Under the pieces are notes generated by a model. It was given only the letters and a program-made list of their open reading frames with translations, had not been told where the DNA came from and searched no databases. A program made the translations under genes and the position numbers. Shown here piece after piece: positions 1-62,937 of a DNA stretch of 62,937 nt. Origin of the DNA: Solirubrobacterales bacterium (lineage in GTDB: Bacteria; Actinomycetota; Thermoleophilia; Solirubrobacterales; Solirubrobacteraceae); NCBI GenBank assembly GCA_003132505.1, contig PKXY01000009.1:1-62937 (forward strand). The letters run 5' to 3'. Position 1 is the first letter of the stretch. Every line of letters starts with the position of its first letter.

Positions 1-40
1 CTAAACCCGACAGCCTCTGGCGCGAGCAGGAATGAGCCTC

Positions 41-118
41 GATCTCCGCAGGCTCCTGCTAAGCAACCGGAGTGGGAGCGAGCCGCGATACTTTCCAGAC
101 GCTCGCGTCTCGTCCTTG
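41..118. repeat. Dispersed intergenic repeat, copy A
   Basis: This stretch aligns without gaps to 11366-11440. The first 22 bases are identical and roughly three quarters of the rest match, ending in a shared CCAGACGCTCGC core. No convincing gene lies in 1-420, so the copy is intergenic, downstream of the Dps-like gene. Both copies stay open in one minus-strand frame and give similar translations, but these look like repeat DNA rather than protein. The function is unknown. Confidence 0.6.
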
Positions 119-420
119 CCATGCGTCTCGCAGACGTGGGTCAGACGCCTCGTTTTCCGCCCAAAGCAGGTGCGGCGAGCAGCGCGATGAAGGTGCGCGT
201 CCCTAAAGCGTCTGGTCGGCGCGCTGGAAGCGGCCGCCGACGCGGTCCTGCGGTGGGCTCTCTCATCGCGGGAGGCAGAAGCATGGTCCCTACCGCAGGA
301 AGCACCCGATTCCCAGAGGGCTGGGCGTGGGAGAGGTTCAGCGTTTGGCTGTGTCGTGACGAGCGGGTAGATGATTGTGTTGAGCACGCGAGGGACGGCG
401 CATCGAACAGCGTGCGGTCC

Positions 421-921
421 TCAGGACCCGCGGTCGGTGGAAAGCTGTGCTCGGATCATCCACAGCTGCTCCTCGAGCGCACGGACGACCTCGATCAGGA
501 CGTCTTGCGAGCCGATGTCGAGCTCGCCAAGTCGATCGATGCGCTCGCGGACCCGCTCCGCTATTTCGGCCAGACGCGTCGTAAGCTCGCGGACCACGGC
601 GTGGTCCTGCAACGGTCCTCGCTCCAACTGCCGAAGGCCGCTCGCGGCGGTGATCGCTGAGCTCTGTCCGTCCGGCCAGAAGCCGATCGCGACTGCTCGC
701 TCGGCGACTGTGTCCGAGAGATCCCGCCACGCATCGACGAGCTCGTCGAGTTGCAGGTGCAGCGGCCTGAATAGAGCGCCCACCACGCTCCAGTGCAGCT
801 GTTTGCCGATCAGCGCGAGATCGGCCAGTTCGACCAGCGTTGCCTGCAGCTGATTGCCGGCCTCTTGGCGCGCGTGGCTGCCAATGGACGGCAGATGCGG
901 TGCCGAAGCGATCGAAGCCAT
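421..921 (-). CDS. dps: Dps-like ferritin (DNA protection during starvation)
   Basis: This is a 166-residue protein of the Dps/mini-ferritin family, which oxidises and stores iron in a dodecameric shell and can protect DNA. The ferroxidase-type residues are present with the spacing known from E. coli Dps: H43 (in KQLHW), H55, D59, D70 and E74. The ATG is preceded by a strong AGGAGG site with a 6-nt spacer. The N-terminus is short, without a lysine-rich DNA-binding tail, and the C-terminus ends soon after the fourth helix. The gene lies downstream of the repeat peptide gene and the alpha/beta hydrolase on the same strand, which suggests a stress-related group, although the gaps are too wide to prove an operon. 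Confidence 0.88.
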   Translation of the reverse strand: MASIASAPHLPSIGSHARQEAGNQLQATLVELADLALIGKQLHWSVVGALFRPLHLQLDELVDAWRDLSDTVAERAVAIGFWPDGQSSAITAASGLRQLERGPLQDHAVVRELTTRLAEIAERVRERIDRLGELDIGSQDVLIEVVRALEEQLWMIRAQLSTDRGS

Positions 922-1074
922 GTCCTGCCTCCTGTTTGTCGACGTACATATCCGGCTGCTTCATCAGTGGCGCCTCCCGGCGTGTTGATGCCCAGAGGTC
1001 TCTGGCGGACCGCTCCGCTCGGCCGGCGGGCCCGGCACTCCGCCGGACCCGCTGATCCGCGGTGCGACAAGCCT

Positions 1075-1251
1075 TTAGGTGCCTACTCGCCCCGCCCCTC
1101 TGGTTGGGTCTTCGGAGGGCTTCGAGCCGAGCTCGAGTCCCTGAGTCGGGTCCTCGTATGGCTTCGAGCCGAGCTCGAGTCCCTGAGTCGGGTCCTCGTA
1201 TGGCTTCGAGCCGTGCTCAAGCCCCTGGGTCGGGTCGGTGCTACCAGTCAT
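1075..1251 (-). CDS. Small protein of 14-residue tandem repeats
   Basis: This 58-residue protein is not recognised. After a five-residue start it consists of three copies of a 14-residue unit, DPTQGLELGSKPYE with small variations, then a degenerate fourth unit (DPTRG). The start is the ATG at 1251, which has a GAGAGGAG Shine-Dalgarno site 7 nt upstream. An in-frame ATG at 1320 has none. There is no signal peptide or membrane segment. The composition is polar, with Pro, Gly, Lys and Glu at fixed places, and suggests a disordered or modified peptide. It lies between a Dps-like gene and an alpha/beta hydrolase on the same strand. No peptide-modifying enzyme is encoded nearby. Confidence 0.6.
   Translation of the reverse strand: MTGSTDPTQGLEHGSKPYEDPTQGLELGSKPYEDPTQGLELGSKPSEDPTRGAGRVGT
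1111..1236 (-). repeat. 42-bp tandem repeat, three copies
   Basis: Three head-to-tail 42-bp units (1195-1236, 1153-1194, 1111-1152 in reading order) encode the 14-residue repeats of the small protein. The first two transitions are almost identical at DNA level, so the expansion is recent or is kept by recombination. Confidence 0.9.
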
Positions 1252-1396
1252 ATCTAACTCCTCTCGGTCGGCTAGTCGGGATACTGCGCTCTCATAAATG
1301 TGCTTGTCGAAGGTGTTCACGCTCGTGTCGGCGGCTCACGGGCGCCGCTGCTCGGCCCGCCTCGCGAGCCGCAGACGGCGCCCGCGGCCAGGTCAG

Positions 1397-2221
1397 TCAG
1401 GACTGCAGGAAGGCCAGTAGGTCAGCATTGATGGCATCGGCGTGAGTCGTCGGCATTCCGTGCGGGAACCCCTCGTATATCTTCAGCGTCGCGTTCGGCA
1501 GAAGCCCGGCAGACAGTGGCGCGGCGTCTGCGCAAGGCACGATCTGGTCGTCGTCACCGTGCAGTACCAGGACGGGTACGGTGATCTTCTTGAGGTCCTC
1601 GGTGAAGTCGGTCTGGGAGAAGGCGACGACGCCGTCGTAGTGCGCGTTTGCGGCACCCATCATTCCCTGGCGCCACCAGTTCCGGACGATCGCCTCGGAG
1701 GATTTCATGCCCGGCCGGTTGAACCCGTAAAAGGGCCCCGATGCGATGGTCTGGTAGAACTCGGACCGGTTGGCGGCAAGTTGGGCCATGAGGTCGTCGA
1801 AGACGCTCTTCGGTAGTCCGCCGGGGTTAGCGTCGGTCTGCAGCATGAGCGGCGGGACCGCACTCATAATCGCCGCTTTCGCGACACGGCTCTCACCGTG
1901 TCGACCGATGTAGCGCACGACCTCGCCGCCTCCAGTGGAGTGGCCGATGTGGATTGCGCCCTGGAGATCGAGATGGGCGGTCAGCGCGGCCAGGTCGTCG
2001 GCGTAGTGGTCCATGTCATGGCCACCGTCGGTCTGCGTGGAACGTCCGTGTCCGCGCCGGTCGTGGGCAATCACGCGATAGCCGTGCCGCATGAAGAAAA
2101 GCATCTGGTTGTCCCAATCGTCCGCCGAAAGCGGCCAGCCGTGGCTGAAGACGATTGGTTGGCCCGATCCCCAATCCTTGTAGAAGATCTGGGTGCCATC
2201 TGGTGTGGTGATCGTGTCCAT
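1397..2221 (-). CDS. Alpha/beta hydrolase of the non-heme chloroperoxidase/arylesterase group
   Basis: This 274-residue protein has the full alpha/beta-hydrolase signature. The oxyanion-hole region is [11 protein letters not shown] near residue 26, the nucleophile elbow is GHSTGG with Ser95, the acid is near D225 in HGDDDQIVP, and the base is His254 in FPHGM. This combination and length match cofactor-free haloperoxidases, which act mainly as esterases or perhydrolases. The true substrate cannot be read from sequence. It has an AGGAGG site 8 nt before the ATG and no signal peptide, so it is cytoplasmic. The same-strand neighbours downstream are the repeat peptide and the Dps-like gene. Confidence 0.9.
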
Positions 2222-2345
2222 GTGCGTTGCCTCCTCTTGGCCTGGTTATTGGTTCGGAACATGCGTGAAGCTGAGCGTCGCCGCGTGCGCGATGCACGGC
2301 GCACTTCAGTCGCCGCCCGGTCGGTGCGGGCGTTTCCTCGGCGGG

Positions 2346-2555
2346 CTATACCGACGAGCCCTGGCCCGAGCTGGCGGCCTGTGTGCCAGTCGGCTGCGCC
2401 GACTGCAGCTCGGCGACGCGCTGGAGCAGTCGCGTATTCTCCAGTCGCAATATCGCGGCGGCACGACGTGCCTCCGCTGCGTCCTGGGCGAGCGCCGGCA
2501 AGACGACACGGAGTCTCTCGAGTCGGTCGATGACGGGCCTTTGGTCCGCACTCAT
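2346..2555 (-). CDS. Small coiled-coil hypothetical protein
   Basis: This is a 69-residue frame with a strongly helical, Arg/Glu/Leu-rich pattern (RLERLRVV, ARRAAAILRLENTRLLQRVAEL) and a short disordered Ser/Gly tail. The heptad-like spacing and the RLENTRL motif suggest a coiled coil. The Shine-Dalgarno site is weak (AGGG about 9 nt before the ATG). No family is recognised. It could be a real small protein upstream of the hydrolase gene or a chance frame. Confidence 0.4.
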   Translation of the reverse strand: MSADQRPVIDRLERLRVVLPALAQDAAEARRAAAILRLENTRLLQRVAELQSAQPTGTQAASSGQGSSV

Positions 2556-3025
2556 CGCTTGTACCCTGGCGAAAGCGGCGCGCCCGGCACGACGGGAAGA
2601 CCGACCGGCCTACTGCCTGCTGGATACTCGAGCTCGCTAGCGTCAGCGCACTTCGCCTGCTTCCGTAGATCGCCGCGGCTGATGCGGTGCGGGCATGTGG
2701 CACGAGCGGAGATAGAGCACGAGTAGCCCAACGGAATGTCTTTCAGGTCAGTGTGGTCACCAACCAACAGTGCAAAGCACCGTGGCCTCGGGAAGGCATT
2801 CACCATGTCACTTGCCTTTGTTAGTCGAACCTCTCCCCGGCTCGAGGAGAGCTGATCGCTGTCACCGTGTTAACTTCGCAGGCGCCGGTATGACTGTCGA
2901 TCCTGTGGGCCGGTCAACCGCGTTCCCGCTGGCAGGCTGATCGGGGGTGCAGCGAGCGTCAGCAGGCTGTCAATTGCCCGCGCGATTGCGCTGGAAAGGA
3001 GTGGTAGCCACACCGCCGCGCATAA
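2556..3025. other. Gap without a recognised gene
   Basis: About 470 bases lie between the small coiled-coil frame and the end of the permease gene. A minus-strand frame of 84 codons (2552-2806) is open here but resembles no protein type. An inverted repeat CTCTCC/GGAGAG near 2831-2851 is too weak, and lacks a T run, to be called a terminator. Confidence 0.5.
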
Positions 3026-4453
3026 CTAGAGCTTGTTACTGTCGACGGTCGTAGCGACCTGATGGTCGCTACCGCAAGGCGCGCCTCGCGACGGAATGCG
3101 CACAGCGATCATGTAGAAGACGAACCCTGCGATGCCCCCTACGACCCAGGAGATATCGATGCCGCCGAGTGGCCCGACGAGCGGCCCCGTGTAGAACGTT
3201 TGGGCGATGAACGGAACCTCGATGGCGACGGCGAGCGCATAGGGAATCAATCCCCGCCAAAGGAACCCGCCGTAGCGCCCGCTAGGCGTGAAGAACGAGG
3301 GCACGTCATAGTCGGCGTGCTTGACCAGGTAGTAGTCGGTCAGATTGATCGCGGTCCAAGGTATGAACATGAAGAGCAGCACCGCGAGGAAGTTGGACAG
3401 GTTCGTAACGAATGCCTTGTAGCCCAGCAGCGCCGCTATCGTGCCGGCCGCGATGAGGACCAGGGACCCAATCACGCGCATGGCGGTTGAGCCGCGTACG
3501 TCCTTCACGCAGCTGACAATGCTGGCGATGGCGAGCATTCCGGTGTACGCGTTGACCGCGTCGGCGCCGATGAGGCTCAACGCCATTACGGGAAGTGCCC
3601 AGTTGCCAGCGATCTGCGCGACCGCGGCGACCGTCGACGACGCGTGGGGCAGAAGCGCCGTGATGTAGGCGCCCAGCACACCGCACGCGATTTCGGGGAT
3701 CGCGTTGCCGAGGAACACGGCCCAGAATATCTTGGTCTTGTCGACGTTCGCCGGCAGATAGCGGGAATAGTCGGACACGTATGGGGCCCAACTGATCATC
3801 GCGGTGACGAACACGGCGGTCGCCCCCATGAACAGCGCGAACGACGGTGCGCCGGTCCCTGCCGCCGTGCCCTTGAGCCCGCCAAAGCTGATCGCTTGGA
3901 CGAAGAGCACTGCAAAGACCGCCGCGAGGATCACAGTGAGCCACCGCTGCCAGCGGTGGATCCATTCGTAGCCGTAGATCGTGAGGGCGATCACCGGGAT
4001 CGAGAGGATTCCGATCCAGCCGGGGATGCTGATTCCGCTCACCAGGAGATGCATGGCCTGGCCCTGGATGACAAGCTGCGCGGCCAGGAAGCCGAAGTCG
4101 AGGACGATCGACGCGGCAAAGACCAGGATCGCTCCGTAAAAGCCGAACTGGCCACGGCTCTGGATCATCTGCGGTACGCCGAGTGTCGGTCCCTGGATTG
4201 CGTGAAAGCCGACAAAGGTGAGGCCGACCAGGACTCCGGAAGCGATCGCGATGCACGACCACAGGAAGTTGAGGCCCAGGAACACCATCACGCCGCCGAG
4301 GACGAGGGCGAAGATGTTCGCGTTCAACGGGAACCAGAGGGTGAACTGGTCCCGGACGCGTCCGTACCGCTCCTCTGGCGGGATGTAGTCAATCGACCGC
4401 AGCTCGACCTGCGACAGGCTCGGCCGGGTGTTTTGGTCTGCCGCCGCTGTCAT
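3026..4453 (-). CDS. NCS1-family nucleobase:cation symporter (cytosine/purine permease)
   Basis: This is a roughly 475-residue integral membrane protein with about 12 hydrophobic segments. NCS1 hallmarks are visible: a cytoplasmic N-terminus ending RYGRVRDQFTLWF, the central APYVSDYSRYLP, and PWTAINLTDYYLV followed by FTPSGRYGG. The family imports cytosine, purines, allantoin, hydantoin or related compounds using an H+ or Na+ gradient. The substrate cannot be assigned. The start is uncertain: ATG 4453 gives a normal-length N-terminus, while an in-frame ATG at 4582 adds 43 atypical residues. Neither has a clear ribosome site. The gene stands alone, divergent from the two-component genes. Confidence 0.88.
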   Translation of the reverse strand: MTAAADQNTRPSLSQVELRSIDYIPPEERYGRVRDQFTLWFPLNANIFALVLGGVMVFLGLNFLWSCIAIASGVLVGLTFVGFHAIQGPTLGVPQMIQSRGQFGFYGAILVFAASIVLDFGFLAAQLVIQGQAMHLLVSGISIPGWIGILSIPVIALTIYGYEWIHRWQRWLTVILAAVFAVLFVQAISFGGLKGTAAGTGAPSFALFMGATAVFVTAMISWAPYVSDYSRYLPANVDKTKIFWAVFLGNAIPEIACGVLGAYITALLPHASSTVAAVAQIAGNWALPVMALSLIGADAVNAYTGMLAIASIVSCVKDVRGSTAMRVIGSLVLIAAGTIAALLGYKAFVTNLSNFLAVLLFMFIPWTAINLTDYYLVKHADYDVPSFFTPSGRYGGFLWRGLIPYALAVAIEVPFIAQTFYTGPLVGPLGGIDISWVVGGIAGFVFYMIAVRIPSRGAPCGSDHQVATTVDSNKL

Positions 4454-4638
4454 TGACAAGGTGCCGTAGGCTCGATCGCCAGCGCCTTCACCGCCGTAGG
4501 TGGTTCGAGGTAGCCTTCGCTGCGTCGTGACCGACGGGAGAAGCATTCCAGCCGAGCCCGCGGCCGTCCGCCCTGCCAGCACGCCACTGGATGGCCGGGT
4601 AGCGGGCGATCGCGAAGTAGTGCTACCTGGATTGTGTC

Positions 4639-5034
4639 GTGGCAGCGCTCCGTGAAACTGATGGGGTGCGCCTCTCGTGTCTCATCGTCGATGACAGCGA
4701 GGAGTTCCGGACCTCGGCTTCTCGCTTGCTCTCGGCGCAGGGGATGACGATCGCTGGCTGCGCGGCCTCGGGCGAAGAGGCGCTGCGCATGGCGGCGTCG
4801 CTGAGGCCGGACGTCGCTCTGGTGGATGTCGAGCTGGGCGACGAGGACGGCATCGAACTCGCTGCGCAGTTGGCCGAGTCCGCGGCTGCCACCGCCGTGA
4901 TCCTGATCTCGATCCGCGACCGTGAGGAACTCTCCGAGCTGATCCGGGGAAGCCCGGCCCGCGGGTTCCTGCGCAAGGACGCGCTTGACGCCTCGTGCAT
5001 CGCGCAGCTACTAGGCCGAGAGCCGTCGAGTTGA
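4639..5034 (+). CDS. Receiver-domain-only response regulator
   Basis: This 131-residue protein consists of one CheY-like receiver domain and nothing else. The acidic pair is D18-D19, the phosphoacceptor is D63 in LVDVELGD, the switch residue is S91 and the conserved lysine is K113 in FLRKD. It begins at GTG 4639; a later GTG at 4666 would still keep the domain. With no output domain it probably acts as a phosphate sink or binds a partner. It lies 81 bp upstream of the histidine kinase on the same strand, so the kinase is the likely partner. Confidence 0.85.
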   Translation: MAALRETDGVRLSCLIVDDSEEFRTSASRLLSAQGMTIAGCAASGEEALRMAASLRPDVALVDVELGDEDGIELAAQLAESAAATAVILISIRDREELSELIRGSPARGFLRKDALDASCIAQLLGREPSS

Positions 5035-5115
5035 GCCAACAGACCACCAAGCAATGCTGCTCGCTCCGGATCACCCCGGCGTTCGCGACTAGCCGCACCG
5101 CAAGCGGCGGCGGCG

Positions 5116-7308
5116 ATGACAAGCGTTGAGCAACAGCGCACGCGAGCGCGGCGTGCGGATTCCCTTCGCCGCGCGCTCAACGAGGAGGCTGCCCTGCGGC
5201 GGGTCGCGACGCTCATCGCCCGCGAGGCAGCGCCAGGCGCCGTGCTCGAAGCAATCACTCTCGAGGCCTCGGAGCTCTTCGCGCCAGCCGCGATCCAGCT
5301 CGCCCGCTACGAACGGGACGGGTCCGCCACGATCCTTGCGGGTTCGGCTGCCGACCGGCGCGACGGCGCGAGTAGTTCGGCGCTCGATGTCTCGAGGGTG
5401 CTGGCTGCAGTGGCCGACAGTGGTCGCGCGGCGCGGACGGAGGAAGTCACCGCGCGCGTTCAGTCCACCGGACCCGGATCAGCGGTTGGCGTGCCGATCG
5501 TGGTCGACCGCGCGACTTGGGGAGCGCTGCTGGCGGTGTCGACGGACTGCGGCGCTCCGGCCGCAAACGCTGAGGCGCGGCTCGTGGAGTTCGCCGAACT
5601 CGCGGCGAACGCCGTGTCGAACGCTCAAGCGCGGAATGCGCTGCGGACTGTCGCGGATTTGCAGCGGTCGCTGCGTCGCGTCGCGACGCTGGTCGCTCAG
5701 GGGGCCGAACCGAAGGCGGTGTTCGTCGCCGTCGCGGAGGAGGCTGCACGCGTGCTCGCGGTGGGGGCCGTCAGCCTCGTCCGCTACGACCCGCACACGG
5801 GCATGTTCACGAAGATCTACGGTACGCATGGGGAGCGCGCATCAGTTCCCGACGACGGGCAGTGGTCGCTCGAGCACTGCCCCGAGGGCGCACTGATCCA
5901 GGCGACGGGCTTGCCGGTGCGCATCGACGACTGGACATCGATCCCCGGTCCGGTTGCGGCCCGCCATCGGGAGGATGGGTTTGGGCAGGGAGTCGCGGCA
6001 CCGATCGTCCTCGACGGCGTAATCTGGGGGCACATCGCGGCGTTCGGAGAAGCCGACGAGGTACTCACGCCAGGGTCCGAGGACCGCCTCGCGGACTTCA
6101 CCAACCTGGTGGCCACGGCAATCGCGAACGCGAAGACCCGCGACCAACTCCGGAGCTTGGCCGAGTCGCAGGGAGCCGCGCTGCGGCGGGTGGCAACGCT
6201 GGTAGGGCAACAGGCCTCCCCCAGCACAATCTTCAACGCCGTCGCTGCGGAAGCCAGTCGTGCGCTGGCAGTCGAGCACGTCAACGTCGTTCGCTACGAG
6301 GAGGATGGTTCCGCGACTGTGGTCGGTGCCACCGAGTCCTCCCGGTTTGGCCGAGCTGCGACCGCCGCGTGTGTGGCCGTTGTCAAGGAGGTGCGTCGCA
6401 CCGGATCCGCTGCCCGCGTTGACGGAAGCACGGATGGCGCGAGCTCCGTCGCTGCGGAGCTCGGTTCGGCCATCGCCGCCCCGATCGCCGTCGAGGGAGC
6501 CACGTGGGGAGCAATCGTGGTCCTGTCGGCAGACGCGCTGCCCCCCGGCACGCGGACGCGGCTCACCGACTTCACTCACCTAGTCGCGAGCTCGATCTCC
6601 AATGTGCACGCCCGGGATAAGTTGATCGCGTCGCGCGCACGCATCGTGACTGCGGGCGACGAAACGCGTCGGCGGATTGAGCGCAACATCCATGACGGAA
6701 TACAGCAGCGCGTCGTCGCTTTGGGACTTAACCTCCGCGCCCTGCGCGAGCAGTTCAGCCTGCCGGACGCCATGGGGCTGGCGCTTGACGATGTAGAGGA
6801 GGCCCTCGAGGGGCTGCTCGCCGAGATTCGGGACTTCTCCCGCGGCCTGCATCCAACGCTGCTGTCTCGCGGTGGGCTGGGGCCCTCGCTGCGTGCCCTG
6901 GCCCGGCGATCCCCCGTACCCGTCACGCTCGAGGTCGCGGCTGGCATGAGACCGCCGGCGCCGATCGAAATCGCCGCGTACTACGTGGTGTCCGAGGCAC
7001 TGGCGAACGTCGCGAAGCACGCACACGCCTCAAGTGTCACCGTGACAGTGTCCGTCGACACGACTGCGGTCATGGCTGCTGTGGCCGACGACGGTGTGGG
7101 TGGCGCTGCGCTGCGTGAGAGCTCCGGGTTGATTGGCCTGGTTGACCGTGTGGAAGCACTTCACGGGACCCTCGAGTTGGCGAGCCCCCCTGGCCGCGGG
7201 ACGACTATCTCGATCATGCTCCCGTTGGAACCGAATGTCTCAAAGGAACGGGTTCTGCCGGGGGGATCGGTAACTGGCGGGCGAGGGAATCTTGAAGTTG
7301 ACCTCTGA
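5116..7308 (+). CDS. Sensor histidine kinase with three GAF domains (NarL/DegS type)
   Basis: This is a 730-residue soluble kinase. Three consecutive GAF domains (about 45-190, 200-350 and 360-510) are each introduced by the same linker, ALRRVATLV or LRRVATLI, so the unit was duplicated within the gene. Next is a HisKA_3 dimerisation helix with the phospho-acceptor H526 (RNIHDGIQQR), then a HATPase_c domain with N box (SEALANVAKHAHAS), G1 box (VADDGVGG) and G2 region (SPPGRGTTI). There is no membrane segment, so the signal is intracellular: small ligands, light, redox or gas bound by the GAF domains. Its 3' end overlaps the downstream regulator gene, which is its likely partner. Confidence 0.93.
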   Translation: MTSVEQQRTRARRADSLRRALNEEAALRRVATLIAREAAPGAVLEAITLEASELFAPAAIQLARYERDGSATILAGSAADRRDGASSSALDVSRVLAAVADSGRAARTEEVTARVQSTGPGSAVGVPIVVDRATWGALLAVSTDCGAPAANAEARLVEFAELAANAVSNAQARNALRTVADLQRSLRRVATLVAQGAEPKAVFVAVAEEAARVLAVGAVSLVRYDPHTGMFTKIYGTHGERASVPDDGQWSLEHCPEGALIQATGLPVRIDDWTSIPGPVAARHREDGFGQGVAAPIVLDGVIWGHIAAFGEADEVLTPGSEDRLADFTNLVATAIANAKTRDQLRSLAESQGAALRRVATLVGQQASPSTIFNAVAAEASRALAVEHVNVVRYEEDGSATVVGATESSRFGRAATAACVAVVKEVRRTGSAARVDGSTDGASSVAAELGSAIAAPIAVEGATWGAIVVLSADALPPGTRTRLTDFTHLVASSISNVHARDKLIASRARIVTAGDETRRRIERNIHDGIQQRVVALGLNLRALREQFSLPDAMGLALDDVEEALEGLLAEIRDFSRGLHPTLLSRGGLGPSLRALARRSPVPVTLEVAAGMRPPAPIEIAAYYVVSEALANVAKHAHASSVTVTVSVDTTAVMAAVADDGVGGAALRESSGLIGLVDRVEALHGTLELASPPGRGTTISIMLPLEPNVSKERVLPGGSVTGGRGNLEVDL

Positions 7309-7978
7309 CTCGAACAGCGCCGCTGCGTGCTTAGGGCGTGTCGTCGTCGCTGACGACGACGTACTCGTCCGAGAGGGGATCGCGAGCGTGTTGACCACGG
7401 CCGGCTACGACGTCGTCGGTCAGGTGGCTGACGGAACCGCACTGATCGAGGCCATCCGCCGCAGCGCCCCGGATCTGGCGATCGTCGACATACGCATGCC
7501 GCCCAGCCAAATGTGGGAGGGCATCGACGTGGCGAGAGCGATCAGGCGAGAGTACCCCCAGATCGGGATCCTGCTCCTGTCCGCGTACGTCGAGCTGGAG
7601 ACAGCGCTCGATCTTATGGAGGACGGCGAGCGCATCGGCTACCTGCTCAAGAGCCGTGTCATACGCGGGACAGACGTCGTCGATGCCCTCGCCCGTATCG
7701 CCGAGGGCGGGTCTGTCATCGACCCCGCGCTTGTAAAGGAGCTAGTCAACAAGCACCGCCGCGCGGATCCGCTCGGGGCTCTGACACCGCGAGAGCGCGA
7801 GGTGCTCGCGCTGGTCGCCGAGGGTCGCAGCAACAGCGCCATCGGCCACCAGCTCTGGATCAGCGAGGGTGCGGTCGAAAAGCACGTCCGCAGCATCCTC
7901 GGGAAGCTGGAGCTGCCTACGACCGCCGACGACCACCGGCGGGTGCTTGCCGTTCTGACGTACCTTGACGCGACATAG
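7292..7978 (+). CDS. NarL/LuxR-type response regulator
   Basis: This 228-residue protein has a receiver domain at about 16-135 (acidic triplet D21-D23, phosphoacceptor D66 in AIVDIRMPP, lysine in YLLKS) and a C-terminal LuxR-type helix-turn-helix (LTPREREVLALVAEG...ISEGAVEKHVRSIL). The start is TTG 7292 with a GAGGG site just before it, which places the start inside the last codons of the kinase gene. This 17-bp overlap implies translational coupling. The kinase (HisKA_3) and regulator (NarL) are of matching types, so this is a cognate pair. The targets are unknown. Confidence 0.92.
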   Translation: MKLTSDSNSAAACLGRVVVADDDVLVREGIASVLTTAGYDVVGQVADGTALIEAIRRSAPDLAIVDIRMPPSQMWEGIDVARAIRREYPQIGILLLSAYVELETALDLMEDGERIGYLLKSRVIRGTDVVDALARIAEGGSVIDPALVKELVNKHRRADPLGALTPREREVLALVAEGRSNSAIGHQLWISEGAVEKHVRSILGKLELPTTADDHRRVLAVLTYLDAT

Positions 7979-8242
7979 GCCGACGCGTCATCCGCGTCGT
8001 TGCAGTACCCCGCCGGCGCAACGCGCGCGCCAAATGCAGCTAGCTTCACTGCTTAACGGTGGCTGGCGACATTGCCATCGGCGCATGCTCCCACCATTGT
8101 GGCGAGCGTGAGCTAACGCTTCTGGCAGGAGGTCTTTACAGAGGCGTAGCCGGCCCGTTGTCGGACCCGCCGCTTTGGGACTGATTCCCGGAACAAGGCA
8201 GTGAACACTGGCGCTTAGTACCCCGCACGAGAGGAGCATTGG

Positions 8243-9886
8243 ATGTCAAGCGTTGTTGTAACGCAACCTGCTGGCGGAGAAGCGGTCCGCGCCCCCCGAA
8301 GCAACCTCGTGCTTGCCGCAATGGTGTTTGCGGTGGCGATGACGTTCATTGATCAGACGATCGTGGCGATCGCGATCCCGAGTTTGCAGCGCAATCTGTC
8401 GATCTCGACGACCGGATCGCAGTGGATCATCAACGCCTACCTGCTGGCGTTGGCGGCGCTGTTCGCGTTCGGTGGCAAGCTCGGCGACATGCTCGGCCGG
8501 CGGCGGATGGTGATCGTCGGTGTGACCGGCTTCGCCATCGCCTCAGCGTGCTGCGGGTTCACGCCGAAGGGCTCGGCCGCCGAGGCCTGGATCATCGCCT
8601 TTCGCGTCCTGCAGGGCGCCACGGCGGCGCTCATGTTCCCCGCCGCGGTCGGGATCGTCGCGGCGGCGTTCCCGCAGAGTGAGCGGGGCCGGGCGATGGC
8701 GGTGTTCTTCGGCATCTCCGGCGGACTGACCGCGATCGGTCCGATCGCCGGCGGATACCTGACGCAGTGGACGTGGCGCTCAATCTTCTGGATCAACGTT
8801 CCGGTCGCGCTGATTGCGCTGCTATTGATCTGGCGCTCGAAGCTCCCGGAGGAGAAGCACCCGAACCGGCTCGACTATCGCGGCGCGGTGCTGATCACTG
8901 GCGGGATGGGGCTGACGGTGCTTGGCTTGCAGCAGTCGAGCGTCTGGGGGTGGAGTAGCCACACGACCTGGGCCTGCATCGCGGCAGGCATCGTGCTGAC
9001 AGCCGCGTTCATCGGCTGGGAACTGCGGACGCCTGATCCGTTGCTGCGCCTCGACATCTTCCGCAACCGTGCGTTCGCTCTGGACAACCTGGCGCTCGGG
9101 TTGATGTCGATCGCGTTCGTGCCGTTCTTCTTCTTCGCCAGCGTCTACGTCCAACTCTCCCTGCATGAGACCGCCACCCACGCCGGCCTGTACCTGCTCT
9201 ATTTCTTCCTCGGCTACGTCGTCGCCTCACAGATCGGCGGCCGCATCCTCGATCGCCGCGGCGCACGCCCCGCACTCGTGCTCGGCAGCGCCGTCGGCGC
9301 GGTCGGCTTCTACCTACTCGCCGGTAGGCTCACCGACCTTTCGCTCGGTCGACAAGCGATCTACATCGCGCTCGCCGGCGCCGGCGTCGGGTTGATGCTG
9401 ACCCCCGCGAGCACCGATGCCGTCAACCGTGCCGCTCGCGCGAGCTACAGCGAGGTCACCGGGATCACCCAGACGGCGCGCAACCTCGGCGCGAGCCTCG
9501 GCCTCGCCGTGTTGGGAACGATCCTCGTCAGCCGTAACACCGCCAACATCACTGGTGCGCTCGTCAAGGGAGGCGTCCCGACCGCCACCGCGCATCGCCT
9601 CGCGGCGTCGTTCGGGTACGACCAGACCCGGTCAGGTGCACACGAGCCGGCGTCGCTCCTCCATGGCATCCAGCTTGCGTTCGCGCACTCCACGCAGACC
9701 GTGTTCTACATCATGGCCGCCGTGATGGCAGCCACATTCCTCGTCTCCGTCCGTTGGTACCCGCGCGGCCGCGCCGAGGAAACGTCCGCCGCCGAAGCCG
9801 CGTCGGCGACCAATGCCGCCGCGGTCCTGGCGCGCCCGCGGGAACAGCTCGCACCGGACTATGTCAATCAGAGTGGGCACCGATGA
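8243..9886 (+). CDS. MFS multidrug exporter, DHA2 (14-TM) family
   Basis: This 547-residue membrane protein has about 14 hydrophobic segments. The DHA2/EmrB-QacA motifs are present: FIDQTIVAIAIPSL in TM1, motif A GGKLGDMLGRRR between TM2 and TM3, and motif C GPIAGGYLT in TM5. Such proteins export lipophilic cations, dyes or antibiotics in exchange for protons. The ATG is preceded by a GAGAGGAG site. The gene stands alone, with no TetR- or MarR-type regulator beside it, and its substrate cannot be assigned. Confidence 0.93.
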   Translation: MSSVVVTQPAGGEAVRAPRSNLVLAAMVFAVAMTFIDQTIVAIAIPSLQRNLSISTTGSQWIINAYLLALAALFAFGGKLGDMLGRRRMVIVGVTGFAIASACCGFTPKGSAAEAWIIAFRVLQGATAALMFPAAVGIVAAAFPQSERGRAMAVFFGISGGLTAIGPIAGGYLTQWTWRSIFWINVPVALIALLLIWRSKLPEEKHPNRLDYRGAVLITGGMGLTVLGLQQSSVWGWSSHTTWACIAAGIVLTAAFIGWELRTPDPLLRLDIFRNRAFALDNLALGLMSIAFVPFFFFASVYVQLSLHETATHAGLYLLYFFLGYVVASQIGGRILDRRGARPALVLGSAVGAVGFYLLAGRLTDLSLGRQAIYIALAGAGVGLMLTPASTDAVNRAARASYSEVTGITQTARNLGASLGLAVLGTILVSRNTANITGALVKGGVPTATAHRLAASFGYDQTRSGAHEPASLLHGIQLAFAHSTQTVFYIMAAVMAATFLVSVRWYPRGRAEETSAAEAASATNAAAVLARPREQLAPDYVNQSGHR

Positions 9887-10071
9887 GGAGCGTGCACCGA
9901 GCCTCCAGACAACAGGTTTACGGATGATCGTCCGCTGGCTGTGGCGCGAGTTCCGGGCGGCGGGCTCGACCGGCGGGCGTGCAGTAGCTCGCAAGTCCAG
10001 CGCCCGCACGGGCGTTGCCGTTGTTGTGCCAGCGCCGCGCCACCTGGACCCCGAATGAGGAGCCTGCCGGG

Positions 10072-10485
10072 ATGACCAATCGAGCCTCCGCGCCGCCGAC
10101 ACCCGATGCCATCGTCACGAAGCCAAGCCCGTGGGGGGTTGCCGAGACTGTGTCGCGTTTCAAGCAGGTGCTGGCGTCGAAGCGGATCAAGTTGTTCGCG
10201 GTGATCGACCACAGCGGGGAGGCGCGGGCGGCCGGGCTCGAGCTGCGTGAAACCCAGGTCGTGATCTTCGGCAGCCCCGCGGCGGGGACGCCGGTTATGG
10301 AGGCCGTGCCGCTCGCGGCGCTCGACCTGCCACTCAAGGTGCTCGTGTGGGCGGACGAGGACCAAGCGCGGGTCAGCTACGCTCGGCCTGCGTCACTGGC
10401 AGCTCGCTACGGTCTGGGTGCCGACCTCGCGCGCCGACTAGCCGCGATTGAGTTGGTCGTCGACGCGGTCCTCGCCGGCGACTGA
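10072..10485 (+). CDS. DUF302 domain protein
   Basis: This 137-residue cytoplasmic protein is of the DUF302 family. The recognisable core is VAETVSRFKQVLASKRIKLFAVIDHSGEARAAG split by the usual strand-helix pattern, then QVVIFGSPAAGTPVM, then LDLPLKVLVWADE. DUF302 proteins are small alpha/beta dimers of unsettled function, often near redox or stress genes. ATG 10072 was chosen over an upstream in-frame start because GAGGAG precedes it by about 10 nt and the domain begins soon after. Its stop codon overlaps the start of the next small frame. Confidence 0.82.
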   Translation: MTNRASAPPTPDAIVTKPSPWGVAETVSRFKQVLASKRIKLFAVIDHSGEARAAGLELRETQVVIFGSPAAGTPVMEAVPLAALDLPLKVLVWADEDQARVSYARPASLAARYGLGADLARRLAAIELVVDAVLAGD

Positions 10486-10634
10486 TGGCCGAGTACGCCC
10501 AGCCAGGGGACGCATCCGCGGCGTCGCACGTCGCGGCCGAGTCCGACCCGCGCTTCTGTCGGCTGGCGGTCGCAGGTTTCCGCTATTTCAGCGCTATCGG
10601 CCCGCTCGCTGCGATGATGAACGATCGCGCTTAA
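10485..10634 (+). CDS. Possible 49-residue hypothetical protein
   Basis: This short frame begins at an ATG that shares its first base with the stop of the DUF302 gene (TGATG), the arrangement of translationally coupled genes. The product is not recognised. It has a polar Ala/Ser-rich first half and a short hydrophobic stretch (LAVAGFRYFSAIGPLAAMM). There is no independent ribosome site. It could be a real coupled small protein or a chance overlap. Confidence 0.28.
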   Translation: MAEYAQPGDASAASHVAAESDPRFCRLAVAGFRYFSAIGPLAAMMNDRA

Positions 10635-10936
10635 CCGTTGCTGAGTCGGTTCGCGGCCGGCCGCTGAGCGAATAGAACTCATTCGCGCAGCACGCGCTCT
10701 AGCGTCAGGTTGCGTTCGAAGAGTTCGGGCTGCAAATCGGCCTCGTCACTCATCCACCGTTGGAATGCAATGCCGAAGCGCTCAGGCTCGCGGTACCCGC
10801 GATCAGCCTGCCAGCACGTCAGCGGTTCGCCAGCTCACAGCATCGATATTACTGACGGTAAGTGCGATCGTGCGTACCGAGCAGTAGCCAGAAACGGTCA
10901 AGTCTTCTCGACTTGGGAACAGAACAGGAGAACATG
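10635..10936. other. Gap with a possible decayed gene fragment
   Basis: The minus strand from 10834 to 10679 is open for 51 codons without an early start codon. It reads like the C-terminus of a real protein (ADRGYREPERFGIAF, then SDEADLQPELFERNLTLERV). The only ATG, at 10753, leaves 24 residues. It may be a remnant of a gene lost by deletion. No promoter or RNA is recognised here. Confidence 0.3.
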
Positions 10937-11251
10937 ATGCCTTTTGTGAATGTCAAGCTAGTGGAGGGCGTATTCAGCGAAGAGCAGAAGCATGCCATGG
11001 CCGCAGACCTCACGGACGTGATGGTCCGACACGAGGGGTCTGAGGCCTTCCGCGACGTCATCTGGGTGCTCATCGAAGAGCTCCATCCCGACGGCTGGCA
11101 CATCGGCGGAGAGCCATTTCGCGGACCTAAGTCCCTCATGCAGGCGCTTTCCCACTCGAAGACGACCTACGAGTCGATCGAGGGACACCCCACCACACGC
11201 GAAGAATTCGCTGCCGTCGCGCCGCCGCGCGCGAACGGCACCGATCGCTGA
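10937..11251 (+). CDS. Tautomerase superfamily protein (4-oxalocrotonate tautomerase-like)
   Basis: This 104-residue protein starts MPFVNVKLVEG, so removal of Met exposes the catalytic Pro1 of the tautomerase superfamily. Two ATGs lie in tandem (10934 and 10937). The second is preferred because it yields Pro1 and has 6 nt to the AGGAG site, against 3 nt for the first. The fold core is followed by a longer C-terminus (to EEFAAVAPPRA) than in the roughly 62-residue classical enzyme. Enzymes of this family isomerise or dehalogenate small keto/enol acids; the substrate is unknown. It appears to be a single-gene unit. Confidence 0.85.
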   Translation: MPFVNVKLVEGVFSEEQKHAMAADLTDVMVRHEGSEAFRDVIWVLIEELHPDGWHIGGEPFRGPKSLMQALSHSKTTYESIEGHPTTREEFAAVAPPRANGTDR

Positions 11252-11365
11252 CGACGGCGCGCCCTAGTCGACGCCTCGCCCACTGCTTGCGCCCAACAGC
11301 GCTACGCCGCGACGCCCGGGCAGCGGCGGTCGTCCTCGTTGTGGACGGGACCGGTAACGAGCGGC

Positions 11366-11440
11366 GATCTCCGCAGGCTCCTGCTAATCGAGCAGAGCGG
11401 GAGTGAGCAGCGAGGCCCACCAGACGCTCGCATCTCGTCC
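11366..11440. repeat. Dispersed intergenic repeat, copy B
   Basis: This is the second copy of the repeat at 41-118. The first 22 bases, GATCTCCGCAGGCTCCTGCT plus AA, are identical and the rest is diverged but ungapped. It lies between the tautomerase gene and the HTH-DUF3887 gene, directly before that gene's control region. Confidence 0.6.
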
Positions 11441-11542
11441 GCAGCGAGCGTGTGGCGCGACGTTTCGAGACGCTCGCTCCTCGCTGAGGCGAGAGGAGGG
11501 AAGGAACGCGCGCGTTGTCCGTTCGGCTTTCTCAACACGGGC

Positions 11543-11586
11543 GTAAAGGCTGCCTTGACATCTACCTCTGTGAAGGTAGCCTTTAC
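11543..11586 (+). promoter_or_regulatory. Promoter with palindromic operator of the HTH-DUF3887 gene
   Basis: Two 14-bp arms, GTAAAGGCTGCCTT (11543-11556) and AAGGTAGCCTTTAC (11573-11586), form an inverted repeat with one mismatch. Each arm is itself a near-palindrome around AAGG...CCTT, with 30 bp between centres. A TTGACA -35 (11555-11560) and a TAGCCT -10 (11577-11582), 16 bp apart, are embedded in it. The start codon follows the -10 by 8 nt. Autoregulation by the encoded HTH protein is the simplest reading. Confidence 0.7.
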
Positions 11587-11590
11587 GTTC

Positions 11591-12217
11591 ATGGATTCGG
11601 TCCGGTCGCTCGCCGCGCTCACCAGCCGGCTCGAGGCACAGGTCTCGGCTCTGACTCACAACACGCGAAGCCCGCTGGCCGCACCCGACTATCTCGATCT
11701 GGTCCGGAGAGCTCAGGACGTCGACGACCTGGCTCAGCAGGCGCTCAGGCTTTGCGTGGAGCAAAGCCGCGACGCCGGCCACACCTGGCAGGAGATCGGC
11801 GACCTTCTCGGAGTGACCCGTCAAGCCGCCTTCCAGCGGTTCGGCAAGCCCATCGACCCCCGGACAGGAGAGCCAATGGACAAGACGGTGCGCATGACCG
11901 ACGCTGCAGGACGCGCGATACATATCGCTGCTGCCGTTCTCGATGGACGCATGGAGGAAGCCCGGCCCTTCTTCAACGAAGAGGTCTTGACCGCGTTCAC
12001 CGACGAGGTCCGGGGCGACAGCCTGGCGACGGTCGCGGGCCTCGTGGGCGCTTTCGAGGGCTTTGGCGACGGCGAGCCGTTCGTCCGCCGTATCGGCGAC
12101 CACACGGTCGTCGACATCCCGCTGCGCTACGAGGCAGGCGAGATGAAGGCCCGAATCGCCTTCGATACGGACGAGAAGGTCGCCGGACTATTCATTCTCC
12201 CCACCGAAATACCTTGA
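11591..12217 (+). CDS. HTH-DUF3887 regulator
   Basis: This is a 208-residue two-part protein. Residues 35-90 are helical and contain a helix-turn-helix of the type TWQEIGDLLGVTRQAAFQRF (65-84). Residues 108-205 form a DUF3887 domain (RPFFNEEVLTAF, then VAGLVGAFEGFGDGEPF, then the strand-rich VVDIPLRYEAGEMKARIAFD). DUF3887 has an NTF2-like fold and may bind a small molecule or a peptide. The protein is probably a one-component transcription factor. ATG 11591 lies 8 nt after a -10 element, so the mRNA is probably leaderless. In-frame extension upstream runs through the operator and the dispersed repeat and is rejected. Confidence 0.82.
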   Translation: MDSVRSLAALTSRLEAQVSALTHNTRSPLAAPDYLDLVRRAQDVDDLAQQALRLCVEQSRDAGHTWQEIGDLLGVTRQAAFQRFGKPIDPRTGEPMDKTVRMTDAAGRAIHIAAAVLDGRMEEARPFFNEEVLTAFTDEVRGDSLATVAGLVGAFEGFGDGEPFVRRIGDHTVVDIPLRYEAGEMKARIAFDTDEKVAGLFILPTEIP

Positions 12218-12352
12218 ACCGGGGCCGCGCAGCCGTGCAAGCGACTCGCTCCGTCAACCGTGTGACCGGGTGCCAAGCGCGCACTTCGCCAAGCTCCCGC
12301 GCGCCGACGCACACGCATACGCGGACACGGCCTCCGGCCACGAAGCCGAATC

Positions 12353-12388
12353 ACAGGAGACACCGATGAGACAGGAGACACCGATGAG
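12353..12388 (+). repeat. Exact 18-bp duplication of ribosome site and start codon
   Basis: ACAGGAGACACCGATGAG occurs twice in direct tandem (12353-12370 and 12371-12388). Each unit has its own AGGAG and ATG (12366 and 12384), in the same reading frame. Both starts are therefore usable and would give products differing by six residues. Confidence 0.95.
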
Positions 12389-12719
12389 CCCGAAACAAGT
12401 CGCCTACGATGATGGCGAGATCCGCTGCGACGACCAGGGCCTCAGCATCCGCCACTACTACCCCTGGGGCACAAAGCGGATTCCGTACCGCTCGATCGAA
12501 GGGGTGGAGACGCTCTCGCTGACTGGCCTGCAGAAAGTGCGCAGGTGGCGCCTCTGGGGCTCCGGAGACTTGATCCACTGGTGGAATCTCGATCCGCGAC
12601 GGCCCAAGAAGAGCGTCGCGCTCGTAATCGACGTGGGACGCCATATACGCCCCACGATCACCCCGGACGACCCCACCACCGTCGCCCGCATCCTCACCGA
12701 AGCCACCAAGAAATCATGA
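12384..12719 (+). CDS. Small PH-like domain protein
   Basis: This 111-residue soluble protein begins MSPKQVAYDDGEIRCDDQGL and continues with alternating strands (SIRHYYPWGTKRIPYRSIEGVETL) typical of bacterial PH-like (bPH) domains. A WRLWGSGDLIHWWNLDPRR segment and a VALVIDVGRHIRPTITPDDP strand-turn follow, then a C-terminal helix. The function of these domains is poorly known. Start 12384 is used; the duplicated ribosome site offers 12366 as a second start, adding MRQETP. It is 167 bp downstream of the HTH-DUF3887 gene on the same strand. Confidence 0.72.
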   Translation: MSPKQVAYDDGEIRCDDQGLSIRHYYPWGTKRIPYRSIEGVETLSLTGLQKVRRWRLWGSGDLIHWWNLDPRRPKKSVALVIDVGRHIRPTITPDDPTTVARILTEATKKS

Positions 12720-13081
12720 GTGCGATCAGCCGGCCACAGTGAGAGGAAAGGCCGTGTCGATACCACGCTCTGCGCTGCGAGCGCGCCCGCATATCGACCC
12801 CCCCTTTCGCCCTCAGCACGGGCGCGCGAGCGTAGCCTCGACTGGCGTCCACGCGCAGGCCAGCGCGGCCTCCGGCGCTGTCAGGGAGTCAGCAGGCTTG
12901 AAGCGCCGGGCCAGTCGAAGTGAAAAGTGAGTGATCGGTCACAAGAGACCGGCTCTGCGGGTGCCACGAGCATCTCCGGCGTGACGCCGACGTCCCTCCC
13001 TTGCGGGAAAGCGAGAGCGCGCGAGCCAGGCCGCCCGCTACCGGATCCGCCCTGAAGCAGTCGCGCGGTCAGCTCGCGTAA
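12720..13081. other. Gap without a recognised gene
   Basis: The region contains a 63-codon frame from GTG 12739 with an Arg/Ala/Ser-rich, low-information translation, judged a chance frame. A short inverted repeat CGGTC/GACCG lies near 12935. No promoter, terminator or RNA is recognised. Confidence 0.5.
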
Positions 13082-13657
13082 CTAGGGCGCGGTCACGGCC
13101 CATGTCCCGTCGCTGTAGAAGTTTCCCGCTGCTGCGCTGTCAACGACCAAGCCGGCACCGTATGGGCTCGCGCCGCCGCCATCGCCATTAAACGGATCGT
13201 AGGCTGCGATTTCGCCGGCATTCGCGTGACCCCCTTCATAAATGCACAGCTGGCCCGGCGCCGCCGATGGCGCGGTAACCGACCCGGGACACGCAGTTGT
13301 CGTACCTGAGGGGACGACGTTCGGCGTGGGCGTGCTTGCAAGCGGAATCGGAAATGAGATGGATGTCGAGGCCAGATCCCCGACAACGATTGCGGTACCG
13401 TCAGCCTGATAGGTACCTGTCTCGGTCTTTCCGCTCGGAAGCACGGCGAGCAGCGGACCAGTCGCGCCGGTATTGCCCGTCGGGCCGGCGGCACCATGGG
13501 CTCCGTGTAGCGCACGGCGCACACTCGGCTTGATTTGTTTGGTGGACGTAATGAGGTAGTGCTTGGTCGCGTAAGCGGTCCCCGCAGATAGCGCGATGAA
13601 GAGTGCGAAAAATGCGACCGTGTTTGACTTCACCACCACTCGTATCTTGCGAAGCAT
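13082..13657 (-). CDS. Secreted protein with a short collagen-like segment
   Basis: This 191-residue protein has a basic N-terminus, one hydrophobic segment (VAFFALFIALSAGTAYA, about 14-30) acting as signal peptide or anchor, and a KQIKPSVRRALHG stretch. A short Gly-X-Y run (GAAGPTGNTGATGP, about 55-68) and a beta-rich domain follow, with a Cys pair (about 123 and 137) and Gly-rich loops. This layout recurs in secreted proteins of Solirubrobacterales, but the role is unknown. GGAGGAG lies 2 nt before the ATG, an unusually short spacing. The gene is 13 bp upstream of the adenosyltransferase stop and on the same strand, so it may be cotranscribed with it. Confidence 0.7.
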   Translation of the reverse strand: MLRKIRVVVKSNTVAFFALFIALSAGTAYATKHYLITSTKQIKPSVRRALHGAHGAAGPTGNTGATGPLLAVLPSGKTETGTYQADGTAIVVGDLASTSISFPIPLASTPTPNVVPSGTTTACPGSVTAPSAAPGQLCIYEGGHANAGEIAAYDPFNGDGGGASPYGAGLVVDSAAAGNFYSDGTWAVTAP

Positions 13658-13670
13658 CGCTCCTCCGACT

Positions 13671-14234
13671 CTATTCGGGATTCCGATGCTGTCCCGGCTC
13701 CCACAGCGTCTCTTCGCCCCGCGCTGCGTCCCGCGCCAGGATGAACAGTAAGTCGCTCAGGCGGTTGAGGTAGCGCAGCACCTCGGGGTTCGCGTCATCT
13801 CCGAGCGCCACGACCCGCCGCTCGGCTCGCCGGCAGACCGTCCGGCAGACGTGAAGCCAGGCCGCCGCCGCGTTGCCGCCAGCGAGGAGGAAGGAGCGCA
13901 GTGGCTCGAGCGTCTCGTTGACTTCGTCGCACGCGCTCTCGAGCCATTCGACCTGCGAGGGGAGCACGCGCAGGCGCTCCTTGGTGTCGCCTTCGGGGAC
14001 CGCGAGGTCGGCGCCGAGGTCGAAGAGGTCGTTCTGGATTCGCTTCAGCCAGCCGACGGTTCGCTCCGACATGCCGGACTGGGTGATCGCGAAGCCGATG
14101 TGGGCGCCGAGCTCGTCGACGTGGCCGTAGGCCTCGATCCGCGGATCGGTCTTGGCCACTCGGCTCATGTCGCCGAGGTGGGTCTCGCCGCCGTCGCCGA
14201 GCTTCGTGTAGATGCGCGTGAGGTTCACGGTCAT
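13671..14234 (-). CDS. Cob(I)alamin adenosyltransferase, PduO type
   Basis: This 187-residue enzyme transfers the 5'-deoxyadenosyl group of ATP to cob(I)alamin, making adenosylcobalamin. PduO/MMAB motifs are present: TKLGDGGETHLGD at residue 10 (ATP loop), VDELGAHIGFA near 39-49, and the C-terminal CRRAERRVVAL and LNRLSDLLFILAR helices. ATG 14234 starts the domain exactly; longer in-frame extension would enter the riboswitch. Its start is only 45 bp from the start of the cobalamin riboswitch on the opposite strand, so the two units share a short divergent control region. Together they cover B12 import and conversion to coenzyme. Confidence 0.93.
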   Translation of the reverse strand: MTVNLTRIYTKLGDGGETHLGDMSRVAKTDPRIEAYGHVDELGAHIGFAITQSGMSERTVGWLKRIQNDLFDLGADLAVPEGDTKERLRVLPSQVEWLESACDEVNETLEPLRSFLLAGGNAAAAWLHVCRTVCRRAERRVVALGDDANPEVLRYLNRLSDLLFILARDAARGEETLWEPGQHRNPE

Positions 14235-14260
14235 CGGCCGTTCAAGTGTGTCAGAGGCGA

Positions 14261-14266
14261 TACGAT
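14261..14266 (+). promoter_or_regulatory. Possible -10 element of the B12 operon
   Basis: TACGAT fits TANNNT and would start transcription near 14273, a few bases before the riboswitch P1 stem. No good -35 is visible, so this is a suggestion. Confidence 0.4.
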
Positions 14267-14279
14267 GCCGCGCGATAGA

Positions 14280-14436
14280 GGTCGGTGGCATGGGAAGCCG
14301 GGGAGGATCCGGCGCGGACCCGCCACTGTGATCGGGGAAGTCGACCGCACGCGCGAGAGCGCAGGCCACTGGTTCGCCACCGCGAGCCGGGAAGGCGCGG
14401 GAGATCGGCCCGGAAGCCAGGAGACCTGCGCCGACC
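14280..14436 (+). ncRNA. Cobalamin (B12) riboswitch
   Basis: The closing stem P1 pairs GGTCGG (14280-14285) with CCGACC (14431-14436) perfectly. Inside are the conserved blocks ATGGGAAGCCGG, GATCCGGCGCGG and CCCGCCACTGTGA, and the B12-box-like GGAAGCCAGGAGACCTGCG near the 3' side. After P1 comes a CCCCC run (14442-14446) that can pair with the AAAGGGG ribosome site (14461-14467) of the first gene, so control is probably translational. Binding of adenosylcobalamin would lower expression of the five-gene import operon that follows. Confidence 0.93.
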
Positions 14437-14476
14437 AAGAGCCCCCAAAGACCCTCGTGGAAAGGGGTTGGCACCT

Positions 14477-15253
14477 ATGAGAAGCACTCGTTCCCTACGC
14501 GCATCGCGCGCACGTTTCGCTGCGGCCGTCTGCATTGGCGTAGCGCTCGCAGGAGTCCTGGCGACCCAGTCAGCCGCAACTGCCGCGAAGACCGCGACGG
14601 GCCCGGTTCCGGACGTGACGGTCCGGGTCGAAGGACTCACCAAGACGCTCCTGCCGCCGAAGGTGGTGACGCTCGAGAGCGGCTCTGTCAGCAAGGACGG
14701 TGTCGCCGCGGACAGCTGCAGCGCTCTCAGCGCGCTCGGCGCGCTCGAAGACGCGACTCACGGTGTTTGGAACGGCAGCTGGTCAAGCTCTTACAAGGAT
14801 TACTTCGTCACTTCGATCCTCGGTGACAGCTATTCCTCGACCGCCGACTATTACTGGGCGTTCTGGCTCAACGACAAGCCGGCGTCGCTTGGCGCCTGTA
14901 GCGTCGATCCGGCGAAGGGATCGAGCATCCTGTTCTTCCCCGAGTACGACGGCAAGAGCAAGTCGATCGTCGCCCCGAGTGTGCTCGGGATCAGCGCACC
15001 TGCGAGCGTTCTCGTTGGTAAGCCGTTCACTGTCGTCGTCACGAGCTATGCCAACTCGAACGGCAAGGCAGCGCCGGCGGTTGGCGCGCACGTGAGCGCC
15101 GACAGCGCGTCGGCAACCGCGGGCAATGGCGGCAAGGCGTCGCTGACCCTCAGCAAGACCGGGAGCGTCGAGATCAAGGTCACGGCCGCGCATGCGCTGC
15201 GCGACGAGGCGACGGTCTGCATCCACAAAGCCGGAGGGAGCTGCAGCAGCTAG
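14477..15253 (+). CDS. Exported transcobalamin-like beta-domain (DUF4430-type) protein
   Basis: This 258-residue protein has a signal peptide (hydrophobic core about 15-30, cut near 37). Residues 45-155 resemble DUF4430, the transcobalamin-like C-terminal beta domain: VTVRVEGL, a Cys-containing helix (ADSCSALSALGALEDA), then YYWAFWLNDKPASLGACSV and GSSILFFPEY. Residues 165-250 look like an immunoglobulin-like fold (PASVLVGKPFTVVVTS). There is no lipobox or anchor, so it is secreted or loosely cell-bound. It is the first gene after the cobalamin riboswitch, with AAAGGGG 9 nt before the ATG. Inference: it binds a corrinoid, as the beta domain of animal intrinsic factor does. Confidence 0.8.
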   Translation: MRSTRSLRASRARFAAAVCIGVALAGVLATQSAATAAKTATGPVPDVTVRVEGLTKTLLPPKVVTLESGSVSKDGVAADSCSALSALGALEDATHGVWNGSWSSSYKDYFVTSILGDSYSSTADYYWAFWLNDKPASLGACSVDPAKGSSILFFPEYDGKSKSIVAPSVLGISAPASVLVGKPFTVVVTSYANSNGKAAPAVGAHVSADSASATAGNGGKASLTLSKTGSVEIKVTAAHALRDEATVCIHKAGGSCSS

Positions 15254-15261
15254 CGGCGGAC

Positions 15262-16221
15262 ATGCAGTCTCCCAGCACCCGCAAGCTCAGGACCAGGTTC
15301 ACGGTTGCCGCGGCCGCGATTGCGCTCGCGGCAACCGTCTCAGGTTGCGGGCTCGGCGCCGGCAAGACACCGAGCGGTTCCGCGCTGCTCGTGACGCAGA
15401 ACTTCGGCGCGCAGACGATCGCGCAGGCCAGCAAGCCGAAGGTAGTCGGCGCTGACACCGTGATGCGGCTGCTCGAGCGCAACGCGGCAGTTACGACGCG
15501 TTACGGCGGCGGTTTCGTCGAATCGATCGACGGCCATTCGGGCGGCAGCGAGGATGGCCAGCCGGACGACTGGTTCTTCTACGTGAACGGTGTGCAGGCC
15601 GGGAAGGGGGCGGCGGCGACGAAGGTTCACAGCGGCGATCACATCTGGTGGGACCGCCACATCTGGGCCGCCACCGAGAGCATCCCGGCGGTCGTCGGCG
15701 CCTACCCAGAGCCGTTCATCGACGGCTACGGCGGCACCCGCTACCCGACGCGCATCGAGTGCACGCAGACCGGCTCGAAGGCCTGCAAGGGCGTCTACAA
15801 CGCGATCGCCGGCTACGGCGTCATCGAAGGCCTCGGCTGCCTCGACTGCGCCGAGTACAACATGTCGCTGCGCGTCCTCGTCGGGCCGTACTCGACGCTG
15901 GTTGACGACGCGACCGCCGACCTGCTCGAGCAGGGGCCGTCAACGAGCGGCGTCTATGCACGCTTCATCGACGGCGGGCGAAAGCTCGAGCTGCTCAACC
16001 AGGTCGGCGGGATCGCGAAGACGCTCGGGCCGGGCACCGGCCTCGTCGCCGCGACGCGGCTGCGCGGCGCGCCACCGGTCTGGTTCGTGACCGGAACGGA
16101 CGCCGCCGGGGTCGCCGCCGCCGAAGCCGCGTTCACCGCCGGCACGCTCGACGGGCACTTCGCCATCGCGGTCGCCAACTACGTCGCCGAGCCGCTGCCG
16201 CTCACATCCGCTGTGCCGTGA
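15262..16221 (+). CDS. DUF4430 lipoprotein of the B12 operon
   Basis: This 319-residue lipoprotein has lipobox VSGC with the lipidated Cys29. A DUF4430 domain at about 40-135 is clear (DWFFYVNGVQAG, then VHSGDHIWWDRH). The beta domain of transcobalamin has the same Y/W-x-F-x-N-G hairpin. The remaining 180 residues form a domain not recognised here. It has four cysteines in two pairs (IECTQTGSKACKG and GLGCLDCAEY), probably disulfides, and a C-terminal VAATRLRGAPPVWFVTGTD segment. It would sit on the outer face of the membrane beside the ECF importer. It starts 8 bp after the previous gene and overlaps the next by 4 bp. Confidence 0.82.
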   Translation: MQSPSTRKLRTRFTVAAAAIALAATVSGCGLGAGKTPSGSALLVTQNFGAQTIAQASKPKVVGADTVMRLLERNAAVTTRYGGGFVESIDGHSGGSEDGQPDDWFFYVNGVQAGKGAAATKVHSGDHIWWDRHIWAATESIPAVVGAYPEPFIDGYGGTRYPTRIECTQTGSKACKGVYNAIAGYGVIEGLGCLDCAEYNMSLRVLVGPYSTLVDDATADLLEQGPSTSGVYARFIDGGRKLELLNQVGGIAKTLGPGTGLVAATRLRGAPPVWFVTGTDAAGVAAAEAAFTAGTLDGHFAIAVANYVAEPLPLTSAVP

Positions 16222-17078
16222 GCTACCTGCGTCGGTCGAGTCCGCTGCACGCGGCGCGCGCGAGCATCGCCGCCGCCTACTGTGCGGCGCTGATCCTCGC
16301 GGCGCTGCTGACGAAGCAACCACTGATATTGGGCGCGATCGGCCTCGCGACCGCGCTCGCTGCGGCCGGCGCCGGGGTCGGGCGGCGCGTTGCGCGCTCG
16401 CTCTACTTCTCGGGACCGATGGTGGTGCTCGTGGTGGTGGTGAACGCGCTCGTCTCGCGCAACGGCCTGACCGTGCTCGCCCGCTTCGGTGACTGGGGGC
16501 CGCTCGGCCAGGTCGATCCGACGCTCGAAGCCGTTTGCTACGGCGTCGTCATCGGTCTCGAGCTGGGGGTGATAGTCGCGGTCTGCGCGCTCGCGAGCGC
16601 CACCGTCGACCCGGACGAGGTTCTGCGCTCGTTGCGGCGCGTGTCGTTCAGCTCGGCCCTGACCGCGACGCTCGCGACGCGGATGGTGCCGCTGCTGGCG
16701 GCCGATGCGCAGCGGATCGGTGAGGCGCAGCGCTCGCGCGTCAACGGTGCATCGCGCGGGGCGATCATGCGCGCGATCACGACGAACGCGCTCGACCGGG
16801 CGCTCGACGTCGCGGCGACGCTCGAGGTGCGGGGTTATGGGGCTGCGCGCCGCCCTCCTCGGGTTGTGAGGCCGGTGTCGCGGCATGACGTGGCGTTTGG
16901 CTGTGCGGGCGGCTTGATTGCGGTGCTCGCGTGCTCGGTTTCGGCTTTGCATCTGGCTGCGTTTCGGTTCTACCCGACAGTGGTTGGGCGGTTTGGGGTG
17001 ACGCAGCTCTTGGTGGCCGCGGGGTTTGTGGTGCTGGCCGTGTTGCCGTTCTTGGAGCGGCGGGGGATCGAGCGGTGA
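16218..17078 (+). CDS. ecfT: ECF transporter transmembrane subunit EcfT
   Basis: This is a 286-residue membrane protein of the CbiQ/EcfT family, the scaffold that links the S component to the ATPases. Hydrophobic segments fill the first 130 residues. The cytoplasmic coupling helices carry the family's basic motifs: MVPLLAADAQRIGEAQRSRVN and the typical LEVRGYGAARRP. Two more membrane segments end the protein. The GTG start overlaps the stop of the lipoprotein gene (GTGA), and its own stop overlaps the ATPase start in the same way, so the three are translationally coupled. Confidence 0.92.
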   Translation: MSYLRRSSPLHAARASIAAAYCAALILAALLTKQPLILGAIGLATALAAAGAGVGRRVARSLYFSGPMVVLVVVVNALVSRNGLTVLARFGDWGPLGQVDPTLEAVCYGVVIGLELGVIVAVCALASATVDPDEVLRSLRRVSFSSALTATLATRMVPLLAADAQRIGEAQRSRVNGASRGAIMRAITTNALDRALDVAATLEVRGYGAARRPPRVVRPVSRHDVAFGCAGGLIAVLACSVSALHLAAFRFYPTVVGRFGVTQLLVAAGFVVLAVLPFLERRGIER

Positions 17079-18670
17079 GTGTGTTTGAGCTCGAGGAGGT
17101 GACGTATCGCTATCCGGAGGCGACCCTGGCGGCGCTTGACCGCGTCAGCTTGAGCGTTGGCGAGGGCGAGCTGGTGGTGCTTGCGGGACTGTCAGCTTCG
17201 GGCAAGTCGACGCTCCTGGGGATTGCGGCGGGGGTCGTGCCGCATTTTCATGGCGGCACGTTCTCGGGACGAGCGGAGGTCTGTGGCGCTGACCTGCGTG
17301 AGGCCGGGCCGGCGCAGCTTGCCGAGCACGTCGGGACGCTGTTCCAGGACCCCGAGACGCAGGTGCTGATGGCGAGCGTCCGCGCTGAGCTTGCGTTCCC
17401 GCTGGAGAACCGCGGCCACGACGCCGTTGCGGTGGCGCGCGGGGTCGAGGAGGTGGCGCTCGCGCTCGGGATCGAGGCGCTGCTAGAGCGCCAGACCGCG
17501 ACGCTTTCCGGCGGCGAGCTGCAGCGCGTCGCGTTGGGGGCTGCTCTGGCGGGCCGTCCGCGGCTGCTCTGCCTCGATGAGCCGACCTCGCAGCTCGACC
17601 CGGTCGCAGGCGATGAGCTGCTAGGACTGCTGCGCCGCCTCAACGAGGAGTGGGGGACGACGATCCTGCTCGCCGAGCATCGACTCGAGCGCTGCCTCGC
17701 CGCCGCCGATCGCGTGATTGCGCTCGAGCGTGGCCGGGTGGTCTGCGACGCGTCGCCGAGCGCGTTCCTCGACTGGGCCCACGACGCGGCGCCGTCGCTC
17801 GAGACCCCAGGGGCGCGGCTCCTCGCGTCATTCGGCCTCGAACCGCCGCCGGCAGGAGTCAAGGCCGCCCGCGCGACGCTCCGCGCGCACGGCCTGCTGC
17901 CACCCCCGGCCGAGCCCTCGTTTGCGCAACCGCCCCGCCGCCGCCGGCGCCGCGACGCTTCCCAGCCGGCGCTGCGATTCGAGCGCGTCTGGCACGAGCT
18001 GCCTGCAGGCCGCGCGATCCTCGCCGGCGTCTCCTTCGAGCTCGCGCCCGGCGAGGTCCTGGCGCTGCTCGGACGTAACGGCGCCGGCAAGTCGACGCTG
18101 CTGCGCCACGCCGCGGGCCTCCTCACCCCGACCCGAGGGAAGGTCAGTAACAGCGGCCACATCGCACTGCTCCTCCAAAACCCCGGCTCCTACCTGATCC
18201 ACGACGACGTCGGCGACGAGCTGCCGCGGGCGGAGCTGGTCTCAGCCGGCCTCGCGCAGCTGATCGGCCGGCACCCGCGCGACCTCTCCGGTGGCGAGCG
18301 CCAGCGGCTCGCGCTGGCGATCGTTGGCGGCGACGAGGCCAGCGTGCTCTGCCTCGATGAGCCGACGCGGGGGATGGACCGCCAGGCGAAGGCCGAGCTG
18401 GCGGCGCTGCTGCGCGAACGCGCCGCTGGCGGCGCTGCGGTGATCGTCGCGACCCACGACCCGGAGTTCGCGGCGAGCTTTGCGACGCGCGCGATCCTGA
18501 TGGCGGATGGGCGCGTTATCGCCGATGCGCCGCCGGCGGAGATCCTCTCGGGCGGCTGGTACTTCGCGACCGAGACGGCGCGGATCCTCGGCGGTCACGG
18601 CGGCGCGCTGACGGCGGAGCAGGGCGTCGCGGTGATTCGCGCCGATGAGGCCGCCGGGGCGCTTCGGTGA
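17075..18670 (+). CDS. ecfA: Fused double ATPase of an ECF transporter (EcfA-EcfA')
   Basis: This 531-residue protein carries two complete ABC ATPase domains in one chain. Domain 1 (1-230) has Walker A GLSASGKST, signature LSGGELQRV and Walker B LLCLDEPTSQLD. Domain 2 (about 300-510) has GRNGAGKST, LSGGERQRL and VLCLDEPTRGMD. A Pro/Arg-rich linker (about 265-295) joins them. Both sites have intact glutamates (DEPT), so both may hydrolyse ATP. In most ECF systems the two ATPases are separate genes; fusion fixes a 1:1 heterodimer. The start is GTG 17075, inside the EcfT stop. Confidence 0.93.
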   Translation: MSVFELEEVTYRYPEATLAALDRVSLSVGEGELVVLAGLSASGKSTLLGIAAGVVPHFHGGTFSGRAEVCGADLREAGPAQLAEHVGTLFQDPETQVLMASVRAELAFPLENRGHDAVAVARGVEEVALALGIEALLERQTATLSGGELQRVALGAALAGRPRLLCLDEPTSQLDPVAGDELLGLLRRLNEEWGTTILLAEHRLERCLAAADRVIALERGRVVCDASPSAFLDWAHDAAPSLETPGARLLASFGLEPPPAGVKAARATLRAHGLLPPPAEPSFAQPPRRRRRRDASQPALRFERVWHELPAGRAILAGVSFELAPGEVLALLGRNGAGKSTLLRHAAGLLTPTRGKVSNSGHIALLLQNPGSYLIHDDVGDELPRAELVSAGLAQLIGRHPRDLSGGERQRLALAIVGGDEASVLCLDEPTRGMDRQAKAELAALLRERAAGGAAVIVATHDPEFAASFATRAILMADGRVIADAPPAEILSGGWYFATETARILGGHGGALTAEQGVAVIRADEAAGALR

Positions 18671-20145
18671 GCTGGCAGCTCGCTTCTTTCACGCTCCTCG
18701 GCCTAGCGTTGATCGGCTGCTTCGCCTGGTATGAGCGCTCGCGGCCGAGTTCCCGGACGGTCGCGCTCGTCGCCACGCTCGCGGCGCTTGCGACGCTCGG
18801 GCGGATTGCGTTCGCGCCGCTCCCAGACGTCAAGCCGACGACCGACATCGTGCTGATCGCGGGCTTCGCGCTCGGCGCCGCGCCCGGTTTCGCGGTCGGC
18901 GCCATCACGGCGCTCGCCTCGAACCTGTTCTTCGGCCAGGGCCCCTGGACGCCGTGGCAGATGCTCGCCTGGGGCCTCTGCGGCATCGGCGGCGCCGCAC
19001 TGGCGCGACCGGGCTGGCGGATCCCGCGCGTCGTACTGGCAGCGATCTGCGCCGCCGCGGGCTTCGGCTACGGCTTCGTCCTCGACTTCTACACCTGGGT
19101 CGGCTACAGCGGCGAGCACACGCTCGCGCAGTACCTCTTCATCGAAGGTGAGGCGTTCCCGTTCAACCTGACCCAGGCGATCGGCAACTTCGTCTTCTGC
19201 CTCGCGTTCGGCCCGGCGCTCGTGCGGGCGCTGCAGCGCTACCGGCTGCGGCTTGATGTGCGCTTCGTCGGACTCGCTTCGCTCGTCTTCCTCGCGGTTT
19301 CCGGGGGGATTGGTGGTGGCGGGGCGGTTGCGCGCGCCGCGACGCCGAGTCGCGTGATCCGTGCCGAGATCGGATACCTGCGCCTGGCGCAAAATCGCGA
19401 TGGGGGGTGGGGGAGTGGTGTTGGCCAGCCATCGTCGCAGCTCTTCACGGCCTGGGCTGTGATCGGGCTGGCAGGCGCCGGTGTCGATCCGCGGGACGTC
19501 GCTCGGGACGGGCACACGCCGGTGGCCTGGATCGAGGACCACCCAGGCCAGCTGCAGGGCGCCGGGGATCTCGAACGGACGATCCTCGCGCTGCGGGCGG
19601 CGCACGCGCCGCCCGGCGAGCTCCTCGTCGAGCTCGAGCGCGACCAGTCGCGTGACGGCTCGCTCTCCGGGCAGACGAACCTGACCGCGTTCGCCATCCT
19701 GGCGCTTCGCGCGGCCGCAGCGCGACGGGTCGGGGCGGCCGGCGCCTGGCTCGCGCGCCAACAGAACACGGACGGCGGCTTCGGCTTCGCGCAGCGCGGC
19801 AGCGACAGCGACGTCGATGACACCGCCGCCGCCGTCGAGGCGCTGGCCGCGGCGGGCGCCGCGAAGGGCGTGATCGCGCGCGCCGTCGGCTACATCGAGC
19901 GTGCGCACAACGGCGACGGCGGATTCCCCGAGGAGCCGGGCGGCAGCTCGAACGCCCAGTCGACGGCGTGGGCTGTGCAAGCGCTCATCGCGGCCGGTGC
20001 GACGCCCTCAGGCGATGGCTACCTCGAGCGTCTCACCACAAGCTCCGGCGCGGTCGACTACGCCGCGGGTCAATCGCAGACGCCGGTCTGGGTCACCTCG
20101 CAAGCGCTCGCCGCGCTGGCCGGTCGGCCGCTGCCGATCAGCTGA
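18667..20145 (+). CDS. ECF S component fused to an external alpha/alpha-toroid
   Basis: This 492-residue fusion begins with residues 1-195, an S component with about six hydrophobic segments (TDIVLIAGFALGAAPGFAVGAITALASNLFF is typical). A further membrane segment (about 199-222) follows. Residues 225-492 are a soluble domain with prenyltransferase/squalene-cyclase repeats (QNRDGGWG, QNTDGGFGF, HNGDGGFPEE) and helix pairs such as TAWAVIGLAGAG and TAWAVQALIAAG. About 270 residues is enough for a whole alpha6/alpha6 barrel, the fold of the N-terminal domain of transcobalamin and intrinsic factor. The toroid would face outside. Cobalamin or a corrinoid is the inferred substrate, based on the riboswitch. 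The GTG start overlaps the ATPase stop. Confidence 0.87.
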   Translation: MSWQLASFTLLGLALIGCFAWYERSRPSSRTVALVATLAALATLGRIAFAPLPDVKPTTDIVLIAGFALGAAPGFAVGAITALASNLFFGQGPWTPWQMLAWGLCGIGGAALARPGWRIPRVVLAAICAAAGFGYGFVLDFYTWVGYSGEHTLAQYLFIEGEAFPFNLTQAIGNFVFCLAFGPALVRALQRYRLRLDVRFVGLASLVFLAVSGGIGGGGAVARAATPSRVIRAEIGYLRLAQNRDGGWGSGVGQPSSQLFTAWAVIGLAGAGVDPRDVARDGHTPVAWIEDHPGQLQGAGDLERTILALRAAHAPPGELLVELERDQSRDGSLSGQTNLTAFAILALRAAAARRVGAAGAWLARQQNTDGGFGFAQRGSDSDVDDTAAAVEALAAAGAAKGVIARAVGYIERAHNGDGGFPEEPGGSSNAQSTAWAVQALIAAGATPSGDGYLERLTTSSGAVDYAAGQSQTPVWVTSQALAALAGRPLPIS

Positions 20146-20258
20146 GCCGCGGGACCAGCTAGGAACCGCTTCAAAAGATTTGCAGGTGCGGATCCGGCAC
20201 GTGCGTCGCCAGCCGAGTCCTGAACGCCCCCGGGCGCACGCTCATCTTGAGAGCGGTT

Positions 20259-20987
20259 CTACGAGCGCGCGAGGTTGAGGTCGAACTCCATCGTGGCCGT
20301 GTTCTCCACGTTGACGAAGCCGCCGACGCTCGGCGCGGTCATGTTGAACAGGCCCCATGGGAAGGTGAGCGAGCCGACGGCTTGGATCTCGGAGGGCGAG
20401 AGGCGCAGCTCGACAGGGATCGTCAGCAACCGTGTCGTGCCGTGCATGTTGACGTCACCGGTCACCTTGACGTCGACGACTTTCCCGCTCAGCGCTGCCG
20501 TGGGCAGCGTCAGATCGCGTGTCAGCCGGAACGACGCCTTCGGGTAGGTCGCGCTCTGGATACCGATCGTGTGGATGTGCGCGTCGCGCATCGACTCGTT
20601 GCTCTTGAGCGAGTAGACGTTGATGACGAACGAGGCCGCAGTCACGGTGAGGCTGGCGGCCGACTTGGTGAACGTCGCGCCGCCGCTGATCTGCGAGGTG
20701 CGCCCGACCGCGTCGTCGAGCGCCGGCAGGAACGCAAGCTTCTCGCGCACGCGGTAGCCGGCGCGTGATCCGGGCGCGATCGTCCAGCTCCCGACGAGAC
20801 CGCTGCCTGATCCGACAGATACCGCGTGGTGCTTCGAGCCGAGCGAGAACGCCGGCGGCGAGGAGGTCGGGAACAGGACGAAGTAGATGAACGCGAAGCC
20901 GCCGATCGCCACCGCGACGATGACGGCGCCGATCGCCGCCATGACACCTCTCCTGGTTTTGGGAAGCCCGATCCGTGCCATGGCCAT
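20259..20987 (-). CDS. YceI-like domain protein with N-terminal membrane anchor
   Basis: This 242-residue protein has a basic N-terminus and one membrane segment (VMAAIGAVIVAVAIGGFAFIYF split around residue 25), then a YceI-type lipocalin-like beta barrel (VGSWTIAPGSRAGYRVREKLAF, GGATFTKSAASLTVTAASF, DVNMHGTTRLLTIPVELRL). YceI proteins bind isoprenoid-type lipids in a hydrophobic barrel outside the cytoplasm. The start is not settled. ATG 20987 keeps positive charges before the anchor, but ATG 20942 has the better AGGAG site and would remove them. The gene faces the B12 operon and is not part of it. Confidence 0.85.
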   Translation of the reverse strand: MAMARIGLPKTRRGVMAAIGAVIVAVAIGGFAFIYFVLFPTSSPPAFSLGSKHHAVSVGSGSGLVGSWTIAPGSRAGYRVREKLAFLPALDDAVGRTSQISGGATFTKSAASLTVTAASFVINVYSLKSNESMRDAHIHTIGIQSATYPKASFRLTRDLTLPTAALSGKVVDVKVTGDVNMHGTTRLLTIPVELRLSPSEIQAVGSLTFPWGLFNMTAPSVGGFVNVENTATMEFDLNLARS

Positions 20988-21076
20988 CGATCTTTGCCAG
21001 CGCTGCCGGTCCAATCGTGAATCCCGAGCATAAATTCGTCCCAAGCCTCGGCTAAGCGCTGTCTGAGACTAGCCGT

Positions 21077-21082
21077 TAGGTT
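21077..21082 (+). promoter_or_regulatory. -10 element of a leaderless promoter
   Basis: TAGGTT lies 7 nt before GTG 21090, which supports that codon as the start of the DUF998 gene. Confidence 0.45.
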
Positions 21083-21089
21083 GCCGATC

Positions 21090-21695
21090 GTGACGACGCT
21101 CGCCGGAGTGATCGCGCTCGTGGCGCTTGGCACAGTCATCGCGAGCCTTGGCTACCTTCACCTCGCGCCGACCGGTCTCTCGCCGGTTCGCAACGCCGTC
21201 AGCCAGTACGGGATCACGCCGTTTCGGGCCGGCTACCGTGTCGCGACGATCGCGTTCGCACTCGCAGCCCTGGCGCTGGCGCTCGGCCTGCACCGTGCGC
21301 TGCGGGGCAACGGGCACCTGCGCCTCGTGATCGCGCTGCTGATCGTCCTTGCGATCGCCCGCGCGCTGATCAGCTGGTTTCCGATGGACGCGCCCGGAAC
21401 GCCGAGGACCACGACAGGAGGCCGCCACGGGCTTCTCGCGATCGCGGCGTTCGGGGCCGCGACGATCGCCGCATTCAGACTCGGCAGCGCCCTCTCCCAC
21501 GGCATGCACTGGCGCTCGCTCGCGGCGGTCTCGACCGCGCTCGGCTGGGCGATGCTCGTGTGCCTGCTTGCGATGGCGCTTGGGCGCGGCGTGCCGGCGC
21601 TGCGCGCGCGCTTCGGCGCGATCGAGCGCGCCTTTTACCTCTCCGCAATCGCCTGGTTTGCGGTCTTTGGCGTGGCCTGCGTGGCCGGCGCCTGA
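21090..21695 (+). CDS. DUF998 integral membrane protein
   Basis: This is a roughly 201-residue protein with about six hydrophobic segments. It shows the family's YLHLAPTGLSPVRNAVSQYG motif after TM1, a GYRVATIAFALAAL segment and a PMDAPGTPRTTTGGRHGLLAI loop. DUF998 proteins have no assigned reaction. The GTG at 21090 was preferred to an in-frame TTG at 21081 because a -10 element lies 7 nt before it. The next gene on the strand, pntAA, has its own promoter 22 bp downstream of the stop. Confidence 0.82.
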   Translation: MTTLAGVIALVALGTVIASLGYLHLAPTGLSPVRNAVSQYGITPFRAGYRVATIAFALAALALALGLHRALRGNGHLRLVIALLIVLAIARALISWFPMDAPGTPRTTTGGRHGLLAIAAFGAATIAAFRLGSALSHGMHWRSLAAVSTALGWAMLVCLLAMALGRGVPALRARFGAIERAFYLSAIAWFAVFGVACVAGA

Positions 21696-21717
21696 GCCGA
21701 CGGCACGTTCTGAGCAA

Positions 21718-21723
21718 TAAGGT
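21718..21723 (+). promoter_or_regulatory. -10 element of the pnt operon
   Basis: TAAGGT lies 8 nt before ATG 21732, so the first mRNA base is probably at or near the start codon (leaderless). Confidence 0.5.
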
Positions 21724-21731
21724 TCCCGTCG

Positions 21732-22859
21732 ATGCTGGTCGGTGTGCCGAAGGAGACGGCCGAGGGGGAGCGTCGAGTGGCGCTTGTCCCTGAGGTGGTG
21801 CGCCGTCTCAGCGGGCATGGCGTCGAGGTGGTCGTCGAAGCCGGCGCCGGCGCCGGCGCGATGATCCCCGACGCCCTGTATGAGCAGGCGGGCGCGAGTG
21901 TCGCGGGCGCGGCTGAGGTGTGGGCGGCGCCGGTGGTTGCGAAGGTCGCGCCGCCGAGCAGTGAGGAGGTTGCACAGCTGAAGGCGGGCGGTGTGCTGAT
22001 CGCGTTCCTGGCGCCGCTTTCGAACGCGGAGTCGACGCAGGCTCTCGCTAAGGCGGGGGTGACGGCGTTTGCGATGGAGGCGATACCGCGCATCTCGCGC
22101 GCCCAGGCGATGGATGCGCTGTCCTCGCAGAGCAACGTCGCGGGCTACCGCGCGGCGCTGCTCGGCGCGGAGCATCTCGGCCGGTTCTTTCCGATGCTGA
22201 TGACCGCCGCCGGCACGATCCCGCCGGCGAAAGTGCTCGTCCTCGGCGCCGGCGTCGCGGGCCTCCAGGCGCTTGCGACGGCGCGCCGGCTCGGGGCGCA
22301 GACGACCGGCTATGACGTGCGGCCCGAGGTCGCCGAGCAGGTGCGCTCGCTCGGTGCGAACTGGCTCGATCTCGGGATCGAGGCGGCGGGGGAGGGCGGC
22401 TACGCGCGCGAGCTGACCGATCAAGAGAAGGCCGCGCAGCAGCAGGCTCTGACCGACGCGATCAAGGGCTTCGACGTCGTCATCACGACCGCGCTCGTGC
22501 CGGGGCGGCCGGCGCCGAAGCTGGTCACCGCCGAAGCCGTCGAAGGCATGAAACCGGGCTCGGTGATCATCGACCTCGCAGGCGAGACGGGCGGCAACTG
22601 CGAGCTGACGACGCCCGGCGAGACGACTGTCGAGCACGACGTGACGATCGCCTCGCCGCTCAACCTGCCGGCGGCGATGCCCGAGCACGCCTCGCAGCTC
22701 TACGCGCGCAACGTCCAAGCGCTGCTCGAGCTGATGCTCGACGAGGAGGGCGCGCTGAAGCTCGACTTCGACGACGAAATCATCGCCGGCGCCTGCATCA
22801 CGCGCGACGGCGAGATCGTCAACGCGGGCGCAAAAGCCCTCGTGGAAGGCTCACGCTGA
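21732..22859 (+). CDS. pntAA: NAD(P) transhydrogenase subunit alpha, NAD-binding part
   Basis: This 375-residue domain I of the proton-translocating transhydrogenase binds NAD(H) on the cytoplasmic side. Motifs are MLVGVPKETAEGERRVAL at the N-terminus, NVAGYRAALLGAEHLG, the Rossmann loop VLVLGAGVAGLQAL (about 172-185) and IDLAGETGGNCELT. The complex moves hydride between NADH and NADP+ using the proton gradient and supplies NADPH. Alpha is split into two genes here, as in many actinobacteria and alphaproteobacteria. The start lies 8 nt after a -10 element. The stop overlaps the pntAB start (TGATG). Confidence 0.95.
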   Translation: MLVGVPKETAEGERRVALVPEVVRRLSGHGVEVVVEAGAGAGAMIPDALYEQAGASVAGAAEVWAAPVVAKVAPPSSEEVAQLKAGGVLIAFLAPLSNAESTQALAKAGVTAFAMEAIPRISRAQAMDALSSQSNVAGYRAALLGAEHLGRFFPMLMTAAGTIPPAKVLVLGAGVAGLQALATARRLGAQTTGYDVRPEVAEQVRSLGANWLDLGIEAAGEGGYARELTDQEKAAQQQALTDAIKGFDVVITTALVPGRPAPKLVTAEAVEGMKPGSVIIDLAGETGGNCELTTPGETTVEHDVTIASPLNLPAAMPEHASQLYARNVQALLELMLDEEGALKLDFDDEIIAGACITRDGEIVNAGAKALVEGSR

Positions 22860-23167
22860 TGCTCCTCACCAACCTCACGATCCTCGTGCTCGCCGGCTTC
22901 GTCGGCTTCGCCGTGATCTCGAAGGTGCCGAACACGCTGCACACGCCGCTGATGAGCGGCACCAACGCGATCCACGGCATCGTCCTGCTCGGCGGCCTGC
23001 TCGTGATCGGCCTGTCGGGCAACTCGGCCTTCAACAAGGTCATCCTCGTCATCGCGATCGCCTTCGGCACGATCAACATCGTCGGCGGTTTCCTCGTCAC
23101 CGACCGCATGCTCGAGATGTTCAAACGCAAGCCCGAGCCGCCCGCGAAGGACGGTGAGGAGAAGTGA
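22859..23167 (+). CDS. pntAB: NAD(P) transhydrogenase subunit alpha, membrane part
   Basis: This is the 102-residue membrane part of the alpha subunit, with three hydrophobic segments and the conserved KVPNTLHTPLMSGTNAIHGI and GTINIVGGFLVTDRML. It forms half of the proton channel of domain II with PntB. It is translationally coupled on both sides: TGATG with pntAA and GTGA with pntB. A short charged tail (KRKPEPPAKDGEEK) ends the protein. Confidence 0.95.
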   Translation: MLLTNLTILVLAGFVGFAVISKVPNTLHTPLMSGTNAIHGIVLLGGLLVIGLSGNSAFNKVILVIAIAFGTINIVGGFLVTDRMLEMFKRKPEPPAKDGEEK

Positions 23168-24774
23168 ACGTCGTCGGCGTCCCGGTCAAGCTGACGGCGC
23201 ACTGCCACGCGATCCTGCGCCAGTTGTTCTACCGCCACCGCGAGTTCATGCACGTCATGTTCCTGCTGGGCCGCCGCGGTGTGCACATTGCCGGGCCGGT
23301 CCAGATCTGCGCGGCCGCCACCCAGTACGTCACCACTTCGTCGTTGACTTTCGCGACAGCGAAATCAACGTCCTTCATCCACAACGCGAACTTCCTCGAC
23401 GTCCTCTACATCGTCGCGTTCGGCCTCTTCATCTACGGCCTGTCTGGTCTGACGGGCCCGCGGACCGCGGTCCGCGGCAACCGGATCGCCGCCGTCGGCA
23501 TGGCGATCGCGATCGTCGCGACGCTGCTGCACCAGGGCGAGGGTAATTGGGTTCTGATCGCGATCGGCATCGTGATCGGCGCGGCCGTCGGCGTGCCGGC
23601 CGCGCGCCGCGTGCGGATGACGGCGATGCCGCAGATGGTCGCGCTCTTCAACGGCGTCGGCGGCGGTGCGGTCTTCCTGATCGCCTGGGCCGAGTTCCGC
23701 AATTCCGATGGCTTCGTCGGGCGGCCGCTGTACGTCGCGGTCTTCACCCTGTTCGCGGCGATCGTCGGCTCGGTCTCCTTCTGGGGCTCGAACATCGCCT
23801 TCGGCAAGCTGCAGGAGCTGCTTCCCGGCCGGCCGATCACGCTCGGTCGCCCGCAGCAGGTCGTCAACGCGCTGCTCTTGGCCGGCGCGATCCTGCTCGC
23901 GGCGCTCGTCGCCAATGGCTCGCACTCGCAGGCCGAGTTCATCGGCATGCTGCTCTGCGCCGCCGTGCTCGGCAACTTCGTCGTGCTGCCGATCGGCGGC
24001 GCCGACATGCCGGTCGTGATCTCGATGCTGAACGCGTTCACCGGGCTGTCGGCGGCGGCGACCGGCGTCGCGCTGAACAACCCGGCGCTGATCGTCGCGG
24101 GAATGATCGTCGGCGCCTCAGGCTCGATCCTGACGAACCTCATGGCGGTCGCGATGAACCGCTCGATCCCGGCGATCATCGCCGGCGGCTTCGGCGGCGG
24201 TGGCCAGGTCGCGGGCGCCAGCGGCGCCGGCGAGCATGCCGGCGTCGTCCGCTCGGTCAGCGCGGCTGACGTCGCGATCCAGCTCGCCTATGCGCGACTG
24301 GTCGTCGTCGTGCCGGGCTACGGCATGGCGGTCGCCCAGGCCCAGCACGCCGTGCGCGAGCTCGCCAAGGCGCTCGAGGCCCGCGGCGTCGAGGTCGAGT
24401 ACGCGATCCATCCCGTTGCCGGGCGGATGCCCGGCCATATGAATGTCCTGCTTGCCGAAGCGGATGTGCCCTACGAGCAGCTCAAGGAGATGGACGACAT
24501 CAACCCCGAGTTCTCGCGCACCGACGTCGCGCTCGTGATCGGTGCCAACGACGTCACCAACCCGGCGGCGAAGACAAACCCCGGTTCGCCGATCTTCGGG
24601 ATGCCGATCCTCGAGGTCGAGAACGCACACTCGGTCGTCGTCATCAAGCGCTCGATGAATCCCGGTTTCGCCGGCATCGAGAACGAGCTCTACTACAAGC
24701 CGAACACGTCGATGCTGTTCGGCGACGCGAAGGCCGCGGTCGGATCGATCACAGCCGAGCTCGCTGCCGTGTGA
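23164..24774 (+). CDS. pntB: NAD(P) transhydrogenase subunit beta
   Basis: This beta subunit provides the rest of the membrane channel and the NADP(H)-binding domain III. From residue 79 it matches the family: LYIVAFGLFIYGLSGLTGP, many membrane segments, then VVVVPGYGMAVAQAQHAVREL, HPVAGRMPGHMNVLLAEA and VIGANDVTNPAAKT. GTG 23164, coupled to the pntAB stop, gives 536 residues with about 75 extra N-terminal residues rich in His and Cys. Internal in-frame starts at 23248, 23257 and 23344 would shorten or remove this extension. The core function is certain; the N-terminus is not. Confidence 0.92.
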   Translation: MNVVGVPVKLTAHCHAILRQLFYRHREFMHVMFLLGRRGVHIAGPVQICAAATQYVTTSSLTFATAKSTSFIHNANFLDVLYIVAFGLFIYGLSGLTGPRTAVRGNRIAAVGMAIAIVATLLHQGEGNWVLIAIGIVIGAAVGVPAARRVRMTAMPQMVALFNGVGGGAVFLIAWAEFRNSDGFVGRPLYVAVFTLFAAIVGSVSFWGSNIAFGKLQELLPGRPITLGRPQQVVNALLLAGAILLAALVANGSHSQAEFIGMLLCAAVLGNFVVLPIGGADMPVVISMLNAFTGLSAAATGVALNNPALIVAGMIVGASGSILTNLMAVAMNRSIPAIIAGGFGGGGQVAGASGAGEHAGVVRSVSAADVAIQLAYARLVVVVPGYGMAVAQAQHAVRELAKALEARGVEVEYAIHPVAGRMPGHMNVLLAEADVPYEQLKEMDDINPEFSRTDVALVIGANDVTNPAAKTNPGSPIFGMPILEVENAHSVVVIKRSMNPGFAGIENELYYKPNTSMLFGDAKAAVGSITAELAAV

Positions 24775-24786
24775 CGAACGCCGCGC

Positions 24787-27117
24787 TCAGGACGCTGCGG
24801 CGCCAGCGGCGGCGGACGATCCGATCGCCTGCTCGAGTATCTCGCGTAGCTCGATCGCGCGGATCGGCTTCGAGATGTAGTTGTCCATCCCGGCGGCGAT
24901 GCAGGCCGCACGGTCGCCGCTCATCGAGTGTGCGGTCGTCGCGATGATCGGCACGCGCCGGCCTCCGTCCTCACGGTCGCGAATGACTCGCGTCGCCGTA
25001 TACCCGTCCATCTCGGGCATCTGGCAGTCCATCAGGATCGCGGCGTAGCGCGTGTTCTCGACCGCTTTGAGGGCCTGGTTGCCGTCGGCGACGACCTCGG
25101 AGCGGTAGCCGCACTTGTCGAGCAGCCGCGCGGCGAGCATCTGGTTGACCGGGTTGTCCTCGGCCACGAGCACGAGCGGCGCGGCGTCCGTCAGGTTGCC
25201 CGCTGCGTCGCGCACGCCGAGCGCACTGAACGCGACGGGCTTCTCGACGCTCTGGTCGGCCTGACTGGCGATCGGCAGCGTGACCTCGAACCAGAACGTG
25301 CTGCCCTCGCCAGGCGTGCTGCTGGCGGCGAGCGTTCCGCCCATCAGCTCGATCAGCCGGGCCGAGATGGTGAGACCGAGGCCGGTACCGCCGTACTTTC
25401 GCGCGGTTGAGTTGTCGCCCTGGGTGAACGGCTGGAAGAGCCGGGCGAGGGTCGCCTCGTCGATGCCGATGCCGGAGTCCGTGACCTCGATGCGCAGCAG
25501 GCTCTTGTCGTCGCTGGTTGGGCTGGCAGCGGCGTGGACGGTGACATGGCCCTTGGCGGTGAACTTGACCGCGTTCGAGAGCAGGTTGATCAGGACCTGT
25601 CGCAGCCGCGCCGCGTCGCCGTAAGCCCAGCCCGGAAAGCTTGGATCCGTCTCGACCGTCAGCTCAATGCCTTTACCGCCTGCCAGGGGAAGCAAGAGCG
25701 CGCAGCACTCCGCGATCAGCTCGGAGGGTGCGAAGCCCGTCGGGTCGAGCTCCAGCTTGCCGGCCTCGATCTTCGAGTAGTCGAGGATGTCGTTGATAAC
25801 GAGCAGCAGGCCCTCGCTGGAAGAGCGCACGATCTCGGCGTACTCCTGCTGCTCGAGGTCGAGCTGCGTCTCGAGCAGCAGCTCCGTCGTGCCGATCACG
25901 CCGGACAGCGGCGTGCGCAGCTCGTGGCTGATCGTCGCCACAAACACTGACTTCGCGTTGGACGCCTCGACCGCATCGTCGCGAGTTTCCGCGCTGAGCC
26001 GCGCCTCGTCGGCGAGCTCGCGCGTCTTCGCTGTCACGAGGCGCATCGCGCGTGCCCGCCCGGTTCCCAGGACGAGGACGAGTAAGGCGATGAGCATGCT
26101 GAGCGCGACGCCGCCGCTCAGCAGGAGGAGTGCGCCCGAGTCGGCGACGATCCCGTCGTCGACGCGGGGGCCAAAGATCTCGAGCGTCGCGCCGTCGCGC
26201 AGGTTGATCGTCGTGGACTGCGCCGCTCGCGGAGCCTTGCCGAACGTGAACGCGAGCGTCGGCGCAGCGCTGCTGCGGCGCAGCACGAGCTCCGTGTCGG
26301 GGTGATGGAAGAGCGCCACGGCGAGCAGCACAGCTGGCTCCACACCGACGGCAGTCCATCCGAGGAAGTTGCGTTGACGTGCGGCGATCGTGGCCGGCAC
26401 GCCACCACCGCGATAGATCGGGCTCGCGAGACCCATGTCGCTCGCGCCCTGGAGGTCGATCGCGGAGACCAGCAGGCGACCGGAGTCGCGGGTCGCGAAC
26501 AGCGTTGAGGCGGCGCAGAAGTCGTAAGGCGTGGCGGCGGTGGGCCTGGCGCCCACGCCGAGCGCCATCCTGCTGAGGCAGTAGTACGCTCGCTTCCCGG
26601 CGGGAATCACAGCGAAGCTCGTCCCTGGCTCGGCGGCCTGCTCGCCGGCAAGCGCTGCGAACGACGAGAGCTTCGCCGCGGGCACGAGCGCGATCCAGGA
26701 GATTCCCGTCAGCTCGGGGTAGCGAGTGGCGATCTGGAGTGCACGCCCCCACGCAGCGAACTGCGCGATGCTGGCGCTCTTGTGGTCGACGACGAAGGCG
26801 TTTGCTGAGAGCTCGAGATCCGCCTCGTGCTGGAGGTCGAGCTTCAGTGTGTCCGCGATGTCAGATGACGATCCCTTGAACGCGATGCGCGCTGCGTGGG
26901 CGTCGCGCTGCGCGACGTCGTGCGCGGCGATCGCAAACCCCACGATCCCTACGAGCGCGATCAACACAGCCGTCGCCAGCGGCCAGCGGAGCCGGCGCTG
27001 TCGTGTCGCGTCCTCGCGTAGCTGCGCGAGCGCTTTCCGGACGCCCTGCGCTTGCGCGGGACCAAGCGGGCCGCGAGGCTCCGACTCAGATCGCGGTGGG
27101 GGCTCGGGCTGCTTCAT
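24787..27117 (-). CDS. Hybrid sensor histidine kinase with CHASE-type sensor
   Basis: This 776-residue membrane kinase has one membrane segment at about 47-66, then an extracytoplasmic sensor of about 250 residues with CHASE-like features (FVVDHKSASIAQF, LTGISWIALVPA), and a second membrane segment near 330-350. A coiled coil leads to HisKA with H398 (ATISHELRTPLSGV). The HATPase_c domain follows (N box LINLLSNAVKF, G boxes DSGIGI and GGTGLGLTI), then a C-terminal receiver with phosphoacceptor D697 (ILMDCQMPEMDG). CHASE domains sense small external ligands. No phosphotransfer protein or DNA-binding partner is adjacent. It converges with pntB across 12 bp. Confidence 0.92.
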   Translation of the reverse strand: MKQPEPPPRSESEPRGPLGPAQAQGVRKALAQLREDATRQRRLRWPLATAVLIALVGIVGFAIAAHDVAQRDAHAARIAFKGSSSDIADTLKLDLQHEADLELSANAFVVDHKSASIAQFAAWGRALQIATRYPELTGISWIALVPAAKLSSFAALAGEQAAEPGTSFAVIPAGKRAYYCLSRMALGVGARPTAATPYDFCAASTLFATRDSGRLLVSAIDLQGASDMGLASPIYRGGGVPATIAARQRNFLGWTAVGVEPAVLLAVALFHHPDTELVLRRSSAAPTLAFTFGKAPRAAQSTTINLRDGATLEIFGPRVDDGIVADSGALLLLSGGVALSMLIALLVLVLGTGRARAMRLVTAKTRELADEARLSAETRDDAVEASNAKSVFVATISHELRTPLSGVIGTTELLLETQLDLEQQEYAEIVRSSSEGLLLVINDILDYSKIEAGKLELDPTGFAPSELIAECCALLLPLAGGKGIELTVETDPSFPGWAYGDAARLRQVLINLLSNAVKFTAKGHVTVHAAASPTSDDKSLLRIEVTDSGIGIDEATLARLFQPFTQGDNSTARKYGGTGLGLTISARLIELMGGTLAASSTPGEGSTFWFEVTLPIASQADQSVEKPVAFSALGVRDAAGNLTDAAPLVLVAEDNPVNQMLAARLLDKCGYRSEVVADGNQALKAVENTRYAAILMDCQMPEMDGYTATRVIRDREDGGRRVPIIATTAHSMSGDRAACIAAGMDNYISKPIRAIELREILEQAIGSSAAAGAAAS

Positions 27118-27296
27118 CGAGTCAGGGGACTCCTCGTCCTTTTGGCGCGGGCGCGCCTACCTGAGTGTCGGGAGATGCTCTCCGGGGCTGATCAGTAGTT
27201 CGCCGCACACAGCGACCGCGGGTACCGGTGAATCGCGCGGCGGCGAGGGCAGCTCGCGGCCCCGGACGGCCGGGCGGCCTGCGAGACTGAGGGACC

Positions 27297-27374
27297 GTGA
27301 CCGACCGCCCGGATGAGCTGGAAGCGCCTGCGAAAGAGCGCTTTGACGCCGCCACGCACGCTCGAGCCGCGTGA
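27297..27374 (+). CDS. Possible 25-residue leader peptide before folP
   Basis: A short frame starts at GTG 27297 with GAGGG three bases before it, and its stop overlaps the folP start (GTGA). The peptide is polar (MTDRPDELEAPAKERF...). Its position suggests translational coupling with folP. It could equally be a chance frame or mark a missed promoter. Confidence 0.3.
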   Translation: MTDRPDELEAPAKERFDAATHARAA

Positions 27375-28279
27375 GCGTCACGCTCGAAGCGGGGGGACGA
27401 CGCCACGAGCTGTCTCGGCGCCCGTGGCTGATGGGGATCGTCAACGCGAGCCCTGACAGCTTCTCCGACGGTGGCGTGTACGCGACGCTCGAGGCGCGCG
27501 TCGCGCTCGCTGCGGAGCTGCTCGCCGCCGGGGCCGACGTGATCGACGTCGGCGGCGAGTCGGGACGGACGAACCTGCCGCCGGTCGCGGTCGACGAGGA
27601 GATCCGCCGGGTCGTGCCGCTGGTCGAGCGCGTCGCCGGCGAGCTCGGCGCGCTGGTGTCGGTCGACACCTACAAGCCGGCTGTGGCCGCCGCGGCGATA
27701 GGGGCCGGCGCCGTGATCGTCAATGACGTCAGCGGGCTCCGCGATCCTGATCTGGCAGAGGTCTGCGCCGAGGGTGGTGCGGCGCTGGTCGTGATGCACA
27801 CGCGCGCGGCGCCCAAGCAGCGCCTCCAGGATCCCGGCCTCTACGAGGACGTGCTCGCGGACGTGCTCTCGTTCCTTGCCGAGCGGATCGCCGTGGCGCG
27901 TGCGCGCGGGCTGCGCGAGGAGGCGGTGATCGTGGATCCCGGGCCCGACTTCGCCAAGACGCCGGCACAGACGATCGAGCTCCTGCGCGGCGTGTCGCGG
28001 CTCCACGATCTCGGCCGCCCGGTGCTGATGGCGCTGTCGCGCAAGGACTTCATCGGAGCGCTCACGGGACGCTCCCCGCGTCAGCGCGCTGCCGGCACGC
28101 TGGCAGCACTCGCCCACGGGCTCGACGCCGGCGCGCAGATATTCCGCGTCCACGATGTCGCCGCGGCGGCTGACTTCATCGCTGTTCGGCGCGCCCTGCG
28201 CGGGGAACTGGACCTGCCCGCGCAAGCGATGCTGCCGGAAGAGCTGCGCGCGGAGGCGCCGAGTGAGCGCGTAAGCTGA
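27371..28279 (+). CDS. folP: Dihydropteroate synthase
   Basis: This 302-residue enzyme condenses 4-aminobenzoate with 6-hydroxymethyl-dihydropterin pyrophosphate in folate synthesis and is the target of sulfonamides. Motifs are MGIVNASPDSFSDGG (phosphate loop), DVIDVGGESGRTN, VSVDTYKP, VNDVSGL, VMHTR and the C-terminal FRVHDVAA. FolP normally has GIGFGK in the region where this protein has VDPGPDFAKT, a modest variation. The GTG start is coupled to a possible leader peptide. Other folate genes are not in the window. The Rho-like gene follows 91 bp downstream on the same strand. Confidence 0.93.
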   Translation: MSVTLEAGGRRHELSRRPWLMGIVNASPDSFSDGGVYATLEARVALAAELLAAGADVIDVGGESGRTNLPPVAVDEEIRRVVPLVERVAGELGALVSVDTYKPAVAAAAIGAGAVIVNDVSGLRDPDLAEVCAEGGAALVVMHTRAAPKQRLQDPGLYEDVLADVLSFLAERIAVARARGLREEAVIVDPGPDFAKTPAQTIELLRGVSRLHDLGRPVLMALSRKDFIGALTGRSPRQRAAGTLAALAHGLDAGAQIFRVHDVAAAADFIAVRRALRGELDLPAQAMLPEELRAEAPSERVS

Positions 28280-28370
28280 ATTGTGCGCCGCGCGACTGCG
28301 CGGCCGCGAGGGGTGCCGGCGGCTGACGCCAACGCCGCTGGACGCCTGCCACCCATCCGAAGGGAGCAGC

Positions 28371-29585
28371 ATGTCGATTATCACCACCGAGGACCTCGAG
28401 GCGAGCCCGCTGGCCGACCTCCACGCTCTCGCCTCAACGCTCGCGATCGACGGCTTTCGCCGTCTACGCAAGGGCGAGCTCGTGGAGACGATCCTCGAGC
28501 GCCAGGGCGGCAGCCCACCGGCGGCGCCACGCGCCGAGGAGACCGCGAGTCGTGGCGATCGTCCGCCGCGGCGACGTCGCGGACGCACGCGCGATTCAGA
28601 TCCGGGCGACGAAGCGCCCGCGAGCGGGCGCTTCGTCGCAGCGCCACCGGTCGAGGCTCCGCCGCGCAGCGTCGAGGGCCTCGTGGAACTGCTCGCAAAC
28701 GGCTCCGGCTTCGTACGGCCCGACGGCGCAAGCGACAGCGATGGCGACGTCTACATCTCGGCGGCGCAGGCGCGCCGCTGCGAGCTGGTCGCGGGTGATC
28801 GCGTCTCGGGCCCGGTTCGCCCGCCGCGCCGCTCCGAGCGCCACCCGTCGCTGATCAGGATCGACACGATCAACGGCGTGCCGGCCGACGAGGCGGTGCG
28901 CGGAACGCGGGTCGAGGACATCGAGGTCGACTGGCCGGCGGAGCGGCTGGCGCTCGGAGCGGGTGACGTGCTGCTCGCTCAGATCGAGCGGGTCGCACCG
29001 TTCGGTGGCGGCTCGCGCGTCGTGATCAGCGGCCCCGCGCGCTCGGGCAAGACGCTCGTGCTCGGCAAGCTGGCGGCGGCGCTCGCGTCACTGGACGGCT
29101 ACGAGGTCGAGTTGGTCGCGCTCGGCGTCCGCCCGGAGGAGCTCAGCGAGTACCGCGTGCTCCCGTACTTCAGCGGCACCGGCAGCACCTTCGCCGCGGC
29201 GCGCGACGCTCAGGACGCCGCCGTCGAGCAGGCGGTCGAGCGGGGACGACGCGTCGCCGTTCGCGGCGGCCGGGCCGTGCTGTTGATCGACACCCTCGAC
29301 GGGCTCAGCGACTCGGCGGCACGGCGCACGCTCGCCTCGGCGCGCAACCTGCGAGACGCCGGCTCGCTGACCGTTATCGCGACCGCGCGCGAGCCGCTCG
29401 GCGGCGAGACGACGTTGATCGCGCTGCTGACAGGCGCGGCGCTCGACGAGACCGCGAGCGGCACCCTGCGCTCCGAGCTACTTGCCGAAGTCAAGCCGAA
29501 GCGCGCCCCGGCGAAGCCGCGTGCGCCACGCAAGCCGCGCGCGAGCGCGAAGGTCGTTCAGGCGGACTCGGAGGCGGCCGCCTGA
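28371..29585 (+). CDS. Rho-like protein (degenerate Rho paralogue)
   Basis: This 404-residue protein follows the Rho layout. Residues 5-50 form a Rho_N domain (LADLHALASTLAIDGFRRLRKGELVETIL), then comes a basic linker, then an RNA-binding cold-shock-like domain at about 100-180 (GSGFVRPDGASDSDGDVYIS), then an ATPase core from about 185. The ATPase has Walker A GPARSGKT (K227). Its Walker B region reads AVLLIDTLDGL where Rho has DSITRLARAYN, and the usual R-loop end is missing. The C-terminus is Lys/Arg/Ala-rich. It probably binds RNA but is unlikely to be a normal termination motor. GAAGGGAG precedes ATG 28371. Confidence 0.8.
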   Translation: MSIITTEDLEASPLADLHALASTLAIDGFRRLRKGELVETILERQGGSPPAAPRAEETASRGDRPPRRRRGRTRDSDPGDEAPASGRFVAAPPVEAPPRSVEGLVELLANGSGFVRPDGASDSDGDVYISAAQARRCELVAGDRVSGPVRPPRRSERHPSLIRIDTINGVPADEAVRGTRVEDIEVDWPAERLALGAGDVLLAQIERVAPFGGGSRVVISGPARSGKTLVLGKLAAALASLDGYEVELVALGVRPEELSEYRVLPYFSGTGSTFAAARDAQDAAVEQAVERGRRVAVRGGRAVLLIDTLDGLSDSAARRTLASARNLRDAGSLTVIATAREPLGGETTLIALLTGAALDETASGTLRSELLAEVKPKRAPAKPRAPRKPRASAKVVQADSEAAA

Positions 29586-29595
29586 GCGGCCGACC

Positions 29596-30090
29596 CTAAG
29601 GGCGGTAGGCGACCTTATCCCAGGACGGCTCGCAGGTGAGCTCGATCGGCTCGCCACCACGTTCCGGCTGCACGTAGGAGAAGCTGTTTGTGAGGTCGTC
29701 GAAGGCGATGTCGAGTTCGCCCTCGCGCACGCGCTGGTCAAGCCAGGCGCCACGGAAGACGAGCCGCCGCAGCCAGTGGACCAGCGACTGCTCGGCTGGT
29801 CCGATCAGCTCAAACCAGCAGTCACGCACGTGCTCACCGAGTGCCGACGCCGGATCCTGGATCTCGCCGTTGACGGCGAGGTTCACGAGATCCTCGAGCT
29901 CACCGCCGTCGAGACGGTCGGAGACAAACCCGAGGCGCAGCGCCGCCTGCTCGCAACGCTCACCGAAGTCGTCCTCGTTGAACGTGAAGCGCAACTCTCC
30001 GTACTCGAGGACGAAGTCCTCGCCGGAGTTGTAGTTTCCTCGCCGCGCCGTATCCATGGTCCACGAGCCCACCAGGCCCGTCGAGATCAT
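29596..30090 (-). CDS. Hypothetical acidic protein
   Basis: This 164-residue soluble protein of no recognised family starts MISTGLVGSWTMDTARRGNYNSGEDFVLEYGELRF when read across its first strands. It contains an acidic helical middle (GGELEDLVNLAVNGEI) and a C-terminal FSYVQPERGGEPIEL. An AGGAAAG site lies 8 nt before the ATG, and the frame has normal codon bias, so it is probably real. It converges with the Rho-like gene across 10 bp and lies 64 bp downstream of the DUF3352 gene on the same strand, so it may be cotranscribed with that gene. Confidence 0.7.
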   Translation of the reverse strand: MISTGLVGSWTMDTARRGNYNSGEDFVLEYGELRFTFNEDDFGERCEQAALRLGFVSDRLDGGELEDLVNLAVNGEIQDPASALGEHVRDCWFELIGPAEQSLVHWLRRLVFRGAWLDQRVREGELDIAFDDLTNSFSYVQPERGGEPIELTCEPSWDKVAYRP

Positions 30091-30154
30091 ATGTCGCTTT
30101 CCTGCACGGGCACTTGGTGTGCACGCTTTTTTTCAGCCGCGGCTTGGTCGCGGA

Positions 30155-31777
30155 TCAGCTCCCGCTGACGACGATCCGGATGTGCCGCTCGCCGCTCGTC
30201 GTGCCGCTGCCGAGCGCGACTGTGCCGAGGCGCTGGAGGTAGGGGAGGACCTTGGCGGTGGAGGCGCTGCCGGCGACATTGAGGTTCTTGAGCAGCTCGG
30301 CGATGCCGGGAAGCTCGACGATCAGATCGGGCTGAATCCCGCTGCCGAGCAGCGAAGCCGCCGTGCCGAAGCTCGAGCTGGCGCTCAAGCGCCCGGTGCT
30401 CGCGAGCGCGTCGTTCAATGAAGTGGTTCCAAGGGCGACGACGATCCGCCCGCCGCCGGCCGCTACGTCGAAGGTGAACGGCAGGCTCGCCGCGTTGATC
30501 GTGAAGCCGCTCTGGATGTTCGCCTGGCTGAGCGAGCCGACCGAGAACGCGCGATCCGAGCTCGCGATCAAAGCGGCGAGTCGTCCGAGCTGCGAAACGA
30601 TGGTCGGCGCCTGGCTCGGATCCTTGACGCCGAGCACGAGCGCCGCCTCCAGCGTGCCGAGGTTCGAGCCCTTCGCAAAGAAGCTGGCGGTGGTGATCGA
30701 GCTCAGGTCGCCCCCGACGTTGACGCCGGTGACCCGCTGGATCTCCCCCAGTGACGATGTGAAGCTGCCCAGGCCGCCCGTGCTGCCGAGTTGCCCAAGC
30801 TCCGAGAAGAGCTTGCCCAGGGTGGGGCCGACGTTCGTCAGGCCGATCGCCAGCCACGATCCGCCGGGGAGCGTTCCGATCGGATTCGTCTCGCCGTTCG
30901 AGCTGGACGTTCCGGCGCCGCTCTCGGCGAAGTCGAGCGCGGCGCCGTTCGCATCGAACCGGGCCGACCCCGAGAGGATCGCGTTCGCATAGCGCGTGCG
31001 GATCTGTTGCAGGATCGCCGCAGCCGTCGGGCTCTCTGTGCTCGTTGCCGGGATCAGCGCATCGATCAGGCGTAGCAGCGGTACGTAGGCGACGCCGTCG
31101 GCGCCGCTCAGCTCGCCGCTGACCGCTTGCTTGTAACCGCTGCTGGCGGCGAGTGAAGCCGCGCCCTTCTCGGTGTCGACGATCGCGTCGAACGCAGCGG
31201 CGTCGTTTGTGAGCACGACGTAGTCGCCGACGACGCCGACGTCGCTCTTGGAGGTGACGTCCTCGGTGTAGCCGACGCCGCGGTAGCTCGCCTGCGCGAG
31301 CGTGTCGGCGGTCCCGGCGCCGCTCGCGAACAGGGCCGGGTTCTTGGTCGCCGACTTCGCCTTGGCGGCGTCAGTCTGGTCGACGATAACGGCGTACTCG
31401 GGGTGTGCCGTCGTCGTGCCGCCGAGCACTGCGACGGCTGCCTGTTGGCCGAGCCACGGCCTGATATCCGTCTCGTAGCTGGCGCCGCTGACCATTGACT
31501 TGTCGATCAGTGCATCCAGCTTGGGGCCTGGATCGCTGATTCCGAGCAGGCGCTTGGACGCGGCGTCGATGCTCTGCGCCAGCGATCCGCTCGGGCGCAC
31601 ATCTGCTTGGACGTAGGCCAGCGCCGACGCCGGCACCGCGCTCGCTGGATCAGCCCCCTGCGCGCTCGAATTGGCAGACGAGGAGGAGCCACCACACGCT
31701 GCGAGCGTTGCCGCGACGGCGCAGCTCCCAACGAGCGGGCCGCAACGGCGTGCGGTCCGCGCGCAAAGAGCGTTCAC
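30155..31777 (-). CDS. DUF3352 lipoprotein
   Basis: This 540-residue exported lipoprotein has lipobox LAAC with Cys28, followed by a Ser/Gly/Ala-rich linker. The mature part fits DUF3352: VPASALAYVQADVRP near the start, DIRPWLGQQAAVAVLG, repeated alpha/beta units, and a C-terminal RIVVALGTTSLNDALAS. These surface proteins of high-GC Gram-positives have no known function. It begins at GTG 31777 with GAGGCGG 5 nt upstream. It is divergent from the dcw cluster and shares a 150-bp control region with it. Confidence 0.83.
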   Translation of the reverse strand: MNALCARTARRCGPLVGSCAVAATLAACGGSSSSANSSAQGADPASAVPASALAYVQADVRPSGSLAQSIDAASKRLLGISDPGPKLDALIDKSMVSGASYETDIRPWLGQQAAVAVLGGTTTAHPEYAVIVDQTDAAKAKSATKNPALFASGAGTADTLAQASYRGVGYTEDVTSKSDVGVVGDYVVLTNDAAAFDAIVDTEKGAASLAASSGYKQAVSGELSGADGVAYVPLLRLIDALIPATSTESPTAAAILQQIRTRYANAILSGSARFDANGAALDFAESGAGTSSSNGETNPIGTLPGGSWLAIGLTNVGPTLGKLFSELGQLGSTGGLGSFTSSLGEIQRVTGVNVGGDLSSITTASFFAKGSNLGTLEAALVLGVKDPSQAPTIVSQLGRLAALIASSDRAFSVGSLSQANIQSGFTINAASLPFTFDVAAGGGRIVVALGTTSLNDALASTGRLSASSSFGTAASLLGSGIQPDLIVELPGIAELLKNLNVAGSASTAKVLPYLQRLGTVALGSGTTSGERHIRIVVSGS

Positions 31778-31927
31778 CGCTGCCGCCTCACCAGGTCGAG
31801 CACGACGCGTCCCCCGGTGGCAGCGCTCATCGTGGGCTGGAGATTAGAGAGCAGCCCGGAAAAACGCGCGCCGGGCGCACGGTTCGGTGAGCAAAGTGGC
31901 CGCTGGTGGGGCAGTAGGCAATTCAAG

Positions 31928-31958
31928 TGTTGACAAGTGGGGAAGAATGGGGCATGCT
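31928..31958 (+). promoter_or_regulatory. dcw promoter with MraZ boxes
   Basis: A TTGACA -35 (31930-31935) and a CATGCT -10 (31953-31958) are 17 bp apart. Within and before the spacer, pentamers TGTTG (31928), TGGGG (31938) and TGGGG (31948) repeat every 10 bp with 5-nt spacers. This is the known form of MraZ binding sites (TGGGN repeats). Bound MraZ would block RNA polymerase, giving autorepression of the cluster. Confidence 0.8.
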
Positions 31959-31975
31959 CGCCCCAGCGAACCTGG

Positions 31976-32003
31976 CTGGAGGGGCTCCTCCCGCCCCTTC
32001 CAG
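31976..32003 (+). other. Hairpin in the mraZ leader RNA
   Basis: CTGGA-GGGGC (31976-31985) pairs with GCCCCTTCCAG (31993-32003) around a 7-nt loop, with a single bulged base. It lies in the roughly 70-nt leader between the dcw promoter and the mraZ start. No T run follows, so it is not a terminator. Confidence 0.5.
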
Positions 32004-32037
32004 CCCGGTTCGACTTCTTCGAAGGTGGGCAGCGCGC

Positions 32038-32478
32038 GTGGCATTTCGCGGATCGTTCGAATTCACACTGGACGCAAAGAACCGGCTCACGATTCCGGTC
32101 AAGTTCCGCGGTCCGTTCTCCGACGGCGTAACGCTCGCCCGTATGCGCGACGTCAGCGACTGCATCTCGATCTGGTGTACTCCGGTATTCGACGCCTACG
32201 TCGCGAACCTGCTCGAGAGCTGCCACCCGCTGTCGGAGGAGCGCGAGGCGCTGGCCCGCTTCTACGGCGCCAATGCGCACGATGGCGAGCTCGACGCTGC
32301 CGGGCGCGTGATCGTTCCGCCGCGCATGCTCGCGCAGGCCGGCATCGAGCGCGATGTCGTCGTCAACGGCGTCACGAACCGGCTCGAGGTGTGGGCGCGC
32401 GACACCTGGAAGGCCGTGAACGAGGAGCTCACCGCGGCAGTCAAAGAGATCAGGCCGGCACTTGGCAACACTGCTTGA
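32038..32478 (+). CDS. mraZ: Transcriptional regulator MraZ
   Basis: This 146-residue protein has two AbrB-like units, each with the conserved core (LDAKNRLTIPVKFR near 12, LDAAGRVIVPPRM near 85). MraZ forms ring-shaped oligomers that bind repeats before its own operon. GTG 32038 was chosen: GAAGGTGG lies about 9 nt upstream, and the product then begins at FRGSFEF as in other MraZ proteins. In-frame codons further upstream run into the promoter. It is the first gene of the dcw cluster and rsmH follows after one base. Confidence 0.93.
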   Translation: MAFRGSFEFTLDAKNRLTIPVKFRGPFSDGVTLARMRDVSDCISIWCTPVFDAYVANLLESCHPLSEEREALARFYGANAHDGELDAAGRVIVPPRMLAQAGIERDVVVNGVTNRLEVWARDTWKAVNEELTAAVKEIRPALGNTA

Positions 32479-32479
32479 C

Positions 32480-33424
32480 ATGACTATCACGCACGTGCCC
32501 GTGCTCGCCGGCGAGCTGATCGATGCGCTCGATCCGCAGCCGGGCGAGATCGTGGTCGACTGCACTGCCGGCGGCGGCGGTCACGCGCGGCTCGTCGCCG
32601 AGCGCATCGGAGCGGGGGGGACGTTGATCGGCATCGATCGCGACCAGACCGCCGGCGAGCGTTTCGCCGAGTTGGCGCGCGAGGTCAGCGCGACGACGCG
32701 CTTCATCGCCGCGAGCTTCGTCGACGGCCTGCGGCAGCTGCGCGACGAGGGCGTCGAGGCCGACGCTGTCTACTTCGATCTCGGCGCCTCCTCGATGCAG
32801 ATCGACGCCTGGGAGCGCGGCTTCTCCTACACCTATGACGCGCCGCTCGACATGCGAATGGACAGAAACCAGGCCCTGTCGGCGGTAGCCGTCGTGAACG
32901 ACTGGGAGGAGCGCCGGCTCGCGCAGATATTCCGCGACTACGGCGAGGAGCGCTACGCGCGCCAGATCGCGCGAGCGATCGCGATGGTCCGCACAACGCG
33001 CCCGATCGACTCGACGTTGGAGCTCGTCGAGGTGATCACCGGCGCGATTCCCACGCCGGCCCGCTTTGCCGCCGGTCATCCGGCGAAGCGCGTGTTCCAG
33101 GCCATCAGGATCGCCGTCAACGACGAGCTCGGTCAGCTCGACGCGGCGCTGCCGCTCGCTTGGGAGATCCTCGCTCCCGGTGGGCGGCTGGCGGCGATCT
33201 CCTTCCACTCACTGGAGGATCGCCGCGTCAAGCAGTTCCTCGCCGCGCGGGCGAGTGGCTGCACGTGCCCGCCCGACCTGCCGGTCTGCGTCTGCGGCCG
33301 TGCGCCCGAGGCTGACCTGCCGCGCCGCCGTGCGACCTTCCCCGGCGCCGCCGAGCTGCAGTCCAACCCACGCGCGGCGAGCGCGCGGATGCGCAGCGCG
33401 CGGAAGCTCGAGGGGAGCGCATGA
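32480..33424 (+). CDS. rsmH: 16S rRNA (cytosine(1402)-N4)-methyltransferase
   Basis: This 314-residue AdoMet-dependent enzyme modifies C1402 in the 16S decoding centre. Visible are HVPVLAGELIDAL, the AdoMet loop DCTAGGGGHARL, FDLGASSMQIDAWERGFSY, PLDMRMDR and the C-terminal ISFHSLEDRRVKQF. ATG 32480 sits one base after the mraZ stop. An in-frame TTG at 32462 is also possible. The stop overlaps the ftsL-like start by 4 bp (ATGA). Confidence 0.95.
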   Translation: MTITHVPVLAGELIDALDPQPGEIVVDCTAGGGGHARLVAERIGAGGTLIGIDRDQTAGERFAELAREVSATTRFIAASFVDGLRQLRDEGVEADAVYFDLGASSMQIDAWERGFSYTYDAPLDMRMDRNQALSAVAVVNDWEERRLAQIFRDYGEERYARQIARAIAMVRTTRPIDSTLELVEVITGAIPTPARFAAGHPAKRVFQAIRIAVNDELGQLDAALPLAWEILAPGGRLAAISFHSLEDRRVKQFLAARASGCTCPPDLPVCVCGRAPEADLPRRRATFPGAAELQSNPRAASARMRSARKLEGSA

Positions 33425-34167
33425 CACCGCCCGCCGCGGCAGCCGCACGCTCTCGCTCGGCAGCCGCACCGGCGCCAGTCCCACTGCGCCAGCCGGTTGC
33501 GCCGCGGCGCGTCTCCGGTCCTGCGCGGCATCAACGCGCGGCGCCGCACGCCCTGCCGCGCCAATCGGGCCCCGCCGCGCGGCTGCTCGACGCTCCCTTC
33601 CTCGACCGTTTGATCCGCGGGCGCGTCTGGATCGCGCTCGTCGCCTTCGCGCTGCTCGGCATCGTCGCGATGCAGGTGGCGATCCTGCGGCTTGGTGCGA
33701 GCATCGCGCACTCTGCAAACCAGATCCAGCACCTGACGCAGGTCAATGAAGCCGCCGAGACGACGATTGCGCAAGCCGAGCCGGGTCGCGACGTGGCTTC
33801 CGAGGCGGCGTCGCTCGGCATGGTCTACCCGCCGGCCGGCAACGTTGTCTACCTCCGCTACCGCGCCGCTGACGCGGCTCGGGCAGCGGCCTCGATCACG
33901 CTGCCCACGGCGCCGCTGTTCACGCCGGCGGCCGCCAGCCTCACCGCTCCGATCGAGCCAACCGTAACCACCGACACGACGAGTACCGCGAGCTCGACGT
34001 CCGCCGGCAGCACCGCGGCGCCGAGCACCGGCACGACCGTGAGCGCCTCTTCGAACACGACGGCGTCGACGACCAGTCCGGGCGGAAGCGTCTCGGCTGC
34101 TCCAGCTGCGCCGGGCACCACAACCACCGTCGGCGCGGGCGGTGGCTCGACGGCCCCGAGCGGGTAG
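33421..34167 (+). CDS. FtsL-like bitopic division protein
   Basis: This 248-residue protein is in the ftsL position. Residues 1-65 are Ala/Pro/Arg-rich and cytoplasmic, and one membrane helix covers about 69-88 (VWIALVAFALLGIVAMQVAI). A short coiled-coil-like stretch follows (95-120) and then AASLGMVYPPAGNVVYLR, the segment that precedes the end in typical FtsL. Unlike normal FtsL of about 100-150 residues, it continues with about 100 external residues that are almost only Thr, Ser, Ala, Pro and Gly. The identification rests on layout and synteny. It would recruit FtsQ/FtsI-type partners at the septum. Confidence 0.75.
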   Translation: MTPPAAAAARSRSAAAPAPVPLRQPVAPRRVSGPARHQRAAPHALPRQSGPAARLLDAPFLDRLIRGRVWIALVAFALLGIVAMQVAILRLGASIAHSANQIQHLTQVNEAAETTIAQAEPGRDVASEAASLGMVYPPAGNVVYLRYRAADAARAAASITLPTAPLFTPAAASLTAPIEPTVTTDTTSTASSTSAGSTAAPSTGTTVSASSNTTASTTSPGGSVSAAPAAPGTTTTVGAGGGSTAPSG

Positions 34168-34171
34168 CGAA

Positions 34172-35815
34172 ATGGCGCTCGCGCAACGGCGAGTCCGCAT
34201 GCTCTTCGTCCTGTTCGCGGGACTGCTTGCGCTCGCGGCTCTGCGCGCGGCCGATCTGGGAACGCTGCAGGCCTCGCGCCTGAGCGCGGTGGCCCAGAAC
34301 CACCAGGTCGTCTCGGGCACCGTCACACCACTGCGTGGAGCGATCTTGGACCGCAACGGCGATGCCCTCGCCTTGACCGAGCCCGGGGACGACATCTCGG
34401 CCTACGAGGTGAGTGACCCGGAACGTGCGGCGGTGCAGCTCGCCCCGCTGATCGGAGAAAGCGTCTCCGCGCTGGCGGCGAAGCTGACCTCCCAGCGCGG
34501 CTTCCAGTACCTCGCGCGGCAGCTACCGGCTGCGCGCGCCCAGCGCATCGCAGCGCTCCAGATCACAGGCGTCAGGCTGACGACCGACAACTACCGCGAC
34601 TATCCGTTCGCCTCGCTCGCCGGGCAGGTCCTCGGCGCCGTCCATCTCAGCGGCGCCGGCGCCGGCGGCATCGAGCAGCAGCTCAACCGCCAGCTGGCCG
34701 GCCAGAACGGCCAGACCAGCACTGTCTACGCGGAGAACGGCACGCCGATCGCCGTCAACGTCACGCGCCAGGCAGTGCAGGGCCAGGACGTACGCCTCAC
34801 GCTCGACGCCGCGCTCCAGCAGGAGGCCGAGTCGGTGCTCGCCGGAGTCGCAAAGCAGTACGACCCGGTGAGCGCGACGGCGATCGCGATGAACCCTCAG
34901 ACCGGCGCGGTGCTCGCGCTCGCGAACTGGCCGAGCGCGAACCCCAACCACCCCGGCACCGGCGCAAACTGGCAAGACAGCGCGATCCAGCTCAACTACG
35001 AGCCGGGCTCGACGTTCAAGATCGTCGCAGTCGGCGGCGCCATCTCGGACGGCCTGATCAACCCGGACACGCTGTTCAAGATCCCTTCGCAGCTCGCGTT
35101 CGACACCCGCATCATCCACGACTCATCGCCGCATCCCGATGAGACGCTGACGACGACCGGGATCGTCGCCCAGTCGAGCAACATCGGCGCTGTCGAGATC
35201 GGTCAGAAACTCGGCGCCCAGCGTTTCGCCTACTGGGTGAAGCGGTTCGGCTTCGGTGCTCAGACGGGCATCGACCTTCCGGGCGAGGAACAGGGCATCG
35301 TTCCCGCACTCGCCGACTACAACAACTTCTCGATGGGCAACCTGCCGTTCGGTCAGGGCGAATCGGTGACGCCGATCCAGATCGCCGACGCCTATGGCGC
35401 GATCGCCAACGGCGGCATCCTGCGCGCGCCACACGTCGTCGAGTCGATCGGCGGCGTACGCCAGCGCGAGCCCGCCGGGAGGCGCATCCTCAGCCCGACC
35501 GTGGCGGCCGAGATGCGCACGATCCTCGAAAGCGTGCTCGAGCCGGGCGGCACCGCGTCGGAGATCTCGATCCCCGGCTACACGCTCGCCGGCAAGACCG
35601 GCACCGCGAACATCGCGGTTGACGGCAAGTACTCGAGCACGAAGTACGTCGCCTCGTTCGTCGGTTTCGGCCCCGTCCGGCATCCCCGGATCGAGGTCGA
35701 GGTGGTCGTCGATCAGCCGCGTGACGGCGCGATCTACGGCACCGACGCGCCGGCGCACGCCTGGCAGCAGATCATGGAATGGGCACTGCGCTACCTGAAG
35801 ATCCCGCCGAGCTGA
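34172..35815 (+). CDS. ftsI: Class B penicillin-binding protein (FtsI/PBP3)
   Basis: This 547-residue septal transpeptidase has an N-terminal anchor (about 10-30), the class B dimerisation segment LRGAILDRNGDALAL and a transpeptidase domain. The domain has SxxK S280-TFK283, SSN (QSSNIGAVEIG) and KTG (LAGKTGTANI). It cross-links septal peptidoglycan with FtsW. No PASTA repeats are present, in contrast to some Gram-positive homologues. ATG 34172 lies 4 bp after the ftsL-like stop and begins next to the anchor. A GTG further upstream would add 10 residues. Confidence 0.93.
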   Translation: MALAQRRVRMLFVLFAGLLALAALRAADLGTLQASRLSAVAQNHQVVSGTVTPLRGAILDRNGDALALTEPGDDISAYEVSDPERAAVQLAPLIGESVSALAAKLTSQRGFQYLARQLPAARAQRIAALQITGVRLTTDNYRDYPFASLAGQVLGAVHLSGAGAGGIEQQLNRQLAGQNGQTSTVYAENGTPIAVNVTRQAVQGQDVRLTLDAALQQEAESVLAGVAKQYDPVSATAIAMNPQTGAVLALANWPSANPNHPGTGANWQDSAIQLNYEPGSTFKIVAVGGAISDGLINPDTLFKIPSQLAFDTRIIHDSSPHPDETLTTTGIVAQSSNIGAVEIGQKLGAQRFAYWVKRFGFGAQTGIDLPGEEQGIVPALADYNNFSMGNLPFGQGESVTPIQIADAYGAIANGGILRAPHVVESIGGVRQREPAGRRILSPTVAAEMRTILESVLEPGGTASEISIPGYTLAGKTGTANIAVDGKYSSTKYVASFVGFGPVRHPRIEVEVVVDQPRDGAIYGTDAPAHAWQQIMEWALRYLKIPPS

Positions 35816-35829
35816 TCTGCACCGCGGCC

Positions 35830-35835
35830 TAAACT
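35830..35835 (+). promoter_or_regulatory. -10 element before murE
   Basis: TAAACT lies 8 nt before ATG 35844. It suggests an internal leaderless promoter in the dcw cluster, between ftsI and murE. Confidence 0.45.
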
Positions 35836-35843
35836 CCGCCGTT

Positions 35844-37280
35844 ATGCTGCTCTCGGAGCTGAGCCAAGGCGGCGCGCCAGTAGAGATCACGGCGCTCGCC
35901 TACGACAGCCGTGCGGTCGGCCCCGGGACGCTGTTCTTCTGTGTCACCGGCGCTCGCAGCGACGGACACGAGCACGCTGCCGAGGCTGTTCGCCGCGGTG
36001 CAAGCGCGCTGGTCGTCGAGCGAGCGCTGTCACTCGGCGTGCCCGAGTTGAGGGTGGCCTCGGTACGTGAGGCGATGGCCCCGCTGGCCGCGCGCTTCTT
36101 CGGCGATCCAAGCGGCGTGCTGCGCGTCATCGGGATCACCGGAACGAACGGCAAGACGACGACAGCCTTTCTGACGCGCCAGATCCTCCAGGCGTCCGGC
36201 GAGCAATGCGCGCTGCTCGGAACGGTCAAGTCCGTGATCGGCGGCCTCGACGGAGAGGTGATTCACACGACGCCCGAGGCGATCGACCTGCAGGCGAGCT
36301 TCGCAGCGATGCGCGACGCGGGCGACCGCGCCTGCGCGATGGAGGTCTCCTCGCACGCGCTCGCGCTGCACCGCGCTGACGCGATTCACTTCGCCGCGGC
36401 GGTGTTCACGAACCTGACGCAGGACCACCTCGACTTTCATCCAGACATGGAGGCCTACTTCGCCGCCAAGCGCGTCCTCTTCGAGTCGGCTCCCGCGATC
36501 GCCGTCGTCAACGCCGACGACCCCTACGGCCGCCGCCTGCTCGACGAGGCCCCGGAGGCCGTCAGCTACGCGATCGACGCCCCAGCCGCATACCGCGCGA
36601 GCGAGCTGCGGTCGGGCATTGCCGGGGCGCAGTTCACCGTGTTGGCACCCGACGGCGAGCTCAGCGTCGCGACGCGCCTGCCCGGCGCCTTCAACGTCGC
36701 CAATGCCCTCGCCGCAGTCGCGGTCACCCATGAGCTCGGCGTTCCGCTGGAGGAGATCGCCGAGGCTCTAGCCGCGGCCACTCCCGCGCCGGGCCGCTTC
36801 CAGGCGCTCAACGAGGGGCAGCCGTTCGCTGTTCTGATCGACTACGCGCACACGCCGGACTCGCTCGACAACGTGCTGCGCGCGGCCCGCGCCTTGACCG
36901 AGGGCCGCCTGATCTGCGTTTTCGGCTGTGGCGGTGACCGCGACCGCGGCAAGCGTAGGCAGATGGGGTGGATCAGCTCGCAGCTGGCCGACATCAGCGT
37001 CGTGACCTCCGACAATCCGCGCTCGGAGGATCCGGCCGCGATCATCGAGGAGATCCTCGCCGGGGCCCCGTCCGGAGGCCAGCACACGGTTGAGGCGATC
37101 GTCGAGCGGCGCGCGGCGATCGCTCACGCCATCTCGCTTGCGCGCAGCGGCGACGTGGTCGTGATCGCCGGCAAAGGCCACGAGCAGGGGCAGGAGTTCG
37201 CCGACGGCAAGAAGATCCCGTTCGATGACGCGGCCGTTGCCCGCGAGCAGCTCCGTCCCGCGGCCGCGCACGCCCAGTGA
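35844..37280 (+). CDS. murE: UDP-MurNAc-tripeptide ligase (meso-DAP adding)
   Basis: This 478-residue Mur ligase adds the third residue of the stem peptide. The P-loop is GITGTNGKTTTAFL and the carbamylated-lysine region is YFAAKRVLF. The substrate loop reads D390-N-P-R393-SEDP, the form that selects meso-diaminopimelate rather than lysine. The cell wall is therefore inferred to be A1gamma-type. The stop overlaps the murF start (GTGA). Confidence 0.96.
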   Translation: MLLSELSQGGAPVEITALAYDSRAVGPGTLFFCVTGARSDGHEHAAEAVRRGASALVVERALSLGVPELRVASVREAMAPLAARFFGDPSGVLRVIGITGTNGKTTTAFLTRQILQASGEQCALLGTVKSVIGGLDGEVIHTTPEAIDLQASFAAMRDAGDRACAMEVSSHALALHRADAIHFAAAVFTNLTQDHLDFHPDMEAYFAAKRVLFESAPAIAVVNADDPYGRRLLDEAPEAVSYAIDAPAAYRASELRSGIAGAQFTVLAPDGELSVATRLPGAFNVANALAAVAVTHELGVPLEEIAEALAAATPAPGRFQALNEGQPFAVLIDYAHTPDSLDNVLRAARALTEGRLICVFGCGGDRDRGKRRQMGWISSQLADISVVTSDNPRSEDPAAIIEEILAGAPSGGQHTVEAIVERRAAIAHAISLARSGDVVVIAGKGHEQGQEFADGKKIPFDDAAVAREQLRPAAAHAQ

Positions 37281-38623
37281 AGGACTGGGATGCCGCTCGC
37301 ATCGCAGGAGCAGCCGGCGCCCGGTTGGTCAGCGACGGATCAGGCGCTGGCGGTCCCTCGCGTGTGGTGATCGATTCCCGCACGACGCAGCCTGGAGATC
37401 TGTTCGTCGGCCTGCGCGGCGAGCACGACGATGGCGGTCGTTTCGCGCAGCGGGCGCTCGAGGCCGGTGCGTGGGGCGTGCTGGTCGGCCCGCACTACGG
37501 CTATCGCGTCGCTGGCGGAGCGATCCTCGAAGCAGAGGACACCCTGACTGCGCTGCAGTCGCTCGCGCACGCTTGGCGGGTGGAGCTCGCCGCCAAGGTG
37601 GTCGCCGTAACCGGCTCGACGGGGAAGACCTCGACGAAGGACATCCTCGCGGCGATCCTCGGTGGGCAGCGCACCACGGTCGCGAGCCCCGACAACTACA
37701 ACACCGAGATCGGCCTGCCGCTCGCGATCCTCGGCGCTGAGGTCGGCACCGAGGTGCTGGTCCTCGAGCTTGCGATGCGCGGATCCGGCGAGATCGCGCA
37801 GCTCGCTGCGATCTGCGAGCCGGACGTCGGCGTGATCGTCAACATCGGTCCGGCTCACCTGGCACGGCTCGGCTCGCTCGAGGCGATCGCCGCCGCCAAG
37901 GCCGAGCTACTGGCTTCCCTGCCCGAGGAGGGCACCGCCGTGATCCCCGTCGATGAGCCGCTGCTCGACGCCTACCTGCCAGAGCGCACCGCGATCGTTC
38001 GCTTCGGCGCCGGCGGCGACGTCAGCGTTTCGAGCGCCGGCCCGGAGGGCGTCGAGATCGATGCCTTCGGTGAGCGGAGCGTGATCGAGCCGGGTTTCCG
38101 CCAAGATCATCTGCTGAGCGACCTGTGCGCAGCGATCGGTGCCGCGCGCGCCCTTGGCGCCGCCGTCCCGGAGCGGCTCGAGGTCGAGTTCTCAGCGCTC
38201 CGCGGCGAGCGCATCGAGCTCGCCGGCGGGGTGACGATCATCAACGACTGCTACAACGCCAACCCGATGTCGATGCGCGCCGCTCTCGAAGCCCTCGGTG
38301 CCGACAGCTCCGCGATGCGGCGGCTGGCGGTTCTCGGCGACATGCTCGAGCTCGGCGGCGACGCGGACGCCTACCATCGCGAGCTGGGTGACCAGGCGAC
38401 CAACGCGCGCGTCCTGGTCCTAGTAACGGTGGGTGCGCTGGCGCTGCTCGCGGCTGAGACCTTCGTTGGCGGAGACCATTTCCATGTCGTCGACGCCTGG
38501 GAGGCCGCCGGCGTGCTAGCGCCGCTGCTCGGGCGCGGCGACGTGGTTCTCGTCAAGGGCTCGCGCGCTGTCGGGCTCGAGGTCGTCGCGCGCCGCCTCG
38601 CCCTCCTGCGGGCCGGCGCGTGA
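37277..38623 (+). CDS. murF: UDP-MurNAc-tripeptide:D-Ala-D-Ala ligase
   Basis: This 448-residue ligase adds D-Ala-D-Ala to complete the UDP-MurNAc-pentapeptide. Motifs are VAVTGSTGKTSTKD (P-loop), NYNTEIGLPLAIL, NIGPAHL, INDCYNANPMSMRAAL and VLGDMLELG. The GTG start lies inside the murE stop and its own stop lies inside the mraY start, so all three are translationally coupled. No D-Ala-D-Ala ligase (ddl) gene accompanies it here. Confidence 0.96.
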   Translation: MKDWDAARIAGAAGARLVSDGSGAGGPSRVVIDSRTTQPGDLFVGLRGEHDDGGRFAQRALEAGAWGVLVGPHYGYRVAGGAILEAEDTLTALQSLAHAWRVELAAKVVAVTGSTGKTSTKDILAAILGGQRTTVASPDNYNTEIGLPLAILGAEVGTEVLVLELAMRGSGEIAQLAAICEPDVGVIVNIGPAHLARLGSLEAIAAAKAELLASLPEEGTAVIPVDEPLLDAYLPERTAIVRFGAGGDVSVSSAGPEGVEIDAFGERSVIEPGFRQDHLLSDLCAAIGAARALGAAVPERLEVEFSALRGERIELAGGVTIINDCYNANPMSMRAALEALGADSSAMRRLAVLGDMLELGGDADAYHRELGDQATNARVLVLVTVGALALLAAETFVGGDHFHVVDAWEAAGVLAPLLGRGDVVLVKGSRAVGLEVVARRLALLRAGA

Positions 38624-39738
38624 ATGCCGTGACCTCCGGCACACAGCTCGCCCGCGTCCTGATCGGCGGCACGGCCTCGCTGCTGATCTGCATCTTCCTC
38701 AGCCCGAAGTTCATCGAGTTCCTGCGCCGCCGCTCCTTCGGCCAGCAGGTGCGCGACGACGGACCGCAGGCACACCTCGTCAAGTCCGGCACGCCGACAA
38801 TGGGCGGGATCATCATGTTCGCGGCCCTGGCCGCGCCGTTCCTCGTGCTGACGAGCTTCAGCTGGAATGCGGTCGGCGTGTTCCTCGCGACGATCGCCTG
38901 CGCGCTGCTCGGCTTCATCGACGACTACATGAAGATCGTCCGCCAGCGCTCGCTCGGCCTGCGTGCGCGCACGAAGCTGATCGCTCTCGCGGTGATCTCG
39001 GTCGGGCTGTGGTGGATCGCGGTGCACAAGGTCGGCCTGGGCTCAAACCTCCAGCTCTACTTTCACCACGACAGCATCCAGCTCGGCGACTTCTATCCGC
39101 TCCTGATCTACCTGGTCGTCGCTGGCACGACCAGCGGCGTCAACTTGACCGACGGGCTCGACGGCCTGGCCGCGGGCTGCACCGCGATCGTTCTCCTCGC
39201 CTACGTGCTGATCACCTCGATCACGCGCGGCGACCAGGACCTCGCGCTGTTCGCGAGCTGCCTGCTTGGCGTCTCCGTCGGTTTCCTCTGGTTCAACGCC
39301 TTCCCGGCGACGATCTTCATGGGCGACACCGGCTCGCTTGGCCTCGGCGGCGCGATCGCCGGTCTCGCGGTGATGACCCATACCGAGATCCTTCTGTTGC
39401 TGATCGGCGGGATCTTCGTGCTCGAGGCGCTCTCGGTGGCGATCCAGGTGATCTCCTTCCAGGCCTTCCGCAAGCGCGTCTTCATGATGGCGCCGATCCA
39501 TCACCATTTCGAGCTCAAGGGCTGGTCGGAGACGAAGATCATCCTGCGCTTCTGGATCATCGCCGCGGTTGCCGCTGCGATCGGCTTCGTGATCTACCAG
39601 CACTCGATCAAGGCGCCGATTCACCACCACGCCGCGCTGAAGGGATGGTCGGAGACGAAGAACATCGAGCGCTTTCAAGTCATCGCCGCCGTTGGCGTCG
39701 CGCTCGGCTTCGCGATCAGCCAGCACCCAATCTGGTGA
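38620..39738 (+). CDS. mraY: Phospho-MurNAc-pentapeptide transferase MraY with duplicated C-terminus
   Basis: This 372-residue membrane enzyme makes lipid I from UDP-MurNAc-pentapeptide and undecaprenyl phosphate. Catalytic features are present: D101-D102 in GFIDDYMKI, NLTDGLDGLAAG, FMGDTGSLGLGG and the HHH motif (H294-H296) in APIHHHFELKGW. Normal MraY ends after one more membrane helix. Here residues 291-331 are followed by a second, diverged copy (332-372) with its own HHH (335-337) and helix. This predicts an extra membrane segment or a re-entrant tail. The catalytic core looks intact. The GTG start overlaps the murF stop. Confidence 0.95.
   Translation: MNAVTSGTQLARVLIGGTASLLICIFLSPKFIEFLRRRSFGQQVRDDGPQAHLVKSGTPTMGGIIMFAALAAPFLVLTSFSWNAVGVFLATIACALLGFIDDYMKIVRQRSLGLRARTKLIALAVISVGLWWIAVHKVGLGSNLQLYFHHDSIQLGDFYPLLIYLVVAGTTSGVNLTDGLDGLAAGCTAIVLLAYVLITSITRGDQDLALFASCLLGVSVGFLWFNAFPATIFMGDTGSLGLGGAIAGLAVMTHTEILLLLIGGIFVLEALSVAIQVISFQAFRKRVFMMAPIHHHFELKGWSETKIILRFWIIAAVAAAIGFVIYQHSIKAPIHHHAALKGWSETKNIERFQVIAAVGVALGFAISQHPIW
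39490..39735 (+). repeat. 123-bp tandem duplication inside mraY
   Basis: Two 123-bp units (39490-39612 and 39613-39735) encode 41 residues each, with 28 of 41 residues identical and no gap. Both begin APIHHH and contain LKGWSETK. The copies differ at many third positions and some residues, so the duplication is not a recent or assembly artefact. Confidence 0.93.
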
Positions 39739-41084
39739 GGCCCGAGCTTCCAGGCGGTCCATATCTCGTCGTCGGCCTCGCGCGGTCGGGGAGCGCCGCG
39801 TCGCTAGCGCTGCGTTCCGCATCGGAGCAGGTGATCGGGCTCGACCGCGTGGCTCCCGCGGCGGCGGCCCAACTCGGCGAGCGGGGCGTCGAGATCCACA
39901 CGGGTGGCGACGGGCTCGAGTTGCTCGAGCGGGTGCGCTGCGTCGTGAAAAGTCCCGGGGTGCCACGTGAGGCGCCGGTCATCGCCGCTGCTCTCGAGCG
40001 CGGCATCAACGTGATCGGGGAGCTCGAGCTCGGCTGGCGGATGCTGGCAGCGCCGTTCATCGCCGTGACTGGGACGAACGGGAAGACCACGACCACCGAG
40101 CTCGTCGCCGCGATCCATCGGGCGGCGGGGCTGCCGGTCGAGGTTGCGGGGAACGTCGGCCGGGCGCTCTGCGAGCTGACGCTCGCCGCGCTCGCTCCGG
40201 GGACGACGATCGTTTGCGAGGCCTCGTCGTTTCAGCTCGAGGACACGCTCGAGTTCGCGCCCGAGGTGGCCGTCCTGCTGAACCTGACCGAGGACCACCT
40301 CGACCGTCATCACACGATCGACCGCTATCGCGAGGCGAAGCTGCGGATCTTCGCCAACCAGGGGGCGGGCTCGATCGCCGTGCTGCCCGAGGCGCTCGTG
40401 GATCCGGGGACGATGCGCCCCGGCGTTCCCGACGAGCCGCTGACGATTCCGGGCAGCGCCGAGCACGTGCTCTTCGGCCGCACGGAGCAGTGCGCGCTTC
40501 GCCTCAAGGGGGGCACGCTTCACTGGCACGACCAGGAGCTCATCGACGGCGCTGCCCTCGGCGTGCGCGGGCCGCTCGCCAACTCGATGGCCGCGGCTGC
40601 GGCCACGCTGGCCCGCGGAGTTGCGATCGAGGCGGTCCGCGCTGCGCTCGCGACCTTCAAGGGCGTCGCGCATCGCCTCGAGCAGGTTGCGACGATCGAC
40701 GGGGTGCTCTACGTCAACGACGCCAAGGCGACGAACGTCGCCAGCACGCTCGTGGCACTCGACGCTTTCGAAGCCGGCAGCGTGCTCTTGATCCTCGGTG
40801 GCCAGGGCAAGAGCCAGGATTTCGGCCCGCTGCGCGACGCGGTCGCCGAGCAGGTCGCGCACAGCTACCTGATCGGCGAGGACGCGGAGCAGATCGCGTC
40901 AGCGATCGCAGGCCTTCCCCTGACCCACGCGGGAACGCTCGAGCGCGCGGTCGAGCTTGCGCGAGCCGCCAGCTCGCCGGGCATGGTCGTCCTGCTCAGC
41001 CCGGCCTGCGCGAGCTTCGACCAGTTCACGGATTTCGAAGCGCGAGGGGACGCGTTTAGGGCGCTGGTGAGAGGGCAGGGCTAG
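39735..41084 (+). CDS. murD: UDP-MurNAc-L-Ala:D-Glu ligase
   Basis: This 449-residue Mur ligase adds D-glutamate. Visible are the N-terminal dinucleotide-type fold (YLVVGLARSGSAAS), the P-loop AVTGTNGKTTTTEL, NLTEDHLDRH, and the C-terminal NDAKATN and LILGGQGKSQDF. The true start is GTG 39735, which overlaps the mraY stop. The same frame stays open far upstream inside mraY, which could mislead automatic start calling. Confidence 0.95.
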   Translation: MRPELPGGPYLVVGLARSGSAASLALRSASEQVIGLDRVAPAAAAQLGERGVEIHTGGDGLELLERVRCVVKSPGVPREAPVIAAALERGINVIGELELGWRMLAAPFIAVTGTNGKTTTTELVAAIHRAAGLPVEVAGNVGRALCELTLAALAPGTTIVCEASSFQLEDTLEFAPEVAVLLNLTEDHLDRHHTIDRYREAKLRIFANQGAGSIAVLPEALVDPGTMRPGVPDEPLTIPGSAEHVLFGRTEQCALRLKGGTLHWHDQELIDGAALGVRGPLANSMAAAAATLARGVAIEAVRAALATFKGVAHRLEQVATIDGVLYVNDAKATNVASTLVALDAFEAGSVLLILGGQGKSQDFGPLRDAVAEQVAHSYLIGEDAEQIASAIAGLPLTHAGTLERAVELARAASSPGMVVLLSPACASFDQFTDFEARGDAFRALVRGQG

Positions 41085-41111
41085 CAGCAGCCACGTCGAA
41101 GCAGGACCGAG

Positions 41112-42419
41112 ATGTCCGCGATCTCGGCTGCTCCTGCTGCGACGGCCCGTCGCTCGCGCGCGCGGCGCGCCCACCGTATGCCCGTCGAGCACTCGATGCT
41201 GCTGACCGCGACGCTCTGCCTGCTCGCCCTCGGCGCGGTGATGGTCTACAGCGCCTCGGCCCCTTCACTGCTCGTTGGAAGCGGCGGCAGCGGCACCGGT
41301 GAGCTCGTCAGCTTCGCCGTCTGGTCTGCGGTCGGCCTTGCCGCGATGGAGTTGGTTGCGCGCCGCGGCGTGTCCGTTCTGCGGGCGCTGACAGGTCCAC
41401 TGCTCGGGCTCGCCTTCTTCCTGCTGATCGCTGTCAAGCTGCCCGGCCTCGGTCACGCCACCAACGGCGCGCAGCGCTGGATCGGCGCCGGGCCGTTGAA
41501 GTTCGAGCCCTCGGAGCTGATGAAGCTCGCGCTCGTGCTCTACAGCGCCCAGGTGCTGGCGGGCCGCGCGACAAACCCGGAGCGGCTGCGCGTCGCGCTC
41601 AAGCGGCTGATCATCGTCGCCTGCGCGGCGGGGCTGCTTGTCGTCACGCAGCCCGACCTCGGCACCACGCTCGTGATCGCCTTCTCGCTGACGTCGATGG
41701 TCTTCGCGGCCGGCGTGCCGCTGCGCTTGCTCTTCATCGGCGCCGCCGCGCTGGTCGGTCTCGTGTTGATGTTCGCCGCCGTCCAGCCCTACGCGGTCGC
41801 GCGCCTGACCTCGTTCATCGACCCCTGGGCGCACGCGAACGGCTCCGGCTACCAGGCGGTCTGGGGGCAGATCGCGATCGGCTCCGGGGGTCTGCTCGGT
41901 CGCGGGCCCGGTGGCGGCGTGACCAAGGATCTCTACCTGCCGAACGGCTCGACCGACTTCATCCTGGCGGTGATCGGCGAAGAGCTCGGAGTCGTCGGGA
42001 TCTGCGGCGTGCTCTTCCTTTACGGCATGGTCATCTATGCCGGGCTGCGCACCGCCAAGGCCGCGCTCGATCCCTATTCGATGCTGCTCGCTGCGGGCGT
42101 GACGTCGCTGATCGCGGTGCAGGCGATCCTCAACGTGTTCGCCGTTCTCAGCATCGCGCCGCTCACCGGCGTGCCGCTTCCGTTCGTCTCCTACGGCTCG
42201 TCGAGCCTGCTGGTGATGCTCAGCGGAATGGGCATACTGCTCGCCGTGTCGCGTCAGAACGCGGCCGGCCTGCGGATCGTGGAGCGCACGCGGGCGCGAA
42301 ACCCGCGACGATCCGAGGATGGGCGCAGTGCCACGGATCGCGATCGCAGCCGGCGGAACGGCCGGGCACGTGATGCCGGCGCTGGCGATCGCCGACGCGC
42401 TTACGGCGAAGCAAGCTAG
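41112..42419 (+). CDS. ftsW: Lipid II polymerase FtsW (SEDS family)
   Basis: This 435-residue protein has about ten membrane segments and polymerises lipid II at the septum with FtsI. SEDS motifs are present: GAQRWIGAGPLKFEPSELMKLAL, TQPDLGTTLVI, GSGGLLGRGPG, LPNGSTDFILAVIGEELG and PFVSYGSSSLL. The ATG has CAGGA 6 nt upstream. The C-terminal 40 residues are very basic (RARNPRRSEDGRSATDRDRSRRN) and their codons overlap murG by about 92 bp, more than any other overlap in the cluster. Confidence 0.94.
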   Translation: MSAISAAPAATARRSRARRAHRMPVEHSMLLTATLCLLALGAVMVYSASAPSLLVGSGGSGTGELVSFAVWSAVGLAAMELVARRGVSVLRALTGPLLGLAFFLLIAVKLPGLGHATNGAQRWIGAGPLKFEPSELMKLALVLYSAQVLAGRATNPERLRVALKRLIIVACAAGLLVVTQPDLGTTLVIAFSLTSMVFAAGVPLRLLFIGAAALVGLVLMFAAVQPYAVARLTSFIDPWAHANGSGYQAVWGQIAIGSGGLLGRGPGGGVTKDLYLPNGSTDFILAVIGEELGVVGICGVLFLYGMVIYAGLRTAKAALDPYSMLLAAGVTSLIAVQAILNVFAVLSIAPLTGVPLPFVSYGSSSLLVMLSGMGILLAVSRQNAAGLRIVERTRARNPRRSEDGRSATDRDRSRRNGRARDAGAGDRRRAYGEAS

Positions 42420-43386
42420 CGTCTTCTTCATCGGCGGCGTCCGCGCCGAGCGCGACCTCGTCCTCGCCGCGGGCTACGAGCTGGAGCAGATCGACGTTCG
42501 CGGGCTCGATCGCCGCAATCCCCTGAAAGCCTCGGCGGCGCTCGCGCGCTCCGGGATTGCCACGGCTCGCGCTCGCGCGCTGCTGCGGGCTCACGACGCC
42601 ACTGCAGTGCTCGGTGCCGGGGGCTACGTCGCCGCTCCGGTCGGCCTCGCCGCGGTTGCGCTGCGCCTGCCGCTGGTGCTCTGCGAAGCGGACAGCCAGC
42701 TCGGTCTCAGCAATCGCCTGCTCGCGCCGCTCGCACGCCGTGTCTGCCTTGCGTTCCCGATCGCCGGTCGCGACGATCCGCGCTACCTCGTGACCGGACG
42801 CGCAGTGGCACCACCGCGCAGCGACCGCGCCGCCGCGCGCCGGCAGCACGCGCTGCGCGACGACGAGCTGATGGTGCTCGTGTTCGGCGGCTCACTCGGT
42901 GCGCGCTCGATCAACGAGGCGGCGCTGGCCGGTCTCGACGGCGCCCGCTTTCGCGTGCTGCACGTCACCGGTCGCCGCGACTGGCCGGCGTTCCGCACCC
43001 GTTCGCACGCCCCGGGGTACGAGCTGCACGAGTACCTCGCACCCGACCAGTTCGAGACCGCTCTCGCCGCCTGCGATCTCGTCGTCGCGCGTGCCGGAGG
43101 CTCGATCTTCGAGATCGCCGCGCACGGCCGGCCCGCGATTCTCGTGCCCTACCCGCATGCGACCGCCGACCACCAGACGACGAACGCAGGATGGATGGTC
43201 GATGCCGGCGCGGCGATCCTGCTCGAGGATCGCGAGCTCAGCGGGCCGCGCCTCGCGAGCGAGGTCGGTCGCCTGATCGCCGACCCGGCGCGGCTCGCCG
43301 CCATGGCGCGGGCGTCACTCGCGCTGGCGCGCCCCGATGCCGCGCCGGCGATCGCCGCCGAGGTGCTCGCGGTGGCGCACCGATGA
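42328..43386 (+). CDS. murG: UDP-GlcNAc:lipid I GlcNAc transferase
   Basis: This 352-residue GT28 glycosyltransferase makes lipid II at the inner membrane face. Motifs are IAIAAGGTAGHVMPALAIA, AVLGAGGYVAAPV, VLVFGGSLGARSINEA and the donor loop VVARAGGSIFEIAAHGRPAILVP. GTG 42328 was preferred: GAGG lies 9 nt upstream, while ATG 42319 directly abuts it. Either start lies within ftsW. The stop overlaps the murC start (ATGA). Confidence 0.94.
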   Translation: MPRIAIAAGGTAGHVMPALAIADALTAKQASVFFIGGVRAERDLVLAAGYELEQIDVRGLDRRNPLKASAALARSGIATARARALLRAHDATAVLGAGGYVAAPVGLAAVALRLPLVLCEADSQLGLSNRLLAPLARRVCLAFPIAGRDDPRYLVTGRAVAPPRSDRAAARRQHALRDDELMVLVFGGSLGARSINEAALAGLDGARFRVLHVTGRRDWPAFRTRSHAPGYELHEYLAPDQFETALAACDLVVARAGGSIFEIAAHGRPAILVPYPHATADHQTTNAGWMVDAGAAILLEDRELSGPRLASEVGRLIADPARLAAMARASLALARPDAAPAIAAEVLAVAHR

Positions 43387-44726
43387 GCGCTTCGGCGGCG
43401 CCGGCCTGGAGCGGCCGGCGGCTTCACTTCGTCGGCGTCGGGGGGGCTGGGATGAGCGCCTACGCGCGCGCTGCACACCAGCTCGGCGCGAGCGTCACGG
43501 GCTCCGATCGCAGCGACTCGCCATTTGCGCAGGCCCTCTTCGCCGACGGCGTGCTCGAGCCGCTGATCGGGCATCGGGCCGAGAACATTCCTTCGGCTGA
43601 TGACGTCGTCGTCGTTTTCTCGAGCGCAATCGCCGCCGACAACGTCGAGCGGCTTGCCGCCGCCGAGCGCGGCCTGCGTGTGATGACGCGCGCCGAGCTC
43701 CTGGGCGAGCTGAGCGTGCTGCGGCGCACGATCGCCGTCGCCGGCGCGCACGGCAAGACCACCACGACCGCGATGATCGCGGCCGCGCTTCGCGGCGGAG
43801 GACTCGATCCCGGCTACCTGATCGGTGGCGCGCTGCCCGGTGGCGGCCCCGGCGGCGAGTGGGGCAGCGGCGAGTGGCTCATCGTCGAGGCCGACGAGTC
43901 CGACCGCTCGCTGCTGTCGCTCGACGTGGAGATCGCCGTACTGTTGAACGCCGAGCTGGACCACCACGACCGCTTCGGCTCGCTGGCGGAGATCGAAGCG
44001 GTCTACCGCGAGTTTCTGGCGCACGCTCCGCAGGCGGTGATCTGGAACCGCCCCGAACTGCTCGCGCTCCGCGACGGCCCTGTGGTGGCATACGACGCCA
44101 CGCCCGAGCTGACCGCTGGAGGCTCCCGCTTCGAGCACGACGGCGTGCCGGTGGAGTTACGTGTTCCCGGCGCGCACAATGCCCGCAACGCCGCCGCCGC
44201 CCTCAGCGTGGCGGCGCTCGTCGGCACCGATCTCGCCGCCGCCGCCGGCGCGCTCGGCGAGTTCGGTGGCGTCGCCCGGCGCTTCGAGCGACTCGGCGCG
44301 ACGGCGGGGGGCGCCGAGGTCTACGACGACTACGCCCATCATCCGAGCGAGATCGCCGCGACCCTCGCCGCCGCGCGTACGCTCGCCCCCGGGCGGCTGA
44401 TCGCAGCCTTCCAGCCCCACCTCTACTCGCGCACCCGGGCACTGCGACGCGAGTTCGGCGCAGCACTCGCAGCCGCCGACACGGTCGTCGTGCTCGACGT
44501 CTACCCGGCGCGCGAGCAGGCCGGCGACTTCCCCGGCGTCAGCGGCCTGATGGTCGCCGAGGCCGCGGCCGACGCGGCAGCAGGCAGGCCCGTCTACTGG
44601 CTGCCCGATCGTGACATCGCAGCGCGCGTCCTCCGGGACCTGCTCGGCTCGGGCGACCTCGTGATCGTGATGGGAGCGGGCGACATCGACGAGCTGGGAC
44701 GCCGGCTCGTGCACAGCAATGGTTGA
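43383..44726 (+). CDS. murC: UDP-MurNAc:L-Ala ligase
   Basis: This 447-residue Mur ligase adds L-alanine. Visible are the N-terminal HFVGVGGAGMSAYARAAH, the P-loop VAGAHGKTTTTAM, EADESDRSL, LNAELDHHDRF and DDYAHHPSEIAATL. It sits after murG, as in many actinobacterial dcw clusters. The last 8 bp overlap murB. Confidence 0.95.
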   Translation: MSASAAPAWSGRRLHFVGVGGAGMSAYARAAHQLGASVTGSDRSDSPFAQALFADGVLEPLIGHRAENIPSADDVVVVFSSAIAADNVERLAAAERGLRVMTRAELLGELSVLRRTIAVAGAHGKTTTTAMIAAALRGGGLDPGYLIGGALPGGGPGGEWGSGEWLIVEADESDRSLLSLDVEIAVLLNAELDHHDRFGSLAEIEAVYREFLAHAPQAVIWNRPELLALRDGPVVAYDATPELTAGGSRFEHDGVPVELRVPGAHNARNAAAALSVAALVGTDLAAAAGALGEFGGVARRFERLGATAGGAEVYDDYAHHPSEIAATLAAARTLAPGRLIAAFQPHLYSRTRALRREFGAALAAADTVVVLDVYPAREQAGDFPGVSGLMVAEAAADAAAGRPVYWLPDRDIAARVLRDLLGSGDLVIVMGAGDIDELGRRLVHSNG

Positions 44727-45618
44727 GATCGAGCACAACCACCCGCTCGCCCGCCTGACGACCGTGCGCACCGGGGGTCCGGCGGAGCTCTTCGCCCGCG
44801 CCGCGACGCTCGGCGACCTTCTCGAGCTGCTCGCATTCGCACACCGCGGCGGTCATGAGCTCCATGTGATCGGCTCGGGTTCGAACCTGCTCGTCGCTGA
44901 CGCCGGCGTCAGCGGCCTCGTAGTCCGTCTCGAGGGCCTGCTCGCGCGGATCGAGGCCTCGTCGGGAGCACTCGAGTGCGGAGGCGGCGCGCGGATGCCG
45001 ACGATCGCGGCACGGGCCGCTGCGCTCGGGCTGGCCGGCATCGAGTTTGCCGTCAACATCCCGGGCACCGTGGGTGGCGCCGTGCGGATGAATGCCAACG
45101 CCTACGGCGGGGCGCTTGCGTCGGTGCTCGAATGGGTCGACGTCGCGACCGTCGACGGCGTCTCGCGCCGGCGTCCGCAGCAGCTCGGATTCGCCTACCG
45201 CAGCTCCGCGCTCGGCCCGGATGAGATCGTCACGGCCGCTCGTTTCGCGCTCGTGCCATCGACCTCGACGGCGGTCAGGGCGACGCTCGCCGAGATGCGC
45301 GCGTGGCGCCACACAGCGCAGCCGAAGGGCATCAAGACGTTCGGATCGACGTTCAAAAACCCCGTTGGGAAGACCGCCGGAGCGCTGCTCGCGGCGGCTG
45401 GGGCTAGCGGACTGAGAGTCGGCGGCGCGCGCCTCTCGCCCAAGCACGCGAACTTCGTCGAGAACGTCGACGGCAGCGCGAGCACCGCCGACATCGTGTC
45501 GCTGATGGCGCTTGCGCGCGAGCGCGTGCTCGAGCACTCGGGAATCGCGCTCGAGCGCGAGGTGCAGGCCTTCGGCGAGGTCCGCTTTCCCTGGGAGCCG
45601 CCGGCCAGCGGCGGGTAG
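44719..45618 (+). CDS. murB: UDP-N-acetylenolpyruvoylglucosamine reductase
   Basis: This 299-residue FAD enzyme reduces the enolpyruvyl group to make UDP-MurNAc. FAD-binding segments are TVRTGGPAELFARA, VIGSGSNLLVAD and FAVNIPGTVGGAVRMNANAYGG. The catalytic region has FAYRSSAL and KTFGSTFKNPVGKTAG. The short form with a YRSS loop fits type II MurB. It overlaps murC by 8 bp and is followed by a strong hairpin before ftsQ. Confidence 0.95.
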   Translation: MVEIEHNHPLARLTTVRTGGPAELFARAATLGDLLELLAFAHRGGHELHVIGSGSNLLVADAGVSGLVVRLEGLLARIEASSGALECGGGARMPTIAARAAALGLAGIEFAVNIPGTVGGAVRMNANAYGGALASVLEWVDVATVDGVSRRRPQQLGFAYRSSALGPDEIVTAARFALVPSTSTAVRATLAEMRAWRHTAQPKGIKTFGSTFKNPVGKTAGALLAAAGASGLRVGGARLSPKHANFVENVDGSASTADIVSLMALARERVLEHSGIALEREVQAFGEVRFPWEPPASGG

Positions 45619-45644
45619 GGGTTCGGCGCTCGAGCGCGAACCCC
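45618..45644 (+). other. Strong RNA hairpin between murB and ftsQ
   Basis: GGGGTTCG (45618-45625) pairs perfectly with CGAACCCC (45637-45644). The inner CGCTCGAGCG is itself palindromic and extends the stem past one bulged G. It starts on the last base of the murB stop and ends 5 nt before the ftsQ GTG, taking up the only AGGGG that could act as a ribosome site. There is no T run, so it probably affects translation or mRNA processing rather than termination. Confidence 0.7.
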
Positions 45645-45649
45645 GAAAT

Positions 45650-46447
45650 GTGTACCTGCGCTACAAGCTCGGCTTGGCGGCGCTTGCGCTGCTCGCAACC
45701 TACGGCTTGTGGCTTGGGCTGCTGCGCAACCTCGCGCTGTTCGAGGTACGGAGCGTCACCATCAGCGGCCTCGCCGGCAATGCTGCGCCGCAGATCGCCT
45801 CAACGCTCGAGCTGACCGCGCGGGAGATGACGACCACCAACTTCTCGCTCGAGCGCCTGCGCTCCTCGGTCGCCGACTACCAGTCGGTCGCGACCCTGCG
45901 CGCCGACACCGAGTTCCCGCATGGCGTGCGGATCGAGGTCGTCGAGCGACGGCCCCTGGCGCGGCTCGACTACGACGGGACGATCGTCGCGGTGGCGAGC
46001 AACGACCACGTGCTGTCCGGGCTCGCGGCGTTGCGGACCCTGCCGCTGGTGCGCTCGAGCTTCGCGCCGCGCGGCGAGCGAGTGATCGACCCGCTGGCGC
46101 GTGAGGAGCTGGCACTGCTCGCCGCTGCGCCGGAGCCGCTGCGCAGCCACGTTTACCAGGTACGCCTGAGCAACGAGGGCCTGACGGTGCGCCTCCGGCA
46201 CGGTCCGCTGATCTACTTCGGCGACGGCGCGCTGCGCCATGCGAAGTGGGATTCAGCCGCCGTTGTGCTCGCGAACCCCAGCTCGCGCGGAGCGCGCTAC
46301 ATCGACGTGTCGTTGCCCGCTCGTCCGGCCGCAGCGATCGGCGACCCGGCGACCGAGGAGCTCAGCACCTCGCCTCAGGGCACCGCCAGCGTCGCAACGA
46401 TCCTCGGAGGCGCCTCGTCCGAGGCCTCAAGCTCCACTTCAGGATGA
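45650..46447 (+). CDS. ftsQ: Cell division protein FtsQ
   Basis: This 265-residue bitopic protein has one membrane helix at about 8-25 (LALLATYGLWLGLLRN region) and a POTRA domain (FEVRSVTISGLAGNAAPQIASTLEL). The beta-domain follows (VATLRADTEFPHGVRIEVVERRPLARLDYDG...), then a Ser/Ala-rich tail. FtsQ links the early and late divisome proteins. GTG 45650 is the only reasonable start before the membrane helix. It has no free ribosome site because of the hairpin just upstream, so low translation is expected. Confidence 0.9.
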   Translation: MYLRYKLGLAALALLATYGLWLGLLRNLALFEVRSVTISGLAGNAAPQIASTLELTAREMTTTNFSLERLRSSVADYQSVATLRADTEFPHGVRIEVVERRPLARLDYDGTIVAVASNDHVLSGLAALRTLPLVRSSFAPRGERVIDPLAREELALLAAAPEPLRSHVYQVRLSNEGLTVRLRHGPLIYFGDGALRHAKWDSAAVVLANPSSRGARYIDVSLPARPAAAIGDPATEELSTSPQGTASVATILGGASSEASSSTSG

Positions 46448-46523
46448 CTTGGCATGGTCGATGAATCACTCTAGAGTTGAGACTTCGAACATCTGCAACG
46501 ATGCTTGCGCCGTGCGCTTGGCG

Positions 46524-46552
46524 TTGACAGGCAAAGGAGCCCTGCATAACGT
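46524..46552 (+). promoter_or_regulatory. ftsZ promoter
   Basis: TTGACA (46524-46529) and TAACGT (46547-46552) are 17 bp apart in the 146-bp gap between ftsQ and ftsZ. Transcription would start near 46559, leaving a leader of about 35-60 nt. It is a sigma-70-type promoter and gives ftsZ its own expression. Confidence 0.7.
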
Positions 46553-46593
46553 GGGTTTCTGGCGCCGTCTCCGCGACGTCTAAAAACCCTTCT

Positions 46594-47748
46594 GTGTCAG
46601 TCGAGACTCTTATTTCTATGGACGGCGGTAACTACCTAGCTGTAATCAAGGTCGTCGGGGTTGGCGGCGCGGGCACGAACGCGGTCAGCCGAATGGTCGA
46701 CGCCGGCCTGCGTGGTGTCGAGTTCATCGCCACCAACACCGACGCCCAGTCGCTGCAGTCCTCCGACGCCGACGTCAAGATCAACATCGGCAGCGAGTTG
46801 ACGCACGGCCTCGGTGCCGGCGCGAATCCGGAGACCGGCTTTGGCGCCGCGTCCGAGTCGCGCGACGAGCTCAAGGAGTCGCTGAAGGGCGCGGACATGG
46901 TCTTCGTCACGGCGGGCGAGGGTGGCGGCACAGGTACCGGCGCGTCCCCCGTGATCGCCGAGATCGCGAAGAAGGAGATCGGCGCGCTGACGATCGGCAT
47001 CGTCACACGACCGTTCGACTTCGAAGGCACGCATCGCATGCGCCAAGCCGAGGAAGGCATCCGCCGGCTGCGCGACCAGGTCGACGCGCTGATCGTGATC
47101 CCTAACGAGCGACTGCTCACGATCGTCGAGAAGAAGACGACGATGGTCGAGGCGTTCAAGGTCGCCGACAACGTGCTGCGCTTCGGCGTGCAGGGGATCA
47201 CCGATCTCGTCACGGTGCCCGGCCTGATCAACCTCGACTTCGCCGACGTCCGCACGATCATGACCGGGGCCGGCACGGCGATGATGGGAATGGGCACCGG
47301 CGTCGGCGAGGGTCGCGCGAGCGACGCCGCTCAGGAGGCGATCAGCTCGCCGCTGATCGAGGAGGACATCCAGGGCGCGACCGGGATCATCATCAACATC
47401 ACCGGTCCGCGCGACCTCGGCCTGTTCGAGGTCGACGAGGCCGCGGAGATCGTCCAGGCGGCGGCCGATCCGGATGCCAACATCATCTTCGGTGCGGTCG
47501 TCGACGAGCAGCGCGGCGAGGAGGTCACCGTGACGGTGATCGGTACCGGCTTCGCACCACCGCCAGAGGCCCGCGGCCGCGCCAGCCGGCGCGAGTCGAT
47601 CGATCCGCTGCCGCGCAACCCGCGCGAGCGCGAGCGGCCGCGAAGCGAGCGGCCAGGCCGCGACCGTCCTCCCCGCGTCAGCGATCGTCAGCGCTCCTCG
47701 CTCGAGATCCGCGACGAGGACATCGACGTTCCGCCGTTCCTGCGCTGA
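46594..47748 (+). CDS. ftsZ: Cell division GTPase FtsZ
   Basis: This 384-residue tubulin homologue forms the Z ring. The N-terminal nucleotide fold has [15 protein letters not shown], the tubulin signature [12 protein letters not shown] and the T7 loop NLDFADVR. A charged linker ([14 protein letters not shown]) leads to the conserved C-terminal peptide DIDVPPFLR, which binds division partners. GTG 46594 and ATG 46618 are both possible starts; neither has a clear ribosome site. Glycine cleavage genes follow, instead of the sepF region usual in actinobacteria. Confidence 0.97.
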
Positions 47749-47772
47749 GATAGGCCAAGAGCAGCGACGCGC

Positions 47773-47778
47773 TAGCCT
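47773..47778 (+). promoter_or_regulatory. -10 element of the gcv operon
   Basis: TAGCCT lies 6 nt before ATG 47785, consistent with a leaderless gcvT mRNA. Confidence 0.5.
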
Positions 47779-47784
47779 GCGCGA

Positions 47785-48867
47785 ATGGCTGCTGCCCCTG
47801 CGTCGGCGACGCCGCTGCGCCACACATCGCTCTATGAGAAGCACGTCGCGCTCGGAGCGCGGATGGTCCCGTTCGCCGGCTGGGAGATGCCCGTTCAGTA
47901 TGAGGGGGTCATCGCCGAGCACAACGCCGTGCGCCGCGACGCCGGCATCTTCGACGTCTCGCATATGGGCGAGATCGAGACGAGTGGGCCGGCAGCGCTC
48001 GAGCTGCTCCAGCGACTGCTGTCAAACGACCTTGCAAAAGTCGAAGTCGGCGGCGCGCAGTACAGCGTGCTCTGCCGCGAGGACGGCGGCGTACTCGACG
48101 ACTGCTTCACCTATCGGCTCGGCCCCGAGCGCTACCTCACCGTTACGAACGCCGCCAACCACGAGCAGGACCTCGGCTGGTTCATCGCCCATCGCGGCAC
48201 CCACGACGTCGAGATCCGCAATCGCGCCGAGGACTACGCGATGCTCGCCGTCCAGGGTCCGATCGCGCGCGAGATCGTGCAAGCGATCGCCAACGCTCCG
48301 CTACCCAAGCGGATGCGCGTCGAGGAGCGCGTGATCGATGGGATCGAGGCGCTCGTGTGCGGGACCGGCTACACGGGCGAGGATGGCGTCGAGCTGCTGC
48401 TCGCGCCGGCCGATGCCCCGGCGGTCTGGGATGCGCTGGTCCGCCGCGGCGCCCGTCCGGCGGGGCTGGCGGCCCGCGACACGCTGCGCACGGAGGTCTG
48501 CTACCACCTTTACGGCAACGATCTTTCGAGTGACCACGGGCCGATCGAGGCGGGTCTCGGCTGGTGCTGCAAGGAGGACACCGGCTTCATCGGCGCGGAG
48601 GGGGTGCGCGCGGCGCGCAGCGATCCGCCGCCAGAGCAGCTGGTGCCGTTCAAGCTGATCGAGCGCGGCGTGGCTCGGGCCGGCGATCCGGTCGTTGGTG
48701 GTGGGCACGTGACGAGCGGGACGTTCTCGCCGAGCCTCGAGATCGGAATCGGCCTGGTCTACCTGCCGCGCGAGCGCAGTGCGGTCGGCAGCGAGTTCGA
48801 GGTTGACGTCCGCGGCAAGGCCCGCCGGGGCGTCGTCGCCGAACGCCCGCTTTACCGGCACCCGTGA
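47785..48867 (+). CDS. gcvT: Aminomethyltransferase (glycine cleavage T protein)
   Basis: This 360-residue tetrahydrofolate enzyme takes the aminomethyl group from lipoyl-GcvH and releases ammonia and methylene-THF. Motifs are LYEKHVALGARMVPFAGWEMPVQY at the start, FDVSHMGEIE, GTGYTGEDGVELL, LRTEVCYHLYGND and ASGTFSPSL-like VTSGTFSPSLEIGIG. It begins the gcvT-gcvH-gcvPA-gcvPB run. The upstream gap is only 36 bp and contains no glycine riboswitch. Confidence 0.95.
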   Translation: MAAAPASATPLRHTSLYEKHVALGARMVPFAGWEMPVQYEGVIAEHNAVRRDAGIFDVSHMGEIETSGPAALELLQRLLSNDLAKVEVGGAQYSVLCREDGGVLDDCFTYRLGPERYLTVTNAANHEQDLGWFIAHRGTHDVEIRNRAEDYAMLAVQGPIAREIVQAIANAPLPKRMRVEERVIDGIEALVCGTGYTGEDGVELLLAPADAPAVWDALVRRGARPAGLAARDTLRTEVCYHLYGNDLSSDHGPIEAGLGWCCKEDTGFIGAEGVRAARSDPPPEQLVPFKLIERGVARAGDPVVGGGHVTSGTFSPSLEIGIGLVYLPRERSAVGSEFEVDVRGKARRGVVAERPLYRHP

Positions 48868-48906
48868 CCCGTGACGCGCGGAGCGTTAGGCTGATGGGCA
48901 AGCGCT

Positions 48907-49296
48907 GTGGCAGAAGCCTCCTACCCACCTGAGCTGCTGTACCACCCCGAGCACGACTGGGCGCGGATCGAGGGCGATGTTGCGACCTTCGGCATCACCT
49001 GGCACGCGCAGGACGCGCTCGGCGACATCGTCTACTTCGATGCTCCCGCGATCGGCGCGCAGCTCTCCCAGAATGAGCCCTACACCGAGGTCGAGTCGGT
49101 CAAGGCCGTGTCGGACGTCTACGCGCCGCTCTCGGGAGAGCTCGTCGAAGTCAACGAGCGGCTCGCCGACAACCCCGAGCTCGTCAACGAGGATCCCTAC
49201 GGCGACGGCTGGATGGTGAAGATCCGGATCACTGACGCGGGGGAGGCCGGGGGGCTGCTGGCGCGCGACGCCTACGTCGCAACGCTCGAGGAATGA
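48907..49296 (+). CDS. gcvH: Glycine cleavage H protein
   Basis: This 129-residue lipoyl carrier has the lipoylation lysine K66 in VESVKAVSDVYAPLSGE. HPEHDWARIEGDVATFGIT at the N-terminus and LADNPELVNEDPYGDGWMVKI in the C-terminal half are typical. The start is GTG 48907. It shuttles the aminomethyl group between the P and T proteins. Its stop overlaps the gcvPA start (ATGA). Confidence 0.96.
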   Translation: MAEASYPPELLYHPEHDWARIEGDVATFGITWHAQDALGDIVYFDAPAIGAQLSQNEPYTEVESVKAVSDVYAPLSGELVEVNERLADNPELVNEDPYGDGWMVKIRITDAGEAGGLLARDAYVATLEE

Positions 49297-50699
49297 CGCG
49301 CTACACCGCGGTCACCGACGCCGACCGCAGCACGATGCTGGAAGCGATCGGGGTGGCAAGCGTCGACGAGCTGTTCGCCGGCATCCCCGCAGCGGTCAGG
49401 CGTACGGCGCCACTCGATTTGCCGGAGGGCCTCGGCGAAGCCGAGGTCTATGCCGAGCTGCGCGAGCTCGCCGCCCGCAACACGTCGGTCGAGGACGAGG
49501 TCTCCTTCCTCGGCGCGGGCATGTACGACCACTACGTGCCGGCGGTGATCGACATGTTGATGGGCCGCTCGGAGTTCCTGACGCCCTACACCCCCTACCA
49601 GCCGGAGATCTCCCAGGGCGGCTTGCAGGTCATGTTCGAGTACCAGACGGCGATCTGCGAACTGACCGGAATGGACGTCTCGAACGCATCTGTTTATGAA
49701 GGGCCTTCGGCCCTGGCGGCGGCCGCCTATCTCGCCAAGCTGAGCAACTCCCGCAAGCGCTTCGTGATCTCGCGCGCCGTCCACCCGCACGCGCGCGAGA
49801 CCCTGACCACGCTCTGCGCCGGATACGAGATGTCGGTCACCGAGGTGCCACTGGCCGGCGGCGTCACCGACCTCTCCGCCTGGAGCGACGCGATCGACGA
49901 CGACGTCAGCGCGGTGTTCTTCGCGCAGCCGAACTACCTCGGCGCCGTCGAGGACCCGGCGCCGCTGGTCGCCGCCGCCCGCGAGCACGGCGCGCTGGTC
50001 GTCTGCAGCGCCGACCCGCTGACGCTCGGCATCCTCGAGGCGCCCGGGAGCCTCGGCGTCGACGTCTGTGTCGGCGAGGGCCAGACGCTCGGCAACCGGC
50101 TCGACTTCGGTGGCCCGTCGTTCGGCTTCTTTGCCGCTCGCGACGAGCATCTGCGACGGATGCCGGGGCGGATCGTCGGGGAGACCGTCGATGTCGATGG
50201 GAGGCGCGGCTTCGTACTCACGTTGCAGACGCGCGAGCAGCACATCCGCCGCGAGAAGGCGACCTCGAACATCTGCACCGCGCAGGCGCTGAACGCGCTC
50301 GCCGGCGTCGTCTACCTCTCCTGGCTCGGCCGGCACGGCCTCGTCGAGCTCGGCGAGCTGCTCGTGCAGCGGACCGCCTACGCGCGCGACGCGCTCGGAT
50401 CCCTCGACGGTGTCGCGGCGCTCCACGACCAGCCGGTCATCCGCGAGTTCGCGGTGTCGCTCGGCGTCGGCGACCTCGAGGCTGTCCGGCGCGTGATCGC
50501 CCGCTGCGCCGCGGAGCATGTCAATCCGGGTCACCCACTAGGGATCGACTACCCCGAGTATTCGGACTGCCTGCTGGTGGCGATCACCGAGCAGCGAAGC
50601 CGCGCCGACATCGACCTGCTGGTCGACGTCCTCGGACGCGCGGTCGCGGCGGAGCGCAGTGACGTGCCGGCGCCGCGTCGGGGAGGCGAGGCAAGATGA
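49293..50699 (+). CDS. gcvPA: Glycine dehydrogenase (decarboxylating) subunit 1
   Basis: This 468-residue subunit of the two-subunit P protein has the usual N-terminal domain (YTAVTDADRSTMLEAIGVASVDELF), YTPYQPEISQGGLQVMFEYQTAICELTGMDVSNAS split across strands, and YEGPSALAAAA. It lacks the PLP lysine, which is in subunit 2. The split form is found in many Gram-positives and thermophiles, while proteobacteria have one chain. It is coupled by 4-bp overlaps to gcvH and gcvPB. Confidence 0.95.
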   Translation: MTRYTAVTDADRSTMLEAIGVASVDELFAGIPAAVRRTAPLDLPEGLGEAEVYAELRELAARNTSVEDEVSFLGAGMYDHYVPAVIDMLMGRSEFLTPYTPYQPEISQGGLQVMFEYQTAICELTGMDVSNASVYEGPSALAAAAYLAKLSNSRKRFVISRAVHPHARETLTTLCAGYEMSVTEVPLAGGVTDLSAWSDAIDDDVSAVFFAQPNYLGAVEDPAPLVAAAREHGALVVCSADPLTLGILEAPGSLGVDVCVGEGQTLGNRLDFGGPSFGFFAARDEHLRRMPGRIVGETVDVDGRRGFVLTLQTREQHIRREKATSNICTAQALNALAGVVYLSWLGRHGLVELGELLVQRTAYARDALGSLDGVAALHDQPVIREFAVSLGVGDLEAVRRVIARCAAEHVNPGHPLGIDYPEYSDCLLVAITEQRSRADIDLLVDVLGRAVAAERSDVPAPRRGGEAR

Positions 50700-52213
50700 C
50701 GCCGACCGAGACGGCGATGCAGCGCGACCGTGCCGTGACGATCTTCGAGAAGGGCCAGGCCGGTAGGCGCGCGTTCTCGCCACCGCCGCTCGACGTCCCG
50801 GAGCGCCCGCTCGACGAGTTGATCCCGCCGCGGCTGCGACGCCGCGAGCCGGCCCGCCTGCCGGAGGTCTCCGAGCCCGAGCTGGTGCGCCACTACGTGC
50901 GCATCTCGCGACGCAACTTCGACCTCGACACCGGCTTCTACCCGCTCGGCTCGTGCACGATGAAGCACAACCCGCGCCTGCACGAGCGCGTCGCCGGACT
51001 CGCCGGTCATGCGCGGCTGCACCCGCTGCAGGATCCCCAACGAGCCCAGGGTGCGCTCGAGCTGATGTGGAATCTCGAGCGCGCGCTCGCCGAGATCGCA
51101 GGGCTGCCTTACGTGTCGCTCCAGCCATCCGCCGGCTCCCACGGCGAGCTCGCCGGCGTGCTCCTGACGCGCGCCTACCACGAGGACCGAGGCGACCCGC
51201 GGAGGACCGTCCTGACGCCCGACACGGCGCACGGCACCAACCCGGCCACGGTGACGATGGCGGGCTACGACGTCGTCAAGGTGGGAACCAACGCCGACGG
51301 CGGAGTCGACCTCGACGACCTTCGGGCGAAGGCCGACAAGGACACCGCCTGCCTGATGCTGACCAACCCGAACACGCTCGGCCTGTTCGACCCGAACATC
51401 GAGGAGATCGTGCGGATCGTCCACGATGTCGGCGCGACCGCCTACTACGACGGCGCGAACCTGAACGCGGTGATGGGGATATCGAGGCCCGGGGACATGG
51501 GCTTCGACATTGTCCATTTCAACCTGCACAAGTCGTTCACGCAGCCGCACGGCGGTGGCGGTCCCGGCGCCGGCCCGATCGCTGTCTCCGAGCGGATCGC
51601 GCCGTTTCTACCGCGGCCGGTGATCGTGCGCCACGGTGGCGAGCGCAGCAACGGCTCCGGACGCGAGTTCGACCTCGACTACGACCGGCCGAAGTCGATC
51701 GGGCGCGTGCGCGGCTTTCAGGGGAACTACGGCTGCTTCGTCCGCGCCTACGCTTACATCCGCTCGCTCGGCGCGAGCGGACTGCGGGATGCCTCCGAGG
51801 TCGCGGTGCTGAACGCCAACTACCTGCTCGCAAGGCTGCGCCAGCTCGGCGTCTGCGAGCTGCTGCCGCCGGCCTACGATCGGATCTGCATGCACGAGTT
51901 CGCGCTGACCGGGGCGCCGATGAAGTCCGAGCTCGGGATCCGCACGCTCGACCTCGCCAAACGCCTGCTCGATCACGGCTACCACCCGCCGACCGTCTAT
52001 TTCCCCTTGCTCGTCGAGGAGGCGCTGCTGATCGAGCCGACCGAGACCGAAACCAAGGAGACGCTCGACGCGTTCGCCGAGGCCGTTGCGGCGATCCTCA
52101 GCGAAGCCCGCGAGGACCCCGAGATCGCTCGCGGCGCCCCGTACACGACGCCGGTCCGCCGGCTCGACGAGGCCGGCGCCGCGAAGAAGCCCGTGCTGCG
52201 CCAGCCGCTGTAG
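50696..52213 (+). CDS. gcvPB: Glycine dehydrogenase (decarboxylating) subunit 2
   Basis: This 505-residue PLP subunit has the Schiff-base lysine K279 in FNLHKSFTQPHGGGGPGAGP. Other marks are FYPLGSCTMKHNPRL, LQPSAGSHGELAG, TPDTAHGTNPATVTMAGY and YYDGANLNAVMG. With GcvPA it decarboxylates glycine and loads the aminomethyl group on GcvH. trpS follows 24 bp later but has its own -10 element. Confidence 0.96.
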   Translation: MTPTETAMQRDRAVTIFEKGQAGRRAFSPPPLDVPERPLDELIPPRLRRREPARLPEVSEPELVRHYVRISRRNFDLDTGFYPLGSCTMKHNPRLHERVAGLAGHARLHPLQDPQRAQGALELMWNLERALAEIAGLPYVSLQPSAGSHGELAGVLLTRAYHEDRGDPRRTVLTPDTAHGTNPATVTMAGYDVVKVGTNADGGVDLDDLRAKADKDTACLMLTNPNTLGLFDPNIEEIVRIVHDVGATAYYDGANLNAVMGISRPGDMGFDIVHFNLHKSFTQPHGGGGPGAGPIAVSERIAPFLPRPVIVRHGGERSNGSGREFDLDYDRPKSIGRVRGFQGNYGCFVRAYAYIRSLGASGLRDASEVAVLNANYLLARLRQLGVCELLPPAYDRICMHEFALTGAPMKSELGIRTLDLAKRLLDHGYHPPTVYFPLLVEEALLIEPTETETKETLDAFAEAVAAILSEAREDPEIARGAPYTTPVRRLDEAGAAKKPVLRQPL

Positions 52214-52223
52214 GCGGTCACGG

Positions 52224-52229
52224 TAGCCT
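52224..52229 (+). promoter_or_regulatory. -10 element before trpS
   Basis: TAGCCT lies 8 nt before ATG 52238, consistent with a leaderless trpS mRNA. The 24-bp gap leaves no room for a T-box. Confidence 0.5.
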
Positions 52230-52237
52230 CCGGACCA

Positions 52238-53224
52238 ATGCGGATCTTCTCTGGCATCCAGCCGACCGGGCGCAAGCACCTCGGCAACTACATCGGCGGG
52301 ATCGTGCAGTACGTCGCGGGGCAGGAACGCGGTGAGGCGATCTACTCCATCGTCGACCTGCACGCGACGACCGTCGCGTTCGACCCGGCGGAGCTGCGCG
52401 AGCTGACCTACGACACCGCCGCGATCCTGATCGCGGCAGGACTCGACCCGGCGCGCTGCATCCTCTTCCGCCAGAGCGACGTGCCCGAGCACACAGAGCT
52501 CGCCTGGCTGCTGACGTCGGTGACGGCCTACGGCGACCTCCAGCGGATGACCCAGTTCAAGGAAAAGTCGGCGAAGCAGCGCGAGCTCGTGACCGCGGGG
52601 CTGTTCTTCTATCCGGTGCTGATGGCCGCCGACGTGCTCGCCTACCGGACCGACGAGGTACCGGTCGGCGAGGACCAGCGCCAGCACGTCGAGCTGATGC
52701 GCGACATCGCGATCCGCTTCAACTCGCGTTTTGGCGAGCAGTTCGTCGTCCCCGAGGCACGGATCCCCCAGGTCGGCGCTCGCATCATGGACCTGCAGGA
52801 CCCGACCAGCAAGATGTCGACGACCAGCGCCAGCGAGGAGGGCACGCTCTACGTCCTCGACGAGCCGGCTCAGATCGAGCGCAAGTTCAAGCGCGCCGTC
52901 ACCGACTCGGGCAGCGGTGTGCGACGCGGCCCGGACAAGCCCGGCATCTCGAATCTGATCGACGTGCTCGCCGTCGTGCGCGCCGTCGCCCCGGAGCAGG
53001 TCGAGCGCGAGTTCGCCAACGCCGGCTACGGCGACTTCAAGGCCGCCGTCGCTGCAGCCGTGACCGAGTACCTCGCCCCGGTTCGCGAGCGCTACAACCA
53101 GCTGCACGCCGACCGCGCCGCGCTCGAGACCGTGCTCGCCGCCGGCGCCGAGCGGGCCCGTGCGATCGCCTCCGCCACGCTCGCCGACGTTCGCGACGCG
53201 ATGGGTGTCGGCACTCCGCGCTAG
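52238..53224 (+). CDS. trpS: Tryptophanyl-tRNA synthetase
   Basis: This 328-residue class I synthetase has the HIGH-type motif in GIQPTGRKHLGNYIGG, YSIVDLHATT, PVGEDQRQHVELMRDIA and the KMSKS-type SKMSTTS. The length is normal for bacterial TrpS. Sites that contact tryptophan in the bacterial family (YSIVD, GEDQ) are kept. It charges tRNA-Trp. Confidence 0.96.
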   Translation: MRIFSGIQPTGRKHLGNYIGGIVQYVAGQERGEAIYSIVDLHATTVAFDPAELRELTYDTAAILIAAGLDPARCILFRQSDVPEHTELAWLLTSVTAYGDLQRMTQFKEKSAKQRELVTAGLFFYPVLMAADVLAYRTDEVPVGEDQRQHVELMRDIAIRFNSRFGEQFVVPEARIPQVGARIMDLQDPTSKMSTTSASEEGTLYVLDEPAQIERKFKRAVTDSGSGVRRGPDKPGISNLIDVLAVVRAVAPEQVEREFANAGYGDFKAAVAAAVTEYLAPVRERYNQLHADRAALETVLAAGAERARAIASATLADVRDAMGVGTPR

Positions 53225-53227
53225 CGT
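53222..53227 (+). promoter_or_regulatory. -10 element before scpA
   Basis: TAGCGT lies 7 nt before ATG 53235. Its first three bases are the trpS stop codon, so chance is possible. Confidence 0.4.
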
Positions 53228-53234
53228 TCCGGCG

Positions 53235-53990
53235 ATGGGAGTCGCCGAGCTGGAATTCGACCTGGATGTCTTCAGCGGGCCCTTCGACCTGCTGCTGACG
53301 CTGGTCCTGCGCGAGGAGGTAGACCTGCGCGAGCTCTCGCTGGCCGAGGTCGTCGTCGGCTACATCGACCACCTCGAGACACGCGGCGAGCTCGACCTCG
53401 AGGCGACGACGGAGTTCATCGTGCTGATCGCGGCGCTGCTCGAGCTGAAGTCGCGCCTGCTGCTGCCCGGGGAGGAGATCGACGAGCTGCTCGAGCTCGA
53501 GCCCAACGAGGCGGCCGAGGAGCTGCTGGCACGGATGCTCGAGGCGCGCCGCTACCGCCTCGCCGCGACGCACCTCGGCGAGTTGCTCGCCGCTGCCCCC
53601 GCCGTGCGCTACCGCGAGGCGCCGCTGCCACTCGAGCTCCGCCGCGCCGACCTCGACGACGCCCCAGCCGGCGTCTGGGACCCGGCAGGCCTTGGCAAAG
53701 CGATCGCCGGGCTGCTCGTGCGCCCGCCGCAGCTCGACCTGAGCCACGTCCTCGTCGCACGCGTCAGCGTCTCCGAGCGGATCTCCCACCTGCGCCAGCT
53801 GCTGCGCCAGGCGGTCGAGCTGAGCTTTGACGACGTGGTCTCAGGGGCCGACCGGATGACCGTCGCGGTCACCGTGTTCGCGCTGCTCGAGCTCTACAAG
53901 CGCGGCGAGCTGAGTTGGGATCAGGCGGAACCGTTCGGCGAGATCACCGTGCGCGCGATGAGCCGCCCCAGCGCGGGAACACGCGCGTGA
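53235..53990 (+). CDS. scpA: Segregation and condensation protein A (kleisin)
   Basis: This 251-residue kleisin bridges the SMC heads. The N-terminal FDLDVFSGPFDLLLTLV and VVGYIDHLETRGELDLEATTEFIVLIAALLELKSRLLLP are characteristic. A helical middle leads to the C-terminal winged helix (VTVFALLELYKRGEL). ATG 53235 matches the family N-terminus. The stop overlaps the scpB start (GTGA). Confidence 0.95.
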   Translation: MGVAELEFDLDVFSGPFDLLLTLVLREEVDLRELSLAEVVVGYIDHLETRGELDLEATTEFIVLIAALLELKSRLLLPGEEIDELLELEPNEAAEELLARMLEARRYRLAATHLGELLAAAPAVRYREAPLPLELRRADLDDAPAGVWDPAGLGKAIAGLLVRPPQLDLSHVLVARVSVSERISHLRQLLRQAVELSFDDVVSGADRMTVAVTVFALLELYKRGELSWDQAEPFGEITVRAMSRPSAGTRA

Positions 53991-54571
53991 GCAGCGAGCT
54001 CGCCCGCACGCTCGAAGCGCTGCTCTTCCTGTCGAGCGACCCGCTGAGCGCCGAGGAGCTCGCCGAGGCGACCGGCGCCGGCGACCTGGACATCGCCGGG
54101 GCGCTCGCCGAGCTCCAACAGACGTTCGCGCCGGGGGCTCGCGGACTGCTCCTGCGCGAGGTCGCCGGCGGCTACACGCTGGCAAGCGATCCCCTGGCCG
54201 AGGACGCCGCGCGCGCGCTGCTTGGGCGCACGCGCCACAGCGCGCTCACACCGGCGCAGCTCGAGACACTGGCGATCGTCGCCTACCTGCAGCCCGTCTC
54301 GCGCCCTGAGATCGCGCGCATCCGCGGCGTCAACGCCGAATCCCCGGTCGCGACGCTGCTCGACCGCAGCCTGATCAGCGAGAGCGGTCGCTCGGAGTTC
54401 GGCGCCGTCCTCTACACCACGACCTCGCTCTTCCTCAAGGTCTTCGACCTGCGCTCGCTCGAGGATCTGCCCGATCCGTCGCAATGGGACGCCACCGCCG
54501 ACGAGGCGGGCGAGCTCCGCGACCGCCTGCTCGCCGCCGGCGAGCACCGCGCCGGCACGACTCTCGAGTAG
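53987..54571 (+). CDS. scpB: Segregation and condensation protein B
   Basis: This 194-residue partner of ScpA in the SMC complex has two winged-helix domains. LEALLFLSSDPLSAEELAEATG starts the first, and LTPAQLETLAIVAYLQPVSRPEIARIRGVN starts the second. The C-terminus (SLEDLPDPSQWD) is typical. GTG 53987 is coupled to the scpA stop. The gene converges with araA across 4 bp, with no visible terminator between them. Confidence 0.95.
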   Translation: MSSELARTLEALLFLSSDPLSAEELAEATGAGDLDIAGALAELQQTFAPGARGLLLREVAGGYTLASDPLAEDAARALLGRTRHSALTPAQLETLAIVAYLQPVSRPEIARIRGVNAESPVATLLDRSLISESGRSEFGAVLYTTTSLFLKVFDLRSLEDLPDPSQWDATADEAGELRDRLLAAGEHRAGTTLE

Positions 54572-54575
54572 CGCC

Positions 54576-56087
54576 TCAGAACCCCTGCGCCAGGCGGTAG
54601 TAGGCGTGGTTCCAGCGCAGCTCGTTGCGGAAGTCGCGGATCCGCGTGTCGGCGTCGATCAGCAGGCACTCGAGGCCTGCGATCGTCGCGAAGTCGGTGA
54701 TCGTCTCGGCGTCGAGCGCGGCGCTGAAGACGGTGTGATGCGGCCCGCCGGCGGCGAGCCATGCCTCGGCGGCGGTCTCGAAGTCGGGCTTCGGCTTCCA
54801 CAGCGCTCGCGCGACCGGCAGCTTCGGCAGTGGCTGCGGTGCCACGACCGTGTCGATCTCGTTGACGAGCAGGCGGAAGCGGTCGCCGAGATCGAGCATC
54901 GCGACGACGATCGCCGGACCCGGCGCGGCGTCGAAGACGAGCCGCACGGGGTCCTCGCGGCCGCCGATTGAGAGCGGATGGATCTCGCAGCGCGGGCGCT
55001 CGGCCGCGATCGACGGGCAGATCTCGAGCATGTGCGCTCCGAGCACCAGTGGCTCGTCGCTCGAAAGGTCGTAGGTGTAGTCCTCCATGAACGATGTGCC
55101 GCCCGGCAGCCCGGTTGCCATCACCTTGAGGATCCGCACCAGCGCCGCCGTCTTCCAGTCGCCCTCGCCCGCGAAGCCGAAACCGTCGGCCATCAGACGC
55201 TGAGCGGCGATGCCGGGTAGCTGCGCGAGGCCGTGGAGGTCCTCGAACGTATCGGTGAAGGCGCCGAAGCCGCCCGCGCTCAGGAAGGCTCGTAAGCCGC
55301 CCTCGATGCGCGCGGCCTCGCGCAGCGAGTCGCGCCGCTCGCCGTCGGCGCGCAGGCTGGGCACGAGCTCGTAAGCGGCCTCGTACTCGCCGATCAGCGC
55401 GTCGATCTCCGTGTCGCTGACGGCGCTGACCGCAGCCACGAGATCGCCGACGCCGTATCCGTTGACCGCGACGCCGAGCTGCATCTCGGCGGCGACCTTG
55501 TCGCCCTCGGTGACGGCTACATGGCGCATGTTGTCGCCGAAGCGCGCGACGCTCAGCTGCTGAGCCTCGCGCCAGCCGCAGGCGGCCCGAGCCCAGGCGC
55601 CGATTCGCAGGCGCGTCGCCTCCGCGCCCCAGTGCCCGACGACGGTCTTGCGCGCGAGGCCCATGCGCGTTGCGATGAAACCGAACTCGCGGTCGCCGTG
55701 GGCCGACTGGTGGAGGTTCATGTAGTCCATGTCGATCTCCGACCACGGCAGCTCCGCGCGGAACTGCGTGTGCAGGTGAAGCAGCGGCTTCGCGAGCGCG
55801 CTCAGCCCCGCGATCCAGGTCTTGGCCGGCGAGAAGGTGTGCATCCAGACGACGACGCCGACGCAGGCTTCAGCGTCGTTGGCCTCGGCGCACACACGTC
55901 GGATCGCTTCTGAGGAGATGACCACCGGCTTGGCGAGCACGCGAACCGGGATCTCCTCAGCCTGATCGAGCGCGCCGGCTATCTCCCGGGCGTCGATGTC
56001 GACCTGCGCGAGGGCGCTGTCACCGTAGAGCGCGTGACTTCCAGGCACGAACCAGATCTCGTGCTGGGCGAGCGGCTTGGTGCTCAC
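54576..56087 (-). CDS. araA: L-arabinose isomerase
   Basis: This 503-residue enzyme converts L-arabinose to L-ribulose, using Mn2+. Marks are [13 protein letters not shown] at the start, [32 protein letters not shown], the metal-site region [13 protein letters not shown] and [11 protein letters not shown]. It is the last gene of the araB-araD-araA operon. Its start overlaps the araD stop by 4 bp. Confidence 0.96.
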
Positions 56088-56773
56088 GGCGTCTTTCCTG
56101 CGCTCGCACCTTCAGCGCGCGGCTGCCCATACACGTTCTGGTAGCGGTCGTGGAGTGCGTCGATGTCCAGCGGATCGAGTGGCGTCAGCTCGCCCAGCGT
56201 CCTTGCGAGCAGCACGGTACGCGCGACGTCCTCGCACATCACCGCAGCCTGCAGCGCGTCGCGCGCCGTGGCGCCGATCGTGAACACGCCGTGATTGCGC
56301 ATCAGCACGGCCGGCGAGCGGCTGCCGGCGAGCGTCTCGACGATCGCGACACCGATCTCCTCGCCGCCGATCCGCGCGAACGGGCCGATCGGGATGTCGC
56401 CGCCGAACTCGTCGGCCATCGCTGTGAGCACGCAGGGGATCGCCAGCCCCTGGGCTGCCCACGCGGTCGCGTAGGGGCTGTGGGTGTGCGTGACAGCGCC
56501 GACGCTGTCGAGTGAGCGGTAGACGTAGAGGTGGGTCGCGGTGTCGCTCGATGGCGCCAGGTCGCCCTCGACGACGTTGCCGTGCAGATCGACGACGACC
56601 ATAGCCTCCGGCGTCAGCTCGTCGTCTCTGAGCCCGCTCGGCTTGATCGCGACGAGATCCTCGCCCGCCACGCGCGCCGAAACGTTGCCGGCGGTCCACG
56701 TGACGAGGCCGGCCCGCGTCAGCTCGCGCTGCGCTGCAGCCACCTCGCGGCGGACTTCATCGATGGCGCTCAC
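56084..56773 (-). CDS. araD: L-ribulose-5-phosphate 4-epimerase
   Basis: This 229-residue class II aldolase-family enzyme makes D-xylulose 5-phosphate. Visible are WTAGNVSAR, the phosphate loop KPSGL, the zinc histidines in [15 protein letters not shown] and the third histidine in [10 protein letters not shown]. It is coupled by 4-bp overlaps to araB (upstream) and araA (downstream). Confidence 0.95.
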
Positions 56774-58488
56774 AGCGAGGCCGCCTCGCGCTCACGCGAG
56801 CGGGGAGCTTCGCGCTCGCGAATCCGCTTCAGTGCGTGCAGAAGCTCCACCTGGTCACGCCCGAGCGTGTCGTGGAGTTGGCGGTAGAGCCCATACAGCT
56901 CATCGTAGACAGCGACTGCCGCCGGTTCGGGCTCGTAGATCGCCCCTGTGCCCGGTGCGAGCGCATCGATCGCCGCCATGATGTCCGGGAAGCCACCCGC
57001 CTCGGCCCCGGCTGCGACGGCGCCGAACAGCGCGGCGCCGCGCGCCGGAATCTCGGTCGAGCCCGGCACGAGCACGCGGCGTCCGCTCGTGTCGGCGAGC
57101 AGCTGCATCGTCAGCGGGCTCTTCTCGGCGATCCCACCACAGGCAACCAGCCGGTCGAGGGCCAGGCCGTGCTCCTCGAAGTTGTCAACGATCCGGCGGT
57201 TGCCGAAAGCGATCGACTCGAGCAGCGCACGGTAGATCTCGGCAGCCGTCGTTTGCAGCGTGAGACCGCTCAGCACGCCGCTCAAATCGGCGTCGGCGAG
57301 AATCGTTCGGTTGCCGTTCCACCAGTCCAGCGCAAGCAGTCCGCTCGCTCCGGGTGCGACGAGCGCGGCCTCCGCCTCGAGCTCGCTGTAACGCTCGCCG
57401 TCGCCTGCGCCGGCAACGAGTCCGACGAACCACGCGAGCATGTCGCCGACCGCCGCCTGGCCGGCCTCGTAGCCGTAGAGCCCGCTGAGGACGCCGTCCT
57501 TGACGACGCCGGTGATGCCCGGCAGCAGGATCTCGTCCGGATGGACGACGACATCGCAGATCGAGGTGCCCATGACGATCAGGAAGCTCGTCGACTCGAG
57601 CACGCCGGCGCCGGGCACCGAGACGAACGAGTCGACGTTGCCGACGGCGACTGCGACGCTGGGCTCGAGGCCGAGTTGGGCGGCAAGCTCCGGCCGCAGC
57701 AGCCCGGCGCGCTCCCCGAGCGCGCTGAACTCGCTGCCCAGCTTCTCGGCCGGCTGGTCAAAGCCGGGGTATGCGGCGGTGAAGTATTCGGTCGGCGGCA
57801 GGCCATCCACCGGTGACCACAGCGCCTTGTAGCCGGCGGAGCAGGCCGCGCGCCGCTCGCGTCCGGTCAGGTGCCAGACGATCCAGTCGCAGGCCTCGAT
57901 GAAGCCGCTGGACGCTTCGTAGATCTCACGATCCTCCAGCCACAGCTCGATCAGCTTCGGGAAGTACCACTCCGAGGAGATCTTGCCGCCGTAGCGGGCG
58001 AGGAACGGCTCGTCGCGCTCGCGCGCGACCTCGTTGAGGCGGTCGGCGACACCTTGCGCCGCGTGGTGCTTCCAGAGCTTCGGCCAGGCGTGCGGACGCG
58101 CGCGCCACGGCGGCAACTCGCAGAGCGGCGTCCCGTCGGCGATGACCGGGAGAACGGTGCAACAGGTGAAGTCGATGCCGATGCCGATCACATCGCGCCC
58201 CGCGACGCCCGCAGCGTCGAGAACCGCGGGAACCCCGGCCGAGACGACGGCGCGCCAGTCGTCGGGGTCCTGGAGCGCCCAGTCGCCCGGCAGCGTCTCG
58301 CCGGTCCCCGGCAGAACACGATCGATCACGCCGCTCGCGTAGGGCATGACCGCGACGCCGGCTTCGACGCCGCTGCGCAAGTCGAGCAGGAGCACGCGTC
58401 CGGATTCGGTGCCGAAGTCGATCCCGATCGCGTAGGCGCTGCTAGTCGCTTGCGGTGGTCGTGTCCTTTGCGGACCTCCTCCAGCCAT
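56770..58488 (-). CDS. araB: L-ribulokinase
   Basis: This 572-residue FGGY kinase phosphorylates L-ribulose. The N-terminal phosphate loop is GIDFGTESGRVLLLD, followed by FTCCTVLPV, the FGGY-type C-terminal region VACGGIAEKSPLTMQLLADT and PARGAALFGA. ATG 58488 was chosen over an in-frame start at 58527 because the promoter and operator occupy 58498-58527. It lies 9 nt after the -10 and has no ribosome site, so the mRNA is near-leaderless. Confidence 0.94.
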   Translation of the reverse strand: MAGGGPQRTRPPQATSSAYAIGIDFGTESGRVLLLDLRSGVEAGVAVMPYASGVIDRVLPGTGETLPGDWALQDPDDWRAVVSAGVPAVLDAAGVAGRDVIGIGIDFTCCTVLPVIADGTPLCELPPWRARPHAWPKLWKHHAAQGVADRLNEVARERDEPFLARYGGKISSEWYFPKLIELWLEDREIYEASSGFIEACDWIVWHLTGRERRAACSAGYKALWSPVDGLPPTEYFTAAYPGFDQPAEKLGSEFSALGERAGLLRPELAAQLGLEPSVAVAVGNVDSFVSVPGAGVLESTSFLIVMGTSICDVVVHPDEILLPGITGVVKDGVLSGLYGYEAGQAAVGDMLAWFVGLVAGAGDGERYSELEAEAALVAPGASGLLALDWWNGNRTILADADLSGVLSGLTLQTTAAEIYRALLESIAFGNRRIVDNFEEHGLALDRLVACGGIAEKSPLTMQLLADTSGRRVLVPGSTEIPARGAALFGAVAAGAEAGGFPDIMAAIDALAPGTGAIYEPEPAAVAVYDELYGLYRQLHDTLGRDQVELLHALKRIREREAPRSREREAASL

Positions 58489-58497
58489 TGCATGCGC

Positions 58498-58527
58498 ATC
58501 TAAGCATACGTATGCAGCCAGAGTCAA
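58498..58527 (-). promoter_or_regulatory. araBDA promoter with LacI-type operator
   Basis: On the minus strand, TTGACT (58527-58522) and TTAGAT (58503-58498) are 18 bp apart. The perfect 12-bp palindrome GCATACGTATGC (58504-58515) fills the spacer next to the -10. Its central CG is typical of LacI-family operators. The -35 overlaps the stop codon of the repressor gene. Bound repressor would block RNA polymerase directly. Confidence 0.8.
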
Positions 58528-59681
58528 TCGCCGCCTGGATCGACGCTGACGGCGTGCGCCGCCGGGTCGTCACGCATGTCCGGGCGCCTGCTCGGCCGCT
58601 TCGGACCCCGACCGGAGGGTGCCGCCGTCGAGCGACGTACGATCAGCTTCGGCTTGAAGATCAGTCGCGGTGGCTCCTGAGTGGCGCCCGGGGACCACGT
58701 ACCGTCGCCGACTGCCAGCTCAACGCCGGCCGAGACGATCTTGCTCATCGGCATCTTCACCGTCGTGAGACTGGGGACGGCAGCAGCGGCGATCGCGATG
58801 TCGTCGAAGCCGACGATCGAGAGCTCTGCGGGTACGCTCACCCCGCTCTCGTAGGCGGCGTGGATCAGTCCCATCGCAATGATGTCCGTCGCCGCGAGGA
58901 TCGCGGTTGGTCGCTGCGGCAGATCCAGCAGCGCCGAAAACGCCAGCTCGCCGCCGGCGATGCCGTTCGGGACGTGTCTGATGTAGCCGGCTGGTACCTC
59001 GATTCGAGCAGCGTGCAGGTATGCCTCATAGGCCGCCTGACGCTCCCGGATGTCGCCGAGCGAATCAGGACCGACGAACGCGATCCGCCTGTGCCCGAGC
59101 AAGGTCAGGTGAGTGAGCAGGTCGCGGATGCCCGCTGCGTTGTCGACGCTGACGGTGGGGAACTCGTGACTTCGCTCGGAGGATCCGTGCCACAGTGCCA
59201 CCACGCGGACCTGAGACTTGCGAAGGTCCTCGACGAGCCGCGGCTGGTCGCGCAGGTCGCCGAGCAGGACGATCGCGTCGCACTGGCGAGCCTCGAGTAC
59301 CGCGGTGAGTGCGAGAGCCTCGTCGGCTTTCGCCCGGGCGTGACCGAGCACGACCGAATATCCGCGTTCCTTTGCTTCGATTGAGAGCACCTCGATGGCG
59401 CCGGCGAAGAATGGGTCGGTCACGTCGCGAACGACCGCGCCGAGCAGCATCGACGGCGCGCCACGCAACGATCTGGCGAACGGGTGCGGCCGGTAGCCGA
59501 GCTCGATCGCGACAGCGCGAACCCGCTCGCGGGTCTCCTCGGAGACGCGGATCAAGACCGGCGCGTCATTGAGGATTCGCGAAACCGTGCTCTGCGCGAC
59601 GCCCGCCGCATCGGCCACGTCCTGCATCGTCGGTGGCCGGCGCGCCCTGGCCCGTTTCGCTGTTCTCGACGGATCGCTCAC
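58524..59681 (-). CDS. LacI-family repressor of the arabinose operon
   Basis: This 385-residue regulator has an N-terminal HTH and hinge (TMQDVADAAGVAQSTVSRIL, then SEETRERVRAVAIELGYRP) and a periplasmic-binding-type effector domain (GAVVRDVTDPFFAGAIEVL, VSVDNAAGIRDLLTHL, IVGFDDIAIAAAAVPSLTTV). The start is GTG 59681 with AGGAG 6 nt before it; an upstream in-frame extension is atypical. The gene lies just before araBDA on the same strand. L-arabinose or L-ribulose is the likely inducer. The C-terminal 40 residues are Arg/Pro-rich and longer than usual. Confidence 0.9.
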   Translation of the reverse strand: MSDPSRTAKRARARRPPTMQDVADAAGVAQSTVSRILNDAPVLIRVSEETRERVRAVAIELGYRPHPFARSLRGAPSMLLGAVVRDVTDPFFAGAIEVLSIEAKERGYSVVLGHARAKADEALALTAVLEARQCDAIVLLGDLRDQPRLVEDLRKSQVRVVALWHGSSERSHEFPTVSVDNAAGIRDLLTHLTLLGHRRIAFVGPDSLGDIRERQAAYEAYLHAARIEVPAGYIRHVPNGIAGGELAFSALLDLPQRPTAILAATDIIAMGLIHAAYESGVSVPAELSIVGFDDIAIAAAAVPSLTTVKMPMSKIVSAGVELAVGDGTWSPGATQEPPRLIFKPKLIVRRSTAAPSGRGPKRPSRRPDMRDDPAAHAVSVDPGGD

Positions 59682-59928
59682 GCGCCGCTCCTGGTCAGCG
59701 CGCGTGGCCCACGGTCGGCGAAGAAGCATTCGCTGGCGGTGCGGGTCGGACTCGGTGCGACGGGCGTGGAAATCATGGTAGGCGCGCGAGGTCACCTTAG
59801 CGTCTGGCTTCGTGGCTGTTCAACAGCATTGGCTGCCGGCTGGGCGTCTCCGGCGGTTCCGGGCAGGCAGCGCGGGCCAGTCCAGCGAGCGCGATAGTCA
59901 GTTGCGCGGTACCCGGTTGACGTACACT

Positions 59929-59940
59929 GCATACGTATGC
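59929..59940. promoter_or_regulatory. Second LacI-type operator
   Basis: GCATACGTATGC is identical to the operator at 58504-58515. On the plus strand it is preceded by TTGACG (59917-59922) and a 6-nt spacer, the same layout as at araB, but the -10 position reads CCCGGG. It lies 248 bp upstream of the repressor start, so autoregulation or looping with the first operator is possible. The rest of the 59682-60001 gap shows no gene. Confidence 0.7.
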
Positions 59941-60001
59941 CCCGGGCGTTTGCCTGAGGGTGGCTGGGGAGGGTGCGTAGATGACCGCGGAGGCGATTCC
60001 G

Positions 60002-60985
60002 TCAGCCAGCCGCTGCGAGCTGCCCGCAGGCCGCCGCGATGTCGCGTCCGCGCGTCAGACGCACGGTCACGCGCACGCCGCGGCTCTCGAGCGCGGCGCG
60101 GAACGAGCCGATCGCCTCGCGCCCGGAGCCGACGTAAAGCGAGTCGGTCGGGTTGTAGGGGATCAGGTTGACCTTGAACGCCTCGCGCGGCGAGAGCACC
60201 CGGGCCAGTGCCAGGGCCTGCTCGTGGCGGTCGTTGACGCCTGCGAGCATCACGTACTCGATGAAGACCGTGCGCCGCGTCGCGGCATAGTGCGCACGGC
60301 AGGCTTCGAGCACGTCGGCGAGCGGGTAGCGGTCGTTCACGGCCATCAGCTGGCTGCGCAGCGAGTCCTCGGCTGCGTGCAGCGAGAGCGCGAGGCGTAC
60401 CGGAACGCCCGAAGCCGTCAGGCGCTCGATGCCAGGGATCCAGCCGACCGTTGAGATCGCGGTGCGGCGGTTGGTGATCCCGAGCGCCGGCAGCAACTCG
60501 CAGGCTGCGAGGACCGCATCGAGGTTCATCATCGGCTCGCCCATCCCCATGAACACCGCGTGATCGATCGCCCAGCGTCGGCGGAAGTGGAGCGCCTGGT
60601 CGACGATCTCGTCGCGCGTCAGGTTGCGCGCGAAGCGCATCCGCCCGGTCGCACAGAAGCTGCAGGTCAGCGGGCAGCCGGACTGCGTCGAGAGGCACAG
60701 CGAGCGGCGACCATCGCGGTAGCGCATCAGGACAGCCTCGACGGGGTGTCCGTCGCCGGTGCGCAGCAGCGCCTTGACGGTGCCGTCGTGCGCGAGCGCC
60801 TCGCGCTCCAGCGTGAGCGTGCTCAGCGCGACGCGCTCCTCGAGCTGCGCGCGCAGCCCGCTGGGCAGGTTCGTCATCTCGACGTAGGACGCGGCGCCGC
60901 GCGCAAGCCACTCCCACACCTGCCCGGCACGGTAGGAGGGCTCGCCGATATCGGCGAGCGTTGCCTTCAGCAGATCGAGGTCCAC
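60002..60985 (-). CDS. rlmN: 23S rRNA/tRNA adenine-C2 methyltransferase
   Basis: This 327-residue radical-SAM enzyme methylates C2 of A2503 in 23S rRNA and A37 of some tRNAs. The cluster motif is CPLTCSFC, preceded by CLSTQSG. Also visible are GMGEPMMNLDAVL, STVGWIPGI, LALSLHAAEDSLRSQLMAVN, EYVMLAGVND and the C-terminal cysteine in AACGQL. GTG 60985 matches the family N-terminus; longer frames run into the opposite gene. It is divergent from rluB, with 18 bp between the start codons. Confidence 0.94.
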   Translation of the reverse strand: MDLDLLKATLADIGEPSYRAGQVWEWLARGAASYVEMTNLPSGLRAQLEERVALSTLTLEREALAHDGTVKALLRTGDGHPVEAVLMRYRDGRRSLCLSTQSGCPLTCSFCATGRMRFARNLTRDEIVDQALHFRRRWAIDHAVFMGMGEPMMNLDAVLAACELLPALGITNRRTAISTVGWIPGIERLTASGVPVRLALSLHAAEDSLRSQLMAVNDRYPLADVLEACRAHYAATRRTVFIEYVMLAGVNDRHEQALALARVLSPREAFKVNLIPYNPTDSLYVGSGREAIGSFRAALESRGVRVTVRLTRGRDIAAACGQLAAAG

Positions 60986-61003
60986 CCGCCTATGGTTGCA
61001 ACA
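60986..61003. promoter_or_regulatory. Bidirectional leaderless promoter between rlmN and rluB
   Basis: On the plus strand TATGGT (60991-60996) lies 7 nt before GTG 61004. On the minus strand AACCAT (60997-60992) lies 6 nt before GTG 60985. The two -10 elements overlap almost completely, and both start codons fit as transcription start points. Confidence 0.5.
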
Positions 61004-61705
61004 GTGCGCCTCGCCAAGTACCTGGCCCACTGCGGCGTCGCCTCGCGGCGCGCCGCGACGGAGATCGTCCGCGGCGGCCGCGTGCGCGTCGACGGCGCGG
61101 CCGAGCTCGATCCGGCGCGCGAGATCACGACCCAGCGCGTCGAGCTCGACGGCGTGCCGCTCGCCGGGCCGGAGGAGCTCGTCGTCTATGCGCTCAACAA
61201 GCCCGCGGGCGTCGTCTCGACCGCGCGCGAGGGCCGCGGGCGGTCGACCGTCGTCGAGCTGATCGACCACGAGACGCGCCGTCTCTACCCGGTCGGGCGG
61301 CTCGACGCGGCGAGCACGGGCCTGATCCTGCTGACCAACGACGGCGAGCTGGCGAACCTGCTGACGCACCCGCGCTACGAGGTGCCGAAGACCTACCGGG
61401 CGACGGTCGGTCGCGGACCGGTGTCGAGCCGTGCGATCGCAGCCCTCGAACGCGGCATCGACCTCGACGACGGACGCACGGCGCCCGCCCGGGTCAAGCT
61501 GCTCGCGGCGAACGTGATCGAGATCGAGATCCACGAGGGCCGCAAGCGGCAGGTGCGGCGCATGTGCGAAGCGGTCGGCCACCCCGTGAGCGCGCTCGAG
61601 CGCATCCGCTTCGGCTCCCTAGCGCTTGGCAAGCTGCCCCGCGGCGCGCACCGCCTGCTGAGCGAGGCAGAGGTCGACCAGCTCCGCGCGCAGGCGCGGC
61701 GGTAG
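61004..61705 (+). CDS. rluB: RluB-type rRNA pseudouridine synthase
   Basis: This 233-residue RsuA/RluB-family enzyme has an N-terminal S4 domain (RLAKYLAHCGVASRRAATEIV) and a catalytic domain with Asp in PVGRLDAASTGLILLTNDG. KPAGVVSTA, the EIHEGRKRQVRRMCEAVGHPV motif and LPRGAHRLL support the family. It isomerises a uridine in rRNA. It could be named RluB or RsuA, but the position near scpAB favours RluB. GTG 61004 is preferred because of the -10 7 nt upstream; ATG 60992 is in frame and would add four residues. Confidence 0.92.
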   Translation: MRLAKYLAHCGVASRRAATEIVRGGRVRVDGAAELDPAREITTQRVELDGVPLAGPEELVVYALNKPAGVVSTAREGRGRSTVVELIDHETRRLYPVGRLDAASTGLILLTNDGELANLLTHPRYEVPKTYRATVGRGPVSSRAIAALERGIDLDDGRTAPARVKLLAANVIEIEIHEGRKRQVRRMCEAVGHPVSALERIRFGSLALGKLPRGAHRLLSEAEVDQLRAQARR

Positions 61706-61708
61706 GGT
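61703..61708 (+). promoter_or_regulatory. -10 element before aroH
   Basis: TAGGGT lies 6 nt before ATG 61715. The first three bases are the rluB stop codon, so chance is possible. Confidence 0.4.
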
Positions 61709-61714
61709 GCGCCG

Positions 61715-62089
61715 ATGAGCGCCGAGCGGCTCTTCGCCCTGCGTGGCGCGACGAGCGTCGAGGCCAACACGGCTGAGGCGATCCTCGCCGCGACCGAAAC
61801 GCTGATGGGCGAGCTGATCGCCCGCAACGAGCTCGAGATCGAGCGGATCGTCAGCTGCATCTTCACCGCCACAGACGACCTCGACGCTGCATTCCCGGCG
61901 CTCGCCGCGCGGCGCCTGGGCTTCGAGCGCGTGCCGTTGCTCTGCACGCGCGAGCTCAACGTCCCCGGCTCGCTTCAGAGCGTGATCCGGGTGCTGCTCC
62001 ACTACTACGCGTCGGCCGACCACACGGCGCGCCATGTGTACCTCGGGGAGGCGCAGAGCCTGCGCGCCGATCTCGATGCCGCACAATAG
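61715..62089 (+). CDS. aroH: Chorismate mutase, AroH class
   Basis: This 124-residue trimeric chorismate mutase of the Bacillus AroH type converts chorismate to prephenate. Marks are LFALRGATSVEANTAEAI, IVSCIFTATDDLDAAFPA, PLLCTRELNVPGS and the C-terminal HVYLGEAQSLRADL. The active-site arginines (in LRGAT and CTRELN) are kept. With the aminotransferase that follows, it suggests a step in Phe/Tyr synthesis. Confidence 0.94.
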   Translation: MSAERLFALRGATSVEANTAEAILAATETLMGELIARNELEIERIVSCIFTATDDLDAAFPALAARRLGFERVPLLCTRELNVPGSLQSVIRVLLHYYASADHTARHVYLGEAQSLRADLDAAQ

Positions 62090-62094
62090 GAGGA

Positions 62095-62274
62095 GTGGCC
62101 CTTCCCGAAACACTCCACCGTTACGGCGGCGTCTGCCTGTCCCCGAATGGGGGGATCCGTCTGACTGCGTCCTCGGTCGCGTCAAGGCAACCAGCCTTGC
62201 CGCTCCCTGCGTCCTTGCCAGCCGGCCCCAGCCACTCGCCGTATCCGGCGGACCGCTCCAGGAAGGACCACTAG
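62095..62274 (+). other. Structured leader or 59-codon small frame before the aminotransferase
   Basis: The 190-bp gap between aroH and the aminotransferase has two hairpins: CCCC-GAAT-GGGG near 62142-62153 and CAAGGC-AACCA-GCCTTG (62183-62199). It is also open from GTG 62095 to a stop at 62274, giving a Pro/Ser/Ala-rich 59-residue frame. GGAGGA directly abuts that GTG, too close for normal initiation. It may be a structured 5' leader, a small protein, or neither. No known riboswitch class is matched. Confidence 0.3.
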
Positions 62275-62279
62275 GCCCC

Positions 62280-62937
62280 ATGGCCCTTGAGTTCACCCAA
62301 GCCGTCAAGCGGATCCCGGTCTACCCGGCGGGCGTCGGCTACGCCCACACGGGCCCGCTCGTGCGCCTCGAGAGCAACGAGTCGCCCTACCCGCCGCTGC
62401 CGGCGATCATCGCCGCCGCCAACGCCGCGCTCGAGAACGCCAACCGCTACCCGGACCCCGAGAGCACCCTGCTGCGGGAGGCCCTCTCGGAGCGCTACGG
62501 CATCCCGACCGCCCAGATCACCGTCGGCAACGGCTCCTGCGACATCCTGCTCGCGACCGGGCAGGCGCTGCTCGAGCCCGGCACGGAGCTCGTCCACGCC
62601 TGGCCGTCCTTCTCCGTCTACCCCCAGCTCGAGGCGGCATCCGGCGCGCGCGCGGTCCGCGTCCCGCTCGACGCGCTGGAGTGCCACGACCTCGCGGCGA
62701 TGGCCGAGGCGATCAACGAGCGCACCCGCCTGGTGATCGTTTGCAACCCGAACAACCCGACGAGCACCGCAATCGAACTCGCCCGGATCGCCGAATTCAT
62801 CGACGCCGTCCCGCGCCAGGTCTGCGTGATGATCGACGAGGCCTACTGCGAGTTCAACACGCTCGACGACGCGGACGCGTCGCTGGAGCTGCTCGACGCG
62901 CACCCGAACCTCGCGCTGCTGCGCACCTTCTCCAAGG
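62280..62937 (+). CDS. Histidinol-phosphate/aromatic aminotransferase, 3' end outside the window
   Basis: This is the first 219 codons of a fold-type I PLP aminotransferase of the HisC family: RLESNESPYPPLPAI, NRYPDPESTLLREALSERYG, VGNGSCDILLATGQALLEPG, VIVCNPNNPTSTAI and DEAYCEF. The window ends at TFSK, where the K is the expected PLP-binding lysine. HisC-like enzymes act on histidinol phosphate, and some act on phenylpyruvate or prephenate. The aroH neighbour makes an aromatic role plausible. ATG 62280 follows a GGAAGGA site by about 13 nt. Confidence 0.9.
   Translation, partial: MALEFTQAVKRIPVYPAGVGYAHTGPLVRLESNESPYPPLPAIIAAANAALENANRYPDPESTLLREALSERYGIPTAQITVGNGSCDILLATGQALLEPGTELVHAWPSFSVYPQLEAASGARAVRVPLDALECHDLAAMAEAINERTRLVIVCNPNNPTSTAIELARIAEFIDAVPRQVCVMIDEAYCEFNTLDDADASLELLDAHPNLALLRTFSK

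Follow-up and report, generated by a model that had tools for sequence, protein, structure and literature searches.

A predicted two-part cobalamin clamp on an ECF transporter encoded behind a cobalamin riboswitch in a Solirubrobacterales genome

Introduction

Can an ECF transporter carry its own device for capturing cobalamin outside the cell? The question is raised by a locus of a Solirubrobacterales bacterium (assembly GCA_003132505.1, estimated to be 91% complete; contig PKXY01000009.1), which was analysed within a stretch of 62,937 nt, hereafter the window. To our knowledge, ECF transporters are considered to operate with no binding protein outside the cell. ATP-driven cobalamin import with extracellular capture by a BtuF-type binding protein is carried out by BtuCDF, whose proteins are unrelated to those described here. 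We propose, with a probability of roughly 0.66, that an alpha/alpha toroid and a beta domain encoded at this locus grip extracellular cobalamin and deliver it to the S component. The more specific idea of a natural split transcobalamin, having its alpha half on the ECF S component and its beta half on a lipoprotein, so as to form a two-part clamp mounted on the importer, has in our opinion about an even chance of being correct.

Organization of the locus

According to the original prediction, five coupled genes follow a cobalamin riboswitch; the search of Rfam, the Pfam families and the gene overlaps bore this out, with the following features:

14241..14446, + strand: cobalamin riboswitch (RF00174, 61.5 bits, gathering threshold 31.5; covers model positions 1-189)
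14477..15253, + strand: gene 1, DUF4430 protein, 258 aa (PF14478, 29.4 bits, cut-off 23.8)
15262..16221, + strand: gene 2, DUF4430 lipoprotein, 319 aa (PF14478, 56.2 bits; lipobox VSGC read from the sequence)
16218..17078, + strand: gene 3, EcfT of the CbiQ family (PF02361, 59.8 bits, cut-off 25)
17075..18670, + strand: gene 4, EcfA-EcfA, a single protein with two ABC domains (two ABC_tran stretches, 152.7 bits)
18667..20145, + strand: gene 5, S component fused to a toroid, 492 aa (one open frame; Pfam; structure prediction)

A four-base overlap with the gene before it is seen for each of genes 3, 4 and 5. The two DUF4430 proteins, EcfT, the fused double EcfA and the S component-toroid fusion were all recovered as foreseen, and gene 4 also matched TIGR04520 (5.8e-77, 258.7 bits), under the equivalog cut-off of 315. 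RF00174 was the sole Rfam match at gathering score within the window and the single match of this family found genome-wide. The riboswitch had been correctly identified; its true start lies about 20 bases upstream (14241) of the one proposed. The RNA fold of positions 14425-14500, inspected for a ribosome-site hairpin, was no better than that of shuffles (z 0.99), and thus no expression platform is claimed.

Regarding the use of B12, MetH and methylmalonyl-CoA mutase were found in the genome, and MetE, CbiC and CobS gave no match in the search of this approximately 91% complete assembly, which we count for a host needing imported B12. The same assembly contained one match to the FecCD permease family, and it was sub-threshold (19.3 bits vs 26.5); this fits the predicted absence of BtuFCD as regards its permease part, the family covered by this search. 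The operon likely encodes a B12 importer.

The S component and its fusion to a toroid

Gene 5 can be divided into three parts:

18667..19251, + strand: CbrT-type S component part, residues 1-195 (6fnp_A, E 2.9e-12)
19246..19332, + strand: hydrophobic stretch of residues 194-222, joining the S part to the toroid (hydropathy; model confidence low there)
19336..20142, + strand: alpha/alpha toroid, residues 224-492 (Prenyltrans, 32.5 bits, cut-off 26.5; predicted fold)

When the S part was compared with the PDB, 6FNP chain A alone was matched at E values up to 10, with 30% identity in an alignment to 166 residues and the common motifs SN.F.G.G.WT..Q and FD..H..GN; this chain is taken as CbrT on the basis of its length and S-type motifs. 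The Pfam family ECF_trnsprt reached 28.9 bits in gene 5, just under its cut-off of 30.7. Since the structural second look spans mainly residues 219-488, the S part is placed by its sequence, and at this level the match to 6FNP chain A favours the cobalamin clamp reading. Residues 194-222 likely form the membrane helix that had been predicted to join the S part to the toroid, judging from their hydropathy.

The structure of gene 5 was predicted from 54 of the 120 listed proteins. In the second look (VIA), the toroid model matched the alpha domain of intrinsic factor, though unspecifically, terpene cyclases scoring higher; with Foldseek alone, intrinsic factor was not among the 50 matches listed for the S-toroid model. 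Indeed, the nearest structures and sequence families of the toroid are terpene cyclases and not cobalamin carriers, and the eukaryotic cobalamin-binding family PF01122 matched weakly 3 of the 31 toroids scanned (best E 0.004). The toroid is shared with NCBIfam NF053823 (SCO2321 family membrane protein; E 2.2e-25), of which gene 5 is not a member because it scores 89.4 bits vs a cut-off of 300.

The DUF4430 proteins

The following features were recognized in genes 1 and 2:

14786..14935, + strand: DUF4430 (transcobalamin beta-like) match within gene 1 (Pfam)
15346..15348, + strand: codon of the lipobox cysteine, Cys29, in gene 2 (sequence; alignment)
15361..15669, + strand: transcobalamin beta-like domain, gene 2 residues 34-136 (predicted fold)
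15697..16179, + strand: C-terminal domain, gene 2 residues 146-306

The product of gene 1 is likely exported, given the hydrophobic stretch detected by hydropathy at its N-terminal (residues 12-30); no lipobox was seen in its sequence. The profile of its family retrieved 3u7z and human transcobalamin-1 as first PDB matches. Concerning gene 2, Cys29 is conserved in at least 90% of 57 aligned sequences (window included), and the structure predicted from the window and 56 of the 120 listed proteins contains a DUF4430 domain matching, when the parts are compared singly, the beta domain of the animal cobalamin carriers, including the hairpin after the helix. The sequence profile of this domain retrieved no animal cobalamin carrier from the PDB and a single unrelated match (E 0.65); hence, its link to those carriers rests on the fold. 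The S-fused toroid and the DUF4430 proteins are predicted to fold like the two B12-holding domains of human transcobalamin. Animal transcobalamin, intrinsic factor and haptocorrin share the alpha toroid and the beta domain, as judged from the predicted fold of both, but carry them in one soluble chain, whereas here they reside on separate proteins, with the toroid tied to the importer.

Related operons

A cobalamin riboswitch was detected by Rfam at 39 of the 40 loci of the class, so that the homologous operons lie mostly under this riboswitch, as anticipated, and the gene order is kept class-wide. In other orders, the toroid is a separate neighbouring gene, and many stand-alone toroids found elsewhere possess N-terminal hydrophobic leaders. 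Beyond the class, the Rfam scan covered 10 of the 19 phylum loci (these being 19 of 92 matching genomes, chosen by hand) and 19 of the 80 named loci. One locus of a large genome from the same phylum (L120) harbors EcfT, EcfA, S component, toroid and DUF4430 together, with no cobalamin riboswitch detected; NF053823 has the toroid in common with the window, but differs in that the window falls outside the family and L120 showed no such riboswitch.

Toroid and DUF4430 are joined in a single ORF at 15 of the 80 named loci, and DUF4430 was above the Pfam cut-off in all six such ORFs scanned. In L195 both parts exceed the cut-off; in L163 and L178 the toroid families remain under it. In the window, the toroid belongs to gene 5 and the beta domains are supplied by genes 1 and 2; the one-polypeptide form was found only in relatives. 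The profile of 11 of these 15 ORFs retrieved no transcobalamin from the PDB, its matches being terpene cyclases, Ig-like domains and 3u7z (E 0.36). The joining of toroid and DUF4430 in one ORF favours the clamp reading. Against it, several loci with ECF and DUF4430 genes showed no toroid in the stretch examined, namely L055, L067, L108, L109, L111, L112, L115, L121 and some of the 20 toroid-less loci among the 80 named ones; this suggests that the toroid is not always needed.

Proposed mechanism and alternative explanations

The clamp reading is supported by the riboswitch, the CbrT-related S part, both predicted folds, the class-wide gene order, the toroid genes neighbouring in other orders, the one-ORF relatives and the B12 need of the genome. 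It is weakened by the closeness of the toroid to terpene cyclases, including the D-x-D-D motif of the window's copy, by the sequence profiles that retrieved no animal carrier, by the loci showing no toroid, and by L120 with its gene set but no detected cobalamin riboswitch. The toroid would lie outside the cell, as suggested by the succession of S part, arginine-rich stretch and hydrophobic stretch, and by the leaders of stand-alone toroids elsewhere. Cobalamin would first be captured by the lipid-anchored beta domain, and the toroid would then close on it. As the two halves are separate, their grip might be looser than that of one-chain transcobalamin, and the vitamin could therefore move on to the S component. 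This step is borrowed from human transcobalamin: according to the accessible part of PMC5599065, its domains, when made separately, bind cobalamin more weakly and co-elute only in the presence of cobalamin.

An alternative, which we consider unlikely, is that cobalamin goes straight to the CbrT-like S component, capture being left to the DUF4430 lipoprotein alone, and that the toroid never touches cobalamin but serves as an adaptor, either docking the DUF4430 proteins or steadying the S component. CbrT alone binds cobalamin with a Kd of about 9 nM, and reconstituted ECF-CbrT transports it (PMC5997447, accessible part); furthermore, operons lacking a toroid exist and the toroid fold has many roles. 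However, the relatives joining toroid and DUF4430 in one ORF display the B12-sandwiching architecture of transcobalamin, and the alignment of the window with 30 of the 37 class loci having a toroid revealed conserved polar residues at the start of the inner helices of the repeats (GDLERT, NLT, DDT, AQST and TPVWVT), as expected of a ligand face.

A far less probable alternative is that the toroid is an enzyme, for example a class II terpene cyclase-like or glycan-active one, working on a lipid or envelope molecule. Terpene cyclases are its best structural and sequence matches, and the window toroid carries DVDDT, fitting D-x-D-D, which we take to be the terpene cyclase motif. Nevertheless, among 120 toroid rows (three of them gapped at the site), D-x-D-D is present in 25 of 61 S-fused, 10 of 41 stand-alone and none of 18 DUF4430-fused toroids, and the toroid is encoded downstream of B12 riboswitches together with genes that likely serve B12 import. 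The terpene cyclase reading was set aside because the motif is not generally conserved.

Finally, the cargo might be a different corrinoid or a cobalt compound and not complete cobalamin, as the CbiQ family names and the cobinamide carried by CbrT (PMC5997447, accessible part) would suggest. This is the least probable alternative, given that the S part is closest to CbrT, that neither CobS (to finish cobinamide) nor CbiC (for a B12 pathway from cobalt) was matched in the genome, and that an adenosyltransferase gene adjoins the operon.

Comparison with known systems

No earlier description of an S-toroid fusion was found in the literature searched, which consisted mostly of papers available without subscription. 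The SEED phrase "predicted cobalamin ECF transporter" is in use, and no matching paper was found. The core idea of a bacterial toroid and beta B12 scavenger beside CbiO/CbiQ is already published: in 2007 Burroughs, Balaji, Iyer and Aravind described bacterial proteins with a transcobalamin-type SLBB domain and an alpha/alpha toroid, and proposed B12 scavenging (PMC1796856). As far as the accessible part of that paper goes, these proteins likewise occur in predicted operons with a CbiO-like ATPase, a CbiQ-like protein and a second SLBB paralogue, in bacteria usually without key B12 synthesis enzymes; they differ in carrying the toroid and the beta domain on a single chain. The same part was not found to describe an S component, CbrT, a toroid-transporter fusion, a riboswitch or Thermoleophilia. 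Since the core idea is there, only the domain split and the fusion to the S component look new.

ECF-CbrT of Lactobacillus delbrueckii (6FNP), whose prediction is credited to Rodionov et al. 2009, shares with our locus a sequence-related S component, EcfT and two EcfA; unlike gene 5, the matched chain has 182 aa and is without a toroid. A single ECF module serves both CbrT and other S components, and an extracellular binding partner was not found described (PMC5997447, accessible part for all these points).

If the clamp reading is true, this would be an ECF transporter with built-in extracellular capture, in which splitting the clamp gives up the near-irreversible grip of the animal carriers so that the vitamin can be released into the S component. 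It would link, through a covalent fusion, the 2007 prediction of transcobalamin-like scavengers to a characterised CbrT-type ECF system, suggest a way for ECF systems to acquire a capture step outside the cell, and offer a natural two-part transcobalamin whose order of binding and release is measurable. It would also bear on the origin of the animal carriers, because Bacillota have one-ORF toroid-plus-beta proteins in the same gene neighbourhoods.

Lastly, a further gene, absent from the original prediction, was observed beside the riboswitch, divergent from the operon:

13671..14234, - strand: PduO-type ATP:cob(I)alamin adenosyltransferase gene (PF01923, 207.2 bits, 2.4e-61; TIGR00636, 176.1 vs 108.45)

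The ECF-CbrT cluster of L. delbrueckii likewise includes pduO (PMC5997447, accessible part).

Organization of the operon behind the cobalamin riboswitch

The original prediction of a cobalamin riboswitch ahead of five coupled genes was confirmed by the Rfam search (61.5 bits versus a gathering score of 31.5) and by the domain content of the genes. The close-packed run begins 30 bases past the element, and a four-base overlap joins each of genes 3, 4, and 5 to the gene before it:

14241–14446, +, cobalamin riboswitch (RF00174)
14477–15253, +, gene 1, DUF4430 protein with an N-terminal hydrophobic stretch
15262–16221, +, gene 2, DUF4430 lipoprotein with an N-terminal hydrophobic stretch
16218–17078, +, gene 3, EcfT
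17075–18670, +, gene 4, two ABC domains
18667–20145, +, gene 5, S component and toroid (492 residues)

Of 57 aligned sequences, that of the window among them, 90% or more retain the lipobox cysteine of gene 2. A divergent gene next to the riboswitch encodes a PduO-type adenosyltransferase; the search of the 2.75 Mb assembly (estimated 91% complete) found no other cobalamin riboswitch.

Identity of the S component and probable need for imported cobalamin

Up to an E-value of 10, the S part retrieved a single match among all PDB sequences, 6FNP chain A (E = 2.9e-12); 6FNP is the ECF-CbrT of L. delbrueckii, shown to transport cobalamin and cobinamide (PMC5997447). Chain A (182 residues), taken to be the CbrT chain from its length and motifs, shares 30% identity with the S part in the alignment, together with the motifs SN.F.G.G.WT..Q and FD..H..GN; an extra N-terminal helix precedes the CbrT-like part in the window protein. 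In the S-domain tree, the window sequence groups, among named genomes, with L126, a locus from a Solirubrobacterales genome.

The genome encodes MetH, a methylmalonyl-CoA mutase, and an additional B12-binding subunit of a mutase; the MetH match (TIGR02082, 743 bits) falls under the cut-off because the sequence is truncated. MetE, CbiC, and CobS had no match and FecCD only a sub-threshold one; since the assembly is 91% complete, each of these absences is likely rather than proven. Imported cobalamin would be needed by the organism, and the window operon is the only candidate cobalamin import system found by the searches named here, that for the permease FecCD among them.

Probable position of the toroid and proposed mechanism

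The S part is followed by an arginine-rich stretch and then by a hydrophobic one (residues 194–222), modeled with low confidence. Many stand-alone toroids of relatives carry N-terminal hydrophobic leaders, and a C-terminal hydrophobic stretch also occurs in eight of the nine from other lineages of the phylum (L116–L119, L122, L124, L175, and L188, not L123), L117 and L175 being probably one and the same contig. We infer that the toroid is extracellular and membrane-held, in the window via the S component. The window toroid also contains SDVDDTAA (19807–19830), resembling the D-x-D-D motif of class II terpene cyclases; D-x-D-D is kept in 25 of 61 toroids fused to S.

In animal carriers, cobalamin is reported to bind the beta domain first, the alpha domain closing afterwards (PMC11107200); the domains of human transcobalamin, produced separately, bound more weakly and co-eluted only when cobalamin was added (PMC5599065). 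By analogy, the operon likely encodes a split transcobalamin, in which the DUF4430 lipoprotein (gene 2) would catch cobalamin, the toroid borne by the S component would close over it, the separate halves would release it into the S component, whose characterized relative CbrT has a Kd of about 9 nM (PMC5997447), and ATP would power import. The order of capture and the closure are modeled on the animal carriers, and we infer all the steps beyond the gene set.

Burroughs et al. (2007) proposed bacterial transcobalamin-like beta domains, often toroid-fused and encoded next to CbiO and CbiQ, as B12 scavengers, and the fused form as acquired by animals; the window operon is of the same kind as the systems in that paper (PMC1796856). 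As far as the literature searched extends (including PMC4350170, PMC5997447, PMC1796856, PMC5599065, and PMC11107200), the following appear to be new: a toroid joined to an S component, a toroid set apart from the beta domain, an S part of CbrT identity, and a riboswitch link that extends throughout Thermoleophilia.

Distribution within Thermoleophilia and possible history of the fusion

Gene 5 was matched, whole or in part, by 196 of 299 genomes of the class; among the matches listed, a single one covered S and toroid, always in the same order, in at least 54 genomes (window counted). Of 40 hand-picked loci, half were listed as full-length fusions; of the other 20, two (L052 and L056) turned out to be fused too. 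RF00174 lies upstream of the genes in 39, the exception (L062) being cut off by a contig end, and the only match to another riboswitch class is a c-di-AMP element in L055, about 1.3 kb upstream of its cobalamin riboswitch. The expectation that the gene set would recur under cobalamin riboswitches across the class, and not mostly under others, holds for these loci. The toroid was found in all 40 loci except L055, L067, and L068, and at least two DUF4430 domains in all except L062 and L068. In other orders of the class, S and toroid are adjoining separate genes in most sampled loci.

Two loci have a peculiar arrangement. L043 has two successive cobalamin riboswitches (1506–1664 and 2656–2847), each ahead of its own DUF4430 gene in one operon; in L057 (8539–13306), two DUF4430 genes flank the toroid gene, and two riboswitch matches on opposite strands overlap by 35 bases upstream.

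In the tree of 129 S domains, rooted at midpoint, all 58 fused sequences fall in one group of 70 (support 94/86), whose 12 unfused members include some cut by contig ends. The fused/unfused label requires nine changes, at least eight of them forced. A putative single origin of the fusion, with later losses or separations, fits this distribution.

Related loci beyond the class

Named genomes were scanned with the S alignment and the best 80 loci kept, some probably being genomes already sampled. According to profiles trained on the fetched loci, DUF4430 is present in 62 and the toroid in 60, some of the other 20 being incomplete stretches; in overlapping classes, the toroid is fused to S in 39, a separate ORF in 16, and in one ORF with DUF4430 in 15. 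The last include Moorella, Desulfotomaculum, Anaerovirgula, Caloramator, and one Armatimonadetes record. In Pfam, DUF4430 exceeded the cut-off in all six such proteins searched and a toroid family only in L195; the toroids of L176 and L192 are identified by our profile.

Our riboswitch model, built from 30 elements of these operons (five of the 80 loci among them), detected the element upstream of the operon at 43 of the 80; 28 of the 37 without a match have less than 700 bases of upstream sequence. In L175, additional to the 43, the match precedes a long ORF outside the defined gene set. With Rfam alone, 9 of 19 scanned loci outside Actinomycetota have the element upstream of their ECF genes, several others being cut off on that side; in 19 loci elsewhere in the phylum, our model gave nine strong (at least 70 bits) and four weak (23–28 bits) matches.

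L120 (1174–7134), which belongs to the same phylum and comes from a large genome, shows the order EcfT-EcfA-S-toroid-DUF4430 with a distant S part; neither Rfam nor our model found a cobalamin riboswitch there. Its system may carry something else and is possibly the SCO2321 setting. Four archaeal records (L177, L186, L199, and L201) have DUF4430-EcfT-EcfA-CbrT-like S, with no toroid found within the stretch examined.

Additional large ORFs

In seven operons of the phylum (L116–L119 and L122–L124), an ORF of about 850–970 residues, stop to stop, separates the cobalamin riboswitch from the DUF4430 gene, for example:

L119, 7382–9991, long ORF
L116, 7303–9951, long ORF

Both of these, run on Pfam, contain a PQQ_2 beta-propeller and DUF5719; BtuG of Bacteroides is a beta-propeller too. 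L106–L111, L190, and L194 harbor ORFs of about 1000–2300 residues, each containing two or three copies of DUF4430; those of L108, L109, L111, L190, and L194 adjoin DUF4430-EcfT-EcfA-S, where the toroid was not found. L190 and L194 belong to Slackia, and L108, L109, and L111 cluster with them on the S tree.
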